From the NCBI GenBank assembly GCA_004193595.1, contig RPGQ01000044.1, forward strand, positions 1 to 64,000: a stretch of 64,000 bases of DNA, written 5' to 3'. The notes beneath the pieces are model-generated. The model saw only the letters and a program-made list of their open reading frames with translations, made no database searches and was not told the DNA's origin. Positions 1-64,000 of the stretch are shown here, piece after piece (position 1 is the first letter of the stretch; each line of letters opens with the position of its first letter). The translations under genes were made by a program, and so were the position numbers. Origin of the DNA: Desulfobacteraceae bacterium Eth-SRB2. GTDB taxonomy: Bacteria; Desulfobacterota; Desulfobacteria; Desulfobacterales; UBA11574.

Positions 1-205
1 CTGAATGCGTTAAGCGCCTATATTCCGATCGGGAAAATACTACAGATTGAAGTTGGCCAGTCACCGATTAAAAAAAGGTGAGTGTCCAAAAATTACGCTT
101 AAAAATGCTCCTTTTTCCGAGGTCTGATAGATACTGAATTTTATAATTTTATGGATGTTCCAGAGGCCTCACGCGTTAGCCGTCCGTTCTAATAACAAAC
201 GTGAA

Positions 206-3200
206 TCAAACAATATCCTCGCCATATGTTGACAGAACCTCTATAAAGAAAGCGACTATCCTGAACTCGTCAGCTTCATCTGGAGGAATAACAATTTCCT
301 GATAATCAGGGTTTGCCGGTTTCAAAGTAATGCTTTCATGCTGCCAGCCAGCGTCCGGATCTACTCTCTTGGTAGAATGATACGCCTTAACCGTATAGCT
401 TGCTCCGGTATCCGGATCGAAAATATCTGCTTTCTGAGCAAGAACAATACGGCCGTTGCGGGTGCCGCCGACTTCAAAAGTAAAGAGACAATAGGCGCCA
501 TCCGGAATAACAGGTTCCATAGATTTCCCCTGCACCTGAGCCACAAACATTGGTGATGATAGTGCTCGTCTGGTAGTTAGCCCTTCCACCATGAACCATG
601 ATTCCGGCTCATAAGGAACAGCCGAATCCATGAACCCGCCGGCAGCAATACTTAGCGGATAAAAGGGGAGTACAGTGGTATATTTTTGCTCTTCCGTTGG
701 TTTATCAATGAACAATGTCAGCGGCTTTTCCTGATCCAGTTCAGGCAGGAGAAAAGAGTAATCTGACTCCGATAATGGTATTTGTAATTTGTCATAATAA
801 TCACTCAAATCCTGCACCATCTGCTCAATAATTTTATGATAATGATCAGTTGTGAGATTGTTGATGAGCTCTGGATCCATAGCAAGATAATTCAGGTCTT
901 TGCAGTGGTAGAAAAAGCGTTTTCTCTCAAATTTCTCAAATGGATTTCCAAGGAGACTGCGTTGAATATCTTTTGAATCCTTTATGAACTCCTGCCGGTT
1001 ATAAGGGCATTTTTCCCGTTCATTTTTCCCAACTTTTGTCAGCAGGTTCTGGTAAAACTGCTGGTAGAGTTCAAGCAAGTCTGGGAGAAAAGCCTCAAAA
1101 CGTTCATTTCTGATTTTAAAAAAACTGAGTAGAAATATTATTTTGTATGAAAATGTGTAATCGCGTTTTTCGAGGAACTCGTGAAAATCTGTGATCCTGG
1201 TTTCAGCAGTATGTTCTTTCAACCCCTGCTGTTTACGAATTTGTTCTACTTGCTGGGGATCAAAAAAATGAAGTTTTCTTCGGCCAAATGGGTACTGAAC
1301 ATCGGATGTAATTTTATTCTTGTGGAGCCATTGCCGCACTGTGCCTGTGGAAACAAAAAGCTCTCGTGCCAGCTGTTCTTCATTCAGAAATGAACCGTAC
1401 AACTCCTCAAAACTGAAAATATCCACCGGCTCAATCCGCCGCTCACCTTCGTAAAGGCCATCAAGGATTATGATCTCTTCTGTGAGGCTTTGCCAGTCCG
1501 GTTCAATCAGGTTTGCAAATGGCTGGTAATTGGGAATTCTGAACAGGGAATGCAAAGACATGGGCTGGAGTTTAGCCCCGTAATTATCAACAACATCGAT
1601 AACATATAAAGCCTCCTTACCCGGATGATTACGAAGTCCGCGGCCAAGCTGCTGGGTATAGAGTACCTTGGAAAAAGTAGGCCGGGCCATTACCATAATG
1701 GAAGTCTGCGGCGAATCCCATCCTTCGGTAAGGAGATCACAGGCGCATAGAAAGCGGGTCGTGCCCTCATTATAGGCTTTTTGTGCCTTGGCTGCATTTC
1801 TGCGATTTCTGCCATCAACTGCGGCAGCTGTTATCCCCTCTTTTTTCAAAAGATCTGCCATCCGCCTGGCGTGTTTTATATCAACGCAGAAAATAACCCC
1901 CTGCTTGTTCTCAAATTCATCACCAAAATACCGGTTTAATAGATCAGCAATAAGTTGGTCCCTTGAAGGAACAAGTAAAGTTTTTTGCAAATCATTTTTG
2001 ACAAATTCCCGCCCGTTGAATCGGACTTCAGAGAGATCAATATTTGATTTAGTCCGATAACAGCGGACAGGAGGGACAAGTCCTTGCCGAATGGCATCCT
2101 CCAGAGATAACTGAGGTTCGTACTCGCCAAATATTTTTTCAAGGCGCTGCTGATCAAAACGCTCCGGTGTGGCGGTAACGCCCAGCAGATGAGTGGGTCT
2201 GAAATGTTCGAGAATATTGCGAAGCCCGTGGGCAGCGGCATGATGAGCTTCATCTACAACAATATAATCGAAACGATCGGCGGGAATTTTATAGTAATGG
2301 CGATGCAGATAGGCGGTCGTCTGCACCAAAAAATCAGCCGTGTTTTCACTTATAATTTCATCAGAGGTGCTGTCCTGAAAATGGTAAGGCAGGCGAAGTT
2401 TAAATCGTGCCAGGGTTTGTTTCCGCAACTTTCTTGTGGGGACAATGACAAGTGCTTTCAGATCGGGATCATGTTCTTTTAGGCGAACGATATCTTCAAT
2501 GAAAATTTCTGTTTTGCCGGTTCCGGTGGGCAGGACAAGTAAAAATGTATTCAGACCGTTTTTTCTGGCCTTGCTCAATTGATCCAGCGCTTGCTCTTGG
2601 TGAGTTCGAAGAGTGAAGGCTGGACGGGTTAATTTAAAAACAGATTTGTCGAAAAAGGGCCTGGCATGCCCCATGAACCTGGAGAGTTCCAGGATAAATC
2701 GTTCCTTGTCCCGCATGCCGTTTAAAGACCAGCGCAAAACCTTGAAGCCATCTGCTACCAGAGAATTTTGTTTGAAAAGCTGGGAACGATATCTCTTGGC
2801 ACCGATTACCGCTGGATGATGAAAACTTTCACCATTGACCTCAATGGCAAACTTTACTGATTTTGCAAAAAGAGCATAATCGATATAGCGGGTGGTTCCG
2901 GCCAAATCGACATAGGCAAATTCACGATGTAACCCCATTCGAGCATGATCACCAAAAGCTTCAAAAAAACAGTCTTCGAAGGTGGCTTCCGGTAGTGTTG
3001 GATCAGGTTCCAGTTCTGCCCGATTGCCACCGAAGCGTTTGACATGTTCAGGATCACTCTCTCCGTCAAGGAACATAAGGATCTCCTGCTGAATGGCGTT
3101 AATAGGACTTGCCTGATCAAAGAGAAAGCGAAAGACCCGGTTATGAGTAGCCATTAATTCATTCTGCCTGATGGTGTAACTCACATAAGGATAGTCAGAA

Positions 3201-3352
3201 AGTTCACAGATTACGGTGTCAATAATAAGGCAGGTGTCATCTTCTTTCCGGAAAAAAATGAAGCCGGTATTTTCCCGGGCAAGTTCATCAAATCCAAGAT
3301 CAAAGAGATAAGATTGCAAATCCTTCTGAAAACAATGAGATTCATGCCCCAT
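206..3352 (-). CDS. Nuclease-helicase-HTH-S24 fusion protein (defence-type)
   Basis: 1048 residues. About residues 135-230 resemble a DUF559/Vsr-like endonuclease fold, with Asp158 and a Glu171-Val-Asn pattern. A superfamily II helicase follows: Walker A PTGTGK at 275-280, DEAH at 367-370, motif III GVTATPERF at about 391 and motif VI QQLGRGLR at about 567. Residues 655-680 look like a helix-turn-helix, and the C-terminal 110 residues match an S24/LexA-type peptidase (GKSMEP with Ser944; Lys989 a candidate general base). Its ATG overlaps the end of the upstream methyltransferase gene by 11 nt, so the two are probably translationally coupled. A role in phage or foreign-DNA defence is inferred from the architecture and neighbours. 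The helicase and S24 calls are firm; the nuclease call is moderate. Confidence 0.85.
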   Translation of the reverse strand: MGHESHCFQKDLQSYLFDLGFDELARENTGFIFFRKEDDTCLIIDTVICELSDYPYVSYTIRQNELMATHNRVFRFLFDQASPINAIQQEILMFLDGESDPEHVKRFGGNRAELEPDPTLPEATFEDCFFEAFGDHARMGLHREFAYVDLAGTTRYIDYALFAKSVKFAIEVNGESFHHPAVIGAKRYRSQLFKQNSLVADGFKVLRWSLNGMRDKERFILELSRFMGHARPFFDKSVFKLTRPAFTLRTHQEQALDQLSKARKNGLNTFLLVLPTGTGKTEIFIEDIVRLKEHDPDLKALVIVPTRKLRKQTLARFKLRLPYHFQDSTSDEIISENTADFLVQTTAYLHRHYYKIPADRFDYIVVDEAHHAAAHGLRNILEHFRPTHLLGVTATPERFDQQRLEKIFGEYEPQLSLEDAIRQGLVPPVRCYRTKSNIDLSEVRFNGREFVKNDLQKTLLVPSRDQLIADLLNRYFGDEFENKQGVIFCVDIKHARRMADLLKKEGITAAAVDGRNRRNAAKAQKAYNEGTTRFLCACDLLTEGWDSPQTSIMVMARPTFSKVLYTQQLGRGLRNHPGKEALYVIDVVDNYGAKLQPMSLHSLFRIPNYQPFANLIEPDWQSLTEEIIILDGLYEGERRIEPVDIFSFEELYGSFLNEEQLARELFVSTGTVRQWLHKNKITSDVQYPFGRRKLHFFDPQQVEQIRKQQGLKEHTAETRITDFHEFLEKRDYTFSYKIIFLLSFFKIRNERFEAFLPDLLELYQQFYQNLLTKVGKNEREKCPYNRQEFIKDSKDIQRSLLGNPFEKFERKRFFYHCKDLNYLAMDPELINNLTTDHYHKIIEQMVQDLSDYYDKLQIPLSESDYSFLLPELDQEKPLTLFIDKPTEEQKYTTVLPFYPLSIAAGGFMDSAVPYEPESWFMVEGLTTRRALSSPMFVAQVQGKSMEPVIPDGAYCLFTFEVGGTRNGRIVLAQKADIFDPDTGASYTVKAYHSTKRVDPDAGWQHESITLKPANPDYQEIVIPPDEADEFRIVAFFIEVLSTYGEDIV

Positions 3353-3926
3353 TATTTAACCTCAACACATAACCAAGCCATACATCGTTTGGGCGCAGTT
3401 TTGAGATCTGCCGGGAAAAATCAAGGATATAGAGGTTGTTTGTCTCAAAAATTTGTTCGATGTCCTCTCTTGACCATAAGGTAAAAACACGACCATCAGA
3501 GGAAATGGATGTGCCGTTACCTTCTTTCATGGTAATGAGGATTAAACCCCTTGGTACAAGGGCACGGCAGGTTGATCTGAGTATAGCTGACAAGTCTTCC
3601 TTTGGAAGATGAACCAAAGATCCTACAAAAGCAAGGGCTGAAAATTGAAGGTTAGAAAAATTATAGCGGTAAAAATTGCCTTCTATTACTGGGCAGTTGG
3701 CATGTTCTCGCGCCAGGCGGGCAAGATTGGGGGCCTGCTCAAAACCGGTTGGATGAAATCCCCGCGTAGCAAACCAAAGAAGGTCGCGGCCTGAGCCACA
3801 GCCAATATCAAGTATTGTTGCCTGCGGTTTAAGTACCCTGGTAAGAGGTTCGAGAAAAGCAGAGGGATCAATACCAACTGTGCAATCAAAGTATTGCTGG
3901 TGATTTTTTTCGTAAAAAGTACTCAA
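3342..3926 (-). CDS. Class I SAM-dependent methyltransferase
   Basis: 194 residues. Motif I is clear (ILDIGCGSGRD, about residues 38-48), followed by an acidic/aromatic FEQAPN region and an LVPRGLILI strand typical of small Rossmann methyltransferases. No N6-adenine (DPPY-type) or C5-cytosine (PC) signature is visible, so the substrate is unknown and DNA methylation cannot be claimed. The start appears to be TTG at 3926, with a weak AGGA about 10 nt upstream; no better ATG is near. It lies 54 nt after the truncated ATPase gene and overlaps the helicase gene, so it is part of the minus-strand operon. Confidence 0.8.
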   Translation of the reverse strand: MSTFYEKNHQQYFDCTVGIDPSAFLEPLTRVLKPQATILDIGCGSGRDLLWFATRGFHPTGFEQAPNLARLAREHANCPVIEGNFYRYNFSNLQFSALAFVGSLVHLPKEDLSAILRSTCRALVPRGLILITMKEGNGTSISSDGRVFTLWSREDIEQIFETNNLYILDFSRQISKLRPNDVWLGYVLRLNNGA

Positions 3927-3980
3927 AACTAAACAGTCCTGTTGCTATCGGTATCAATGAAAACTGTTACAATCAGGTGC

Positions 3981-5750
3981 CTATCCAGTTGTTGAACAAT
4001 TGAAGGCCTCTGAGATTCTTTCTATTTTTTTTAGATCCCTTTCTTTGCCGACCCAATAGCAGATTAACCCATCACTATCGGGACTGATGCAATTTTGGAA
4101 ATCAAGGGATTCTACTTTGTCGAGGTATTGCCTCTCAAAATACCGCAAAGTTCCAGTCTGATAGCTATGCCTTTGAACAACAAGGGGTCTCAATGGAAAA
4201 TATTCATTGAACAAATCAGCCAAAGAAACATTAAGGACGTGGGCCTGATCTGATAACTCCTTTTCGATATCAAAGTCTGACCCTTCCCATATTCTCAGCT
4301 CGTCTATTCTCTTTCTCCAGACTAAAAATCCCTTTTGGAGCAGCTTGTCAATAATTCCATCCCAGTGGGACAGTTCACCACTATCATCAGGATCATTGCA
4401 CATTGCAAGCGCTACGGTCTTGCGTGACGCTTTCAATGAACCTGTAGTTGAGATGAGGTTAAGTATCCCTATTGTCTTAAGAACCAACAAGGCATCAGGG
4501 TCAAGATGGCTGGCATCTGCAAGCCGGGACTGGATTTCGACCCACCTCTGGAACTGAGGTCTCAATGAAACTGACATCCCGGCAGATTCAACAAAATAGT
4601 CATATATCTTATGCAGCTTGAAACTCGGAGAGTTGTCTTTTGCAATAGCGGTTTGGTGCAAATAGGTAGTGAATGAGCCTGGCTCGCTGCTCGCTAAAAA
4701 CGTAAAAAGGGTGCGGTCGTTTTGTGAATACTTGGTGCAAAGTATAGGGAGCACGAGAGCTGAAAACGGATGCAGGGGATAGATAGAAGCCAAGTCATCT
4801 TTTGAGAAAGAGAAATCATATCCTGATAATGCTTTTTGCCATCGTCTTGTCCACCTAAGCACTGATGATCGGAAAAATCCTTTGCTTGATTGGTCTATCG
4901 CATGACCTATCAGCCGCATCATCCGATCAGAGGATTCAATGAAGGGAATATCTTCAAATCGGCCTTGAATCTTTGCCCATTCATTTCTTTGGGCTGATGC
5001 AAGACCGTATGCATAGTCTGTAAACGATTGGTGCAGCAGGCTGAATATGAATATGTTATGTCCATCCTTATTGGAAGGCAGCTCTGCAAGCTGCTGAAGG
5101 AGATAGAGATCATCCAATGATTGGTTCTGGGCGGAAAATTCGAGGTTTTTTCCGAGTTCATCAATAATCAATAGAATTCCAGCTTTAGATGCCTGAACCA
5201 ATTGTTCAATGGCTCGGATTAGGTGACTGTTCTCAATCACGGCACCTTTTTCGGCACTTGAATTCAATGAATTCAGCTCATTTAGGACATCTGGCTTTCT
5301 GCCTCTGGCATTCTGCCAAAAAATCGATGCTCCCCTATTTAAAGCCCTGATTATTGTTCTAATTATTGGTTCTCTCTGTGCTGTTGCTACAGCCCTTACC
5401 ATACCTGATTCTGGAAGCTTTCTTTTTATCTGCCTCAGCAAAGAATTCGAATCTTTTGTCTGTTTCAGAACCTGGATTGCATTTATTTGATTTTGGTCGC
5501 CTTTGGGAGAACATAACGCTGTCAGATAATTTGCAAAGGCAGACTTCCCGGTTCCATATGAGCCAGTCAATGTCCAGGCACGAACTGAATTCTGCAGGGA
5601 ATGAGCCCTCAAAAACCTCTCCATCCCATCCATAGCTCTTGATGTCGGGATATATCCTATCACACTGTCAGGGATCTCAATGTCGCGTTCAAGGTTTACA
5701 GATCTTGAATACCTGCGTTTTACCGAGACATAATCGGATAGAACTGGCAT
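3981..5750 (-). CDS. P-loop ATPase of a defence-type operon, probably C-terminally truncated
   Basis: 589 residues. Walker A GSYGTGKS is at about 63-70 and a hydrophobic Walker B LLIIDELG at about 193-200. The later QGRFEDIPF segment (about residues 254-262) recalls large ATPases of BREX-like and phosphorothioate-type defence loci. The start follows the DUF4007 stop by one nucleotide and has an AAGGA Shine-Dalgarno. The protein ends abruptly in what reads as the middle of a folded segment, and relatives in such loci are usually much longer as I recall, so loss of the C-terminus by deletion or rearrangement is likely. The exact family is not certain. Confidence 0.75.
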   Translation of the reverse strand: MPVLSDYVSVKRRYSRSVNLERDIEIPDSVIGYIPTSRAMDGMERFLRAHSLQNSVRAWTLTGSYGTGKSAFANYLTALCSPKGDQNQINAIQVLKQTKDSNSLLRQIKRKLPESGMVRAVATAQREPIIRTIIRALNRGASIFWQNARGRKPDVLNELNSLNSSAEKGAVIENSHLIRAIEQLVQASKAGILLIIDELGKNLEFSAQNQSLDDLYLLQQLAELPSNKDGHNIFIFSLLHQSFTDYAYGLASAQRNEWAKIQGRFEDIPFIESSDRMMRLIGHAIDQSSKGFFRSSVLRWTRRWQKALSGYDFSFSKDDLASIYPLHPFSALVLPILCTKYSQNDRTLFTFLASSEPGSFTTYLHQTAIAKDNSPSFKLHKIYDYFVESAGMSVSLRPQFQRWVEIQSRLADASHLDPDALLVLKTIGILNLISTTGSLKASRKTVALAMCNDPDDSGELSHWDGIIDKLLQKGFLVWRKRIDELRIWEGSDFDIEKELSDQAHVLNVSLADLFNEYFPLRPLVVQRHSYQTGTLRYFERQYLDKVESLDFQNCISPDSDGLICYWVGKERDLKKIERISEAFNCSTTG

Positions 5751-5751
5751 T

Positions 5752-6690
5752 TCATTTTCCTTTGCTAAAATAACGCTTTAATATGGCTTCCGATATTTCC
5801 AGTGGGTCTTTGGTATATGCGAATAGGACCATTCCTGCAGTATCGGTCAGAAATATTTCCTTGATTTTTTTTGCAACGTGCTCGATAGCTTCACTCAAAG
5901 AGCTCTCGGTCAGTTTAAAGATCTGACCTGGGCTGCCTGGATCATACAGCAACCTTGAAATGGATATGGTCCGGGCATCATCCTGAAAAGAGGATGCATA
6001 CTCCAGGCAAGTAGATACCACCATTTCTGGCGGCAAAGTCGGTTTGTTGCCGAAATTAAAAGCAAATCTTTTAGAACCTGAGTAAGCGGAAATCATACCT
6101 ATCTCTGTGAAGGGGCAGTCAAGCGAGTCCTCTTTCAGTGCCTTCGGACTATCTCTTTCAACATACATCCTTAAAAAACAATTTACATCTTTGTTCAGTG
6201 ATGAGTCATGAACTTTGTTATTTGGGAACCTTTGATTCTTGTATTCTTTAAGCGAAAAGAGCAGATCCTCTGCCGTAAAATCAATGCGGTTGAGTTCATT
6301 GAATGTGAAGTGCCATGCCGGAGTATGGCAAGGGGATTTGAACAGATTCCAGTGCAATAGCCACAAAGAGGCGGGATTTTCCAAGAAGGGGTCCCACCCA
6401 TCTTCCGTAAAGAGCTTTTCGGCAAATCGTGAGGGCCTGTGTACGTACTTGCCGTTATTTTTGATTTCGTCAACGATCTTGAAGGCTATACACCAGTATT
6501 TGATGGACTTCACCATGTTCTTGCCGACCCCTAAAACAACAGGGGCGGAATTTTTGGAAAAGACTCGATCATCATCAGCAGCCTTGTCAAAACCTTTTTT
6601 CAGCCAACCAAATCTCGGGTGAAAGGTCTCATGTCTCGCGAAAATTGGATGGATTACAGTTTCGTTATCTTTATTCTGTCCGTCTTCCAT
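5752..6690 (-). CDS. DUF4007-type protein
   Basis: 312 residues from ATG 6690, chosen because AAAGGAAG lies 5-6 nt upstream; a TTG 24 nt earlier also keeps the frame open. The N-terminus (HPIFARHETFHPRFGWL) matches what I recall of DUF4007, a domain found beside large ATPases and DNA-modification genes in defence islands. No catalytic motif is recognised. It is the first gene of the minus-strand operon, one nucleotide from the ATPase gene, behind a strong predicted promoter. A PAPS-reductase-like partner sometimes seen with this domain is absent here. Confidence 0.65.
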   Translation of the reverse strand: MEDGQNKDNETVIHPIFARHETFHPRFGWLKKGFDKAADDDRVFSKNSAPVVLGVGKNMVKSIKYWCIAFKIVDEIKNNGKYVHRPSRFAEKLFTEDGWDPFLENPASLWLLHWNLFKSPCHTPAWHFTFNELNRIDFTAEDLLFSLKEYKNQRFPNNKVHDSSLNKDVNCFLRMYVERDSPKALKEDSLDCPFTEIGMISAYSGSKRFAFNFGNKPTLPPEMVVSTCLEYASSFQDDARTISISRLLYDPGSPGQIFKLTESSLSEAIEHVAKKIKEIFLTDTAGMVLFAYTKDPLEISEAILKRYFSKGK

Positions 6691-6724
6691 GGCCGCTTCC
6701 TTTGATCTGAGCAAAATTTATTTT

Positions 6725-6753
6725 TTTATAAAATTTATAATAGCATTTGTCAA
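6725..6753 (-). promoter_or_regulatory. Sigma70-type promoter of the defence-like operon
   Basis: On the minus strand a perfect TTGACA (6748-6753) is followed by a 17-bp spacer and TATAAA (6725-6730). This predicts a start about 7 nt further on and a short leader to ATG 6690. It is the only near-consensus promoter seen for the four-gene operon. Confidence 0.6.
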
Positions 6754-6766
6754 CGAAAACCACAGT

Positions 6767-6807
6767 ATATTGTGTTCAATTCCTAATGTTTTCTACATAT
6801 TGTGTTC
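6767..6807 (-). promoter_or_regulatory. Helically phased direct repeats upstream of the promoter
   Basis: The 11-mer GAACACAATAT (minus strand) occurs perfectly at 6797-6807 and 6767-6777, exactly 30 bp apart, or about three helical turns. The inner copy ends 14 bp from the -35 box. The placement suggests an activator or cooperative repressor site; the protein is unknown. The rest of the gap to the next gene (6810-7245) holds no convincing gene. Confidence 0.4.
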
Positions 6808-7245
6808 TAAGATATGAATGGGGTCAAACCTCGATCAAACCTCGATCATTGATTAGTATAAATTATTATACGATATCAGGGTGTTGTTGACCACTTTTCC
6901 TATTTTTATTTGTTTATGTGACTTCTGGAACATCCTATATTCTTTCTGTCAAGCACAAAGTGTAAATTTTCAATAAACAAATTATTTCAATAAGATATAA
7001 GAACGGCTGATTTCCGGACGCACTTCTCCTTACAGTTTTTTAAAAAATTTTCGGCGAATCTCTCACATCGGCGAACTACGCATCTAATCGTTACGTCTAT
7101 CCGGCATACCCCGTCTAAACGGTGCTGCCAATCATTCCTTATCCAGATTGCAGAGTTCCAGAGAGAGGCCCAGGATTGTCCCTCCAGAGGTCGTATGCCC
7201 CAACGCCCATGCACGGGCTCTCTCGCCGAAATTTTAAATTCTCAT

Positions 7246-8172
7246 TCACTCATTTTTTAAACAATCCGAATTAAATGATTTGTTCTTCTTCATTAAAGTC
7301 CAGGCAACCACAAGCATTTTAGCAGCAATTTTCACCCTCATTTTGGTCTTGATGCCCTGCTCGCGTTCACGGCCTTGAAGTAATTTGGTGTAATATTGCA
7401 TAAAAACAAGATTATGGGTCGAAGCTACAAAAGCCGCCTGGTATAGACCATATCGCAAGGCTGCGTTGCCGCGCTTGGATATCTTTGGCACCACAGTATC
7501 GCTTTTCTTGCCACTACGCACAGCATTCAAATCATACCCGGCCATCTTCAAAACCTGCTTCCGATTTGCGAATCGATAAGGATTACCTATGGTGGCTAAA
7601 ACCAATGCCGATATATAGGGACCGAAGCCTGGAATCGTCAACAACAAACTGTATTCAGTAAAATCAAGACTTATTTTCTCAATCAAATCTTTTGTCTCTT
7701 CGATCCGTTTACCGACGGTCCTGAGCATATCGACAAGCATATGCGCTTCAAACTCATTTGCTTCACCCATTTCACAACCAACTGACTCACAGGCCAGATG
7801 ATGAATCTTGGCCAATCGCTTCAACTGGATGATTTTGCCTTTTCGCGCAGGCAGTGTCTTATAGAATTGATCAAATTCCATACCCGCTATCTCGCTTGGA
7901 TTCAAAAATTCGCGGATGATGTCTAAACTTTGACTCTCACATTGTTTATAAAACCGGTCCAGTTCAGGAAAGTATTTCGCTAACAGGTTGTTGCGGATGC
8001 GCATCTTTAGACTATGCTGCTCTTTTTTTAAACGTCTTCTGAGCGACATTAGCTCCCGCAGCTGTCTGATCTGAGGTGATGGTGTCTCATAAAACAGGCA
8101 TTTGCCCTGGGAGATTAAATCCGCAATATTAGCCGCACATTTGGTATCATGCTTATCCCAGCGCCCGTCCAA
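7246..8172 (-). pseudogene. IS110-family transposase, N-terminally truncated
   Basis: The 308 residues carry the C-terminal transposase half (IPGFGPYISALVLATIGNP, then NRKQVLKMAGYDL) and the central coiled region, but begin at the DKHDTKCAANIADL stretch, which is the end of the N-terminal DEDD nuclease domain. Roughly the first 90-110 residues expected for IS110 are missing, including the catalytic acidic residues. Upstream sequence switches to decayed DUF1016 DNA, so the element was broken by rearrangement and should be inactive. Confidence 0.8.
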
Positions 8173-8179
8173 AAGCTCA

Positions 8180-8526
8180 CGGTTTCTTTAAAGGGCAGCA
8201 ACAATTTTGCCGATATTTACGCGATGGCTCGCACTGTATTGGACCAAATATTTTGCTCCATACAGAAAGTCAAGAATCCAAATCCGGGAAATGGTATACA
8301 ACCATTACCATCAATGAAGAGAACCAGGGCTGGGGGTGTGACATCCTTGCCATAATGATCAAAGTCAATGCGCCGCCAAAGTACCGGAGGTATTAAAATT
8401 TCGACGTGACTGCGGAACGCATACGAAACTCATGTAGAGAATACCAAGATCCTATATCTTTTGGCTTTTCCCCTGACCCTGGATAAACTTCGCGTTCCGC
8501 GAGCGGGAGCTGGAGCGGGACAGATG
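8180..8526 (+). pseudogene. Decayed fragment of a DUF1016 (YhcG-type) nuclease gene
   Basis: Read on the plus strand, this stretch aligns piecewise with the minus-strand DUF1016 gene at about 9165-9550. Shared blocks include GCCGATATTTACGC, CAGAAAGTCAAGAATC, GGGCTGGGGGTGTGACATCC and CGCGAGCGGGAGCTGGAG, separated by small indels. It therefore forms an inverted, diverged partial copy that abuts the truncated IS110 gene. No continuous reading frame remains. The remaining DNA up to 8727 is AT-rich and shows no gene. Confidence 0.75.
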
Positions 8527-8727
8527 CGAAAACGCCGAACGGTGTTTAAGGGTTAATAAATTGCTTACCTTTATGCTATCAGGAGGTTATTTTTTGTCAA
8601 GAGAGATAATATATTTTTATTGTGTTATAATAAAGGGTTACGCATTTATCGCTTTAATATATAACGCCTATTAAATTATAAGTTCCGGCCTTAACCGTTT
8701 ATCTATAACGTCATTGACGATGTTGAT

Positions 8728-9886
8728 TCAATCCTTATCATCCCCCTCATTCTCATCTTGAAGACCAGCGGACAGCTCCGCCTCGATTTCCTCGATGGTC
8801 GGCAGGACGGATTTCAAGTTGTCCGGCAAGGCCCGGGTCAGTTCGTATTCGGAGATACCGATGGGTTTGTCCAGGCCGCGCAAGGCGTATTCCGCCAGCA
8901 CCCGTTTTTTGTCCTGGCAGAGGATCAGGCCGATGGTGGGGTTGTCCGTTTCATACCGATACTGATCGTCCACCACGTTGCAGTAAAAATTGATCTTGCC
9001 GGCGTATTCCGGCTTGAACGGGCCGATTTTCAGATCGACCACGACAAACGACCTGAGCCTTAGATGGTAAAACAGCAGATCCATGTAAAAATCTTCCTCG
9101 GCCACATTGAGGTGGACCTGCCGTCCGACAAAGGCAAAACCTGCGCCGAGTTCCAGCAGGAACCGTTCAAGGTGCTTGACCAGTCCCGCCTCCAGCTCCC
9201 GCTCGCGGAACGGTTTATCCAGGGTCAGAAAGTCAAAGATATAGGGATCTTTTAGGGTATCTCTGGCGAGTTTCGCATGCGGTTCCGGCAGTCGCATGTC
9301 GAAATTGGTCACCGCTGCGCCTTGGCGTTTATGGGCATTTGACTTGATCATTACGGCAAGGATGTCACACCCCCAGCCCTGCTCGATGCAGGCACGCATA
9401 TACCATTTCCGGATTTCCAGATTCTTGACTTTCTGTATGAGCAAAATATTGACGGTCCAAGACAGTGTGCGAGCCAATGCGTAAATATCGGCAACAGGCT
9501 GTTGCCCTTTTAAGGCATCTTGTCCCGCTCTCGATCTGCGGTCTGCCGTTGAATCGGGCAACAGCCTGTTGCCCAATTGCAAACAGCCCGGGATATTCCC
9601 GATAAAACTGTGTCATCAATTTTAAGTTGCGCTCGGAATACCCTTGCTGGTCGGACAATTCGCACTTTAGATCGGTTGCCAAACGCCTCAGGACGCCCGC
9701 CCCCCATCCCTCCATTTTTTGACGATCGACCAGTAATCCGCCAATATCCCAATAAAGGGCGAGAAGTTCAGTGTTGGCGACAGTCGCCAAGCGGTTTTGG
9801 GCCTTCCGGACACGACTTTTAATTTCGGACAAAAGGTCTTTGTAAAAGGGCGCTGCTATCGGAGCATTCGTATTGTTTTTAATCAT
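8728..9886 (-). pseudogene. DUF1016 / YhcG-type PD-(D/E)XK nuclease, frame-disrupted
   Basis: Two overlapping frames together make one DUF1016 protein. The N-terminal part (start ATG 9886 with GGAGG 7 nt upstream) holds the DUF1016_N helices through the FAIGQQAVARF motif. The C-terminal part (8728-9582) resumes at KGQQPVADIYAL and carries the nuclease-like domain (FYMDLLFYHLRLRSFVVVDLK, with Asp and Asp-Leu-Lys). The switch falls near 9500-9560, where GGGCAACAGGCTGTTGCC and GGGCAACAGCCTGTTGCC are repeated about 60 bp apart, suggesting a small duplication that put the halves out of frame. The family is linked to defence and accessory regions. Confidence 0.75.
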
Positions 9887-9949
9887 GATTGAACCTCCAA
9901 CTACCCCAAACCTTTTAAAAAAACATCCAGTATTCTTGGGCACATTCAT

Positions 9950-11009
9950 GCTGAACGTGTCTTAACCCATCATCAACAATCCGGGACTTATTCCGGAATT
10001 GTCATGAAATTATGTGTTTTTCTATCTCGAACATTTAGAACAGCGGTGACTTGAATTCTTAATGAAATATTCAGGTTGGGAACGTCCTTAAGGACATACT
10101 GTGAAGCGGCAGCAGGTGGTCATTACGACAGGAGAATCAAGGGGCGTTCCCGATATTCTTCCTGCTTAAAAAAGCTCTGATGGTCTATAATTGAATATGG
10201 GAAAAAAATCAATGAAATTAATTAGGTGATTCAATATGTTACAAAAACAGTATAATGAACCGCGGATGGACACAGATTAACGCAGATGACCGCAGATTTG
10301 ATTCACCGCCTTGCCTGTCCCGTAAAGCGGGGCTCCCGGGCTCGTTCGAGCACAGAGGGGCAAATCTTTACCTTTTTCCTCATATTATCACCTATGTCTT
10401 TAACCCTAAGCGTAAACAAAACCAAAAATGATTATAATATATTTATTTCAAGAAGAATTTCGATGATTCGACGACATTTTAATATCTCTACTATCAGTGA
10501 GATATGAATTCTGTTATTTTATATCGATTTTGTTTACCCTGCGGACAAGCCGATGAAAGCGCCTTGAGCACAGCGAAATCCCGCCTCAAGCGGGGATCTT
10601 CTTTGTTATCAAAAACTTGCAGTTGACGACTAGGGCTTTGTCCTTGATGCCTCGAATCTGAGGCATCCACGCCAAGGCGGGCAAGCCTCGACTTTCGATG
10701 GTTTAGGGTATCGGTTTGCTTTGTGAGAAAAATGCTTGATTTATTATGACTCTTTGTGGTTTTAAATAGTTTCCATTCAGAAATTGCCCTTTTCCGCAAT
10801 CTCTGCGCCTGCCCCGTGAAGTGCGGAGCCTATTTCTCTGGGGTCAATCTGTGGAATTACTTGTGCGACGTACCACTTGTACGTCTCCGCGTAATTCCTT
10901 GATTTTCTTGACCTTGCGAAAAATTGCTCATTTCTGCATTGGAAACTTGATCTGTGCCCGTTATATAGGTATGGATGGGCACTAAACAACTGAAATCAAG
11001 GGGTTTTTT
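9950..11009. other. Gene-free stretch
   Basis: No supported gene. It contains a palindromic patch with GGGAACG at 10078-10084 and CGTTCCC at 10145-10151, the dispersed phrase ACACAGATTAACGCAGATGACC near 10269, and GC-rich hairpin-prone DNA near 10580-10680. The short open frames here lack ribosome sites and recognisable domains. Confidence 0.5.
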
Positions 11010-12782
11010 ATGCTGTTTACGGCGTTTCTTTATGCCTCTCTTATCATCTTCGCCCTGGGTTTGATTAGCAAGATTTGGACCTGGTTTTCACGAACTATCG
11101 GAATTTCAGCCAAACGGATTTCAACATCACAGAGGGTGTCTGCAGCGGTAAAAGGGATCTTGGGAGTTGTTTTCAGTGCAAAAATTCTAACCCTTATCAA
11201 AGTGTTTATCCTTGATGTGGTGCTGCAGATAAGGATTCTCAAGGAAGATTTTCTTCGCTGGGTCATGCACATGTTAATCTATACCGGCTTTATGCTGCTT
11301 CTTCTGATGCATGCCCTTGAAAACTTCATCTCCGAACCGTTGTTTATCAATTACTATTCCACAATCAATCCGTTTATGTTTTTAAGAGATCTGTTCGGTT
11401 TCATGGTTATCGTGGGAATCGGCATTGCCATATTTCGGCGGTTTGTTTTGAAAGTCCCCCGTCTTAAAACAAACGCCATGGATTATTATGCCATTTTTAT
11501 TCTGGCCGTAATTCTGCTTTCGGGAATTGTTTTGGAAGGCGCAAAAATAACGTCCTATACCGAGTATCAGTTCATGGTGGAAGATTATGCCGATCTTGAG
11601 GACGAAGAGGAGATCGCGGCTCTTGAAAGCTACTGGGTTCGGAACTTCGGCACGGTCTCTCCCAACGTACAGGCGCCCTTTGATGAAGAGGTTTTGTCAA
11701 TGGGTCAGGATCTTCACGAGGCCAGTTGTATGGACTGTCATTCCGCTCCTCAGTGGGCGTTTACCGGTTATGCCACGGCTAAAATCATCAAACCTATGGC
11801 TCTGGCACTGGATCGGGCGGGGACCTCAACGATCCTGTGGTACATTCATTTTTTGGCCTGTTTTCTGGGCCTGGCCTATCTTCCGTTCAGTAAAATGTTC
11901 CATATTTTTGCCACACCGGTAAGTTTGCTGGCCAATGCGGTTATGGAAAAGGATACATCCGATCCGGCAAATATCGCCACCCGGCAAGTCATGGAATTGG
12001 ATGCCTGTATGCACTGCGGCACTTGCAGCCTGAGATGTTCCGCCGCGTCGGCCTTCGATGTCCGGGGAAATGATTATATTTTGCCATCGGAAAAGGTGAC
12101 GTTTCTCAAAACCCTGGCGGCCGGGAAAAAACTGAGCGCACGGAAGCTGGGCGCCATCCAGGAAGGGGTTTACCTTTGCACCAATTGTGATCGCTGCACC
12201 GTGGTTTGCCCTGCGGGGATCAATCTCAAGGAATTGTGGTTCACTGTGAGGGAAGATCTGGTTCAAAGAGGATATCCCGAACCGCTGGTGCTTTCTCCCT
12301 TTTCTTTTTACCGGGGCCTTAATCGGGAAAATATATCGAAAGAAGATTATGCCCGGCCCCTGGCAGATGCCAACCGGGCGGTTGCCGGCAAGTTTGAGCA
12401 GGTCATGGATCCAAGTACGCCCATTTCTTTTAAGGACAGAGAGATCGTGGAATTAGATCAGCTGCCGAGCACCGGCACTTTTTCATACTGTTTCGGCTGC
12501 CAGACCTGCACCACGGTATGCCCGGTGGTGGCCGAATATGAGAATCCGCAGCAAACCCTGGGGTTGCTGCCCCATCAGATCATGAACTGTCTGGGTTTGG
12601 GACTGGTGGAAATGGCCTCCGGGCCCCGGATGCTTTGGGATTGTGTCACCTGTTATCAATGCCAGGAGAATTGTCCCCAGAACGTAGAGATCACGGATAT
12701 TTTCTTTCAGTTAAAAAATCTTGCCGCCAAGAATGCAGGCAAGGTTGTGGATGAAAGTTCCCCTGATTTGGAAGCGGCTTAA
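11010..12782 (+). CDS. Membrane cytochrome b / heme c / HdrC iron-sulfur fusion
   Basis: 590 residues; ATG with AAGGGG 6 nt upstream. Residues 1-320 contain about six hydrophobic segments like a NarI/DsrM cytochrome b. Between them is a CxxCH heme-c motif (CMDCH, 240-244), probably in a periplasmic loop. Two dicluster ferredoxin modules follow: CMHCGTC (from Cys333) with CTNCDRC (from Cys390), and CFGCQTC (from Cys494) with CVTCYQC (from Cys545), the last pair being the HdrC unit. HdrC normally passes electrons to HdrB and is short and often soluble; here it is joined to a membrane module, implying exchange with quinone or periplasmic cytochromes. First gene of the Hdr-Fdh line. Confidence 0.85.
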   Translation: MLFTAFLYASLIIFALGLISKIWTWFSRTIGISAKRISTSQRVSAAVKGILGVVFSAKILTLIKVFILDVVLQIRILKEDFLRWVMHMLIYTGFMLLLLMHALENFISEPLFINYYSTINPFMFLRDLFGFMVIVGIGIAIFRRFVLKVPRLKTNAMDYYAIFILAVILLSGIVLEGAKITSYTEYQFMVEDYADLEDEEEIAALESYWVRNFGTVSPNVQAPFDEEVLSMGQDLHEASCMDCHSAPQWAFTGYATAKIIKPMALALDRAGTSTILWYIHFLACFLGLAYLPFSKMFHIFATPVSLLANAVMEKDTSDPANIATRQVMELDACMHCGTCSLRCSAASAFDVRGNDYILPSEKVTFLKTLAAGKKLSARKLGAIQEGVYLCTNCDRCTVVCPAGINLKELWFTVREDLVQRGYPEPLVLSPFSFYRGLNRENISKEDYARPLADANRAVAGKFEQVMDPSTPISFKDREIVELDQLPSTGTFSYCFGCQTCTTVCPVVAEYENPQQTLGLLPHQIMNCLGLGLVEMASGPRMLWDCVTCYQCQENCPQNVEITDIFFQLKNLAAKNAGKVVDESSPDLEAA

Positions 12783-12815
12783 GAAACTAGTCAATGAGTT
12801 GTTAAGGATATTCAC

Positions 12816-13703
12816 ATGAAATACGCATTGTTTTTGGGGTGTAATATCCCTGCACGGGTGGATCAGTATGATGCATCCGCCAGAGCGGTATTACGGCAGG
12901 TGGGAGTTCAACTGAAGGATATTCGCGAATTTAATTGCTGCGGATATCCCATGCGCAATGTGGATCAAAAAGCATTTCTCCTGTCTTCGGCCGTAAATTT
13001 GGCTTTGGCTGAAAGAGCGGGACTCGATATATTGGCCCTTTGCAAATGTTGCTTTGGCACGCTTAAGGAGGCCGAACATCTCTTGACGGAACAAGGAACC
13101 CTGCAGGAAGAAGTCAATGGATTGCTTGCTCAAAGAGGTCTAAAATATACAGGCAAAATCCGGATCAAGCATTTCCTTTCCGTGTTGTATCACGATGTGG
13201 GTTTGGATACCTTAAAAAGCAAGATCACCCGGCAATACAAAGATGTTAAAATTGCGACTCATTATGGGTGCCATGCCCTGCGCCCCAGCAAGATCACCCG
13301 GTTCGACGACCCGGTTGCCCCCTCTATATTTGACAAGCTCGTTGAGGTAACGGGCGCCAAAAGTGTGGATTGGGACCGGAAGCTGGAGTGCTGCGGAGCT
13401 CCGGTACTGGGGTTTAATGACGATCTTTCCATGAATTTAACAAAGAAAAAAATTTCATCCGGCAAAAAAGCAGGCGCCGACTATTTGTGTTCCGCCTGTC
13501 CCTATTGTCATCTGCAATTTGATACGGTTCAAAAAATGATGGTCTCTAAAAATGGAAACGATCCGCTGGCTTCTGTTCTTTATCCGCAACTGCTCGGTCT
13601 GTGCATGGGCATGGACGAAAAAACTCTGGGAATTAATATGAATCAACTCGATATCAGTGGTGTCACATCTTTTTTAGAATCAGGAGAAGAGAATGCCGAA
13701 TGA
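12816..13703 (+). CDS. hdrB: Heterodisulfide reductase subunit B-like (CCG protein)
   Basis: 295 residues with two CCG domains: FNCCGYPM near residue 42 with LCKCCFG near 80, and LECCGAPV near 193 with SACPYCH near 226. These cysteines bind the two noncubane [4Fe-4S] clusters of HdrB, the site of disulfide reduction. In sulfate reducers the physiological disulfide may be DsrC or another thiol; the substrate cannot be read from sequence. The gene overlaps hdrA by 11 nt and follows the membrane HdrC fusion by 33 nt, so it belongs to one operon. Confidence 0.92.
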
Positions 13704-16700
13704 TAAAACAGGCGCTGTAATGGTGGTCGGCGGCGGAATTACCGGAATGCAGGCGGCTCTGGATTTGGCTGATTCCGGTTTTTATGTGTATCTGGTTGAA
13801 AAATCCAGCTCCATCGGCGGGATGATGTCTCAGCTGGATAAAACCTTTCCCACCAATGACTGTGCCATGTGAATTCTCTCACCCAAACTGGTCGAGGTCG
13901 GCCGGCACATTAACATAGAACTGCTTACCCTGTCTGAAGTAAACCACATTTCCGGGGAGCAAGGAAATTTTGAGGTCTGTGTGACGCAGCATCCCCGTTA
14001 CGTGGATATGGACAAGTGCATTGCCTGCGGTTTGTGCGCTGAAAAATGCCCTAAAAAAGTGCCGGATGCCTACGACGGCAACTTGAGCAAGCGCAAAGCC
14101 ATCTATGTGCAATACGCCCAGGCGGTTCCGTTGAAATACGTTATTGATCCGGAGCAGTGCATCTATTTCAAAAAAGGCAAATGCAAAGCCTGCGAAAAAC
14201 TTTGTCCCAGCCATGCCATAAAGTTCGATGATCAGGAAAGGGAACTCACCCTGAAGGTGGGGGCGGTTGTACTGGCCCAGGGGAGCCGGGCCTTTGATCC
14301 GGCGGTCCACGACACCTTTGGCTACACCAAACACCCCAATATTGTCACCAGCCTGGAATTCGAGAGAATTCTCTCGGCTTCCGGCCCTTACGGCGGGCAT
14401 CTGGTTCGACCTTCGGATAAAAAAGAACCGGAAAAGATTGCCTGGCTGCAATGTATCGGGTCCCGGGACGAACACCTGGGCGCCAAAGGGTACTGTTCCG
14501 GAGTCTGCTGTACGTACGCCATCAAGGAAGCCATGCTGGCCAAGGAACACAGCAGCGGTGATCTGGACACGGCCATTTTTTATATCGATATTCGCACGTA
14601 CGGAAAAGATTTTGAACGCTATTATAACCGCGCAAAGGATGACGGCGTCCGGTTTGTCAAATCCAAGATCACCCACATTGCCCCGGTTGACGGAACCGGC
14701 AGGCATATGATCCGCCATGTGGATGCTTCGGGCAGGAGAGTGGAAGAAGCATTTGACATCGTGGTTTTGTCCGTGGGCCTGATGGTCGGCAGGGAAGGGG
14801 CGGAGCTGGCGCAACGACTGGGGGTTGATCTGAATCACTACAACTTTGCCGAAACCGGTAGTTTTGAACCGGTTGCCAGTTCAAAACCCGGGATTTATGT
14901 TTGCGGGGCTTTTCAGGCGCCCAAGGATATTCCGTCTTCGGTGATCGATTCCAGCGCGGCCGCGGGCGTGGTGGGAAGCCAATTAGCCGAGGCCCGCTGG
15001 TCTCTGACAAAAACGGAATCCGTGCCCGAGGAGATTGATCTTAAGGGCAAGCCTTCCCGGGTGGGTGTGTTTGTGTGCCGCTGCGGAACCAACATTGCCG
15101 GTGTTGTGGATGTGCCGGCCGTTGTGGAATTTGCCAAAGGGCTGCCCGGGGTGGTCTTTGTGGAAGAAAACCTGTTCAGTTGCTCCCAGGACACCCAGGA
15201 CAAAATGACCCAGGTCATTAAAGAACACCAACTGAATCGGGTGGTTGTGGCCGCCTGTACCCCCAAAACCCATGAACCGCTTTTTCAGGAAACCTTAATC
15301 AATGCGGGCATTAATAAATATCTTTTCGAGATGGCCAATATCCGGAACCAGTGCTCCTGGGTGCACAAGGATGATCCGGAAAAAGCAACGAAAAAGGCAA
15401 AAGATCTGGTCAAAATGGCGGTGTCCAAAGCCGCCCTTCTGGAACCGTTGACCGAATCGACCATGGCGGTCAATCATTCGGCCCTTGTCATCGGAGGTGG
15501 CGTAGCCGGCATGACAGCAGCCAAAATCCTGTCAGACCAGGGATATCATACGTTTTTAATTGAAAAGACAGATACCCTTGGTGGCCAGGCGCGATATCTG
15601 CATGAAACCTGGCGGGGGGAAGATATTCAAGGGTATTTGGCCGGGCTGATCCATTCGGTTCAGTCGGACCGGAATATCGATGTTTTTCTAAATTCGCAGA
15701 TTACCCAGGTGGACGGTTTTATCGGGAATTTTAAAACCACCCTTACAACCAACGGCCAAAGCAGCGTGTTGGAGCACGGGGTCACCCTTATTGCATCCGG
15801 CGCTTCCGAGTTAAAGCCGGATCAGTATTTATACGGTAAGGATTCCCGGGTGGTGACCGGATTGGAGTTGCAGCAGCGGTTTATCGATAACGATCCGGCC
15901 TTAGAGAGCCTCAATACCGCCGTATTTATCCAGTGCGTGGGGTCGCGCATCCCGGAACGACCGTATTGTTCCAGGGTCTGTTGTACCCAGTCCATCAAAA
16001 GCGCCCTTGAGCTCAAAAAGATCAATCCGAAAATGAACGTTTTTGTTCTGTACCGGGATATGCGTGCATACGGATTGCGGGAAGATCTGTATCGTCAGGC
16101 CCGGTCCGAGGGAATCGCATTTATTCGCATGGACATGGACAAGGAATTGACCGTAGCCGTGGATCGGGAGGATCTTAAGGTAACCTTTGCAGACCGGGTT
16201 TTGGGACGATCCATGGAGATCCTGCCGGATCTTTTGATTCTGGCGTCCGCCATTGTGCCTGACGCAAAAAATCCTTTGGCCCAGCTTTATAAAGTATCTC
16301 TTAATGATGACGGGTTTTTTGCCGAAGCCCATGTGAAACTCAGACCCGTGGATTTTGCCACGGACGGTATTTTTGTCTGCGGGTTGGCTCACGCTCCCAA
16401 ATCCCTGGATGAATCCATTACCCAGGCACAGGCCGCAGCCGCAAGAGCCGTAACCGTTCTGGCAATGGAGAACATCAAGATGGGAGGCATTGTCTCCCAT
16501 ATCATTCCCGAACGATGTTCCGGATGCATGGGATGCATCAATGTCTGTCCTTTTGGCGCAATCACATTTGATCAGCAGAAATTTGTGGCCAAAGTTAATC
16601 CCGCCCTTTGTAAGGGCTGCGGCGCCTGTTCGGCAGCATGTCCGTCAGAGGCTCCGGCGCTGATGGGATTTGACAACAATCAACTTTACGCTCAGATAAA

Positions 16701-16719
16701 AGGCGCCTTGAGCGGGTGA
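13693..16719 (+). CDS. hdrA: Double-length HdrA, selenocysteine-containing
   Basis: 1008 residues if the UGA at 13870-13872 is read as Sec60; without that the N-terminus is lost. Start ATG 13693 has AGGAGA 6 nt upstream. The first half has FAD motif VVGGGITGM near residue 11, then [16 protein letters not shown], the conserved HdrA Cys/Sec site, then ferredoxin motifs CIACGLC and CKACEKLC. From about residue 460 a second HdrA-like unit follows ([16 protein letters not shown] motif VIGGGVAGM), ending with two [4Fe-4S] motifs (CSGCMGC, CKGCGAC). HdrA carries the bifurcating flavin. Duplicated HdrA of about 1000 residues is known in bacteria. The UGA is in frame with both flanks and a hairpin follows it. 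Confidence 0.92.
13888..13905 (+). promoter_or_regulatory. Candidate SECIS hairpin of hdrA
   Basis: Beginning 15 nt after the UGA, CTGGTC (13888-13893) pairs with GGCCGG (13900-13905), with two G-U wobbles, around loop GAGGTC. The GGU in the loop and the distance fit a bacterial SelB-binding element inside the coding region. Confidence 0.5.
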
Positions 16720-16739
16720 TTTTAGTAAATTGTGACACC

Positions 16740-16999
16740 TAATTAAACGTCTCGGAAATTCTACAATTTATTGGAAATAAAGGTATCTTTTAGGCTTATA
16801 TTTTTAACTCGGACATGGAATAATGGAATGATGGAATATTGGAATAATGATTTAAAGAAGATGACATTCCTCTATTTACTTCCTATCAAGAGGAATTTTA
16901 CAATAACCCAACTTTCCATTTTCCCAAAACCCAAAACCCAATATTCCAGTGTTCCAATATTCCAACATTCCAATTGTGAGCGAAGCGAACTAACTTGTA
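16740..16999 (+). repeat. ATTCCA-type dispersed hairpin repeat, copy 1
   Basis: Begins TAATTAAACGTCTCGGAAAT and contains tandem TGGAATAATGGAATGATGG on the left and the complementary ATTCCA-type repeats on the right, so the whole can fold into a long imperfect hairpin. Related copies are at 32919-33073 (inverted), 51592-51802 and, partly, 47900-48115. It fills the gap between hdrA and mvhD. Confidence 0.7.
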
Positions 17000-17014
17000 T
17001 TTAAGGAGAGCAAG

Positions 17015-17497
17015 GTGAAAGAAAATAATTTTGAGCCCAGGATAATCGCGTTTATGTGCAACTGGTGTGCCTATGGCGCCGCTGATCTGGCGGGCGTGAG
17101 TCGAATGGAGTACCCGAGCAATATTCGTCCGATTCGGGTCATGTGCTCGGCCACGGTATCCCCTCACCATATTTTGAGGACCTTTCAAAGCGGGGCGGAC
17201 GGGGTTTTGGTGGGCGGGTGACACGTGGGCGACTGCCATTACCTGTATGGTAATTACATGACCATCAAGCGAATGACGTTTCTGCAAGAGATTTTGAAAT
17301 TCATGGGATTGGATGGCCGCCTGCACCTGGATTGGATATCTTCGGCCGAAGCCCAGAAGTTTGTCCGGGTGGTCACCGATTTTACCGAAAAGATCAAATC
17401 ATTGGGCCCAAGCCCTCTGTCGGGTAAGCTTGACCTGACCGTCGTTGAGAAAGAATGCCAAGCAAGTGTGGAAGCCGAAAGCGTGGAGGGAGGATAA
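17015..17497 (+). CDS. mvhD: MvhD-type electron-transfer subunit, selenocysteine-containing
   Basis: 160 residues from GTG 17015 (AAGGAG 7 nt upstream), reading UGA 17219-17221 as Sec69. The sequence before the UGA (GADGVLVGG) and after it ([12 protein letters not shown]) is the MvhD signature GADGV-(C/U)-GDCHY, so termination there would be nonsensical. Cys15, Cys18 and Cys74, with another cysteine in the RVMCSA segment, are candidate [2Fe-2S] ligands. MvhD hands electrons from a hydrogenase or formate dehydrogenase to HdrA. It ends one nucleotide before the next gene's ATG. Sec at this site is known from archaeal VhuD and some deltaproteobacteria. Confidence 0.93.
17238..17254 (+). promoter_or_regulatory. 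Candidate SECIS hairpin of mvhD
   Basis: ATTACC (17238-17243) pairs perfectly with GGTAAT (17249-17254) around loop TGTAT, starting 16 nt after the UGA. The loop has GU but not the GGU seen in the other two genes. Confidence 0.4.
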
Positions 17498-17498
17498 T

Positions 17499-18368
17499 AT
17501 GGAAGAGCAGATAAAAGAATGGCCCGAACCTTTCAGCACTACCGGAGATAAGACCAGCACCTTTGACAATTTGCGAGATCAGGTGAACGCATGGCTCAAA
17601 GAGGGTAAGGTTGATATCTTTTTAGGGTACAAGATGGTTCAAGGACACCCGCTGCCCCATTGCTTTACCAAGGAAAATCCGGATGAGACCGATGAATTGA
17701 TTGTTGGCAAGGCACGTTATTCCCTTGAAAAGATGGCTGCAAATATAGCGGCCCAACGTCCGGAGATAAAAATCGGGCTTCTGGTTCGTGATTGTAACCA
17801 GCGCGCCCTGAATGTTCTTTATGTCTGGAACCAGTTGAATCCGGATCAGGTGGAAACAATAAACATAAACTGCTGTCCTTCCCGTCTCAAGGAACATGGA
17901 GATTGTTCTTATCTTGAGCCGCAACCGTCAGGATCTTATAAGAAACAGGTGGGAATCGACAATAACATGGACGTTGAGGTCGCCGAAGAATTTAGCCAGG
18001 AAGAACGGTTTCACCGGTGGATGTATGAATTTGAAAAATGCATCAAGTGCTACGGATGCCGGAATATTTGTCCGGTTTGTTTCTGTCAGGAATGCAGCAT
18101 GGAACATAACGACCTGATTGCCACCGGCACGGTTCCTCCCGAAGTTCCGATCTTCCATTTGGTCCGGGCGGTTCATATGGCCGGCCGTTGCATAGACTGC
18201 GGTTTATGTGAAGATGCCTGTCCGGTGGATATTCCCTTAAGGCTCCTTTACCGCAAAGTTAACCAGGTGGTGTCGGATATGTTTGATTATAAAACCGGAA
18301 TGCGCGCCGATCAATCTCCGTTCAATATTTTGGGTGATGAGGTGACGTTAGAACCCAAACCGATTTGA
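17499..18368 (+). CDS. FrhB/FdhB-like iron-sulfur protein
   Basis: 289 residues from ATG 17499 (GGAGG upstream, one nucleotide after mvhD). The N-terminal half resembles the F420-hydrogenase/formate dehydrogenase beta family (KIGLLVRDCNQRAL; INCCPSR). The C-terminal half has two ferredoxin motifs: CIKCYGCRNICP, with a nearby CFCQEC, and CIDCGLCEDACP. In such loci this subunit links the formate dehydrogenase catalytic subunit to MvhD/HdrA. No F420-specific residues can be assigned and F420 use is not implied. It probably forms a complex with the adjacent selenoproteins. Confidence 0.8.
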   Translation: MEEQIKEWPEPFSTTGDKTSTFDNLRDQVNAWLKEGKVDIFLGYKMVQGHPLPHCFTKENPDETDELIVGKARYSLEKMAANIAAQRPEIKIGLLVRDCNQRALNVLYVWNQLNPDQVETININCCPSRLKEHGDCSYLEPQPSGSYKKQVGIDNNMDVEVAEEFSQEERFHRWMYEFEKCIKCYGCRNICPVCFCQECSMEHNDLIATGTVPPEVPIFHLVRAVHMAGRCIDCGLCEDACPVDIPLRLLYRKVNQVVSDMFDYKTGMRADQSPFNILGDEVTLEPKPI

Positions 18369-18572
18369 CGTTTAAAGGTAAAATACTCAAATTGGGTTGT
18401 CAGATATCAATTTAACAGGACAAATAGAAACCAAAAGACGAAATTGAATATTTACGATTGAATATTGAAAATTTAAAAACATCCGGGTTTGTCAAGTGTA
18501 TAGTATTTTAAGATTGGTAAGATTCCTTCAATTTTCAATAGAAAATTTTCAATTATATGAGGAACAATAGTT

Positions 18573-20609
18573 ATGGATTACAAAATCATCCCTTCAATAT
18601 GTTCATATTGCGGCTGTGGTTGCGGTGTACTTTTTCAAGTATTAGACGGAAGGCTTACGGGGACCTTGCCCATGAAAACTCATCCGGTAAATCAGGGAAA
18701 GCTGTGCATCAAGGGCTGGAACCTCCATGAACATGTCATTAGCGATAAACGATTGACGTCACCCATGGTAAAGAAAGACGGGCAACTGCAGGAAGCCTCC
18801 TGGGATGAGGCCATCCGGATTACGGCTGATCGGCTTCAGGCCATTATAAAAGATCATGGTCCGGACAGTGTGGGCGTGCTCGTTTCCGCAAAAATTACCA
18901 ATGAAGAAAATTACCTGGCCCAGAAATTTGCCAGGGCCGTGGTGGGCACCAACAATGTGGACCACTGTGCCCGTCTCTGACATTCCTCGACAGTGGCAGG
19001 TCTTGCCGCTGCGTTTGGAAGTGGTGCCATGACGAATTCCATTGCAGAAATTGAGGATGCCGCCTGTATTTTTGTTATCGGTTCAAATACCACGGTATGT
19101 CATCCTTTGATCGCCCGGCGCATTTTCAGGGCCAAGGAAAAAGGGGCCAAACTTATTGTTGCCGATCCCAGAAATATTCATTTGGCGCGCTTTGCAGATG
19201 TTGCGGTCACCCACCGCCTGGGAAGTGATGTGGCCCTGCTTAACGGCATAATGCATATTATTATCAAAAATGACTGGCACTTAAAAACTTACATCCAGGA
19301 CCGGACCGAAGGATTTGATGAATTCAAAGCGGTTGTTGAAGCGTATACGCCGGATAAGGTAGAAGCCATAACCGGTGTGGTCCGGACAGACCTGGAACGT
19401 ATGGCCGAACTTTATGCCACAAACTCCCCGGCGGCATTGCTCTACACCATGGGGATCACCCAGCACACAACCGGTGTGGATAACGTGAAATCGTGTTGTA
19501 ATATTGCCATGCTTTGCGGCAATGTGGGGGTGAGAAGCGGGGGCGTCAATCCCCTCAGAGGCCAGAACAATGTTCAGGGGGCCTGTGACATGGGCGGCCT
19601 TCCCAATGTTTTTCCGGCCTATCAGGTGGTAACCGTTGAAGGCAACAACAAAAAATTTGCCAAAGCCTGGGGAAAAGAATTACCGGACCAGGTGGGGTAC
19701 ACCATAACCGATATGGTTCAGGCCATGCTGGATGGAAAATTAAAGGCCTTGTATGTGATCGGAGAGAACCCAAAGCTAAGTGATCCGGATCAAAATCATA
19801 TTATTACCGCGTTTGAAAAACTTGAGCTTCTGGTTTGCCAGGATATTTTTCTGTCCGAGACCGCTGAACAGGCAGATGTTGTGTTCGCAGCAGTTTCGGT
19901 GGCGGAAAAGGAGGGTACATTTACAAATTCCGAACGTCGCTGCCTGAAGGTAAATAAAGCCATTGATCCGGTGGGGGATGCCCTTACCGATTGGGAAATC
20001 ATATCCAGGCTTTCAACCGCCATGGGTTATGAAATGAGCTATGAAGGTGCTGAAGAAATCTTTCAGGAAATGACCCCCTTGACGCCGAGCTATGCCGGTA
20101 TGAGTTATGAAAGACTGGGGCTGGACGGACTGCAGTGGCCCTGCCCCGATTCCCAACACCCGGGAACCGAGTTTTTGCATGCCAATCAATTTGCCCGGGG
20201 CAAGGGTTTATTTCATGGGGTGGAGTATCTCGATCCTGCGGAAATGCCTGATGATGAATATCCCTATTTTTTGACCACCGGCCGAACGTTTTCACATTAT
20301 CATACCGGCACCATGACCCGGGTTTCTAAGAATCTGGATGCCGAACAGAAAACCGGATATGTGGAAATTCATCCCCGGGATGCCGAAAAATTAGCGCTGC
20401 AAAACGGTGACACGGTCAATCTTACCACCCGCCGAGGCGCAATCCAGGCCCCGGCCAGAATCAGTGAGCAGGTAAAGCCGGGTCTGCTTTTTGTGCCGTT
20501 TCATTTTGCAGAAAACCCGGCCAATGCACTCACCAATTCGGCCTTTGACCCCATTGCCAAAATCCCGGAGTATAAGGTATGTGCGGTAAAAATTGAAAAA
20601 GCCGCCTGA
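18573..20609 (+). CDS. fdhA: Formate dehydrogenase catalytic subunit, selenocysteine-containing
   Basis: 678 residues reading UGA 18978-18980 as Sec136. The N-terminal CSYCGCGCG cluster motif binds [4Fe-4S]. The NVDHCARL-U-HSSTVAGL context is the classic Fdh-H active site, with Sec followed by His. Downstream are Mo/W-bis-MGD motifs (VIGSNTT, NPLRGQNNVQGACDMG) and a C-terminal molydopterin-dinucleotide domain ending FHFAENPANALT. It oxidises formate to CO2 or the reverse. It has no signal peptide, so it should be cytoplasmic and work with MvhD/HdrABC. It lies 204 nt after the FrhB-like gene. Confidence 0.96.
18992..19010 (+). promoter_or_regulatory. SECIS hairpin of fdhA
   Basis: AGTGGCA (18992-18998) pairs with TGCCGCT (19004-19010) around loop GGTCT, starting 12 nt after the UGA. 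The GGUCU loop matches the one in Escherichia coli fdhF, making this the most convincing SECIS in the window. Confidence 0.75.
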
Positions 20610-20628
20610 GCCGATATTCCTTGGAGAC

Positions 20629-20810
20629 GGGTGTAAATCAAGACTGTTGTTTGCTAAGATTGCCATGGCTATTTGGTGTCAGGTTTCAGGTGTCAGCTAA
20701 TTCGTTTCTTACTCCTGACACCTGACACCTGACACCTGACACCTGACACCTAAAAAAAGGGCTTCGGAGCAACGGTTTGTCAATAGACAAGGATCAGCGT
20801 TTACCAACGG
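20629..20810 (+). mobile_element. TGTCAGG hairpin element, copy 1 (right end lost)
   Basis: Starts GGGTGTAAATCAAG and contains heptamer repeats of TGTCAGG that pair with five CCTGACA-type repeats. It then has GGGCTTCGGAGC...TTTACCAACGG, and stops before the expected right inverted terminus CTTGATTTACACCC. It ends two nucleotides from the stop codon of the convergent formyl-hydrolase gene. Confidence 0.8.
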
Positions 20811-20812
20811 TC

Positions 20813-21733
20813 TCACTTATCGAACATATCTCCGACCTTAAGCCCCTGTTCAGCAGCAAATTCGGCGGCGGCGACTTTTTTGCCTTTGACCGGCCGGACT
20901 TTACCTGCCACAAGTTTTGCTCCGGACACCGCCACATGAATTCCTTGATCGTCAACGGCGAGAATGGTTCCCGGAGTTTTATCGGTACTTTCTTCTATGA
21001 GCCGTGCGCCATAAAAACGAACCTTTTCACCGTTTAACAAAGCAAAGGCACCGGGTTGGGGATCGCAACCGCGAACCAGATTGTATAGTTCTCCGGCCGG
21101 CTTTTCCCAATCAATGCCCGCAACTCGGTCATCACAGGGAGGCTCATAAGTAGCACCGGCTTCATCCTGAGCTATTTCGGGGGCCTTGCCTGCTTTGACA
21201 AGGTCGATGGATTCGAGAATGGCATCAACGCCCATGGGAAAAAGATGGTTAAAATAAAGGGCGCCGGTGGTGTCATCCGGACCGATCTCGATCTCTTTCT
21301 GAAGTAAAATAAGCCCGGTGTCAATCCCCCCGTCCGGCCAGAAAATGGTCAGCCCGGTTCGGGTGTCCCCCATGATTACCGCCCAGTTAATGGCACTGGC
21401 GCCGCGATGGCGCGGCAAAATCGAAGGATGATAATTTATGGTCCCGTGAGTGGGGACCTCAAAAAAACGCGCCGGGATAATATCGGTCACAAAAGCCATG
21501 ACCGTGAGATCCGGTTTGAGTTCCTTGTACTCGGCAAATACCTGATCATCTTTATACGTTGCCGGTTGAAAGACGTCAATTCCTTTGGATACCGCCGCAT
21601 CTTTGAGCGGATCAGTCCGCCCTCCCGGTCTGTCCGGTGGCAGATAAACCCCTATTATATTTTCGTTTCTTTCCAGCAGGCTTTCCAATACTTTTGCCGC
21701 AAATGCCGCCTGTCCAATCAGTAGGATACGCAT
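20813..21733 (-). CDS. 10-formyl-tetrahydrofolate hydrolase/formyltransferase-like protein
   Basis: 306 residues; ATG 21733 with AGGAGG 6 nt upstream. Formyltransferase fold with INYHPSILPRHRGASAINWA and the catalytic Asp in GGIDTG, followed by an FMT C-terminal domain. The wording around these motifs, including DKTTG-like variants and LLQKE, is closer to the N-terminal 10-formyl-THF hydrolase domain of ALDH1L1 than to Met-tRNA formyltransferase, but there is no aldehyde dehydrogenase domain. The likely reaction is 10-formyl-THF to THF plus formate, or transfer of formyl to an unknown acceptor. Its position beside a formate dehydrogenase in a Wood-Ljungdahl organism is suggestive. Ordinary fmt remains an alternative. 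Confidence 0.75.
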   Translation of the reverse strand: MRILLIGQAAFAAKVLESLLERNENIIGVYLPPDRPGGRTDPLKDAAVSKGIDVFQPATYKDDQVFAEYKELKPDLTVMAFVTDIIPARFFEVPTHGTINYHPSILPRHRGASAINWAVIMGDTRTGLTIFWPDGGIDTGLILLQKEIEIGPDDTTGALYFNHLFPMGVDAILESIDLVKAGKAPEIAQDEAGATYEPPCDDRVAGIDWEKPAGELYNLVRGCDPQPGAFALLNGEKVRFYGARLIEESTDKTPGTILAVDDQGIHVAVSGAKLVAGKVRPVKGKKVAAAEFAAEQGLKVGDMFDK

Positions 21734-21834
21734 ATTTTACCTCCTGCATTAAATTGTTGGTAAGAAATTAAAGGGATGTTATATTTTCTGTAAGATTATA
21801 AAAGAATCATGTCAAGTCTGAATTGATCGATTCA

Positions 21835-22110
21835 CAGGGTAAATGCATTTGAATTTCAATACAGGGAGAACGCTCCACGACGGCGTATATCTCTTTCCAA
21901 CCCACTGAAACTTATGCTTAAACACCCGTAAGCCCGAGTCGCGCCAGAGGTGTTAAGAAAAATTCGTCGCTAAATTATCCCATTGATTTTTTAAGTCATA
22001 ATTTCATTCGGCTCGGGCTAACGGGTGCTAAAGCCCTTCAAACAGTCAGTGGGTTTCCAAGAGAAACACACCGTCGCTACGCTGCACCGAAATCGAATGC
22101 CTTTACCCTG
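21835..22110 (+). mobile_element. CAGGGTAAA element, copy 1
   Basis: About 276 bp bounded by CAGGGTAAATGCATT and AATGCCTTTACCCTG, with a second internal inverted pair around GGGCTAACGGGTGC. An inverted relative lies at 33145-33420. No target duplication is obvious here. The rest of 21734-22194 holds no gene. Confidence 0.7.
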
Positions 22111-22194
22111 CCGGTTTAAATATCTTTTGATTGAAAAGAAAATTTCAGTGATATATACAATTTTTTCTACAAGTTTATAATTTTTGGCGTGCAT

Positions 22195-22830
22195 ATGGAT
22201 ATTCAAACAAAACAGGAAAAATTAAAAGAAATCTATGATGACTTTGAAATCAAGGCACGACCCTTCAAGTCCGGCGCTGTCTGCGAGGTGGGCTGTGCAT
22301 TTTGTTGCACCCACTTTGGCAATGTGGATGCAATAACCCTGGAAGGACTCATTATCCACGAGTGGATAGAGACTCTCGACAAACAGGATCAAAACAACAT
22401 CCGAAAAAAAATTGCCAAAAATATGAAAAAAAGAGAAAAGCGGTCCATTACCCGATGTCCGTTTCTTAAAAAGGATAATACCTGCCGGATCTATAGGATA
22501 CGCCCCTTTAGTTGCCGGCAGCTGTATTCTCTGCGGAAATGTACCGATTCCGGACCTATGGTTCATCGGCAGGCCGTGGAACTGGCAAAACAGACCGTTA
22601 ACAAGCTTCAGCAACTGGATGAAACCGGATATTCAGGCCACATCAGTTATATCCTTCATTTGATTGCCAAACCGGATTTCAGAGAATTGTATAAATCAGG
22701 CGGTTTCAATCCGGTTAACATTATGCGGTTCGGGAAAAAATACGGAATTGTGATTAATCGTATGGTATCAAACAACACCCTAAAAAAAGCACGGGTGATC
22801 CAGTCCGTTAATGGCTTATATAAATCCTAA
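22195..22830 (+). CDS. YkgJ-type cysteine-cluster protein
   Basis: 211 residues from ATG 22195; a GTG two codons earlier is possible and neither has a strong ribosome site. It has a CEVGCAFCC cluster near the N-terminus and CPFLKKDNTCRIYRIRPFSCR further on, the spaced cysteines of the YkgJ / zinc- or iron-chelating (CxxCxxxCC) family. Function is unknown; metal binding is predicted. It is a single gene, its 3' end overlapping a convergent small membrane gene by 23 nt. Confidence 0.8.
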   Translation: MDIQTKQEKLKEIYDDFEIKARPFKSGAVCEVGCAFCCTHFGNVDAITLEGLIIHEWIETLDKQDQNNIRKKIAKNMKKREKRSITRCPFLKKDNTCRIYRIRPFSCRQLYSLRKCTDSGPMVHRQAVELAKQTVNKLQQLDETGYSGHISYILHLIAKPDFRELYKSGGFNPVNIMRFGKKYGIVINRMVSNNTLKKARVIQSVNGLYKS

Positions 22831-23095
22831 AATAAGATATTCCAAATGATATAATATTACTGAAAACCGAAATGATAACACCGGACAACAGGAGATACCC
22901 GCCAATTTTTCTTAGACGTTTATCACTTTCTAATAGATGGTTTGATGGGGTTTTAAAAACGGATAGAAATGTAACGTAGTTTTTATTCAGCCGTTTGTTT
23001 ATTTTTACGTGAAGGAATGTCAGGATAATTAATCCTCCGAATAAGGCGATTGCCCCGATTATTTCAATCGACTTCAGTAATTGTTGAATAATCAT
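22808..23095 (-). CDS. Small two-segment membrane protein
   Basis: 95 residues with two hydrophobic segments (about residues 12-30 and 66-86) separated by a basic stretch. I do not recognise a family. There is no clear Shine-Dalgarno, and it overlaps the end of the YkgJ-type gene. The composition looks coding (hydrophobic core with charged loops), but it could be chance. Confidence 0.4.
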   Translation of the reverse strand: MIIQQLLKSIEIIGAIALFGGLIILTFLHVKINKRLNKNYVTFLSVFKTPSNHLLESDKRLRKIGGYLLLSGVIISVFSNIISFGISYFRIYISH

Positions 23096-23261
23096 TGAAA
23101 ATTTTTATTTCTTAATAATTTTTCATATACCCGCGCTTGAGCGTTTCATGGAAAACCTGCTTTGCTCTTGGGACTGCTTTTCTGATCCAAGCAAAACGTT
23201 ATAAAGAAAATTGGTGATAATCAAGACTTTACTTTTATCATGAAGGAATTATATTAAGTAA

Positions 23262-24023
23262 ATGAATAAAAATTGTATGAGACTTCTTTTATACAACATA
23301 CGGTATGGTGCGGGGATTGGGATGCATTTCCATCTTCCGGTTCCATATAGTGGGTATTTAAAGCACACCAACGGCAATTTCCAAAATATAGTGGATTTTA
23401 TAAAATCGGTGAATCCGGATATTATCGGATTGATCGAGGTGGACAGCGGGTCCTTCCGCTCCGAAAAAAACAACCAGGCAGAAGACATTGCCCGGGAAAT
23501 GAAACATTGTCCGATTTATCAGTCAAAATATCCCGCTGCTTCAATCGTTCAAAAGGTGCCGGTGCTGAACAAACAGGGAAATGCGATTTTGACGAACCAG
23601 GAGATTAAATCTCATAAATTTCATTATTTCCGGGAAGGTATCAAGCGTCTTGTGATTGAACTTGAGTTAGAAGAATTCTCGGTTTTCCTGGCACACCTGT
23701 CCATTAAATTCCGTCATCGCCACTACCAGTTGCAGGATCTTCATGCCATGATAAAAGCCCAAAAAAAACCGGTCATTGTCGCCGGTGATTTCAACGTATT
23801 TTGGGGAGATCGCGAACTACAATTATTTCTGTCTGCAACAGGGCTAAAAAATGCCAACACAAACGGGGATCCCTCCCATCCCAGTCGCTTACCGCGCCGA
23901 CAACTCGATTACATCTTCCACAGCCCGGAAATACAAATTAGGGATTTCCAGATCCCTCAGGTCAAATTGTCCGATCATTCGCCACTGATTTGCGATTTTG
24001 AAATAGCAGCTAATAAAAATTGA
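23262..24023 (+). CDS. Endonuclease/exonuclease/phosphatase (EEP) family protein
   Basis: 253 residues. EEP motifs are in order: LLLYNIRYG near the start, IIGLIEVD with the catalytic Glu, VVAGDFNVFWGD (GDFN) and the closing SDHSPL. Metal-dependent phosphodiesterase/nuclease; substrate unknown. No signal peptide. Its stop codon is formed at the junction with a mobile element: the T lies in the target duplication and GA is the element's first two bases. Confidence 0.88.
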   Translation: MNKNCMRLLLYNIRYGAGIGMHFHLPVPYSGYLKHTNGNFQNIVDFIKSVNPDIIGLIEVDSGSFRSEKNNQAEDIAREMKHCPIYQSKYPAASIVQKVPVLNKQGNAILTNQEIKSHKFHYFREGIKRLVIELELEEFSVFLAHLSIKFRHRHYQLQDLHAMIKAQKKPVIVAGDFNVFWGDRELQLFLSATGLKNANTNGDPSHPSRLPRRQLDYIFHSPEIQIRDFQIPQVKLSDHSPLICDFEIAANKN

Positions 24024-24198
24024 CGGTTTCGTAAAAAGTCCAACTTCTGCGTTGTGCTGCATTTCGCAATCATTCAACGTACGAAAAGTACGCCTCATGA
24101 TTACAAAATTTGCTACGCCTTTTTATCCCGCCTATGTTTGGCGGGGGAGTTTGAACTTTTTACGAAACCGTCTAAATCGGACTTTTTACGAGTTCATC
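24022..24198 (-). mobile_element. GTAAAAAGTC element, 177 bp, copy 1
   Basis: In minus-strand reading it opens GATGAACTCGTAAAAAGTCC and closes GACTTTTTACGAAACCGTC, with an internal GGCGGG/CCCGCC stem. It is flanked by the exact 6-bp duplication AAAATT (24016-24021 and 24199-24204). An inverted-orientation copy of identical length is at 47603-47779. Confidence 0.85.
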
Positions 24199-24212
24199 AA
24201 AATTGATGAGTA

Positions 24213-24959
24213 TTATTGCGAAGTCTTTAGCCGGATCGAGATAATTTTCACCTTCTCAAACGGTTTGGCGTTGGAATCGACCTTAACCGTCCCGATTTTA
24301 TCCACCACCTCCATGCCTTTTACCACGCGGCCGAATACGGTATGTTTGCCCGTCAGCCAGTCCGTATCCACCAGATTGATGAAGAACTGAGATCCGTTTG
24401 TATTGGGTCCGGCATTGGCCATAGCCAGAGAACCGCGAACCGGTGGGTGGGGTGACCCCTTATCGGAATAACCATAACCCATGTTTTCATATACCTCCTT
24501 TACTGTAAGGGACTTTAGTCTGGATTTAACTTCTTCTTTTTTTTCATCCAGCTCTTTTTGTGAGGAGATATTCATTTTATGAAACAGGGGCATCATAATA
24601 TTTCGCTGATACTCCTCCTGTCTTTGAATCCTCAAAAAAGGATGAGGACCCTCTTTCGGGTCGATGGCTTTCATCTTGTCAAGCCCTAAATCTAAGGCAT
24701 TAATCTCATCTGCAAACGTGTAGCCCGGTCCACCGGTTCCGTTACCCTGCGGGCAGCCGGCCTGAAGCATGAAATCTTTGATCACACGATGAAAGATCAC
24801 GTCGTCGTAAAAAGGCCGTTTGACTTTTTCTTTGGTTTTGGCATCCACGAATTCCTTAGTACCTTCAGCCAAACCGATAAAATTGGCCACCGTTTCGGGG
24901 GCATCGTTCTGAAACAACTCCACTTCAATATTACCTAATGTTGTTTGAATTAAACACAT
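24213..24959 (-). CDS. Cyclophilin-type peptidyl-prolyl cis-trans isomerase
   Basis: 248 residues from ATG 24959 (AGGAG 6 nt upstream). Cyclophilin motifs: [24 protein letters not shown], a [13 protein letters not shown] active-site strand and [10 protein letters not shown]. An insertion of about 70 residues sits after the [10 protein letters not shown] segment, as in some proteobacterial forms. An upstream in-frame TTG at 25052 with AAGGA 11 nt before it would add a hydrophobic leader ([14 protein letters not shown]), so an exported isoform is possible. Confidence 0.92.
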
Positions 24960-25084
24960 GGGATTCTCCTTTTGTTTTGTTTCGCCTGTCTCTCCAACAC
25001 CGGTTGTTAGAATGCACAGCATTATTGTAAATACAACGCTCGCTATTTTCAATTTAAAAAAAATCCTTTCTATGGACCCACTTA

Positions 25085-25278
25085 GGGCTCGCGCAAAAAT
25101 AACTTCACATTTTAACATCTCAGCTTCAGCCCATCTTTGGCTGATACCTCACTCGCACCCGATCTTATAAAATTGGCCTCGAAATAGCTCGCTATTCCTG
25201 TGGTTTTGCTCTCTCGGATCAGCCAAATCTGAACCAAATCCGAGCGCCAATTCTGCGAAGTTATTTTTGCGCGAACCC
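25085..25278 (+). mobile_element. GGGCTCGCGCAAAAATAAC element, copy 1
   Basis: 194 bp with inverted ends GGGCTCGCGCAAAAATAACT and AGTTATTTTTGCGCGAACCC. Flanked by TTA on both sides (25082-25084 and 25279-25281), consistent with a 3-bp target duplication. A second copy is at 52432-52589. Confidence 0.75.
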
Positions 25279-25341
25279 TTAGGTCTAGTAATTTTGGCAC
25301 CGTACCACAGGTTACAATAAACGGGTAGGTTAATATTTCAT

Positions 25342-26082
25342 TTAGGTCAGCGGAATCTTTTTACCCAAGATGATTTTATTAAGATCCATAAAAACATCAT
25401 AAACAATCACTTCGACTCCGCTGTTTTTTGCCTTTCTAAACTCTTTTCCATATGCCGGGTCTATAGGGTCGGCCGTAGTGAAAGTTTTTGCATCCATCCT
25501 CTGTACAAGAAAGAACATTGCACAGCGGTTTCCCTTTGAAACGAGTTTTTGAAGTTCCACCAGATGTCTCCGGCCACGGGCGGTCACCGCGTCCGGAAAG
25601 TAGGCAATGTTGTCTTTAACCAGAGTGCAGTTTTTTATCTCCACAAAGCACTTTTCATTTTCTCCTTTTGTAAGCAAAAGATCGAGGCGGGAGCCATCCG
25701 ACACTTTAATTTCAGACTTTATATTTTCATAGTCTTTTAACTGCTCAACCCGTCCCTCCTGGATCGATTTTTTTACAAGCCTGTTGGGAATCATGGTATT
25801 GACTCCCACAAGAGATGTGGGCATTTTAATCATCTCCCAGGTGTATTTTAATTTCCTTTTGGGATTGTCATGGAACGAAAGGTATACGGGCCGGCCCGGC
25901 TGTGAGCACTCTTTCATGGTGCCTGAATTCGGGCAGTGGGCGGTAACCTTTTCGCCGCTTAAAAGCTTTACATCGGCAAGAAAACGATTATATCTTTTTA
26001 CCAGGGTTCCGTGTATAAGTTCAGGCCACCGAAGCCCGGGTGAGCTTATCTTGTTTGATTGTTGATAATTAATGAGCGGCAT
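25342..26082 (-). CDS. sfsA: SfsA-type DNA/RNA nuclease (sugar fermentation stimulation protein)
   Basis: 246 residues, the normal SfsA length. It has the N-terminal OB-like part (HGTLVKRYNRFLADVKL; TAHCPNSGTMKE) and the PD-(D/E)XK-like core (SRLDLLLT followed by CFVEIKNCTLV), then FPDAVTARGRRHL, all classic SfsA motifs. Biological role is poorly defined in the family. It is a single gene without a clear Shine-Dalgarno. Confidence 0.95.
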   Translation of the reverse strand: MPLINYQQSNKISSPGLRWPELIHGTLVKRYNRFLADVKLLSGEKVTAHCPNSGTMKECSQPGRPVYLSFHDNPKRKLKYTWEMIKMPTSLVGVNTMIPNRLVKKSIQEGRVEQLKDYENIKSEIKVSDGSRLDLLLTKGENEKCFVEIKNCTLVKDNIAYFPDAVTARGRRHLVELQKLVSKGNRCAMFFLVQRMDAKTFTTADPIDPAYGKEFRKAKNSGVEVIVYDVFMDLNKIILGKKIPLT

Positions 26083-26163
26083 TGTATGTATGGGAGCATT
26101 ACCGATTTGTTAAAATGGTTTTCACCCATTAACTTATTCATTTTTTGAGCGAAAGCCTTGCAA

Positions 26164-26222
26164 TCAGGTTTCAGGTGCCAGCGCCTCTGTTCATCATTCC
26201 TGACACCTGACACCTGAAACCT
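26164..26222 (+). repeat. Solo TGTCAGG hairpin
   Basis: CAGGTTTCAGGTGCCAG pairs with the CCTGACACCTGACACCTGAAACC stretch. It has the hairpin core of the 20629 family without its termini. It occupies most of the usable space between sfsA and the next gene. Confidence 0.6.
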
Positions 26223-26365
26223 TAAGATATGGAACAAAAATGGGATTAAAATTCCATCTGTATACATGGCGATTTTCACCACCCCAGTTTGTGCCCATTC
26301 ATAAATCTATAAAGGTCACAAATTATGTTGAGCGGTAAATACTGTATAAAGAAGTAAAAATCAAT

Positions 26366-27148
26366 ATGATACCCGGAATGCTTAAAAAGAAAATCGACAA
26401 CCTGTATAATCAATATAACCGGCGCAGATATGTTCATCCCGATCCCCTTGAATTTCTATATTCATATGAAAACATCAGAGACCGTGAAGTCGTGGGATTG
26501 ATCGCATCTTCACTTGCATACGGCAGGGTGAAACAAATACTTAAAAGCGTTTCATATGTGCTCGATATTATGAATCCGTCGCCTTATCTATTTATAAAGA
26601 ATTTTAATGATAGGTCTATTTGCAAGGCATTTGAAGGCTTTACTCATAGATTTGCTACAGGAGATCATCTTGCAGCGTTGCTTTGGGGAATTAAAAGCGT
26701 GATTGCCCGGTTTGGTTCTTTGAATGACTGTTTTGCCTGTGGTCTTTCGCATAATGATGAAACTGTTATCCCGGCTATGATTTTTTTTACGGAGCAGCTT
26801 ATTGCTGGAAAAAATAAACCCGGACATCTTGTGGCTCTGCCTGAAAAGGGAAGCGCCTGTAAGAGAATGAATCTTTTTTTAAGATGGATGGTTAGAAAAG
26901 ACAGGGTCGATCCCGGAGGATGGAGTAACGTACCTTTGTCAAAACTGGTGATTCCCCTTGATACTCACATGCATAAAATAAGTCTGAAGTTGGGTTTTAC
27001 CGCAAGAAAAAATCCTAACATGAATACCGCTCTTGAAATAACATCCTGTTTTAGACAATTTGCCCCTGATGATCCTGTAAAATACGATTTTGTTCTGACG
27101 CGCATGGGAATCAGGGATGATATGGATATGAAACTGATTTGCCCTTGA
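26366..27148 (+). CDS. TIGR02757 / DUF2400 family protein
   Basis: 260 residues. The phrases DPLEFLYSYENIRDREVVGLIASSLAYGRVKQI and LVIPLDTHMHKIS match the conserved TIGR02757 family of uncharacterised, widely conserved bacterial proteins, which carry a helical fold related to HhH-type base-excision enzymes. Function is unknown. It is converging with cooS, with a bidirectional terminator between them. Confidence 0.85.
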   Translation: MIPGMLKKKIDNLYNQYNRRRYVHPDPLEFLYSYENIRDREVVGLIASSLAYGRVKQILKSVSYVLDIMNPSPYLFIKNFNDRSICKAFEGFTHRFATGDHLAALLWGIKSVIARFGSLNDCFACGLSHNDETVIPAMIFFTEQLIAGKNKPGHLVALPEKGSACKRMNLFLRWMVRKDRVDPGGWSNVPLSKLVIPLDTHMHKISLKLGFTARKNPNMNTALEITSCFRQFAPDDPVKYDFVLTRMGIRDDMDMKLICP

Positions 27149-27372
27149 CATACCATTGACTCTTCTTTTTAATTCTCATTAAAAACCAAAAGCATATCAA
27201 TAACTTAGGGGCTTCGCAGCGCAGCGCTTGAGGCTCTTGCCGGAAATCAAATACACAGGAAAAAAGCAAAGATTCAGTTGCTGGCAGAGCCACGCTATAC
27301 CAATTTTTGGATGGCATCCGAAATTAATGCAAAATATAAAATACGCGGATAACTTTTGATAGCAATAAAGAT

Positions 27373-27409
27373 AATAAAAGGGGCCTCTTAACAGAGAGCC
27401 CCTTTTATT
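27373..27409. terminator. Bidirectional intrinsic terminator
   Basis: AATAAAAGGGGC pairs with GCCCCTTTTATT around a short loop. It has an A run on one side and a T run on the other, so it can end transcripts of both cooS (minus) and the TIGR02757 gene (plus). Confidence 0.75.
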
Positions 27410-27483
27410 CATATTACCCAAAAAATATGATTTTCATTATTACGTTTGCTGACGAGCCGCTTCCATTTTCCTGCGATCCGCTA

Positions 27484-29511
27484 TTAAGCATCAAGTGCCT
27501 GGCGATCCGCCATATCCATGAGCACTCTGTCCCTGGCCTTGTCGATGCCCAGGGCTTTGCGCTTTTTGTCGATATGGTTAATCATCAGCCATGCATGTTT
27601 GATCGGGTCAGGCTCAATATCCCACATGCCGCCGTAAATATTTTCCAGCTCCTTGCAAATATAATCATGGAACACCGGAGCGCCGGAAGTGGGCAGCGTC
27701 ACACCAAAAACCGTGTACACACCGGATACAACAAAATAATGACCGATGCTGATGGCCTTTTCACTCATCCACTCGGGCGCGCTTCCTGCTGCGGGCAGAT
27801 CGGAAATGTCATTTCCGAGTCCCCCGGCCTTTACCACTTCGGTGGCAGCCAGCAGGATGCGGCTGTTGTCAACACAGGACCCCATGTGGAGAACCGGCGG
27901 AATACCCACGGTTTCACAAACTTCGGCCAGACCCGGTCCGCAGAATACCTGGGCGGTTTCCGGCGTCAGCAGTCCTTCCATGGCGCAGGCGATCCCGTTG
28001 CAGCCCGTGGTCAGGACCAGTACATCGTTTTTGATCAGCTCTTTTACAACCATAATATGATCTCTATTATGAACTGTGCGGGCATTGTTGCAGCCCACCA
28101 CGCCGGCCAAACCCCGGATACGGCCGTTGATGATATTGTCATTTAAGGTAAAATAGGTCCCCCTGAAGGTTCCGCCCAGATGGTACTCGATGGATTCCAC
28201 GCCAAAGCCGGCAATCTGGACCGCTTTATGTTGGGGAATCATAACCTCTGCTTTGCGGTTTTCAAAATTGTCGATGGCCATCTTGACGATCCGCTCGGCG
28301 TCTCTTACGGCATGATGCTCGTCAAACTCGATGTGGATCACACTATCCTGTTCCATCCTGGCAATGGGATGGGTGGTGATCAGGTGCGTATGAAAACATT
28401 CGCACACATTGGCAAGATTCTGCATGATACACTGGATATCCACCACCATAGCATCGCAGGCGCCGGTGATGACGGCAAGCTCCTGTGACAAAAACGTTGT
28501 CGCAGAGGGGATGCCGTGGCGCTGAAGGAGTTCATTGGCCGTACAGCAGATACCGCTGAGCTGAATCCCTTTGGCCCCTTTTGACTTGGCATAATCGATC
28601 ATTTTCTGGGTTTGGGCTACCGCTACGATGATCTCGGACAGAATCGGCTCATGACCGTGCACGATAAGGTTGACATGGTCTTCTTTCATAACCCCGAGAT
28701 TGGCCTCGGACTGGATGGGATAGGGGGTTCCGAAAAGAACATCCTGAAGATCCGTGGCCAGCATGGACCCGCCCCAGCCGTCGGCAATGGCAGCCCGGCT
28801 GCCCTGCTTCATCAGATTTTTATAATCCATGTCCACACCGATATGGGTGCGATGCATGATCTCCACAATTTCCCGGTCGATATTTCTGGGAACAACGCCG
28901 GCTTTTTTCCATTTTTCATAAAGGGGTTGGGGCGCTCTTTTTGCGTACAACAGTTCGCCCTCGTACTTGCCCCATTCATTGATTGCGGCTTCAGCCACTT
29001 CAAGGGCAATATCATCCGTTTTTCGGTTAACCTTCTCGCCGTCAACTTCAACCGTGGTTTCAACACCCAGACAGGGAGCAATCAGCAAGAGTTTGTCCAC
29101 ATCTTTGATCTTGTAAGCATCGGTTTCCTTTTTTGCAGCAGCCATGAAAACTTCGGCCACACCGCGGCCGTGATCTGAATGGGCGGATGCCCCCCCTGCG
29201 ATCATCCGGATAAAGTTACGGGCCGCAATGGTATTGGCCGTGGCTCCGCACAGGCCCTTTCTTGTATCCTCGCCCTCAATTCCCGCTTTCGGAAGCGGGA
29301 GACGGCATGGCCCCATGGAACAGTTTTTACAGCAGGTCCCTTGCACGCCGATATTACAGGGTTTCATTTGTGCCGCTCTGTCATAAACCGTATCGATTCC
29401 CAGTTCCTGAGCTCGGGCTTGCATCTCCTGAGTTGCAGGATCAATAGAAATCGCTTTCGGATCAGCCATCTTTTTCGCCTTTTTCGCCTTTTCTTTTATT
29501 TCTTCTGCCAT
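27484..29511 (-). CDS. cooS: Anaerobic carbon monoxide dehydrogenase catalytic subunit
   Basis: 675 residues, the usual CooS/AcsA size; ATG with GAGGAGG 8 nt upstream. The N-terminal Cys52, Cys60, Cys61, Cys64 and Cys69 (NIGVQGTCCKNCSMGPC region) are ligands for the D and B clusters. The later GICCTANELL, GSCVDNSR and CNGIACAMEG segments belong to the Ni-Fe C-cluster domain. It interconverts CO and CO2. With the upstream acsD/cdhD-type gene it points to the Wood-Ljungdahl pathway; the acetyl-CoA synthase itself is not in the window. Confidence 0.97.
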   Translation of the reverse strand: MAEEIKEKAKKAKKMADPKAISIDPATQEMQARAQELGIDTVYDRAAQMKPCNIGVQGTCCKNCSMGPCRLPLPKAGIEGEDTRKGLCGATANTIAARNFIRMIAGGASAHSDHGRGVAEVFMAAAKKETDAYKIKDVDKLLLIAPCLGVETTVEVDGEKVNRKTDDIALEVAEAAINEWGKYEGELLYAKRAPQPLYEKWKKAGVVPRNIDREIVEIMHRTHIGVDMDYKNLMKQGSRAAIADGWGGSMLATDLQDVLFGTPYPIQSEANLGVMKEDHVNLIVHGHEPILSEIIVAVAQTQKMIDYAKSKGAKGIQLSGICCTANELLQRHGIPSATTFLSQELAVITGACDAMVVDIQCIMQNLANVCECFHTHLITTHPIARMEQDSVIHIEFDEHHAVRDAERIVKMAIDNFENRKAEVMIPQHKAVQIAGFGVESIEYHLGGTFRGTYFTLNDNIINGRIRGLAGVVGCNNARTVHNRDHIMVVKELIKNDVLVLTTGCNGIACAMEGLLTPETAQVFCGPGLAEVCETVGIPPVLHMGSCVDNSRILLAATEVVKAGGLGNDISDLPAAGSAPEWMSEKAISIGHYFVVSGVYTVFGVTLPTSGAPVFHDYICKELENIYGGMWDIEPDPIKHAWLMINHIDKKRKALGIDKARDRVLMDMADRQALDA

Positions 29512-29613
29512 TAGAGGTTCCTCCTCATAGTTTTATTTTCTTGTGCATTCTGTTCAGGAGGCCAAGCATCTAACTCGCTTTAGATTTGCGTTATTTGGCC
29601 CCTTCCTGGGTTC

Positions 29614-30660
29614 CTATCCATCCATTGTCAGGTCCGGTTCCGGCGCAAGAGATGCAAGATCGATATCCACATCATCCAGATCCTTCTTAACAGGCGCTGT
29701 GTCAGCAGCACTCCCGCCATCTATGGCCAGATCAATAAAAGATTTGACCAGCCTGACAGCCTCCGGATGTCTCATGAAAAGAACATTCGAGCCTGCCATC
29801 AAATAATTAACAGCGCCCACAGCTTCCATCATGATCCCGCGTTTCTCCGGATCACCCAAAGTCGGCGCTTCATCGACACCCAGCTTGGCTTCCTTGCACT
29901 TCCATACCTCGTTGCCAAGATTATTAATCATCGGAAGCTGAAGCTTCTCATCCCCCTGGGTCAACGCGGCCATACCGAGCCGCTCCATAACGGAATAACT
30001 GTATTCCATTCCATAACCCAGGCCACCGGTGGTGGGATCGACGATTATACGCTCCATCGGCACCCCTAAGTTTTCAAGCAGAATGTTGACCTGCTTGGCA
30101 AGGTTCACGTCAATGGGCGAGGATGAAATAATGGTATGCCCGTATCCCATGGCGCTGGCGCCGATACCCTTGTGGTTCTTGTCTTCCACAGGGCCCAGGA
30201 TCAGATTGGCGCCCTGGTTTTCTTCCGAAATTTTCTTTAAAACCTCCTCGTCTTTCTCAATGTTGGCAGTACCCCAGATAAGCAACGGTACATCAATGGC
30301 TTCAAGGACCTTTTTTACGGTTGCAACTGCCTCATCAGCACTGGCGTCTTTAGTGTTCGGATCGGTGCTCTTGAGCTGAAGAACGATCAAATCGGCTCCA
30401 AACTCGTCAACACACTTTTTGGCCCAGGCAGCCGGATCTGAAAGAACATCCTTGAAGTGGCTCAGAGCGGCTTCCGGCCACTCATCCGGCTCCATATCCC
30501 ACACTTCCATAGCGACGACCGGCTTGTGGGGCATGCTTCCTTCGAAAAGGTAAAAAGGATAGCACGTCTCGCCACCCACGGTAACGGCTTTGTCCCCTTT
30601 ACCAAGGGTAATCTCCTTTATGGCGCCGGTATAAGATTCTTTGTATATTTCAAAGCCCAA
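29614..30660 (-). CDS. acsD: Corrinoid iron-sulfur protein small subunit (acetyl-CoA synthase complex delta)
   Basis: 348 residues starting with TTG 30660, supported by AAAGGAGG 5 nt upstream. TIM-barrel corrinoid protein: VVAMEVWDMEP near the start, DLIVLQLKSTDPN, LILGPVEDKNHKGIG and IIVDPTTGGLGYGMEYSYSVMER match CdhD/AcsD. It holds the methyl-carrying cobamide protein together with AcsC in the Wood-Ljungdahl pathway. A C-terminal acidic tail of about 30 residues is beyond the usual barrel. It precedes cooS by 102 nt in the same operon. Confidence 0.93.
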   Translation of the reverse strand: MGFEIYKESYTGAIKEITLGKGDKAVTVGGETCYPFYLFEGSMPHKPVVAMEVWDMEPDEWPEAALSHFKDVLSDPAAWAKKCVDEFGADLIVLQLKSTDPNTKDASADEAVATVKKVLEAIDVPLLIWGTANIEKDEEVLKKISEENQGANLILGPVEDKNHKGIGASAMGYGHTIISSSPIDVNLAKQVNILLENLGVPMERIIVDPTTGGLGYGMEYSYSVMERLGMAALTQGDEKLQLPMINNLGNEVWKCKEAKLGVDEAPTLGDPEKRGIMMEAVGAVNYLMAGSNVLFMRHPEAVRLVKSFIDLAIDGGSAADTAPVKKDLDDVDIDLASLAPEPDLTMDG

Positions 30661-30970
30661 TGTTCCCTCCTTTATACAATAAAAAGTTAGTTAATGATTA
30701 ATGAGCATTACGTTTCACCTCACATCAATTAGTCCTAAGGAATTCGTATCATCAACTCCCTCGGAACATAGATAAAAAAATCACCCCTCCTTTCATAAAA
30801 TAGATTTGATTATAAAATTATCTACTTCGGTAGATTTACATCCATAAATTAAAAGGTGTCTCAAATAATTTTACGCACAGACAAAAACTATATTTATTTT
30901 AATAAAATTAAAAGGTTATGATGTTCAATATGTAAAAAAAAATGCCATTAAAACTTGCCGAATAATGTTA

Positions 30971-30997
30971 TTTATATTGAGATTGTTTGTTTGTCAA
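30971..30997 (-). promoter_or_regulatory. Candidate promoter for acsD-cooS
   Basis: Minus strand: perfect TTGACA at 30992-30997 with TATAAA at 30971-30976 (15-bp spacer, shorter than ideal) or TAAATA at 17 bp. It would give a leader of about 300 nt before acsD, in which I see no recognised riboswitch. Confidence 0.35.
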
Positions 30998-31026
30998 TAG
31001 ATGAGTTAAAATTATAAAATTTAATG

Positions 31027-32901
31027 TCATTGGATTTCATTAAACATACAGGTCAATTCAACCACTTCGCCGTCATAATCCATACGGGCTTTATAAGGTA
31101 AGCTTTTAAAAAGCTTTATCATGCCCTTGTTTCTTGGCATGGTGTAAGCAGTAAGACCTGAAATTTTATTTTCACGGGCAGCTTCGCACAATTTTCGCAT
31201 CAAGATCTTTCCCAATCCTTTTCCCTGCCAGTCTTTGCTAACGGAGAAAGCAATCTCCGCTATGTTCTTGGCCGGGTCCAGCAGATATTCTCCAACGGCT
31301 ACGACCTTTCCAAAACCAAATTCTCCAACAACAGCGAGTAGTGTTAAATTTTTAATATAATCGATTTGGAACATCCTCTCCACATCGTCGCGAACAAACC
31401 GGCTCCTGGCCTGAAAAAATCTGGAATATATGTCATCTTTATCCTGATTGTAAAAGTGTTCCTGGATTCTTCTCTCATCCACCGGTTTTGCCGGCCTTAT
31501 GGTGATCAAATCACCACTAATCTCCCGAGTCTCTTCCAGTTTGATGGGATATATGCCATAAGCCGATTCCGACAGGGTCCGTTCGGCGCCGAGCAGCTCC
31601 ATTTTTTTGGCCTCAAAAAAGAGCTCATCACGAAAATCAGGATGGGCAATACTGATCATGGCCATGGCCCGTTCCTGCAGGCTCTTGCCAAACAGGTTTA
31701 CCGCTCCATATTCGGTAACTACATATTGAACATCACCCCTTGGAACCACGATTGCAGTATCACTTAACATGGGAACAATCCTGCTTTTTTTAGCATCCAC
31801 GAATGTTGAGGTAAACATGAGTATAGACTTTCCCCCTTGGGATCGGGACGCTCCTCTGATAAAATCGAGCATACCGGTTATACCGGAAAAATAGTTGTAG
31901 GAGAGTGCATCAGCAGCAACCTGACCGGTAAGATCCATGGCCATGGGCACGTTCATGCAGACCATTTTATTGTGACGGGAAATAATGCCGGGATCATTTA
32001 CATAATCTGAAGGATGAAACTCAATGGACGGATTATCATCAAGATATTCATAAAGATCTTTTGTTCCGATGGCACTGCTCGCGACGATTTTGCCTTCGTT
32101 AAATCCTTTTTTTCGGTTGGTAATCACCCCCATTGAAACAAGGCGCATGATATCGCCGGTAAGATATTGGGTGTGAACCCCGAGATCATTTTTATCGGAA
32201 AATGCCAGAAGGATGGCCTGTGGAGTTGTACCCGGGCTGATCTGGATGGTGGAACCGTCATCAACAAACCGTGCAATCAGCCGGCCAATAACATTGGCGG
32301 TCTCTAATTCCGGGAGCTCGCCAACGGTAAGAAGCTCCTCTTCATGCTCAACAATCACGTCCACATCGTTTACGTGGATAAAGCTTCTGCCCAGCACACG
32401 GGGCATGCTGGAATTTACCTGGGCGATGACAAGGTCGGCGGACATGGCGGCAGCCATAGTTATATCCACGGAAATTCCAAGGCTCATCCATCCGAAATCA
32501 TCCGGTTCAGATACCTGAACAAGGGCCACATGTATGGGCAGGCGACGGGTCTCAAAAAGCTGGGGCACCGCAGAAAGATTCATGGGGGTAATATACCGCT
32601 TGTTTCTTGAAAGGCTTTTTGTCTTGGCGGACCCCAAGTAAAATGACCGGATATTAACGCTCTGGTCTTTTGTTTTATCTGCTATTAGCGTTAGCGGGGT
32701 ACTTTCAAGGCTGAGCAGGCGGACAATTTCAATGTCCGTAAACGTGTCCGAAGCTTGAGCAAGTTTCCTCACCAGGTATTGAGGTTCTCCACAAGACGAA
32801 CCGATAAAAACCCTTTGCCCCGGTTTAATCATGCTGATGGCATTTTCCCCGGATCGCTTTTTTTCAACATAATTATCGGCCCAATAGTTTGGCGCGGCCA
32901 T
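31027..32901 (-). CDS. Acetyl-CoA hydrolase/transferase family protein fused to GNAT acetyltransferase
   Basis: 624 residues from ATG 32901 (GAGG 6 nt upstream; an ATG four codons earlier has none). Residues 1-about 440 are a class I CoA-transferase/acetyl-CoA hydrolase-like domain (GQRVFIGSSCGEPQYLV; VTEYGAVNLFGKSLQERA). Residues about 465-624 are a GNAT domain (ITIRPAKP start; AFSVSKDWQGKGLGKILM acetyl-CoA loop). The fused form is known in bacteria. Its place next to Wood-Ljungdahl genes suggests acetyl-CoA/acyl-CoA use, possibly with lysine-acetylation control, but the acyl substrate is unknown. Confidence 0.9.
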   Translation of the reverse strand: MAAPNYWADNYVEKKRSGENAISMIKPGQRVFIGSSCGEPQYLVRKLAQASDTFTDIEIVRLLSLESTPLTLIADKTKDQSVNIRSFYLGSAKTKSLSRNKRYITPMNLSAVPQLFETRRLPIHVALVQVSEPDDFGWMSLGISVDITMAAAMSADLVIAQVNSSMPRVLGRSFIHVNDVDVIVEHEEELLTVGELPELETANVIGRLIARFVDDGSTIQISPGTTPQAILLAFSDKNDLGVHTQYLTGDIMRLVSMGVITNRKKGFNEGKIVASSAIGTKDLYEYLDDNPSIEFHPSDYVNDPGIISRHNKMVCMNVPMAMDLTGQVAADALSYNYFSGITGMLDFIRGASRSQGGKSILMFTSTFVDAKKSRIVPMLSDTAIVVPRGDVQYVVTEYGAVNLFGKSLQERAMAMISIAHPDFRDELFFEAKKMELLGAERTLSESAYGIYPIKLEETREISGDLITIRPAKPVDERRIQEHFYNQDKDDIYSRFFQARSRFVRDDVERMFQIDYIKNLTLLAVVGEFGFGKVVAVGEYLLDPAKNIAEIAFSVSKDWQGKGLGKILMRKLCEAARENKISGLTAYTMPRNKGMIKLFKSLPYKARMDYDGEVVELTCMFNEIQ

Positions 32902-32918
32902 TTGGTCCCTCATTGATC

Positions 32919-33073
32919 AGAACTTAGGGGCTTGGCCCCAATATTCTCTTTGAGCCGCAGGCACTATAAGCCGGAGGCCGGCATTCCATTCTTCCATGCC
33001 CATGGCATAAGCAGGTTGCCATTAAAAAGCTTTTAATTTCATAAAGTTGTAGAATTTCCGAGATGTTTAATTA
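32919..33073 (-). repeat. ATTCCA-type dispersed repeat, copy 2 (inverted)
   Basis: Minus-strand reading begins TAATTAAACATCTCGGAAAT and ends GGCCAAGCCCCTAAGTTCT. It matches the ends of the 51592 copy; the central ATTCCA part is degenerate. It lies 17 nt upstream of the CoA-transferase-GNAT start codon. Confidence 0.65.
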
Positions 33074-33144
33074 TGAATCAACCACTTAACCGATTTTTAT
33101 TACCTTATTTATTTATAATTATCAAGAGGGTAAAAGTATTTGTT

Positions 33145-33420
33145 CAGGGTAAACGCATTTGATTTCGGTTCAGCGTAGCGACAGCGAGTTTCTCTTGGAA
33201 ACCGACTGACTGTTTAAAGGGCTTTAGCACGCGTTAGCCAGAGCCGAATGAAATTATGACTTAAAATATCAATTGGATAATTTAGCGACAAATTGTTCTT
33301 AATAACTCTGGCGCGGCTCGGGCTTACGGATGCTTAAGTACAAGTTTCAGTCGGTTGGAAAGAGATACACGCTGTCGCGGTGCGTTCTCCCTGTATGGGG
33401 ATTCAGATGCGTTTACCCTG
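33145..33420 (+). mobile_element. CAGGGTAAA element, copy 2, with 10-bp target duplication
   Basis: 276 bp from CAGGGTAAACGCATTTGA to ATGCGTTTACCCTG. It is directly flanked by AGTATTTGTT at 33135-33144 and again at 33421-33430. It matches the 21835 copy in inverted orientation. The remainder of 33074-33641 shows no gene. Confidence 0.85.
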
Positions 33421-33641
33421 AGTATTTGTTGGACGAATATTCTGCAGTATCAGCGGTCATAAGACCATTGAAGTAAGTGTGGGGCAGATTTGATTTGAAA
33501 GGATTCACTCCCGCGAGACCTTTGCAAAGCGAGGCACCCTGAGGCGCGAGGGGACAGGTTGCTCTATTATTTAACTTTATAATAAAATTGATAAAATTTT
33601 GTAAAAAGTATTTTACCAAGGCGGAAAAATGTTACCCACTG

Positions 33642-34025
33642 TTAATTTTGCTCACCGGCAGTGTAATCCCGCATGAAATTATCCAGCTCTGATAATTGAC
33701 TTTGATCCAGTTCATTAAATTGAATACCAACTTTCCGTATTGCAAAAGTGCTGAAGGGGAGTTTATTATTTATATGGAAATCCGAAATCTTTTTAGCCGG
33801 TATATCTTTTAAACAAAAACCTCGACCGCTTATAAATATATCAACCTTAAACGATTCTTGCATTTCCTCTCCATTAACAATATGACTGAAGGCGAGCCCC
33901 CCTCTGCTGATATTTTTAATTAGACCCAGTTTAGAGGAATTATTCTTGAGCAAAGCATATACGCCTTCCTGAACCATAAACCGTTTATGTTCCCTTCGCT
34001 CAACTCTCTTTTCTGTATTTATCAT
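33642..34025 (-). CDS. PilZ domain protein
   Basis: 127 residues, single domain. It has the N-terminal RREHKRF arginine motif, then IKNISRGGLAFSH, the (D/N)xSxxG part of the PilZ signature, and a late VGIQF strand. Such proteins usually bind cyclic di-GMP and control motility or surface polysaccharide. It is divergent from a glycosyltransferase gene across a 623-bp gap holding a strong inverted repeat over the predicted pilZ promoter. Confidence 0.88.
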   Translation of the reverse strand: MINTEKRVERREHKRFMVQEGVYALLKNNSSKLGLIKNISRGGLAFSHIVNGEEMQESFKVDIFISGRGFCLKDIPAKKISDFHINNKLPFSTFAIRKVGIQFNELDQSQLSELDNFMRDYTAGEQN

Positions 34026-34128
34026 GGCACATCCTTTATTTGAATTATCAATAACTCTTTGTTAGATATTTTGCAATTTAAAAATAATTTGAAAAATGAG
34101 TTAAAAAAAACTAAGATTATTATATTGA

Positions 34129-34182
34129 TTTACACCATAGGCATATATTGTATGTCAAGAAAAAAATGGTACAATATATGCC
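34129..34182 (-). promoter_or_regulatory. Promoter with flanking 13-bp inverted repeat (candidate operator)
   Basis: GGCATATATTGTA (34140-34152) is perfectly inverted as TACAATATATGCC (34170-34182), with a 17-nt spacer. The minus-strand -35 TTGACA (34153-34158) lies in the spacer and TGTAAA (34129-34134) can serve as the -10 at 18 bp, so one arm covers the promoter core. The rest of 34026-34648 holds a short GTTGCATAAT direct repeat near 34481 and no gene. Confidence 0.5.
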
Positions 34183-34648
34183 AATTAAAACCGGTTGGGT
34201 GGGTGTCTACCAAACCGTGAAATATTAAAAATCCCGGCACAGCGGACCCGGTTTTCAATGTAAAAATAAAAAATAGGGCTTGGGAAAAGGTGAAAAATAT
34301 GCGAAAAACGTCAATATTTTGTTGAAATCTATTTTTTTGACGCTAAAAATGTTCTTTCAGGGCTTACGGCGGGTAAATTTATTGTTCTTTCAAAATTTCA
34401 TCTAATTAAAATCATAGAACAAATCATCTATGATTAAATAGAAAATCCAGACTGAAAAATTGGCTTAAATATTGCATAATGTTGCATAATGTTGTTTTTA
34501 AAAAAAATGCATAAAAAGTATTTGGAATTCCCGTGAATTGAAAAATATTTAGACCTCGTAATCTTATTCCGAGAAATGCTACAAACTCCTTATTTTTACT
34601 ATTAACGAACAACAAGAAGCCAGTAACGAATTTCAAAAGGAGCGATTA

Positions 34649-35947
34649 ATGGAAAAATGTCAATTCTGCGGTTCCGCGCACAATGTCGGATTTATTTCAA
34701 CCCGTTTTGCGGGGACAGACGGTGTTTCCCTGGAAACAGCAAAATGGGCTACTGTTTTTCAGCGGCAAGGATTTCGATGTTTCTTTTTTGCAGGCGAGCT
34801 TGATCTTCCACCCGATTGTTCCTACCTGGCAGAAGAAGCCCATTTTGCACATCCCGAGATTAGAGATATTTACAATAACTGCTTTGGGGTTCATAAACGC
34901 CACCGGCACGTTACGCAAAAAATTATGGCAATTAAAAGAAAATTAAAAGATGAACTGTATAAATTCATCGAAAAATTTGCCGTTGACCTTTTAGTTCCGG
35001 AAAATGCACTGACAATTCCGTTGAATATTCCCTTAGGCCTTGCCATTACTGAGGTAATATCAGAAACCGGGATACCCACCATAGCGCACCATCACGATTT
35101 TTTCTGGGAACGCCAGCAGTTTCTGACAAATGCTGTATGGGAATACCTGAATATGGCATTTCCTCCCCACCTGCCGTCCATGCAGCACGTGACCATAAAC
35201 TCTTCCGGCGATAATCAATTAAGCCTCAGAACAGGAATTTCCGCATCTATTATTCCGAATGTCATGGACTTTGAAACCCCCCATCCTCCCCTTGATGATT
35301 ATGCAAAAGACGTACGGCAATCCTTTGGCATCGAAGATGATGAGCTTTTTATCCTCCAGCCGACCCGTGTTGTGAAGCGCAAAGGAATCGAACATGCAAT
35401 AGAATTAGTCCACAGGTTGGGTAAAAAGGCAAAGCTCATTATTTCCCATGCTTCCGGAGATGAAGGATACGATTATGAACAAAGAATCATGGAATATTCT
35501 AAGCTTATGAAAGTGAACACTGTTTTTGTGTCAGATATAATTAATGAACGCAGGGGAATGACAAAAACCGGAAAGAAAATTTACACGCTGGATGACATTT
35601 ATCCACATGCCGACCTTGTCACGTATCCGTCCACTTTTGAGGGGTTTGGGAATGCCTTTCTCGAAGCCGTATATTTTCGCAAACCCATAGTTGTAAACAA
35701 ATATTCAATTTATACATTTGACATCGAGCCCAAAGGGTTTCTTGCCATAGAAATAGACGGCTATGTTACAGAGCATGCCGTTCGCAAGGCAAGAGAGGTT
35801 ATTGAAAACCAGGAACTTTGTCAAAAAATGGTCGAGACAAACTACGAAATCGCAACACGCAATTACTCTTTCTCGGTTCTAGAGCAAAGGCTTAAAAATC
35901 TCATTTTTGACTGTATTTCCTGCAATCCGGAAAATACGAGAAAATAG
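34649..35947 (+). CDS. Glycosyltransferase family 4-like protein
   Basis: 432 residues. The N-terminus has a CQFCG motif and a GVSLETAKWA sugar-acceptor-side segment. The C-terminal Rossmann domain has QPTRVVKRKGIEHAIEL and the EGFGNAFLEA pattern (E-x7-E) that binds the nucleotide-sugar donor. Start ATG is 4-5 nt after AAGGAG. It probably acts in the cytoplasm on polysaccharide or glycoside synthesis. The acceptor is unknown; a trehalose- or sucrose-phosphate-type role cannot be excluded. Confidence 0.85.
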   Translation: MEKCQFCGSAHNVGFISTRFAGTDGVSLETAKWATVFQRQGFRCFFFAGELDLPPDCSYLAEEAHFAHPEIRDIYNNCFGVHKRHRHVTQKIMAIKRKLKDELYKFIEKFAVDLLVPENALTIPLNIPLGLAITEVISETGIPTIAHHHDFFWERQQFLTNAVWEYLNMAFPPHLPSMQHVTINSSGDNQLSLRTGISASIIPNVMDFETPHPPLDDYAKDVRQSFGIEDDELFILQPTRVVKRKGIEHAIELVHRLGKKAKLIISHASGDEGYDYEQRIMEYSKLMKVNTVFVSDIINERRGMTKTGKKIYTLDDIYPHADLVTYPSTFEGFGNAFLEAVYFRKPIVVNKYSIYTFDIEPKGFLAIEIDGYVTEHAVRKAREVIENQELCQKMVETNYEIATRNYSFSVLEQRLKNLIFDCISCNPENTRK

Positions 35948-36335
35948 TTTTTTGCGTAAATTTCATAGCAGTCCGTTGTAACCATTCAGCCAATCCGATT
36001 CTATATTGTGTCAATCACATCCAAGGCGGATAAAACTCGCGCATAAGTGATCGAGAAGAAAGAACCGGGCCAATTTTTCTATAAAAAGGGATCAATCATT
36101 CCATGGTTGAAGACCCGGCACTGTTTTTATCTCTGGAACTCAGTGCGTTTTGGCTCTGGATACCCAGAGTTATTATGGCAGTCATTGCCGTGCATCTATT
36201 TGACTTATACTATAAAATTAAGCTATATAATACTCGGTTCCGTCTCTAATGACGAACTCGTATAGGTTCTCAACAAGGTCTGAATTGCTATTGATAGTGA
36301 GAAATGCCGGCTAACGATCAGGAGTGCAATTTTAC
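35948..36335. other. Gene-free stretch
   Basis: No gene, hairpin terminator or member of the dispersed repeat families was recognised in this 388-bp gap. Confidence 0.5.
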
Positions 36336-37256
36336 ATGACCCAGATATATCCGATTGGCGGTGGAAAGGGAGGTGTTGGAAAAAGTTTTATCACAGCCAG
36401 TCTTGGAGCACTGCTGGCCAAGTCGGGCAAAAAAGTCCTATTGATCGATTTGGACCTCGGCGGTTCAAACCTTCACACCTTGTTGGGGGTTAACGACCAG
36501 CAAGGAGGGATAAACAGATTTTTAGATAAAACAGTGAAGAATCTCGAAAATACGGCTGTTTCCACCGCGATACAGAACCTATTTTTTATAAGTTCTTCCC
36601 TGTGTTCCATGGAAATTGCGAATTTGTTACACGCGCATAAACTAAAAATAATTACCGCGATACAAAAGCTTTCTTTCGATTACATTTTGCTGGACCTTGG
36701 GACCGGGACAAATTTTAACACTCTCGATTTTTTCTTAACCTCGAATCAGGGAATTTTTATATGTACACCCGAACCCACAGCAATCGAAAATTCCTTCCGA
36801 TTTATTAAGGCTGTTTATTTAAGAAAATTGAAACATATCGTTAAACGGCACTCCTTTAACTCTGCGGTAAAGGAAGCTATTATCCGCCCGAATCACGAAG
36901 CAATAACATCCCCTGATATTATAGAAACCGTGCTAAAACATGATCCTGATCGTGAAAATTTTTTGAGAAGCAGTTTAAGCGAATTTAAATTCAAGTTTAT
37001 TTTAAATCAGTTTCGCAAAAATTTAGATGCAACCATTGGAGATAAAATTGAAGATTTATGCAATAGGCATTTTTATTCTAATTTTCAGTTTCTTGGAACT
37101 GTCGGTTATGATGTTCGAATTCATGATTCAGTTCTTTCAAAAAAAGTTTTTATCCATAAATACCCTTATGCACCACCTGCAATCGATATAAAAAAAATTA
37201 CGGAAAAAATAATCAACAGCAGACCTTCGATACCGGTTACAGGGAAGATATCATGA
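36336..37256 (+). CDS. MinD/ParA-family ATPase
   Basis: 306 residues from ATG 36336; AGGAG lies 11 nt upstream, and an in-frame GTG at 36324 would overlap it. Deviant Walker A GGGKGGVGKS near residue 7, VLLIDLDLGG and DYILLDLGTG are MinD-family motifs. Relatives position flagella, pili or division machinery. There is no clear C-terminal amphipathic helix. The 3' end overlaps the next gene by 4 nt (ATGA), so the two are coupled. Confidence 0.88.
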   Translation: MTQIYPIGGGKGGVGKSFITASLGALLAKSGKKVLLIDLDLGGSNLHTLLGVNDQQGGINRFLDKTVKNLENTAVSTAIQNLFFISSSLCSMEIANLLHAHKLKIITAIQKLSFDYILLDLGTGTNFNTLDFFLTSNQGIFICTPEPTAIENSFRFIKAVYLRKLKHIVKRHSFNSAVKEAIIRPNHEAITSPDIIETVLKHDPDRENFLRSSLSEFKFKFILNQFRKNLDATIGDKIEDLCNRHFYSNFQFLGTVGYDVRIHDSVLSKKVFIHKYPYAPPAIDIKKITEKIINSRPSIPVTGKIS

Positions 37257-37903
37257 AAAATATTGAGGAACTAAATTATTACGAAATTTTAAAAATTCCA
37301 GCGAATTCTTCCTCTTTTGAGATCAAACGTGCTTACCAAGACGCGCTGTCAATTTATAACCAGGACTCCCTGGTTACCTATTCTTTGTTTTCAAATGAAG
37401 AAAGAGATAACATTCTTAAAACGGTTAAAGAGGCTTATTCAACACTGATAGATATAAACAAAAAGGCCGCATACGATACTATTCTTCTGGATTCCGGACA
37501 AATTGAAGTGTCCATGACATCCATTCAAAATCAAAGAAAGCCGCCCCATGCTCATACCTGTAATATGACGGACAGCGATAATTTTGATGAAAGGGCCAGA
37601 AAGAAATCGAGAAAAAAGAAAATCGAAACGCTCTCCAACCAAGTCCTTTCTAAAGATTTGATTTCAGGTGATGATTTAAAAAAGATGAGAAAAGCAGCAG
37701 GGATCGAACTATCTGAAATTAATGCCCTTACTAAAATCAGTGCTTCTGTTTTAAGGTCCATGGAAGAAAATCGAATCGAGAGTCTTCCTCCCAACCTTTA
37801 TTTAAAAAATTTTTTAAGACACTATGCTAAAATGCTTCAAATAGATCCACAGAAAGTCATTGACGGTTATCTGAAAAATATTTCTCTTGCTCAAAAAAAA
37901 TGA
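37253..37903 (+). CDS. Degenerate J-domain protein with RodZ-like HTH
   Basis: 216 residues. The first 70 resemble a J-domain (YYEILKIPANSSSFEIKRAYQDAL) but the HPD triplet expected after the second helix is absent, so DnaK stimulation is unlikely. A lysine/arginine-rich linker leads to a RodZ/HTH_25-type domain near residues 140-205 (GDDLKKMRKAAGIELSEINALTKI; YLKNFLRHYAKML). No transmembrane helix is present, unlike true RodZ. Coupled to the MinD-like gene, it may act as its partner or adaptor. Confidence 0.75.
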   Translation: MKNIEELNYYEILKIPANSSSFEIKRAYQDALSIYNQDSLVTYSLFSNEERDNILKTVKEAYSTLIDINKKAAYDTILLDSGQIEVSMTSIQNQRKPPHAHTCNMTDSDNFDERARKKSRKKKIETLSNQVLSKDLISGDDLKKMRKAAGIELSEINALTKISASVLRSMEENRIESLPPNLYLKNFLRHYAKMLQIDPQKVIDGYLKNISLAQKK

Positions 37904-37916
37904 CACCCGCTTATAC

Positions 37917-38066
37917 GATGTTTTCGTAAAAAGTCCAAACTCCCCCGCCAAACATAGGCGGGATAAAAAGGCGTGCAAATTTTGTAATCATGAGGCGTAC
38001 TTATCGTACGTTGAATGATTACGAAATGCAGCACAACGCAGAAGTTGGACTTTTTACGAGACCGTC
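37917..38066 (+). mobile_element. GTAAAAAGTC element, 150-bp variant
   Basis: GATGTTTTCGTAAAAAGTCC to GGACTTTTTACGAGACCGTC, with the same interior as the 177-bp copies but without the extra 27 bp at one end. Its last base touches the stop codon of the convergent UspA-like gene. Confidence 0.8.
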
Positions 38067-38894
38067 CTATATGGCTGCCGTGTAATTCGGACCCACGATC
38101 AAAAGATTGTTAGATATGGTAGACTGAATTTTTTCCATTTTGCTCCCAAAAACAAACGTTTTTAAAAGATGGTGACCATATGCGCCCAGGACAACAAGGG
38201 CGTTATGAGGTACATCATAGAGGTTTTCTTCAATCGTCTTGTTTCTTAAAAAATGCCATGTATTGACATAACGACTCATTTCCGTTTCTAAATTTTCGTC
38301 CTTGATAAGCTTTTCATATGATTCCTGTGATTTGTTTTCTAACAGGGTAAAAACGTCAAGAGGTATGCCGGAAATTCTGCATAACCGAAATCCCACTTTT
38401 AGGGCATTGAACGCATTGACCGAACCGCCGAAAAACACGGCGATACTTTCCCACTCTTTATAAACCGGGCTGGTGATAAGGACCGGAAATTGTGCGGACT
38501 TAACGATGCGTCTGACCCGTGCCCCGATGTAACCCAGGCCGATTTTTGAAGACAGGTCGCTGATGCTGCGAGGACAGCTCATGTAGTCGAAATTCGTATG
38601 GATATCCGGCAGGGTTGAGGCGGTATAATGCTTTGGTTCTAAAAACCTGGGTTCTATACCTGCTCGTTCCAAGATTTCGGTTGCGTGTTCTAAGGCCGTA
38701 TCCGAGGACATAAGATACGAATTGTCAAGGTCAATCTGAACTACGTCGTTTTCAAAATACATTAAAAATTTAGTAGACTTGGGGATGTAGATAACCGGAG
38801 AGATTTTTACCTGCTTGGAAAAATACATCGATTGGAGCAGCGTTTCTCTCCCCAGAGGACTGTTTCGGAAAATATGGAGGAGTTGGTGATTCAT
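38067..38894 (-). CDS. Universal stress protein (UspA)-like
   Basis: 275 residues; ATG with AAGGAG 7 nt upstream. The middle and C-terminal parts look like a UspA alpha/beta fold (AVFFGGSVNAFNALKVGFRL, then VLGAYGHHLLKTFVFGSKMEKI). The final S-x-N-LLIVGP segment recalls the nucleotide-binding end of UspA. The N-terminal half is less typical. Located near ClC and MscS genes, it may belong to stress or ion homeostasis, but no operon link is visible. Confidence 0.75.
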   Translation of the reverse strand: MNHQLLHIFRNSPLGRETLLQSMYFSKQVKISPVIYIPKSTKFLMYFENDVVQIDLDNSYLMSSDTALEHATEILERAGIEPRFLEPKHYTASTLPDIHTNFDYMSCPRSISDLSSKIGLGYIGARVRRIVKSAQFPVLITSPVYKEWESIAVFFGGSVNAFNALKVGFRLCRISGIPLDVFTLLENKSQESYEKLIKDENLETEMSRYVNTWHFLRNKTIEENLYDVPHNALVVLGAYGHHLLKTFVFGSKMEKIQSTISNNLLIVGPNYTAAI

Positions 38895-38921
38895 TTGACT
38901 CTCCTTTGTATAATCTTCTTT

Positions 38922-39106
38922 GGGTATAAATCAAGACTGTTCTTTGCTGAGATTGCCACGGCTATTTGGTTTTCAGGTGTCAGGTTTCAGATCTTCAAGT
39001 TTCTCGGCCCTGACACCTGAAACCTGACACCTGAAAAAAGGGCTTCGGAGCCACGGTTTGTCGATAGACAAGGATCAGCGTTTACCAACGGCCTTGATTT
39101 ACACCC
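38922..39106 (+). mobile_element. TGTCAGG hairpin element, copy 2
   Basis: 185 bp from GGGTATAAATCAAG to CTTGATTTACACCC. Flanks ATCTTCTTT (38913-38921) and ATCTTTTTT (39107-39115) agree at 8 of 9 bases, suggesting a 9-bp target duplication. The hairpin core is CAGGTGTCAGGTTTCAG against CCTGACACCTGAAACCTG. Confidence 0.8.
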
Positions 39107-39118
39107 ATCTTTTTTTTA

Positions 39119-40849
39119 TCAAATCGACTGGCTCGTCTGAACCATAAGCTCTTTGCGATATTGATCCAGAAGATTCCCTTTTGAAATCAAACCGATAAAC
39201 CTGTTGTTTACGACAACCGGCATGGAAAAAAGACGATTCGCATCCATTTTGCGAATAACATCGGATAGATCGTCGTCCGGATAGACCACTTCAACCCGGG
39301 TGTTCATGATCTGACTTAAAAATACCGTATCATACATGACCGGATTAAAGAGATACTGCCGGATATCGTCCAAATGAATGATTCCCATAAAATGACCGGT
39401 CTCTTCATCTTCCACCGGGAAATAATTTCGATGAGATTTTTTGACGATGTTGATAAAATCGCGCAACAGCATGTTTTGTGTTACGGCAATGCAATCCTTT
39501 TCTATAAGTTCTGAAACATTAAGATCGGACAACACCCGTGCATCGGTACCGGGCCTCAGAAGGTGTCCATATTCTACAAGTTCTTTCATATAATAAGCCG
39601 CCGGTTCAATATAATGGCAGAGACTTGTGGTAATAGCAGATACAATAATCAGCGGCAGGATAACTTCATATCCTCCGGTAATCTCAACAATAAGAAAGAT
39701 CCCGGTAAGCGGCGCCTGTAGCATCCCGCTGATAAGACCCGCCATTCCCAGCAAAGCAAAGCATCCCTGGTTTACCCATGGTACAGAGGGCCATAATAAA
39801 GCAAGACCATGGTGATAAGTCAATCCTGCAAGACTTCCGATGACCAGGCAGGGAGCGAATATTCCGCCGGACCCCCCCCAACCTAAGGTCAAAGCAGTGG
39901 CAACAATCTTTGCAATCGTAGCAAGCCCCACAATTGCAAGTCCCTGTGAAAAATTTCCTTCAATCGTGGCTTGAACCACATGGTACCCTTTACCCAGAAC
40001 TTCCGGAAGGAACAAACCGATCAGGCCTACCGAGCAACCGCCTATGGCTGCCCGTATCCATAAAGGGGCCGGCAATTTCTTTGCTGTTTTATCCATGGAT
40101 CTGAGCAGCCGGGTGAGCAGAATAGAAGCCGCAGCCGTCAATACCGCCAATCCAACGCAGGCAAAAATGTCCATTTGGCTGATATTGAACAGGCGGTGGC
40201 TGAACGGAATCTGGTTTCCCTGAAGGATTCGGCTGATTTCAGTACCCGCTACCGACGCAATGGCAATGGGAACAATATGTACGGATTTCCATTCTCCGAT
40301 GATCACTTCAATGGCAAATACCATGCCGGCAATGGGTGCATTGAAGATGGAAGATATTGCGCCGGCCGCTCCACAACCCACAAGTGTTACTCGCTGGCGG
40401 TCATTTAAGGAAAGATATTTTGCGATATTGGACCCGATCGCCGCACCGCTGATAACAACCGGGGCTTCGGGACCTGCCGAACCTCCGCTGCCGATGGTAA
40501 GAGCACTGGAAATGATCCTGGAAAAGCTTGAGCGGAACCTGAGCAGGCCGCCGTAACGCGATACACTGTAAATGACTTCCGGTACCCCGTGCCCGGCCCC
40601 TTCTTTAACGATTTTTTCCAGAAACAGGGAAGAGAGCGCAGCGCCGATAGCCGGCAGCACAAAGATCCACCAATAATGATGCAAATGATGAAACCAATTG
40701 AACATGGCCATTAGTGCTCGGTTAAGAATCACGGATGCCAGACCGCTACAGTTGCCGACAATAATAGCCACCAAAATGAGCAACAGACGATCGTCTAAAC
40801 GAAAAATGGTCCAGTTTGCAGGGTAGCGCCATGATTGAAAAATGCGCAT
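39119..40849 (-). CDS. ClC-family chloride channel/transporter with CBS pair
   Basis: 576 residues. ClC motifs GSGGSAGPEAPVV and GWGGSGGIFAPCLVIG, with about ten hydrophobic segments to residue 420. Two CBS domains follow (about 450-570). The gating Glu is visible in GPEAP. It lies 11 nt downstream of the HTH-PTS IIA gene on the same strand, implying a shared transcript. Whether it is a channel or an H+/Cl- antiporter cannot be told. Confidence 0.92.
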   Translation of the reverse strand: MRIFQSWRYPANWTIFRLDDRLLLILVAIIVGNCSGLASVILNRALMAMFNWFHHLHHYWWIFVLPAIGAALSSLFLEKIVKEGAGHGVPEVIYSVSRYGGLLRFRSSFSRIISSALTIGSGGSAGPEAPVVISGAAIGSNIAKYLSLNDRQRVTLVGCGAAGAISSIFNAPIAGMVFAIEVIIGEWKSVHIVPIAIASVAGTEISRILQGNQIPFSHRLFNISQMDIFACVGLAVLTAAASILLTRLLRSMDKTAKKLPAPLWIRAAIGGCSVGLIGLFLPEVLGKGYHVVQATIEGNFSQGLAIVGLATIAKIVATALTLGWGGSGGIFAPCLVIGSLAGLTYHHGLALLWPSVPWVNQGCFALLGMAGLISGMLQAPLTGIFLIVEITGGYEVILPLIIVSAITTSLCHYIEPAAYYMKELVEYGHLLRPGTDARVLSDLNVSELIEKDCIAVTQNMLLRDFINIVKKSHRNYFPVEDEETGHFMGIIHLDDIRQYLFNPVMYDTVFLSQIMNTRVEVVYPDDDLSDVIRKMDANRLFSMPVVVNNRFIGLISKGNLLDQYRKELMVQTSQSI

Positions 40850-40860
40850 ATTGCCAATAC

Positions 40861-41547
40861 CTAAGTTTCCGCTCTATCGAGTTGTTTTTCGAAATCAGTT
40901 ATTTTTGCAAAAAACGATGCTTCATCAGGGGATGTTTTTAAAAATTCCACAAATGAATTGTCGCGAACACAAAAAGAAAACCGTGAAAGAAGATGGAGAT
41001 GAATTTTAATAGACTGGCTTAAAAGAATAAACATAACAAACACCGGCCTGTCATCCACTGCGCCAAAGTCTATGGGTTTTTCAAGAAAGCACGTGCTTAT
41101 TACCGGGCTTTTCAAAGCATCCGACAGTGGGTCGCGGGGATGAGGAATGGCAACCCCTTTGCCGATGCCGGTTGATGTAAGGCGTTCTCTTTCAAGCAGG
41201 AGTTGATAAAGTTCTTTTTTTGAGGTTTTGGATAAAACAGCCATATTTTCAACGGCAGACTTCAAAGCCGTTTCCACGTTATCTCCTTTAATATTATACA
41301 GTACCCCCCCACGCTTCATGGCGGTCAAGAGATTTTCGAGTGTTTCTACATACCCTCGAGATTTAACTTTTTCGGGTATTAAAAACGGCAGTCTATACAT
41401 GGCCGCCCATTTTTTCAGAGCAGATTCGTTAAACAGATAGCCGTTGCCGGTTTTTTGTATGGGTATTCTTCCCTGGCGTATCCAGCGTTCTACGGTACTT
41501 ACATGAAGATTAAGGCACTGGGCAACCTCATGTATTGTAATTTTCAT
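40861..41547 (-). CDS. HTH DNA-binding domain fused to PTS EIIA (fructose/mannitol type)
   Basis: 228 residues. Residues 1-45 are a MerR/excisionase-like helix-turn-helix (IHEVAQCLNLHVSTVERWIRQGRIPI). Residues about 70-225 match the PTS EIIA-2 domain with GIGKGVAIPHPR, where His136 is the candidate phosphorylated residue. It is likely a regulator whose activity depends on PTS phosphorylation. Its only operon partner is the ClC gene; no sugar permease is nearby. Confidence 0.88.
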   Translation of the reverse strand: MKITIHEVAQCLNLHVSTVERWIRQGRIPIQKTGNGYLFNESALKKWAAMYRLPFLIPEKVKSRGYVETLENLLTAMKRGGVLYNIKGDNVETALKSAVENMAVLSKTSKKELYQLLLERERLTSTGIGKGVAIPHPRDPLSDALKSPVISTCFLEKPIDFGAVDDRPVFVMFILLSQSIKIHLHLLSRFSFCVRDNSFVEFLKTSPDEASFFAKITDFEKQLDRAET

Positions 41548-41709
41548 ACAGGTATCATACGATAAAAAAATTAAAATTTATGTTAACGGTTACGGTTCAA
41601 ATTTGTTCTGAACCCTTAACCTCTGAACCCGTGAAGGGCTAAAAATTTACATTCCTTGCTTTTGCTAAATTTTTGACAATAACTTTAATGGGTTTTCAAA
41701 TCAAGAAGT

Positions 41710-42831
41710 TTATTCGGGTGTTTTTTGGATTTCCCCCGATTCTATTCGGGATCTATTTATTATGGTAATGTCCCTTTTCGGATAGGGTATTTCAATCCCG
41801 TTTTTATCAAAAACCTCTTTGATTTTGTCGGTGATACAGGAAATCGTATCCATACGCTTTCGGGCATCATCAATCCACACCCTTAGCTGAAGATCTACCG
41901 AAGATTCTCCGAAATTTCTTACAACCACTTTTGGCGGGAGTTCCTTTGAAACCCAGGCCAGAGATCCTGCAACACCGTTGATTAACTTCTTTGCTTTTTC
42001 AATATCCGCATCATATGACACCCCGATATTAATCCGGACTCTGATTTTGTTTGAAATGATGGTGTAGTTGACGATATCCCGTTTCATGATTTCATTGTTG
42101 GGAATGATAATTACAATATTATCGGTGGTTTTTATTTTGGTGGCGCGCAGTCCGATATCGATAACATCTCCCCAGGTCGCACTTCCGGCAGGTGCACTCC
42201 ACACTTCTATACGGTCACCGATTTCAAATGGCCGATCGATAATGAGCAACACCCCGGCGATAAGGTTGGACAAGGTATCCTTGGCCGCAAAGCCGATGGC
42301 AATACCGGCCACGCCGGCGCCGGCAATAAAGGGCATGACATTGACCCCCAGGGTGTCTAACGCAAGAACAGCGGCAGTTGCATAAATAATGGCACCTGAG
42401 AATTTATTGAGAAGGTCGAAAATAATATCATCGACTTTGGTTTTTGTTTTGTCTGCTAAATTTCTCTCAAGATATACCAGTACGATTAACAGACTATCTT
42501 TTGCAGGAGTTGCCAAAAGTATAATCATGAACGCCTGAAAGATTTTTTCCAAAAGAAGGATATTGAAAAGTCTGATGAGATACGTGCCGGTCACAAGCAC
42601 CAGGCCGTAAAGAAGCGCTTTACGGATAACACTGAAAATTTGAATATTGATTTTTATAAATTCGGTCTTTTTGGTTTTTTTCTCAAAAGAGACAAGGACG
42701 CGTTTTAGAACGAACCAAATAAGGTATGCGCCTGCAACCACAGCCAGGGCTTTAAACAGGATATGAAAATACGTTGCATGAATACCGAGTGTTGCCGATA
42801 AATTATCAAGGAAAAAAAACAGATTTTTCAT
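41710..42831 (-). CDS. MscS-family mechanosensitive channel
   Basis: 373 residues from ATG 42831 (AAGG 5 nt upstream; GTG 42837 is in frame). Several hydrophobic segments lead to the pore helix and MscS domain (GAGVAGIAIGFAAKDTLSNLIAG, then FEIGDRIEVW), with a C-terminal alpha/beta domain. It releases osmolytes on hypo-osmotic shock. A near-consensus promoter lies so close that the transcript may be nearly leaderless. Confidence 0.92.
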   Translation of the reverse strand: MKNLFFFLDNLSATLGIHATYFHILFKALAVVAGAYLIWFVLKRVLVSFEKKTKKTEFIKINIQIFSVIRKALLYGLVLVTGTYLIRLFNILLLEKIFQAFMIILLATPAKDSLLIVLVYLERNLADKTKTKVDDIIFDLLNKFSGAIIYATAAVLALDTLGVNVMPFIAGAGVAGIAIGFAAKDTLSNLIAGVLLIIDRPFEIGDRIEVWSAPAGSATWGDVIDIGLRATKIKTTDNIVIIIPNNEIMKRDIVNYTIISNKIRVRINIGVSYDADIEKAKKLINGVAGSLAWVSKELPPKVVVRNFGESSVDLQLRVWIDDARKRMDTISCITDKIKEVFDKNGIEIPYPKRDITIINRSRIESGEIQKTPE

Positions 42832-42837
42832 AAACAC

Positions 42838-42866
42838 CTTATATTAGTGGTATTGTAAAAAGTCAA
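42838..42866 (-). promoter_or_regulatory. Candidate mscS promoter overlapping the start region
   Basis: Minus strand: TTGACT (42861-42866), 17-bp spacer, TATAAG (42838-42843). The -10 is only 6 nt from ATG 42831, so transcription would begin at about the start codon. Confidence 0.4.
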
Positions 42867-42923
42867 GAAAACGCCTTTTCACGAATTCATCAAATATTAC
42901 ACTTTTGTTTAACCGTCAAGAGT

Positions 42924-43315
42924 GGGTGTAAATCAAGACTGTTGTTTGCTAAGATTGCCATGGCTATTTGGTTTCAGGTGTCAGGTGTCGGGTGTCAAGA
43001 GGCATACAGCCATGAGGGAACGATTCATCATTTACGCCATACACTGCCGTTTCCTCAGCTAACTGCCAGCGGCGTTCTCGCTCTGGGACTTTCCGCTCCA
43101 ATGTTTTCTCCAATCCATTCAACAAATGTGTAAGCGACTCAACTTTTTATAGACCTCAAGATCCTCCACGTCCATATAATTGCTATTGGTCGGCCCGTTT
43201 GCCCCTTAACCCTGACACCTGACATCTGACACCTGACACCTAAAAAAAGGGCTTCGGAGCCACGGTTTGTCTATAGACAAGGATTACGGTTTACCAACGG
43301 CCTTGATTTACACCC
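42924..43315 (+). mobile_element. TGTCAGG hairpin element, full-length copy 3, with 9-bp target duplication
   Basis: 392 bp from GGGTGTAAATCAAG to CTTGATTTACACCC, flanked exactly by GTCAAGAGT at 42915-42923 and 43316-43324. The hairpin arms (TTTCAGGTGTCAGG and CCTGACACC-type repeats) enclose about 200 bp absent from the 182-185 bp copies, including a fragment of a four-helix-bundle gene. Confidence 0.9.
43119..43175 (-). pseudogene. Fragment of a four-helix-bundle (IVS-type) protein gene
   Basis: Eighteen codons from ATG 43175 read MDVEDLEVYKKLSRLHIC then stop. This resembles the conserved N-terminus of four-helix-bundle proteins encoded by 23S rRNA intervening sequences. The frame then breaks. 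It lies within the loop of the full-length TGTCAGG element. Confidence 0.55.
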
Positions 43316-43444
43316 GTCAAGAGTCCTTTTCCAAGAACTGCTGAAGAGTCGGGAATAAAAGAAAAGTTTATCGCACGGAAGGATAAGGGAGTCATGCCCA
43401 AGGCGGCACGCCGGATAGGTACCGCCTTTCGTTAGAAATAGGTT

Positions 43445-44209
43445 TTATTTTACGACGGAGACCAAACCCGCTTTTACAAATTCACGGTTCAATCGGGCAA
43501 TGTTGGATATGGAAATTTCCTTGGGGCATTCCGCTTCACATTCTCGTTCATTGCTGCAGTTGCCGAAACAAAGCTCGTCCATTTTATTGACCATTGCCAG
43601 AGCGCGACTGGTCGCTTCAGGCTTCCCCTGGGGCAAAAGCGCCAGCTGAGAAATCTTGGCACTGGTAAAAAGCATGGCCGATGCATTGGGACACGCGGCA
43701 ACACACGCGCCGCATCCGATACAGGCAGCCGCATCCATGGCCAGTTCGGCTATTTCCTGCGCGATGGGTATGCTGTTGGCATCCGGGGCACCTCCGGTAT
43801 TTACCGAAATATACCCCCCGGCAAGAATGATTTGATCAAAGGCGCTCCGATCCACCACAAGATCCTTTACCATGGGAAACGCCGTGGCACGCCACGGTTC
43901 TATGACAATGGTATCTCCGTTTGAAAAATGCCTCATGTGAAGCTGGCAAAGGGTGGTCCCTTTTTCCTGGCCGTGGCAACGGCCGTTGATCACGGCTCCG
44001 CACATTCCGCAGATCCCTTCCCGGCAGTCATGATCGAAGGCAATGGGTTCTTTGCCGTCCAGAGTAAGCTGTTCGTTAACACAGTCGATCATCTCTAAAA
44101 AAGACATATCCGTTGAAATATCGGTGGCCGGATATGTTTCGAAACCGCCTTTCACATGGGGTCCTTTCTGTCGCCAGACTTTTAAGGTTACATTTATGTT
44201 TTTCGTCAC
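43445..44209 (-). CDS. sdhB: Succinate dehydrogenase/fumarate reductase iron-sulfur subunit
   Basis: 254 residues. The [2Fe-2S] motif is [10 protein letters not shown] with the later Cys in GTTLC; [4Fe-4S] motif [12 protein letters not shown]; [3Fe-4S] motif [16 protein letters not shown]. It carries electrons between the flavoprotein and the membrane b-heme subunit. Its start overlaps the end of sdhA by 4 nt (ATGA), and it is last of sdhCAB. Confidence 0.96.
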
Positions 44210-46119
44210 TTGTAACTCCTTTGCGTTAATTCCACGTTTTCAAAAACAAGCGGTTCCTTATGGAGTTCGGGATCCGTGTCATCCCCTTTATGTTCCCATG
44301 CGGCCACGTGACAGAAATTCTCGTCATCCCGCATGGCTTCCTGCTCTTCGGTCTGGTAGGCTTCATTGAAATGACCACCGCAGGATTCCTTGCGTTCAAA
44401 GGCATCCATAACCAAAAGTTCTGCAAACTCGAGAAAATCGGCCACCCGGCCGGCCCGCTCCAGGCTCTGGTTAAAGTCTTGTGACGAACCGGGCACCACC
44501 GCATTTTCCCAGAACTCTTCTCTAAGTTCCCGGATCATTGTTCTGGCTTTCAACAGACCCTCATCGTTTCGTGACATGCCACAGTATTCCCAGAGAATGT
44601 GGCCCAGCTCACGGTGAATGTCATCCACGGTCCGTTTCCCGTTGATGGAAAGAAGCTTTTGGGTACGTTCGGTAGCATAACGGATCGCTTCCGTAAACGC
44701 CGGGTGATCGGTTGTAATTTCCGGCCGACTTGTTCCTGAAAGGTACCCGCCGATGGTGTATGGAATAACGAAATAACCGTCCGCCAGGCCTTGCATCAGT
44801 GCACTGGCGCCCAGACGGTTTGCCCCATGATCCGAAAAATTGGCTTCGCCCATGACAAAAAGTCCGTCAAGAGTGCTCATCAGGTTGTAATCCACCCACA
44901 GGCCTCCCATGACATAATGAGACGCAGGATAGATCATCATGGGCGTTTCATAAGGATTGGACGCGGTTATTTTTTCATACATCTGGAAAAGATTGCCGTA
45001 TTTTTGTTCGATAACCTCTTTGCCGTCCCGCTTGATGGCATCGGCAAAATCAAGGTATACCGCAAAACCGGTTTCCCCCACGCCTTTGCCCATATCACAC
45101 TGGGCCTTGGCATTGCGCGACGCCACATCCCGGGGAACCAGGTTGCCGAAACTCGGATATTTTTCTTCCAGGTAATAATCCCTTTCAGATTCGGGAATCT
45201 GGTTGGGCGGCCGCTTATCTCCGGGGGTTTTCGGCACCCAAACCCGACCGTCGTTTCGCAAGCTTTCGCTCATTAATGTCAGTTTGGACTGAGAGGTTCC
45301 GTGGACCGGGATACAGGTGGGATGAATCTGAGTGTAACAGGGATTGGCAAAAAACGCCCCTTTTTTATATGCCCTGAAGTTTGCGCTGACATTGGATGCC
45401 ATGGCATTGGTGGAAAGGTAAAAAACATTGGCATACCCCCCCGTACACAGTACCACGGCATCGGCCCCATGGCTCTCGATTTCTCCGGTGACAAGATTTC
45501 TGACAACAATGCCCCGGGCCTGTCCGTTGATCACCACGATGTCCAGCATTTCCCGGCGCGGGAACATAGAGACCTGGCCGGCCGCTACCTGGCGCATCAA
45601 TGAGCTGTAAGCTCCCAGAAGAAGCTGCTGACCGGTCTGGCCCCGAGCGTAAAATGTCCGGGATACCTGGGCGCCGCCGAAGCTGCGGTTGGCCAGAAGG
45701 CCTCCGTATTCACGGGCAAACGGTATGCCCTGGGCAACGCAATGGTCGATAATATGGTTACTCACCTGGGCCAAACGGTAGACATTGGCTTCTCTGGACC
45801 TGAAATCGCCGCCTTTGATGGTGTCGTAAAAAAGACGCCGGATACTGTCACCATCATTCTGGTAGTTTTTGGCGGCGTTGATCCCGCCCTGAGCCGCAAT
45901 ACTGTGAGCCCGCCGGGGGCTGTCCTGAATACAGAAGTTTTTTACGTAATAGCCGAGTTCGCCAAGGGATGCCGCTGCAGAACCGCCCGCAAGACCGGTA
46001 CCCACCACAATGATATTAAATTTCCTTTTATTGGCAGGATTGACAAGCTTGAGTTCAAAACGGTGCTTATCCCATTTCTCCGCAAGGGGACCTGAAGGTA
46101 TTTTTGAATCAAGGTGCAT
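44206..46119 (-). CDS. sdhA: Succinate dehydrogenase/fumarate reductase flavoprotein
   Basis: 637 residues from ATG 46119, chosen because AAGGAG lies 6 nt upstream; an open frame continues 10 codons further. FAD motif [16 protein letters not shown], the FAD-attaching His in [13 protein letters not shown], and RPxxI-type catalytic residues in [18 protein letters not shown]-type enzyme like those of Wolinella and Bacillus. Direction (succinate oxidation or fumarate reduction) is not decidable; in complete-oxidising sulfate reducers it serves the TCA cycle. Confidence 0.96.
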
Positions 46120-46129
46120 ATGAAGCTCC

Positions 46130-46771
46130 TTATCGTAACAGGGAAACATAAACAGGAATAAAACCTAAACCGATTCCGATAACCACGCTGAAAACAATGC
46201 TTAACCCCCTGAGAAAGGGAGTATATTTCGGGTGATTGGCCCCAAGGGTCTGGAACGCACTCCAAAGTCCGTGGCTCACATGAATCGCTGCAATGATCAC
46301 TGCAAAGGTATAAATGAATATATATACGGGGCTTGCAAATGCATTGGACATGAGTTGAAACGTGGTGGTGTTGGTTTTATCCACAAAATGAAAATTCATA
46401 AGATGAAAAATAACAAACAGCAGCAGAATAACACCGGTGTACGGCATGGTTGCCGACCCCAGCGTCCGTCCGCCCGCACGTTTGTTCACCGAATATCTGG
46501 CCGGGCGGGCGTTATAGTTTTGATAAAAAAGAAGCATACCGGTCAGAACATGGATGAGGGCAAAAAATAAAAGCCCGAGTTCTGCCAGGGTGACCAGAGA
46601 TCCTAATGAATGAAGATGCTCCACATACGAGTTAAAGAAATCTTTACCGCCGTACAGGGTCAGGTTGCCGGCAAGATGTATGGTCAGAAAACAGCAGAAG
46701 GCAAGACCGGTAACCGCCATCATTAGCTTTTTCCCGACAGAAGTTCCCAGGGGGTTTGTAAGCCCGTTCAT
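46130..46771 (-). CDS. sdhC: Succinate dehydrogenase/fumarate reductase cytochrome b558 subunit
   Basis: 213 residues from ATG 46771 (GGAGGAAGAA upstream; TTG 46783 is in frame). Five hydrophobic helices with histidines for two b hemes ([35 protein letters not shown]), the single-anchor b558 type. First gene of sdhCAB; it ends 10 nt before sdhA. It connects the enzyme to menaquinone. Confidence 0.93.
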
Positions 46772-46850
46772 TTCTTCCTCCAATATATTGAACTTGTTAT
46801 CAATTAATGATGAATTCTCAAGTCAAATTCATCAAATTAAAAAAAAAGAT

Positions 46851-47420
46851 CTATTCCTTTTTATTGGGACTGTCAACATAATTCTCCAGCCACCATGCAT
46901 CATATTCGGTGTGCATAATACTGTCTGCGAGGGTTCGGCCGGTTTTGGTTTGCAGGCGCTTCAACGCAAACGGCAGCCACTTTTTGGGAGGTTCGTAGCC
47001 GATGTCCGAAAGGGATTTTAAGTCAAGGATGAGTGCCAGTTGGTCTGCATCATGTGCAAGCTTGGCCTCTATGGACCGGCATGCATTAAATTCCTCTATT
47101 AAATCGGCAAGTTTTGTACCAAACGGCAAGTTTCTTGTAATATCCTGAACTGCCTTTTTCTCATCTGCGACTACGTACTTTTTCTGAACGTAGTTGAGGT
47201 CACCGGTTTTTGCCTCCGGGAGGTCGTGCACCAGGGACATGGCGATCAGTCTGAGAGCGTCAACATCCGGCTCTATTTGAGACATGACAAAAGCAATGAA
47301 TGAAACAGAAAATGAATGCTCGGCCACAGATTCCTTCCCCGCCCCAAGAAAATGGTAACCGGATCGGGGTATATCTTTTAAAATTTTCGCTTTGAACAAA
47401 AGATTTGCAATGTTTTTCAT
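46851..47420 (-). CDS. HD-domain hydrolase (YfbR/5'-nucleotidase-like)
   Basis: 189 residues from ATG 47420 (GGGAG 5 nt upstream). HD motifs: AEHSFSVSF, LVHDLPEAKTGD and a late DADQL, giving the His...HD...Asp metal site. This set matches the YfbR/HDDC2 group of 5'-deoxynucleotidases. The substrate is inferred from the family only. It sits upstream of sdhCAB but 79 nt away and is probably independent. Confidence 0.85.
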   Translation of the reverse strand: MKNIANLLFKAKILKDIPRSGYHFLGAGKESVAEHSFSVSFIAFVMSQIEPDVDALRLIAMSLVHDLPEAKTGDLNYVQKKYVVADEKKAVQDITRNLPFGTKLADLIEEFNACRSIEAKLAHDADQLALILDLKSLSDIGYEPPKKWLPFALKRLQTKTGRTLADSIMHTEYDAWWLENYVDSPNKKE

Positions 47421-47602
47421 AATATCTCCCAATTTAAGATTGATGAATTCGTAAAAAGTTGTTTTTTTGACGTCTTATGAGACCATCAGTTATAAAGCAA
47501 TACAAAAATTAATGACAATTTTGTGAACAAACCAAATTTCTTGACACCATAATCCGGTTCATATAGTTAAAAAAAATGGAAATTGGGTGACATTATAGCT
47601 TT

Positions 47603-47779
47603 GATGAACTCGTAAAAAGTCCGATTTAGACGGTTTCGTAAAAAGTTCAAACTCCCCCGCCAAACATAGGCGGGATAAAAAGGCGTCACAAATTTTGTAA
47701 TCATGAGGCGTACTTATCGTACGTTGAATGATTGCGAAATGCAGCACAACGCAGAAGTTGGACTTTTTACGAGACCGTC
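47603..47779 (+). mobile_element. GTAAAAAGTC element, 177 bp, copy 2
   Basis: GATGAACTCGTAAAAAGTCC to GACTTTTTACGAGACCGTC, the same length as the 24022 copy but in opposite orientation. Flanked by AGCTTT at 47597-47602 and 47780-47785 (6-bp duplication). A 48-bp remnant of the same ends lies at 47442-47490. Confidence 0.85.
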
Positions 47780-47899
47780 AGCTTTAAGAAAACATTATCG
47801 CCCTAGCTCATCCTGCCATGGCGGAAGAATGCTGGAAAATTGGGTTATAGTAAAATTCCTCTTGACAGAGAATTAGATAGATTAATAACATCCTTTTAA

Positions 47900-48115
47900 T
47901 CCCGCTTCCAGCGGGGCAATATTCCATCATTCCATTATTCCATTATTTTTATCTCGCCTGCCCTGCCTGCCCCCTATCTCCGGCAGATGGTACCGGGGTT
48001 GGTCCCCGTATGGAAATACCGGGACAGAGTCGGCAGATCGTACGGGAGTGATTCTTTTTTTCTATTTTATTGGGGCCATGTCCGAGTTAGAAACATAGGC
48101 CTAAAAAATATGGTT
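47900..48115 (-). repeat. ATTCCA-type dispersed repeat, divergent copy
   Basis: Contains ATTCCATCATTCCATTATTCC and, at the other end, CATGTCCGAGTTAGAAACATAGGCC, matching the inverted 16790-16850 segment. The centre is unrelated. Small CCCGCT..AGCGGG hairpins flank it. It fills the gap before tolQ; no gene is seen there. Confidence 0.55.
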
Positions 48116-48173
48116 ATTATTCCCGCTGGCAGCGGGATAGAAATTTCGATACATTGAAACACGGAGTCGTCTA

Positions 48174-48896
48174 ATGAATCCTGCAAAGATAGATATATTC
48201 CATATGATAATGAACGCCGGTCTTATGGTTCAGTTTGTGCTTTTGCTGTTGCTCTTTTTTTCAGTAACCTCATGGGCAATCATGATAATGAAATATCGCT
48301 ATCTCAAAAAGGCGTTCTCCGAGTCGTCCGAATTTATTGACTTTTTCTGGAAAAGCAGGAATTTATCCAATGCTTTTTCCAAAGCAAAGCTGCTTCAGGG
48401 CAGCCCGGTTGCCAGGATTTTTCGCGTGGGATACGTGGAACTTAAAAAATCCAGCCGATTTAAGGATCCAGCAGAATCAGGATCAGAACATTCATCCGGA
48501 ACCGAAGGTGCATCTTTGGGTTCCAGATTCACCGGAATCGGCAATGTTAAACGGGCCTTGCGCCGGGCCATTAACGCCGAGACCACCCGCATGACCCGAA
48601 TGGTTCCTTTTCTGGCAACAACCGGGAACACAACGCCTTTTATCGGTTTGTTCGGGACCGTATGGGGTATCATGAATTCCTTTCATGGTATCGGGCTCAG
48701 GGGTTCGGCCAGCCTTGCCGTGGTGGCGCCCGGAATTTCCGAAGCGCTTATTGCAACGGCAGCGGGGTTGGCAGCCGCCATACCGGCGGTTATCGCCTTT
48801 AATCATTTTATGCAAAAGATAAGGATTGTCGAATCCGAACTGCAAAATTTTTCCGCAGATTTTTTAAATATTATTGAACGGGATATTATGACCTAA
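48174..48896 (+). CDS. tolQ: TolQ/ExbB/MotA proton channel protein
   Basis: 240 residues with three hydrophobic segments. The first is near the N-terminus; the other two follow a cytoplasmic loop and carry [20 protein letters not shown] and [25 protein letters not shown], the TolQ signatures. It forms the proton channel with TolR energising TolA. First gene of tolQ-tolR-tolA-tolB-pal-cpoB. Confidence 0.94.
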
Positions 48897-48916
48897 AAAG
48901 GGTGGGAGAATATTCG

Positions 48917-49357
48917 ATGGTACACGGGGGAAACAGTGACCGCCTGATGTCTGATATTAATGTAACTCCGTTTGTTGATGTTATGCTGGTTCTTCTGGTT
49001 ATTTTCATGGTAACCGCGCCAATGATGATGCAGGGGGTAGATGTTGCCCTGCCCGAGACCATATCACAGCCGCTTTTTTCGGAAAAAGAGCATCTTATCA
49101 TTACCATCAACAAAAAGAATCAGGTATTTATCAACGACTTTCAGGTTGCACGCGATTTTCTTCAGGAAAAACTTAAAAAAATTCTTGAAGGTCGGGAGGA
49201 CCGGGGAGTCTACCTTCGGGCGGACAAGGAAATACCCTATGGATTTGTTGTTCAAGTCATGTCCGAAATAAAAGAGGCCGGGGTTGAGAAGCTGGGAATG
49301 GTGACGGAGCCGGTTCGTCAAAAAGAGGAAGGGAAAAAACCAAAAGCAAAAAGCTGA
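48917..49357 (+). CDS. tolR: TolR/ExbD biopolymer transport protein
   Basis: 146 residues from ATG 48917 (GGGAG 8 nt upstream; GTG 48902 in frame). One N-terminal transmembrane segment holds the conserved Asp ([21 protein letters not shown]), followed by a periplasmic domain. The stop codon overlaps the start of the TolA-like gene by one nucleotide. Confidence 0.94.
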
Positions 49358-50241
49358 TGAATAAAAGCATGCATTCAAATTCTTATTTTTCCCAAGATAA
49401 GGAATACGAACGCAAGACATTCTTTTTAAATTTTAGCGTTTCCTTCATTTGTCACCTGATCCTTTTTGTGATTCTGATATTTGCTCCGGGTTATGCAACA
49501 AATCGAAGGCCTTCTCTTTCAGTTATAAATGTCAGCATGGTTTCCTTACCCACCCTGAAAAAATCAGCGGCTCCGGACAATCGGCAGCCTGCAGAACTTA
49601 AAAGACAGGAAACAGAAAAAAAAAAGGCTCCGGATTCCAAGGTTGCTTCAAAGACTATTCCTGAAACCGTTCAGAAGCCCTCAAAATCGATTTCCATTGC
49701 GCCCAAAAAGAAAAAAATAAAAAAATCACTTAAAAAAAAGACCTTTAAGTCTGCCCGTGTGGTTAAAAGCGCAATCACCCAACTTGAAAAGAAAGTTGAA
49801 AAATCAAGGCCCGATCAGATCAGACAGGCCATCGACCGTCTCAAGGATCAGGTAAAAAAAACCGGGCCCAATGACCGTATAACCCATGAAAATGTAAAAA
49901 CTCCGGGAATACCCGGCGAATCCGGGTCCGGCAGTAAAAAAGTTTTGGAATTAATTGATATCTATCGCATCGAAATTGCGTACCAGATTCAGAAACGTTG
50001 GGCGTTTTCCGAACAGCTGGCCGGGGGGCAAAAAAATCTTGAGGCGTATCTGGCACTCAAAGTTATGCCAAACGGCGAAATAAAAGATATATGGTTTGAT
50101 AAAAGGTCCGGGAACAGTTATTTCGACGAATCCGCCAAAAAAGCTATTATGAAATCAAATCCTGTTCGTCCTCATCCGCCGGGGGTGACAAAGCCCTATG
50201 TAACTGTCGGCTTGAGGTTTACACCCGAAGGGATAAAATAA
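49357..50241 (+). CDS. tolA: TolA/TonB-like energy transducer
   Basis: 294 residues. One N-terminal membrane helix (about 25-45), a long lysine-rich region with predicted coiled-coil, and a TonB_C-type C-terminus (YQIQKRWAF; LKVMPNGEIKDIWF; YVTVGLRF). Position between tolR and tolB favours TolA over TonB. Confidence 0.88.
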   Translation: MNKSMHSNSYFSQDKEYERKTFFLNFSVSFICHLILFVILIFAPGYATNRRPSLSVINVSMVSLPTLKKSAAPDNRQPAELKRQETEKKKAPDSKVASKTIPETVQKPSKSISIAPKKKKIKKSLKKKTFKSARVVKSAITQLEKKVEKSRPDQIRQAIDRLKDQVKKTGPNDRITHENVKTPGIPGESGSGSKKVLELIDIYRIEIAYQIQKRWAFSEQLAGGQKNLEAYLALKVMPNGEIKDIWFDKRSGNSYFDESAKKAIMKSNPVRPHPPGVTKPYVTVGLRFTPEGIK

Positions 50242-50272
50242 AGTTGCATTTATAATGGTTTCAAAGGACAGA

Positions 50273-51598
50273 ATGAAGAAATACTATATTAAAACAATAG
50301 GTTTAATTATAATAGCATCTTTTATGGTGGTTGGGACGGGTATATGCGGGTCCGGATATGATTATATTGATATCACCCATCCGTTTTTACGAAAAATTCC
50401 AATTGCAATCCCTGTGTTCAAGGAAATTTACCCGGGCGACGACACAAAGCGCCTATCCAGGACAGCATCTGATTTGCTCTCTGAAACGTTAGAATTTACA
50501 GGCTATTTCAAAATTCTTGACCGTGACGCCTTTCTTGTGGATATGCAAACCGTGACCTCTTTGGCAAATGTAAATTTTTATAACTGGACCAGTATCGGAG
50601 CAGAACTCCTGGTAACCGGGGGGGGACTGATTCAGAACAACCAGGTGGAATTGGAACTTCGACTTTATGACACGTTTAAAGAAAAATTGCTGGTTGGAAA
50701 AAGATACAAGGGATTGATCAAGGATCAGCGAAAAATAGTCCGCCGTTTTTGCAGCGAGATTATTTTTTTTCTCACCGGGGACAAAGGGTTTTTTAACAGT
50801 GAGATTGCATTTGTTTCCAAAAATTCGGGAAACAAGGAAATTTATGTATGTGAATTTGACGGATACAATCATAGACAGATAACGCATACAAAAAGTATTA
50901 CCCTTTCTCCGGCATGGTCATCTGACGGGAAATGGCTGGCGTATACTTCTTATGCAAAAGGCAAGCCCGATCTTTACTTGAAGCATTTAAGACAAAAACG
51001 CGGGGCTGTGATTTCAAAAAAAGGAATCAATATCACACCTGCATGGGTTCCCAACAAATTTGAACTGGCAGCGACCCTTTCATTTTCAGGTGACCCGGAA
51101 ATTTATCTATTGACCGGAACCGGGAAAGTTATTAAAAGGTTAACAAAAAAAAGGGGTATTGATCTGTCGCCCACCTGGTCTCAGGACGCCAAGCATATGG
51201 GTTTTGTTTCAAAAAGATCCGGAACCCCCCAGATTTATATTAAAGATATATCTTCAGGAGCGGTAAAAAGATTGACGTTTCAGGGACGATATAATACACA
51301 GCCCAACTGGTCGCCCAAAGGGGACAAAGTGGCCTATGCGGGGATGGGAAACGGCCGAAATGATATCTTCGTGATCGGTATTGACGGTCAGGGTTTGATT
51401 CAATTGACACATGATCAGGGGGACAACGAGGCCCCTTCATGGTCGCCGGACGGAAGCCTTATTGTGTTCAGTTCTACACGGGAAGGGCTTTCCAGAATCT
51501 ATGTTATGACTGCTTATGGAACCGACCAGAGACGATTACTTGCCTTGGAGGGTGAGCAGACAGAACCGGATTGGTCACCAAGAATAGTTAATAATTAA
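50273..51598 (+). CDS. tolB: Tol-Pal system protein TolB
   Basis: 441 residues from ATG 50273 (AAAGGA upstream). That start gives a signal peptide (KKYYIKTIGLIIIASFMVV). An N-terminal TolB_N domain is followed by a six-bladed WD40-like propeller with repeated SPAWSSDG, SPTWSQD, QPNWSPKG and APSWSPDG. Periplasmic partner of Pal. The last codons lie inside a dispersed repeat. Confidence 0.94.
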   Translation: MKKYYIKTIGLIIIASFMVVGTGICGSGYDYIDITHPFLRKIPIAIPVFKEIYPGDDTKRLSRTASDLLSETLEFTGYFKILDRDAFLVDMQTVTSLANVNFYNWTSIGAELLVTGGGLIQNNQVELELRLYDTFKEKLLVGKRYKGLIKDQRKIVRRFCSEIIFFLTGDKGFFNSEIAFVSKNSGNKEIYVCEFDGYNHRQITHTKSITLSPAWSSDGKWLAYTSYAKGKPDLYLKHLRQKRGAVISKKGINITPAWVPNKFELAATLSFSGDPEIYLLTGTGKVIKRLTKKRGIDLSPTWSQDAKHMGFVSKRSGTPQIYIKDISSGAVKRLTFQGRYNTQPNWSPKGDKVAYAGMGNGRNDIFVIGIDGQGLIQLTHDQGDNEAPSWSPDGSLIVFSSTREGLSRIYVMTAYGTDQRRLLALEGEQTEPDWSPRIVNN

Positions 51599-51802
51599 AC
51601 ATCTTGGAAATTCTACAACTTATTGATAATAAAGCATTTTTAATGGAAACCTATTTATGCCGTCAGAATGGAATAATGGAATGCTGGAATATTGGGGATA
51701 AGGACAAAAATAAACCATTTTATTGTAAAAAACTCCTTCAAGCCCATTATTCCATTTCTCAATCATTACATTATTCCAATTGGGGCGAAGCCCCTAAGTT
51801 CT
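51592..51802 (+). repeat. ATTCCA-type dispersed repeat, copy 3
   Basis: Starts TAATTAAACATCTTGGAAAT inside the last two codons of tolB and ends GGGGCGAAGCCCCTAAGTTCT. Between are TGGAATAATGGAATGCTGG and the complementary ATTCCA set. Confidence 0.7.
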
Positions 51803-51858
51803 AAAAAAATTTTTGATAAAAATCACAAAATTTACACCCTAATTAAAAGGAGGAAAAA

Positions 51859-52431
51859 ATGCGAAAAAAGTTATTAATAAATTTGGCCATGGTACTTGTA
51901 ATTCCCGGATTTTTGTTCACCGTTTCATGTGCAAAAAAAACAATCAAAGATGATACTTCTTTAGTTCAACAGGCCGAAGATGAAGCGGCAGCCAAAGCGG
52001 CGGCAGAGAAAGCGAAACAGGAAGAGATGGCACGGCAACAGGCGATTGAAGAGCAACGCCTTCAGGAGGAAACAGAAAGTACGGCCTCTGCCCGAAACCT
52101 GTTTTTAAATGAAAATATATTTTTTGAATTTGACAGTGCCGTTCTGCTTGCCGAGGCACAGGCAATTTTGAAGAAAAAAGCGGAATGGCTGATAAACAAT
52201 TCCGATATTACTGCAACCATTGAAGGACACTGCGATGAGCGGGGTACAAATGAGTACAACCTTGCTCTGGGTGATCGGCGTGCTGCAAGTGCCAAGACCT
52301 TCCTGATGGATCTCGGGATTGCAGGATCACGACTTAACGGTATAAGTTTCGGCGAAGAACGCCCTGTGGACCCCGGACATAATGAAGAAGCCTGGGCAAA
52401 GAACCGGAGAGGTCACTTTGCCATAAACTAA
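51859..52431 (+). CDS. pal: Peptidoglycan-associated lipoprotein Pal
   Basis: 190 residues; ATG with AGGAGG 6-7 nt upstream. Lipoprotein signal with lipobox TVSC (Cys at about 24), an Ala/Lys/Glu-rich linker, then the OmpA-like domain (FFEFDSAVL; GHCDERGTNEYNLALGDRRA; GEERPVDPG). Anchors the outer membrane to peptidoglycan. Its stop codon TAA is also the left target duplication of the following element. Confidence 0.95.
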   Translation: MRKKLLINLAMVLVIPGFLFTVSCAKKTIKDDTSLVQQAEDEAAAKAAAEKAKQEEMARQQAIEEQRLQEETESTASARNLFLNENIFFEFDSAVLLAEAQAILKKKAEWLINNSDITATIEGHCDERGTNEYNLALGDRRAASAKTFLMDLGIAGSRLNGISFGEERPVDPGHNEEAWAKNRRGHFAIN

Positions 52432-52589
52432 GGGCTCACTCAAAAATAACTTCACATTTTGGATGCCGATGCATCCCGACTGGCTGCGTTACGAAAACTA
52501 GAAATATGCTTGATATTCCTTAAGTTTTCGTGCCTTGCCATCTGGACGCCTCAACTCCCAAAATTGTAAATTTATTTTTTCGGGAACCC
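52432..52589 (+). mobile_element. GGGCTCACTCAAAAATAAC element, copy 2
   Basis: 158 bp; inverted ends GGGCTCACTCAAAAATAAC and a diverged TTTATTTTTTCGGGAACCC. Flanked by TAA at 52429-52431 and 52590-52592. The interior differs from the 25085 copy. The rest of the gap to 52945 holds no gene. Confidence 0.7.
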
Positions 52590-52945
52590 TAAACGTTTCG
52601 GGAAATGTATTCCGCTTTAAGCGGGAAAAACAAATTGATTTCGAACCGTAACTACTTATAACCTAATTTTTGCACGAGTCGGAGGTTTTCATATGCCCCG
52701 ACAGCGGGATTTCCGCCTCGCTCCAACAAGGCACTTAAGGGTGAAGTCATAGTGAACTATTACGAGCCCTTAATAACCTAGCGGATGAAAGCCTCCGGTT
52801 CGCCTTTTGGGGTGAAAATTGATGAGAAAAAAGATCATCATCCGATTTATCATTTAGGTAAAATGTATAAAGATTCTCATTAATTTTCATGCAAAATTCA
52901 GGTATAAAACAAAATGGGACAAAACCCCTTGTGTTTAATTTTGCC

Positions 52946-53800
52946 ATGAAAAATACAACAATAGTTGTTTTATCGTGCATGATTATTTTATGCGGCTGTG
53001 CGTTGCAGCAGGATGTGATTACCCTGGACAATCGCCAGGCTTTGATTGAAAAGCGTTACTTCGAGTCTCAGCAAAAGAACAAAGAACAGGAATTCCAATT
53101 AAATGCCCAGAAAAAAAGCAACCAAAACCTGAGGAGTAAATTTGCCGAGCAGCGTGCCGTGATCGAAAGCCTGAGACAAGAAATCCAAATCTTAAGTGGA
53201 AGGCTCGAAGAGACGGAATATGTATTAAAACAGAAAATAAAAACTTCTGAAGATTCATATGATAAAAAAGAAACCCGGTTGGACAGAATAGACCGGACTT
53301 CAAGTGAAAATAAAGGCCGTATCGCACGTCTTGAGCAATACCTGAATTTTGAGTCCACTGAACCCGATGTAAAAGCGGAACCGGCTTCGGGTATGAAAAC
53401 CCATAGTCGGGCTGAAAAAAACTTTTCAGAAGATGCAATTTATCATTCGGCAAAACAAGCATTTGATCAGGGTGACTATGAGGCGGCCCGGGAAAAATTT
53501 CAAAAATTAATAAAAAAATATCCGAAGTCGAAAAATGCCGACAATGCACAATTCTGGATTGGTGAAATTTACTATCATGAAAAATGGTATGAAAAAGCCA
53601 TTTTAGAATACCAGAAGGTCATCGAAAAATATCCCAAAGGGAATAAGGTGCAGGCCTCGCTTTTAAAGCAGGGCTTTTCCTTTTTTAACCTGGGAGACAA
53701 AGCAAATGCCCGTCTTATCTTTACAGAACTGATTAAAAAATATCCAAAATCCAATGAAGCCCAGATCGCTAAAAAAAAGTTAAAGGGAATTTCTCATTAG
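52946..53800 (+). CDS. cpoB: Cell division coordinator CpoB / YbgF-like lipoprotein
   Basis: 284 residues from ATG 52946, which places a lipoprotein leader (KNTTIVVLSCMIILCGC) at the N-terminus; the frame is open from an ATG at 52889. A coiled-coil (about 40-110) precedes TPR repeats of the YbgF type (AFDQGDYEAAREKFQKLIKKYP; AILEYQKVIEKYPKG; ARLIFTELIKKYPKS). Last gene of the tol-pal set. Confidence 0.9.
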   Translation: MKNTTIVVLSCMIILCGCALQQDVITLDNRQALIEKRYFESQQKNKEQEFQLNAQKKSNQNLRSKFAEQRAVIESLRQEIQILSGRLEETEYVLKQKIKTSEDSYDKKETRLDRIDRTSSENKGRIARLEQYLNFESTEPDVKAEPASGMKTHSRAEKNFSEDAIYHSAKQAFDQGDYEAAREKFQKLIKKYPKSKNADNAQFWIGEIYYHEKWYEKAILEYQKVIEKYPKGNKVQASLLKQGFSFFNLGDKANARLIFTELIKKYPKSNEAQIAKKKLKGISH

Positions 53801-53877
53801 TTCTTTAAAAAAATCCGTTCCAAACAAGCTGAAGGGTTGCACATAATTATTATCCGGAATCCGGAAAAGAGCATTAC

Positions 53878-54417
53878 ATGATAAAGGTTATCGGTATAGA
53901 TCCAGGTCTCTCTGCAACCGGTATTGGAATTGTCAAGGGAACGGATCTTAAGGTTAAAGGCTTTTCCTTCGGCAGTATCAATACTTCAAAAAACCTTCCT
54001 TTGCCAGGTCGTCTGGATAAAATCTTCTCAAAGCTACTCATTCTATTAAAGGATGAAAGACCCGACCTTATGGTGGTGGAAGACATCTTTTCCATGGTAA
54101 AGTTTCCAAAAGCCGGCATAACATTGGGAAAGGTTACCGGTGTTGTTCTACTTGCAGGATACCAGGTCGACGTTCCGGTGACAGAGGTCCCGGTTCGCGA
54201 AGCCAAACAGGTACTGACCGGAAACGGAAATGCAAGCAAAATGCAGCTTGAAAAAGCGGTTCGGCGTTTGTTAAACTTAACGGATCCCATTAAACCTTAT
54301 CACGCTTCTGATGCAATGGGTTTAGCGCTTCTGGGCCTGTTTCGCCATAATAACGGTCTGTCGCAAAACCCGCAGCGCAAAGCGTCACCAAAGGTATCGC
54401 ATGATCGGTTATCTTGA
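53878..54417 (+). CDS. ruvC: Crossover junction endodeoxyribonuclease RuvC
   Basis: 179 residues; ATG after AAAGAG. Catalytic motif VIGIDPGLSATG near the N-terminus, VVEDIFSM and the closing HASDAMGLAL with Asp. Cuts Holliday junctions. Overlaps ruvA by 17 nt. The C-terminus is about 20 residues longer than the Escherichia coli protein and low in conservation. Confidence 0.96.
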   Translation: MIKVIGIDPGLSATGIGIVKGTDLKVKGFSFGSINTSKNLPLPGRLDKIFSKLLILLKDERPDLMVVEDIFSMVKFPKAGITLGKVTGVVLLAGYQVDVPVTEVPVREAKQVLTGNGNASKMQLEKAVRRLLNLTDPIKPYHASDAMGLALLGLFRHNNGLSQNPQRKASPKVSHDRLS

Positions 54418-55015
54418 AGGCAAACTTTTAAAAAAAGAGGGGGACAGGATACTGCTTCTTGCAAATCAAGTCGGATATGAAGTTCTGCTTCCGGCAGTTG
54501 TAATGGAAACCTTTAAGGCGAAAAAAGTCGGTGACGAAGTTTCCCTCTATATTTATTATCAACAGACCGAACGGCAGCCAAAACCGGTACTGATCGGTTT
54601 TAACCTCGAGGTGGAAAAAGAATTTTTTCAATATTTTATTTCTGTAGAAGATATCGGTCCCCTCAAGGCGGTTAAGGCCCTGGACGTACCGGTCCGTGAC
54701 ATCGCGCGGGCCATAGAATCAAAAGACATCCATAAGCTTAAACAATTAAAAGGCATCGGCGACCGGACGGCCCGTAAAATTATTGCCTCCCTTGAAGGCA
54801 GGATGAATAAATTCGCATTGATCCGTGAATTAGAAAAAGTAAAAGTGCCTGCGGTCGAAGACTTTTCAAAGCAGGTTTTGGATGTGCTTGTTATTCAACT
54901 GGGGCACAAGATGACCCACGCAAAAAAGATGATTGCCCAAGCCATCAAACGGAACAGCGCTATCGCAACCCCTGAAGAACTTTTTGAAGAAGTATATCGC
55001 GGAGAAAATTTCTAA
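54401..55015 (+). CDS. ruvA: Holliday junction DNA helicase subunit RuvA
   Basis: 204 residues. N-terminal OB fold (IGYLEGKLLKKEGDRILL), two helix-hairpin-helix motifs (VEDIGPLKAVKAL; LKGIGDRTARKIIASL) and a small C-terminal domain that contacts RuvB. Sits between ruvC and ruvB in a compact operon. Confidence 0.96.
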   Translation: MIGYLEGKLLKKEGDRILLLANQVGYEVLLPAVVMETFKAKKVGDEVSLYIYYQQTERQPKPVLIGFNLEVEKEFFQYFISVEDIGPLKAVKALDVPVRDIARAIESKDIHKLKQLKGIGDRTARKIIASLEGRMNKFALIRELEKVKVPAVEDFSKQVLDVLVIQLGHKMTHAKKMIAQAIKRNSAIATPEELFEEVYRGENF

Positions 55016-55036
55016 CCCGATAAAGCGTCAAAAATC

Positions 55037-56077
55037 ATGAATGATATATTAAAACATTCTTCCGACAACCAGGGACTTCTTGAAGGATCATGTCTCCCTG
55101 TGGACAGGGAACCGGAAATACTCTCTTTGAGGCCTGAACATTTTTCAGACTATGTGGGTCAGGCAGAAGTTGTGGAAGCGCTTAAAATTGCAATTGAAGC
55201 CGCCATAAAAAGAGATGAACCGGTTGACCATATTATTTTTCATGGACCTCCGGGCCTGGGAAAAACCACGCTTGCAAATATTATCGCCAATGAAATGGGG
55301 GGCAATCTCATTACCACTGCCGGTCCTTCCCTTGAAAGGGGCGGCGACCTGATCGGCATTCTGACGCATCTTGAAGATAAAGACACCCTTTTTATAGATG
55401 AGATACACCGGACCCCTAAGATTGTAGAAGAATTTCTGTATCCTGCCATGGAGGATTTTGCCATCGATTTTGTGTTTGACAAAGGCATACATGCCCGCAG
55501 TCACAAATACCGTTTAAACCGCTTTACACTTGTGGGTGCCACCACACGGGTTGGACTTTTATCCGCACCTCTGCGGGATCGTTTCGGTATTTTCAGAAGC
55601 CTGGATTTCTATACGGAAGAAGAACTGGTTAAAATCATTGGACGGTCGGCTGCGTTACTTAACGTGACAATTGATAATCAAGGTGCGATTGAGCTTTCCA
55701 AACGATCCAGGGGAACGCCGAGGATTGTAAACCGGCTTCTTAAACGGGTGAGGGACTATGCTCAGGTACGGGCGGATGGAATCATTACACGGGAAATTGT
55801 TGAAAAAGCCCTTTCCCTGGAAGGAGTTGATGAAAAGGGGCTGACCCATCTTGACCGCCGGTACCTGAAAACAATTATTGAGTTTTATAAGGGGGGTCCG
55901 GTGGGCATTGAGGCCATTGCCGCAACCCTTCAGGAAGAAACAGATACACTGGTGGATGTCATTGAACCCTATCTTTTAAAAGTCGGGATGGTTACCAGAA
56001 CCTCTTCAGGAAGAAAGGCTTCACAGGAGGCATACCGTCATCTGGGGTTCAGCTTTCAAAAAAGAATGTTTCAATGA
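55037..56077 (+). CDS. ruvB: Holliday junction DNA helicase RuvB
   Basis: 346 residues. Walker [13 protein letters not shown], Walker [11 protein letters not shown] (Thr where most have Leu), sensor and arginine-finger region [17 protein letters not shown], and a winged-helix C-terminus. Full length. Last of ruvCAB; a dispersed element follows. Confidence 0.97.
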
Positions 56078-56105
56078 TTTACAGTCTCGTTAAACGTCAT
56101 CTAAT

Positions 56106-56233
56106 GAATGGCAAAGTAAAAAGGTCCAAATTCAAGGCGCGTGAATTTCGTGTCATGAGGCGTACATTAGCGTACGCCGCAATGACAACGAAATGAAACG
56201 CAACGCAGAAGTTGGACTTTTTACGAAGCCATC
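56106..56233 (+). mobile_element. GTAAAAAGTC element, short divergent copy
   Basis: About 128 bp: GAATGGCAAAGTAAAAAGGTCC on the left and GGACTTTTTACGAAGCCATC on the right, with the shared GGCGTACATTAGCGTACGCC palindrome inside. It ends 11 nt before the start codon of the next gene. Confidence 0.7.
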
Positions 56234-56244
56234 AATGATTGATC

Positions 56245-57054
56245 ATGTCGATAATTACTCTCCTGACGGACTTTGGCACTGAGGATGCATATGTGGGTAT
56301 GATGAAGGGGGTTATCCTGTCCATACACCCTCAAGCGGTCATTATCGATATTACCCATCACATCGATCCCCAAAACGTCATCCAAGCCGCATACATCATC
56401 AAATCTTCCTACAAATATTTTCCTGAGGGTACGGTACATCTTCTGGTTGTGGATCCGGGAGTGGGAAGCGATCGTTCGATTGTGGCCCTTGAAATGATGG
56501 GCCATATTTTCCTTGCGCCGGATAACGGCGTGTTAACGCTTTTAATGGATGAAGGAGAGACGGATTCCATTGTCAGCGTCGAGAATACGCGCTATTTTTT
56601 AGAATCGGTGAGCCGGACCTTCCATGGCCGGGATATTTTTGCTCCTGTGGGCGCTCATCTATGCAGGGGCTTGGATATAAAAAACTTAGGCTCACCCCTT
56701 GATCAACAAAACCTGGTTCAATTGAAGATATTAAAACCCTATATATCCGAAAATAGTCAACTGGTGGGAACGGTGGTATGGTTTGATCACTTTGGAAACT
56801 GCATTTCAAATATTGACGCAGCCCTTGTTAAAAAAATGGATAAGAGCGGCTCCGAAAAAATGCTTGAGATCAAAATCGGTAAAAATACAATTAAAGGGGT
56901 ATCACTCAGCTATGCCGACACAGAACCCAAGAATCCCCTTGCGATCATAGGTGGTTTGGGATATCTTGAGATTGCCTTGAATAAAGGAAATGCAAAGCTC
57001 GCTTTGGGAATCGAAAAAGGAGAACCCATCACGTTAACCCAGAAACCTGAATAA
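56245..57054 (+). CDS. SAM hydrolase / SAM hydroxide adenosyltransferase family (DUF62)
   Basis: 269 residues from ATG 56245; TTG 56239 is in frame and neither has a Shine-Dalgarno, because the preceding element ends here. Family motifs: ITLLTDFGTEDAYVGMMKG, VVDPGVGS, APDNGVLT and the FHGRDIFAPVGAHL segment, then FDHFGNCISNI. Members hydrolyse S-adenosylmethionine to adenosine and methionine; fluorinases and chlorinases are relatives. No halogenase-specific claim is made. Confidence 0.9.
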   Translation: MSIITLLTDFGTEDAYVGMMKGVILSIHPQAVIIDITHHIDPQNVIQAAYIIKSSYKYFPEGTVHLLVVDPGVGSDRSIVALEMMGHIFLAPDNGVLTLLMDEGETDSIVSVENTRYFLESVSRTFHGRDIFAPVGAHLCRGLDIKNLGSPLDQQNLVQLKILKPYISENSQLVGTVVWFDHFGNCISNIDAALVKKMDKSGSEKMLEIKIGKNTIKGVSLSYADTEPKNPLAIIGGLGYLEIALNKGNAKLALGIEKGEPITLTQKPE

Positions 57055-57127
57055 AGATCCGGGTCCAGAGGGCCCGGCTTTGATTATCCCCAGAGGGGAT
57101 TTAGTTTGCCGGCATTTAACGATTTAC

Positions 57128-57274
57128 GGAGTACTGGAGTACTGGAGTATTGGAGTGGTGGAGTAATGGAAGAAACCCCTTTTTTCATCGCTCTCAGAAA
57201 ACAGATCCCTGGAGAAAATCTGAAAATTTAAAGCTCTTTTTTTTAAATCAACACTCCATTACTCCAGTACTCCG
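57128..57274 (+). repeat. GGAGTA-type hairpin repeat
   Basis: Tandem GGAGTACT/GGAGTATT/GGAGTGGT units on the left are answered by ACTCCATTACTCCAGTACTCC on the right, giving a long imperfect hairpin with a roughly 80-bp loop. It has the same design as the ATTCCA family with another unit. The rest of 57055-57456 holds no gene. Confidence 0.65.
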
Positions 57275-57456
57275 GTTGATTTATACGGGCAGAGCCATTG
57301 ATCTCTGACTCCCGCGGTGCGGGACAGGCTTGGCCCTGAGGACCAGGTTTTTTAGAACCCAATAAATTTATGTTTTGTGTATTTGTGCCTTTGTGGCTGA
57401 TATTTTTTTGTTCCGGCTTGTTCAGTTCAGATTAAAAGATATGCAGGAGACGCATT

Positions 57457-57834
57457 GTGAAAAATGAATTCAAAGACTTTTCTATCATCGACAAGGAATT
57501 GACCGTAGACGGCACGGTTTCTACAAAGGGACGGCTGATTATTAAGGGCGTAGTAAAAGGAACGCTTGTGGGCCAAAATGTGGTTATTGCCGAGGAAGGG
57601 GCTGTCTACGCTGATGCCAAGGTGGGATCCATTACCATCGGAGGAATTTTTGATGGAGAAGTCAGGGCGTTAAAAGAGTTAATTATCCTTTCAACCGGAA
57701 GCTGCAAAGGAAAGATCGTCTGCAAGGATTTTGTGGTAGAGACCGGTGGAATCTTGAACGCCCACGTAACCTGCATTAACGCCAGGGACGATGATTCAAA
57801 GAAAATATTGTTAGCATCCGGAAAAAATAAATAG
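57457..57834 (+). CDS. Bactofilin (polymer-forming cytoskeletal protein)
   Basis: 125 residues from GTG 57457 (AGGAG 7-8 nt upstream). A single bactofilin beta-helix core: VDGTVSTKGRLIIKGVVKGTL, VYADAKVGSITIGGIFDGEV and GSCKGKIVCKDFVVE turns. It lacks long terminal extensions. Bactofilins form filaments shaping the cell or placing enzymes. It precedes aroE by 31 nt but probably has an unrelated role. Confidence 0.9.
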   Translation: MKNEFKDFSIIDKELTVDGTVSTKGRLIIKGVVKGTLVGQNVVIAEEGAVYADAKVGSITIGGIFDGEVRALKELIILSTGSCKGKIVCKDFVVETGGILNAHVTCINARDDDSKKILLASGKNK

Positions 57835-57865
57835 CCCGCCATCAATTTTTCCACCAGGAGGTTTT

Positions 57866-58735
57866 ATGAAAGATTTTAGAACAATCAGCGCCAACACCCA
57901 AATTTGCGCGGTTATCGGTAATCCTATCGCCCACAGCCTTTCACCGGCACTCCACAATGCCGCCTTCGCGGAACTGAGCCTGGATTTCATTTATGTGGCC
58001 TGCCGGGTCGAGGATGTAAAAAATGCATTGGCAGGAATGAGGGCATTAGAAAATTTTCGCGGCATGAGCGTCACCATTCCACATAAAATCGAAGCAATGA
58101 AATATGTAGATGACATTGCCGAGGCAGACCGAAGCATCGGTTCGATTAATACGATTATTCATGAAAAGGACAAGCTGGTGGGGTTGGGTACGGACGGGCC
58201 GGGTGCGCTAAAGACCCTTGTGGATGCGGGTATAGAAATTAACGGTAAAAATATTTTAATGTTGGGTTCGGGCGGTGCGGCACGGGCGATTGCCTTTACC
58301 CTTGCCTTGAATACAAAGCCGGGAGAACTTTCAATTTTGGATATTAACGAGCGTATGCTTCAGCAGTTAACAACCGATTTGAAGGCCGGCACGGATGCTT
58401 CCATCAAATCCCAATTGCTGACCCAAAACTCTCTTGCCGAAGCAATGGACACGGCGGATATCATCCTTCATTGTACGCCGGTGGGCATGCATCCAAACAC
58501 AGATGCCTCCCTGATTCCTTCCGACCTATTTAGATCCGGGCAGGTGGTCTTTGACATTGTATATACCCCCCTTGAAACCAAGCTGCTTGCCCATGCAAAG
58601 TCTCGGGGCCTTACCATCATTTGCGGAGTCGAAATGTTTATCAATCAGGCGGTCCTGCAGTTCGAACAATTTACCGGTGTTAACGCACCGGTGGAGGTTA
58701 TGCGTCGCGTGGTAATGGAGCAGTTGAAATTATGA
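57866..58735 (+). CDS. aroE: Shikimate dehydrogenase
   Basis: 289 residues; ATG with AGGAGG 4 nt upstream. Substrate motif NPIAHSLSPALHNAAF, catalytic Lys in MSVTIPHKIEAM, NADP loop MLGSGGAARAIAFTLA and VFDIVYTPLETKLL. Reduces 3-dehydroshikimate. Overlaps aroK by 4 nt. Confidence 0.96.
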   Translation: MKDFRTISANTQICAVIGNPIAHSLSPALHNAAFAELSLDFIYVACRVEDVKNALAGMRALENFRGMSVTIPHKIEAMKYVDDIAEADRSIGSINTIIHEKDKLVGLGTDGPGALKTLVDAGIEINGKNILMLGSGGAARAIAFTLALNTKPGELSILDINERMLQQLTTDLKAGTDASIKSQLLTQNSLAEAMDTADIILHCTPVGMHPNTDASLIPSDLFRSGQVVFDIVYTPLETKLLAHAKSRGLTIICGVEMFINQAVLQFEQFTGVNAPVEVMRRVVMEQLKL

Positions 58736-59241
58736 ATATCGTACTGATCGGATATCGGGGTACCGGAAAAACTGTGGTGGGTGAGCTTCTGGCCGCACGC
58801 CTTGGCATGACGTATGTAGGGATGGATGCGCAAATCGTCAAAAAGGCGGACATGCCCATTCCGGGAATTGTGGAAAAATCGGGCTGGCCAAAGTTTCGCG
58901 ATATAGAAACTCAAGTCGCCCGTGAATTGGCAGGGCTTGATAATCTTATTATTGATACCGGTGGCGGGATTATCGAACGGCCGGAAAATATTGAGGCGCT
59001 AAAAATCAACTCCCGCATATTTTGGTTGCAGGCTTCCGTGGATGCCATCATCTCGCGAATTCAAGAAGGCACCCAGCGGCCGGCCTTGACCGCCGGAAAA
59101 ACATTTACCCAAGAGGTCTCAGAGGTCCTGGAGCAACGGATTCCCAAATACAAAAGCGCCGCTCAATTCGAGATTGATACAGACCCATTAACGCCCGAAC
59201 AGGTGGCGAAAAGGATTATCCAAATCTGGCGGAAACCATAG
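58732..59241 (+). CDS. aroK: Shikimate kinase
   Basis: 169 residues. P-loop IGYRGTGKTVVG, then FRDIE and the IDTGGGIIE substrate loop, and the lid Arg in TQRPAL. Phosphorylates shikimate; next step after aroE. ATG overlaps the aroE stop. Confidence 0.95.
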   Translation: MNIVLIGYRGTGKTVVGELLAARLGMTYVGMDAQIVKKADMPIPGIVEKSGWPKFRDIETQVARELAGLDNLIIDTGGGIIERPENIEALKINSRIFWLQASVDAIISRIQEGTQRPALTAGKTFTQEVSEVLEQRIPKYKSAAQFEIDTDPLTPEQVAKRIIQIWRKP

Positions 59242-59275
59242 GCGGACGAGCCCGCCAATTTTTTCTAACTTACCG

Positions 59276-60241
59276 TTAGCGAATATTTTCTTTTTGTTTT
59301 AGGATTGTTATTATATCCGCCAATAATGTTTTCCCTGCTTCCAGGGTGTTCAGATCATAAACCCCTGCCACAAACGCCCCGACCGGTGTTTCCATGATCT
59401 TTTGATGATAGGGTTCCTCGGAAACAAAACCGTGCCTGCCGAAACGCTCAAGGGGCAGACATTCTTTACCGGATTTCAAAAAGAACGACCGGTGTTGTTT
59501 CACGGCGTGAACCGCATCCCGGGGTGAAGGCAACATGGCAACAAAGGCCGTTAGTTTTTGACCTTGGATGCTATAATTGCAAACAATTCCCCTGTCCAAA
59601 AACGCATGTCCCAGTATGCCGCCTTTTATATATCGTTCCGATCCGGCAATCTTGTTCTTTTCAGGAAGATAGAAAAGCTCCCACGGCGGGGTATTGTCAC
59701 CCGGCAAATGCGCAGCAATGCTTGCGGCCAAGGTCTCGACCCTGTGTTTTTCTTTTTCGCGAGTGATATAGGCCTGTATTTCAACAAAAAATCGATCTTT
59801 ATAAAAAGCAAGGTAATCATCAGATCCGGTGGATGCTGCGCCCAGGTTCAACGCAGATGCCCTGCCGCCTGTTTTTGACTGGAATACCCCGAACGCGTTC
59901 AGTTTGTTTCCCATATCATAAATATCGATGGTCACCGTGTCTTTTCCGCCGGCAACGAGTATATAATTTGCCCCTGTCAGTTCAATAAACCCAAATGCAA
60001 TAAAAAATTCGGCTTCCCCATTGATGTACTCATAGAGATTTTGAGGGACAAAACCATAGGGTTTTCCTTGCATCTGCCATTCCGGGGACCGCAGGGCCGC
60101 CCTAAAAATCGACTTATCGCCGGATTCAGCCCGGGGGCAGATGCAGGTTACGGCCAAAAAGAATAGAATCATCAAAAGATTTATACGACAGCGCAAGGCC
60201 GGGCGGGCGGGACCGGTTTTATGTAAAATAAATGTGGGCAT
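59276..60241 (-). CDS. DUF6599 family exported protein
   Basis: 321 residues. An N-terminal hydrophobic leader (RINLLMILFFLAVTCIC) suggests export, possibly as a lipoprotein. The phrases YEYINGEAEFFIAFGF and IDIYDMGNKLNAFGVFQ match DUF6599, of unknown function. The start overlaps the end of the aldo/keto reductase gene by 23 nt, so the pair is probably co-transcribed. Confidence 0.75.
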   Translation of the reverse strand: MPTFILHKTGPARPALRCRINLLMILFFLAVTCICPRAESGDKSIFRAALRSPEWQMQGKPYGFVPQNLYEYINGEAEFFIAFGFIELTGANYILVAGGKDTVTIDIYDMGNKLNAFGVFQSKTGGRASALNLGAASTGSDDYLAFYKDRFFVEIQAYITREKEKHRVETLAASIAAHLPGDNTPPWELFYLPEKNKIAGSERYIKGGILGHAFLDRGIVCNYSIQGQKLTAFVAMLPSPRDAVHAVKQHRSFFLKSGKECLPLERFGRHGFVSEEPYHQKIMETPVGAFVAGVYDLNTLEAGKTLLADIITILKQKENIR

Positions 60242-61424
60242 GGCGCATTCGCTCCGATATTTTTATCCCGTTAATGCAATGACAGGTGGGGGCTGTGCAG
60301 CCCATGCAGACCAGGGCATTCTCCGTGGGCGAAAGTTGTCGGTAAGTGGCCCGGCCCAGGGCGAAATCTTCATAGCCTTCCCAGTACATGAGACAGCGGT
60401 GAATGGTGGAAATGTCCACCTGTTTTTTGCATGAAGAAGTGCAGTTGCCGCACCTCAAGCAATAGCGATCTTTAACCGCATCATAATAGGCCGAAAGGGT
60501 CTTTCGGTCACTCCACCCGATTTTCTTCCCCATAACGTCGGCGTTTTCCGCAAGCTGCTGCCGGTTAACCATTCCGGGAATGGCACAGTCCACAAACCCG
60601 CAGTCAAGGACCCATTTCAATGCTGCCTGATGCGGATTGAGCGATAGTTTTGCTTTGGGTTTATAGCCGCCGGCCTGCGTCTTCATGGCAATAATACCCA
60701 CGCCATTATCACGCGCGCGTTTTAATGCCTGGATGTGTTCCGGGGGGCTCTTATAATTTAATGTGGCCAGAAAAACATCGTAGAACCCGGCCTCCAAAGA
60801 CCGGTCTATTGTATCCACGTAAGTTTGGCCCGTGGTGTGGAAAGAAATTCCCACAAAACGGGCTTTTCCGGTTTTTTTCATTTTTTGACAAAAACCCAGC
60901 ATTTCGTCATGCACCGGCCACTCCGGATCGGTAATGCTATGGAGGAAAACCACATCAACATAGTCGGTCTTTAGCCTTCTTAAGCTTTCTTCCATCATGG
61001 TTTCCATGGATTTTTGATCGTTGAGCCGCTTGTTTCCGAACTGTTTATAATAAGGGGGGATTTTAGTGGCAATAAACACGTTGGATCTGCCGTACGGTTT
61101 GAGCACCTTGCCCAACATGATTTCATTATTGCCGTTCTGGTACCGATGGGCGGTATCAAAATAATTGATGCCCATGTCCAGGGCTTTAAATAATACCGCG
61201 GGTTCGGACAGTCGCATCACGCCAAAGCTGAGCGCCGAAACCTTGAGGCCTGTTTTACCCAGGGTCCGGTATTCCATGGGTGCCGATTGATTGGAACCGG
61301 CCCCTTTAGGGAGCTTTCCCCAAACATGACGTGCACCAAGCGCATGCACGCCAAGGGTGCTACAGGTACAGGTCAGGGTAAGATTTTTTAAGAATCGACG
61401 GCGGGTGAATTGTTTTTCTCTCAT
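60219..61424 (-). CDS. Aldo/keto reductase with Tat leader and C-terminal iron-sulfur motif
   Basis: 401 residues from ATG 61424 (GGAGG 5 nt upstream; 14 codons of open frame lie further upstream). Twin-arginine TRRRFLKNL then a hydrophobic stretch suggest Tat export. The AKR barrel has TGLKVSALSFGVM, FDTAHRYQNGNNE and DVVFLHSI. The C-terminus has CLRCGNCTSSC, a ferredoxin-like motif typical of the Fe-S subgroup, and a further CxGCTAPTC. Substrate unknown. Confidence 0.88.
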   Translation of the reverse strand: MREKQFTRRRFLKNLTLTCTCSTLGVHALGARHVWGKLPKGAGSNQSAPMEYRTLGKTGLKVSALSFGVMRLSEPAVLFKALDMGINYFDTAHRYQNGNNEIMLGKVLKPYGRSNVFIATKIPPYYKQFGNKRLNDQKSMETMMEESLRRLKTDYVDVVFLHSITDPEWPVHDEMLGFCQKMKKTGKARFVGISFHTTGQTYVDTIDRSLEAGFYDVFLATLNYKSPPEHIQALKRARDNGVGIIAMKTQAGGYKPKAKLSLNPHQAALKWVLDCGFVDCAIPGMVNRQQLAENADVMGKKIGWSDRKTLSAYYDAVKDRYCLRCGNCTSSCKKQVDISTIHRCLMYWEGYEDFALGRATYRQLSPTENALVCMGCTAPTCHCINGIKISERMRHAHIYFT

Positions 61425-61805
61425 TTTGCCCTCCATAGTTTTTTTCATGATGTTTTCCTGACACAAAATCGATTTCCCGTGCCCTGTTCAATCTAATAAT
61501 AACTTAATTGGAGAAACGCGTTCCCGTCAACATGAGTTTAAGAAAAGGTGCATTTGACAAAAACTAACCGGGGTAGCGATTTTCAAATAAACGGCCGTAA
61601 CGGCGAATCAATTTCCATATAATAACGGAAACTCGAGAAATAAACCAACATATCACGGATGAATGGTTATCCTTGGCAATAAATTTACCAGAGTGAGTCG
61701 CTTTTCGTGTTGTTAGCGGATGTTATCATATTTAGTGCCTGAACGAAAACTGTCTTTTCCGCCAATATCTACGTCAGACTCAAAGCAAAAAAAGTTTAAA
61801 TTAAA

Positions 61806-61855
61806 TTTGCTTATAAGCAAAAAATGTTGACATACCAATAGGAAGATCCCACAAT
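61806..61855 (+). promoter_or_regulatory. Promoter with adjoining 16-bp palindrome, upstream of yciH
   Basis: Perfect TTGACA (61827-61832), 17-bp spacer, CACAAT (61850-61855, 4 of 6 -10 bases). Immediately upstream is the perfect palindrome TTTGCTTATAAGCAAA (61806-61821), placed as an operator or activator site. The rest of 61425-62022 shows no gene. Confidence 0.45.
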
Positions 61856-62022
61856 CTTTACATTATAAAATAAAGATATCTATCAAATTTTGTTATCAAA
61901 GGCGTTCGGGTTGTATCTGCGGATCGTTTCCTTGCAGGATTGATCTGAGCGTTTTTCCACGATGTTGGCACCCAAAAAAATTTTTACATTTAAATGTTCT
62001 GATAAGTTGAGGGATAAGATTA

Positions 62023-62388
62023 ATGAATAACACCCGGTTGGTTTATTCCACAGAATCAGGTCGAATTTGTCCTTCCTGCGGACATCCGGCTGCCAAGTGC
62101 ACCTGCAAAAAGAAAAAAACCGCTAAGAAACAATCCATATATTCAAACCATGGAATTGTAAGAATCAGGAGGGAGGTCAAAGGCCGGAAAGGGAAAACAG
62201 TAACCGCGGTTTTGGGTGTTCCGCTCGATGATAAAAAACTACAGGAATTTGCCAAAACATTGAAACGCTTATGTGGCACCGGCGGTACGGTAAAAGACGG
62301 AGTTATCCTTATACAGGGAGATCACAGGGAGACTCTTTTGAAAGAGATCAAACAACAGGGATACACTGTAAAACTTGCCGGTGGTTAA
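62023..62388 (+). CDS. yciH: YciH / SUI1 (eIF1-like) translation factor
   Basis: 121 residues. An N-terminal CPSCG...CTC zinc-ribbon-like pair, then the SUI1 core (VRIRREVKGRKGKTVTAVLGV; LKRLCGTGGTVKDGVILIQGDHRE). Bacterial YciH affects start-codon selection or initiation under stress. The likely mRNA leader is about 160 nt if the promoter above is real. Confidence 0.95.
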   Translation: MNNTRLVYSTESGRICPSCGHPAAKCTCKKKKTAKKQSIYSNHGIVRIRREVKGRKGKTVTAVLGVPLDDKKLQEFAKTLKRLCGTGGTVKDGVILIQGDHRETLLKEIKQQGYTVKLAGG

Positions 62389-62698
62389 GGTTCTTGAGAA
62401 TTTGAGGGATAGAACAGAAAGGTTGTATGCATATTTATTTTTCTTGATACAAAAACCTCGGGAAAGCATGAAGATGATATATGTATGTCAATTGTTGTTG
62501 TGAATGGCGTCGATACTCTCAATATTCCTGAAAAATTCGAATAATAAATAAACCACAATATGTTGTGACTCACCACAATTCCTCAAAAACAACAATATCG
62601 AAGATTTTGCTGCCTGGCTAATATTTATCAACAGAAACTACGGCAAGAATTACGCTATTGAATGAATAATTGGTTACAGAAAAGATAAGGAGGACTAA
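62389..62698. other. Gene-free stretch
   Basis: No gene seen. CACAATATGTTGTG near 62552 is a small inverted repeat followed by another CACAAT; a regulatory role is only possible. The strong AAGGAGG at its end belongs to the next gene. Confidence 0.4.
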
Positions 62699-63304
62699 AT
62701 GGAAACCAAGGATATATTGAACGAAACCTTTAAATTTCACGGGCATATCTGCTGGGCAAGCGCAATCGGAACGCGTGCGGGACTGGTGGCGCTTCGTGAA
62801 CTGGGTGTTGAGCATACCGGCACATCCGGTGAACTGCATTGTATCATTGAAATTGGTGACAATCACGGCGCGCAGTGTTTTGCAGACGGCGTTCAATACA
62901 GCACGGGCTGCACGCTCGGCAAGGGAAACATGGAAAAAGCGGGTTGGGGAAAACTGGCGATCACACTGATTGACAAGAAAAAAGAACAGGCAATTCGGGT
63001 ATCATATAAACCCGGACGACACCAAATGATTGCCGAATCCTCTTTCATGAAAAAGCGCGCAGCAGGTGTTCCACCGACGCAGATTCCACAGGAAGAAGCA
63101 TGGGAGATGGTCAACATACTTTGGGACGACCCTGAATCCGAAGTCCTAACGGTCGGCAAGGTTGAACCTTACCCTTATGAAGACTTCGGAGAAGTTATGG
63201 GGTTGATGCCCTGTGCAAGCTGCGGGGAGATGGTATCTAAAAAGTATTTGCGGGTTGTGGGAGACAAACACATGTGCATCCCGTGTTCGGGTTATGATGG
63301 TTAA
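62699..63304 (+). CDS. FmdE family protein
   Basis: 201 residues; ATG after AAGGAGGACTAA. FmdE core: FHGHICWASAIGTRAG and GDNHGAQCFADGVQYSTGCTLGKGN with cysteine and histidine metal ligands, then a C-terminal CASCG...CIPC zinc ribbon. Found with molybdenum/tungsten enzymes or as stand-alone proteins of unknown role; it is not evidence for methanofuran chemistry. It precedes a TauE/SafE gene by 15 nt, suggesting cotranscription. Confidence 0.88.
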   Translation: METKDILNETFKFHGHICWASAIGTRAGLVALRELGVEHTGTSGELHCIIEIGDNHGAQCFADGVQYSTGCTLGKGNMEKAGWGKLAITLIDKKKEQAIRVSYKPGRHQMIAESSFMKKRAAGVPPTQIPQEEAWEMVNILWDDPESEVLTVGKVEPYPYEDFGEVMGLMPCASCGEMVSKKYLRVVGDKHMCIPCSGYDG

Positions 63305-63319
63305 TGAAAGAGGCGAGAC

Positions 63320-64000
63320 ATGGTTGTTTCAGCAATTGCCGGTACGATTACACTGGTTTTTACAACACTTCTGACCATCGCCGGGGTGGGCGCGGCATTT
63401 ATCCTGATCCCGGTATTTATCGCCTTGGGAATAGATCTCCATGTGGCAATGGCAACAGCGCTGCTGCTCAATTCCATTGCAATGATCTTTGCTTCGTATC
63501 GTTTTGTCCGGAAAAAGCTCATTCTCTGGAAAATCGCGTTTCCGATTCTGATTGTGGCAACGACACTTTCACCTGTTGGCGCCTATGTCAGCAAAGGACT
63601 GGACAGGGAACTGCTGTTGTGGCTGTTTGTTGGATTCTTGCTCTTTGCCGCATCAATGATGCTGCTTTATGAGTCCAAACAGAAAAATGAAAAAAGTTCT
63701 AAAACCCGGCAAGTTATTTACGGTGTTTCGGTCGGCGCATTTGCAGGATTTCTCGGCGGCCTTCTGGGTGTAGGCGGAGGAAATTTCATTGTGCCGGTTT
63801 TGGTCTGGCTTGGATTTGAACCCAAAAAAGCCTCCGCTACCACCTCTTTCATTGTAATCTTTTCATCTTTTTCCGGTTTCATTGGTCATGCGTCCCTGGG
63901 AAATATCAGCATTCCGCTCCTGGGTTTTACGGCACTCGGTTCGGCGCTGGGCGCTGTGGCGGGCTCATGGCTGATGACAGAAAAACTTAAACAAAAACAG
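63320..64000 (+). CDS. TauE/SafE sulfite-exporter family permease (5' part only)
   Basis: The frame runs open to the window edge (at least 227 codons). Hydrophobic helices with the family motif FAGFLGGLLGVGGGNFIVPVL, and an earlier LTIAGVGAAFILIP repeat. The family exports organosulfonates or sulfite or acts as an anion permease. The 3' end lies beyond the window. Confidence 0.88.
   Translation, partial: MVVSAIAGTITLVFTTLLTIAGVGAAFILIPVFIALGIDLHVAMATALLLNSIAMIFASYRFVRKKLILWKIAFPILIVATTLSPVGAYVSKGLDRELLLWLFVGFLLFAASMMLLYESKQKNEKSSKTRQVIYGVSVGAFAGFLGGLLGVGGGNFIVPVLVWLGFEPKKASATTSFIVIFSSFSGFIGHASLGNISIPLLGFTALGSALGAVAGSWLMTEKLKQKQ

Follow-up and report, generated by a model that had tools for sequence, protein, structure and literature searches.

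A probable MITE with nested intervening-sequence-like cargo in the genome of Desulfobacteraceae bacterium Eth-SRB2

The window analyzed here is a 64,000-nucleotide stretch of the genome of Desulfobacteraceae bacterium Eth-SRB2 (contig RPGQ01000044.1, positions 1 to 64,000). At 42924-43315 it contains a repeat element whose inverted ends match exactly over 14 bp, the left one (GGGTGTAAATCAAG) at 42924-42937 on the plus strand and the right one at 43302-43315 on the minus strand. Exact 9-bp target duplications, GTCAAGAGT/GTCAAGAGT, flank the element at 42915-42923 and 43316-43324. Inside it, a left arm of four TGTCAGG-type heptamers (42970-42997, plus strand) pairs in the predicted fold with a right arm of CCTGACA units (43211-43241, plus strand), and the predicted folding of the whole element beats that of shuffled sequence on both the minus strand (z of –6.7) and the plus strand (z of –6.3). 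A short GC hairpin (GGGCTTCGGAGCC) comes after the right arm. Between the arms, at 43006-43175 on the minus strand, lies the remnant of a four-helix-bundle (PF05635) gene, recognized from its translation, from an intact homologue in genome G080 and from PF05635 matches in sister copies. Its N-terminal 17 codons (MDVEDLEVYKKLSRLHI) extend from an ATG at 43175 to 43123, its C-terminal piece (LNGLEKTLERKVPERERRWQLAEETAVYGVNDESFPHG) starts at 43122, and about 90 codons have been deleted internally between the two; the gene fragment is genuine but scrambled. These findings bear out a preliminary description of the locus, which had proposed terminal inverted repeats, a 9-bp duplication, TGTCAGG hairpin arms and a loop fragment of a gene of the 23S rRNA intervening sequence (IVS) type. 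An Rfam search of the window returned no match.

Two further copies in the window, both on the plus strand, keep the arms and lack the loop gene, as had also been noticed earlier. The one at 38922-39106 (185 bp; 38913-39115 including the duplications) is complete and is flanked by its own 9-bp target duplication, whose two copies differ at one position (ATCTTCTTT/ATCTTTTTT), and the one at 20629-20813 retains its left end and has lost the right 14 bp. All window copies sit between protein genes, not in a 23S rRNA gene. Another repeat, at 26160-26290, lacks GGGTGTAAATCAAG ends; its arms are of the TGTCAGG type, it has an end resembling GGGGTGGTGAAAATCGCC, and in genome G006 it adjoins an intact four-helix gene (L467). 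A hairpin at 16815-16974 contains no gene and has arms made of 8-bp repeats (ATGGAATA / CCAATATT); single arrays resembling these arms occur at 47920-47947 and 57128-57170.

Across the genome (5.26 Mb in 83 contigs), the end pattern occurs 147 times at no more than one mismatch and a reversed-pattern control 0 times, so its frequency is far above chance. About 0.39 Mb around these ends, window included, was rebuilt and elements were delimited from it, yielding 50 elements of family A (98–804 bp) and a second family, B, of 17 uniform members, most of them 184 bp long. Target duplications of 9 bp (at most one mismatch) flank 37 of the 67 elements, 24/50 in family A and 13/17 in family B, compared with 0.5 and 0.8 matches, respectively, when flanks were randomly re-paired. 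Flank matches at 5–8 and 10–13 bp were absent, with the exception of a single member of family B that matched at 7 and 8 bp. No transposase reading frame was found inside more than 60 elements of 98–804 bp. The family thus combines three features of MITEs, namely inverted terminal repeats, a target duplication of fixed length, and short, multi-copy elements with no transposase gene, and it is a real non-autonomous DNA transposon. The end consensus, GGGTGTAAATCANGRCTGTTGGT, is common to several MITE families in the order.

Several family-A copies have themselves received insertions. A MITE-like insert of another kind, with ends GTGTCCRTCCATAAATGG, is nested at L088 (G000:C19:65066-65869), L180 and G000:C9:108760-109073, and an insert starting GGGCTCACTCAAAAATAACTTCACATTTTGGATGCC is nested in the loop of two family-A copies (G000:C68:56976-57520 and C5:39660-40198). 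The element copies at G000:C47:10383-10759 and C50:183229-183605 are identical, target duplication (CAGAAGCTG) included; one of them is near a contig end, and they probably represent either a single locus that was assembled twice or a duplication.

The ends are conserved well beyond the window, with dozens of copies and a presence in 19 of 291 genomes of the order. Among a 395-genome phylum sample the pattern matched this genome only, which suggests that the family is restricted to this order, as it seems to be. Plasmids gave nothing relevant, and viral contigs only chance-like matches. The preliminary description had recommended looking for an autonomous partner with the same termini. None, that is, no transposase with these ends, was found in what are mostly draft metagenome assemblies; long repeats collapse in such assemblies, and the transposase absence and some junctions are therefore uncertain. 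The search for an autonomous copy via distant end pairs with a 9-bp duplication, run across all loci collected, gave just the 804-bp MITE with a nested insert. IS256 was rejected as the parent transposon, PF00872 having no match in this genome or in G149, a complete genome with a related MITE.

Comparison within the order separates the ends from the interior. One MITE of genus g49 comes in several forms, namely 105 bp long with no hairpin (G251), with the TGTCAGG hairpin (G195) and with extra insertions in that hairpin (G063, G278 and G251), and clean target duplications occur among the copies of each form. The ends therefore transpose independently of hairpin and gene. G251 (the 105-bp copies), G149 and G175 have elements that share these ends and duplicate 9 bp but contain no such hairpin. 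The same left end is also combined with TGGAGTA-type heptamer arms (elements at G000:C5:225666, C12:59089 and C5:256842), a heptamer that recurs beside a four-helix gene at C76:47231, and a third repeat family, with ends like GGGGTGRTKAAAATYGCC, bears the same TGTCAGG-type arms. Palindromic inserts lie nested inside the g49 TGTCAGG hairpin at L340 and L358 (G063), L498 and L500 (G278), and L508, L511 and L515 (G251), so that hairpins build up inside hairpins; one such insert bears CTAATGG-type repeats. A candidate case of hairpin loss at an orthologous site (L512 vs L360) was discarded, since L360 has a differing right flank that may be a misassembly.

The PF05635 (23S_rRNA_IVP) profile matches 27 places in the genome. 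About 14 family-A elements contain such matches, all partial or broken and larger than the window fragment, and an intact 157-aa four-helix gene lies between ends of this kind in G080, a genome from a different family within the order (bit scores of 82 with PF05635 and 77 with TIGR02436). The search for full genes between end pairs, also recommended earlier, thus found one intact and many decayed, and the gene is repeatedly linked to the ends. Related genes, 77–88% identical and mostly intact, are found elsewhere in the order between TGTCAGG-type arms and without transposon ends; the sister genome G006 likewise has an arm-flanked gene without them. These stand-alone relatives are under purifying selection, with a median pairwise dN/dS of 0.08 among intact genes (20 pairs where estimable). 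Viral contigs contain no four-helix relatives, and the structural link to Xanthomonas S23p is a weak sequence match only (2gsc, E of 0.016).

These data bear on how the parts belong together. The earlier suggestion of an IVS-like element rather than a MITE holds for the cargo, which is of IVS type; it is not supported for the whole because the ends occur without the hairpin and gene-plus-arm cassettes occur without the ends, the shell being a MITE and the modules separable. It is very improbable that ends, hairpin and gene form one IVS-like mobile element in which the four-helix protein drives its own transposition: four-helix genes do recur within the ends, including the intact one in G080, but the 105-bp copies have clean duplications and neither hairpin nor gene, intact cassettes stand without ends, and the gene is broken in this genome's copies. 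It is the MITE shell that bears the marks of transposition, and the IVS-like part is cargo. A plain MITE whose interior is filler, with four-helix similarity and heptamers lacking a common history, is scarcely credible. Most copies have no open gene and MITEs are often palindromic, but full homologues score far above the PF05635 cut-off and are under purifying selection, and homologous genes sit between the same heptamer arms with no MITE around them.

Because intact TGTCAGG-armed relatives exist without transposon ends, we consider it highly likely that the element is modular, a MITE having captured an IVS-like cassette that then lost its gene and kept its arms. On the simplest reading, the cassette of gene and arms would be the older unit and its capture by the MITE secondary; TGTCAGG arms occur in many TIR families of the order, so that it is the stand-alone intact genes, and not a rooted tree, that indicate which way the capture went. 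Retention of the copies as host regulatory or terminator hairpins, with mobility only a matter of history, would account for their intergenic position in the window, their strong predicted folds and the short GC hairpin after the right arm. We judge this improbable, given that copy length ranges from 98 to 804 bp, that many copies have clear 9-bp duplications and that their positions are, as far as seen, not conserved across the sampled genomes.

The association of four-helix genes with inverted short repeats extends beyond the TGTCAGG cassette. Full-length PF05635 genes outside family A in this genome are mostly flanked by degenerate 7–9-bp tandem repeats (GGTTCAC, GAACATC, TGGAGTA, TTGACCA and others), usually inverted across the gene. 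We scored such arms by aligning the upstream flank locally to the reverse-complemented downstream flank, for 79 genes drawn from the best-scoring matches in this genome and the phylum sample (mostly Desulfobacterota). The median score was 19 vs 9 for mismatched pairs, 43 of the 79 genes exceeded the 99th percentile of the control, and 0 of 53 window genes used as a control reached 18. Since arms were chosen by their match, the independent evidence is their periodicity: the paired arms of the 43 positives repeat at lag 7 (0.60), compared with 0.22–0.35 at other lags. The upstream arm was G-rich in 33 and C-rich in 8 of the positives (p = 1e-4). The heptamer differs at nearly every locus, yet the paired arms match, which for this reason resembles covariation but may also reflect how arms arise. 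Among 11 genes of cyanobacterial plasmids with the annotation "four helix bundle" or "S23", 7 had an arm score of at least 17; mismatched pairs reach 23 there, and the weaker scores are not decisive. Four-helix genes are commonly flanked by inverted arrays of ~7-bp repeats whose sequence is locus-specific.

Plasmids of related cyanobacteria also differ in the presence of these blocks. Between nrdB and nrdA, a Nostoc edaphicum plasmid has a 494-bp block of arms plus gene where a Calothrix plasmid has 13 bp; Nostoc sp. MS1 has a 477-bp block that Trichormus variabilis lacks, with a clean junction; and plasmid pn4 of Nostoc UHCC 0926 has a 485-bp block where three relatives have a different 61 bp. 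Arms and gene are jointly present or absent at these three sites and therefore behave as a unit. At a fourth comparison, on plasmid pn3 (L541 vs L547-L549), the gene alone differs and arm-like flanks remain, which fits a gene deletion that left the arms, an insertion being possible too; loss of the gene with arms left behind is plausible both there and in the window. Cassettes of this kind occur between genes in many other bacteria, in some strains and not in others. An alternative is that the arms do not delimit a mobile cassette, being repeats prone to recombination or slippage that grow once inserted, as might be argued from the heptamer differing at nearly every locus and from the L541 comparison, which differs in gene size and not in the arm. 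We consider this unlikely: arms and gene are missing together from the three related plasmid sites, and an arm match across the gene is far commoner than in control genes.

A model based on our data is that the 42924-43315 element is, very probably, a non-autonomous DNA transposon (MITE) with nested IVS-like cargo. A transposase acting in trans, putative here, would cut and insert the GGGTGTAAATCANGRCTGTTGGT ends, duplicating 9 bp of target. The cargo, with its observed anatomy of a PF05635 gene between inverted 7-bp arrays (TGTCAGG/CCTGACA), would be transcribed into an RNA predicted to fold into a long hairpin with the gene in its loop. The cassette would predate its capture; in most related genomes it stands alone, and its gene there is often intact. 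Once within the MITE, it would be copied passively, the gene decaying through internal deletion and the arms staying, which would give the short arm-only copies. In the stand-alone state, the four-helix protein could bind the hairpin of its own transcript and aid persistence or spread of the cassette; for 23S rRNA intervening sequences such a protein-hairpin role has reportedly been proposed, short of demonstration.

More tentatively, we put forward as a possibility that intergenic S23p/IVP genes with inverted heptamer arms represent a widespread and largely unrecognized class of transposase-less mobile cassettes. Such cassettes might move via the RNA hairpin, for which the Avd-like four-helix protein may bring in a reverse transcriptase or some other factor of the host. 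On this view, heptamer hairpins that lack a gene would descend from the cassettes as non-autonomous forms, and the sub-class that landed in rRNA would be the 23S rRNA intervening sequences. Our search of the open-access literature returned no earlier description of intergenic four-helix genes with heptamer arms, a study of Coxiella burnetii being the nearest (PMC4990558). What our analysis adds is an IVS-type gene within stem-forming heptamer arms, located between ordinary genes, varying among relatives and captured by a transposon. Comparison of such loci allows insertion sites, empty sites and ends to be read straight from the sequence, and the cassettes could be the origin of some heptamer repeats that lack an explanation in cyanobacteria and other bacteria.

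Intervening sequences of 23S rRNA are excised by RNase III, and Avd is the four-helix accessory protein of diversity-generating retroelements. Like other MITEs, the window family is short, lacks a transposase gene, and has inverted ends, a duplication of fixed length and tens of copies; it differs in carrying a captured four-helix cassette with heptamer arms. It shares with the 23S rRNA intervening sequence of Coxiella burnetii a PF05635-type gene that forms the loop of a long stem of inverted repeats (PMC4990558), the S23p/IVP four-helix protein being coded by the intact homologue, with only a remnant in the window, and the long stem around the gene following from predicted folds and matched arms. 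The Coxiella S23p gene also has tandem heptamers (GACAGAT) upstream, Xanthomonas S23p is a ring-shaped pentamer, and intervening sequences, whose origin and mobility have been an open question for decades, were earlier suggested to be mobile (PMC4990558). In contrast to them, the window element lies between protein genes, inside a MITE with a 9-bp duplication. Avd belongs to the same protein family as the cargo gene (PF05635, listed in PMC10053308); inspection by eye of the translations in the window revealed no reverse transcriptase gene beside its copies. Finally, the TAACTGA arrays of Beggiatoaceae are likewise 7-bp tandem units in intergenic DNA, described in a paper in which S23 or helix-bundle genes go unmentioned (PMC4679880). 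Nearly all of those are direct repeats, whereas the arrays described here are inverted around a four-helix gene.
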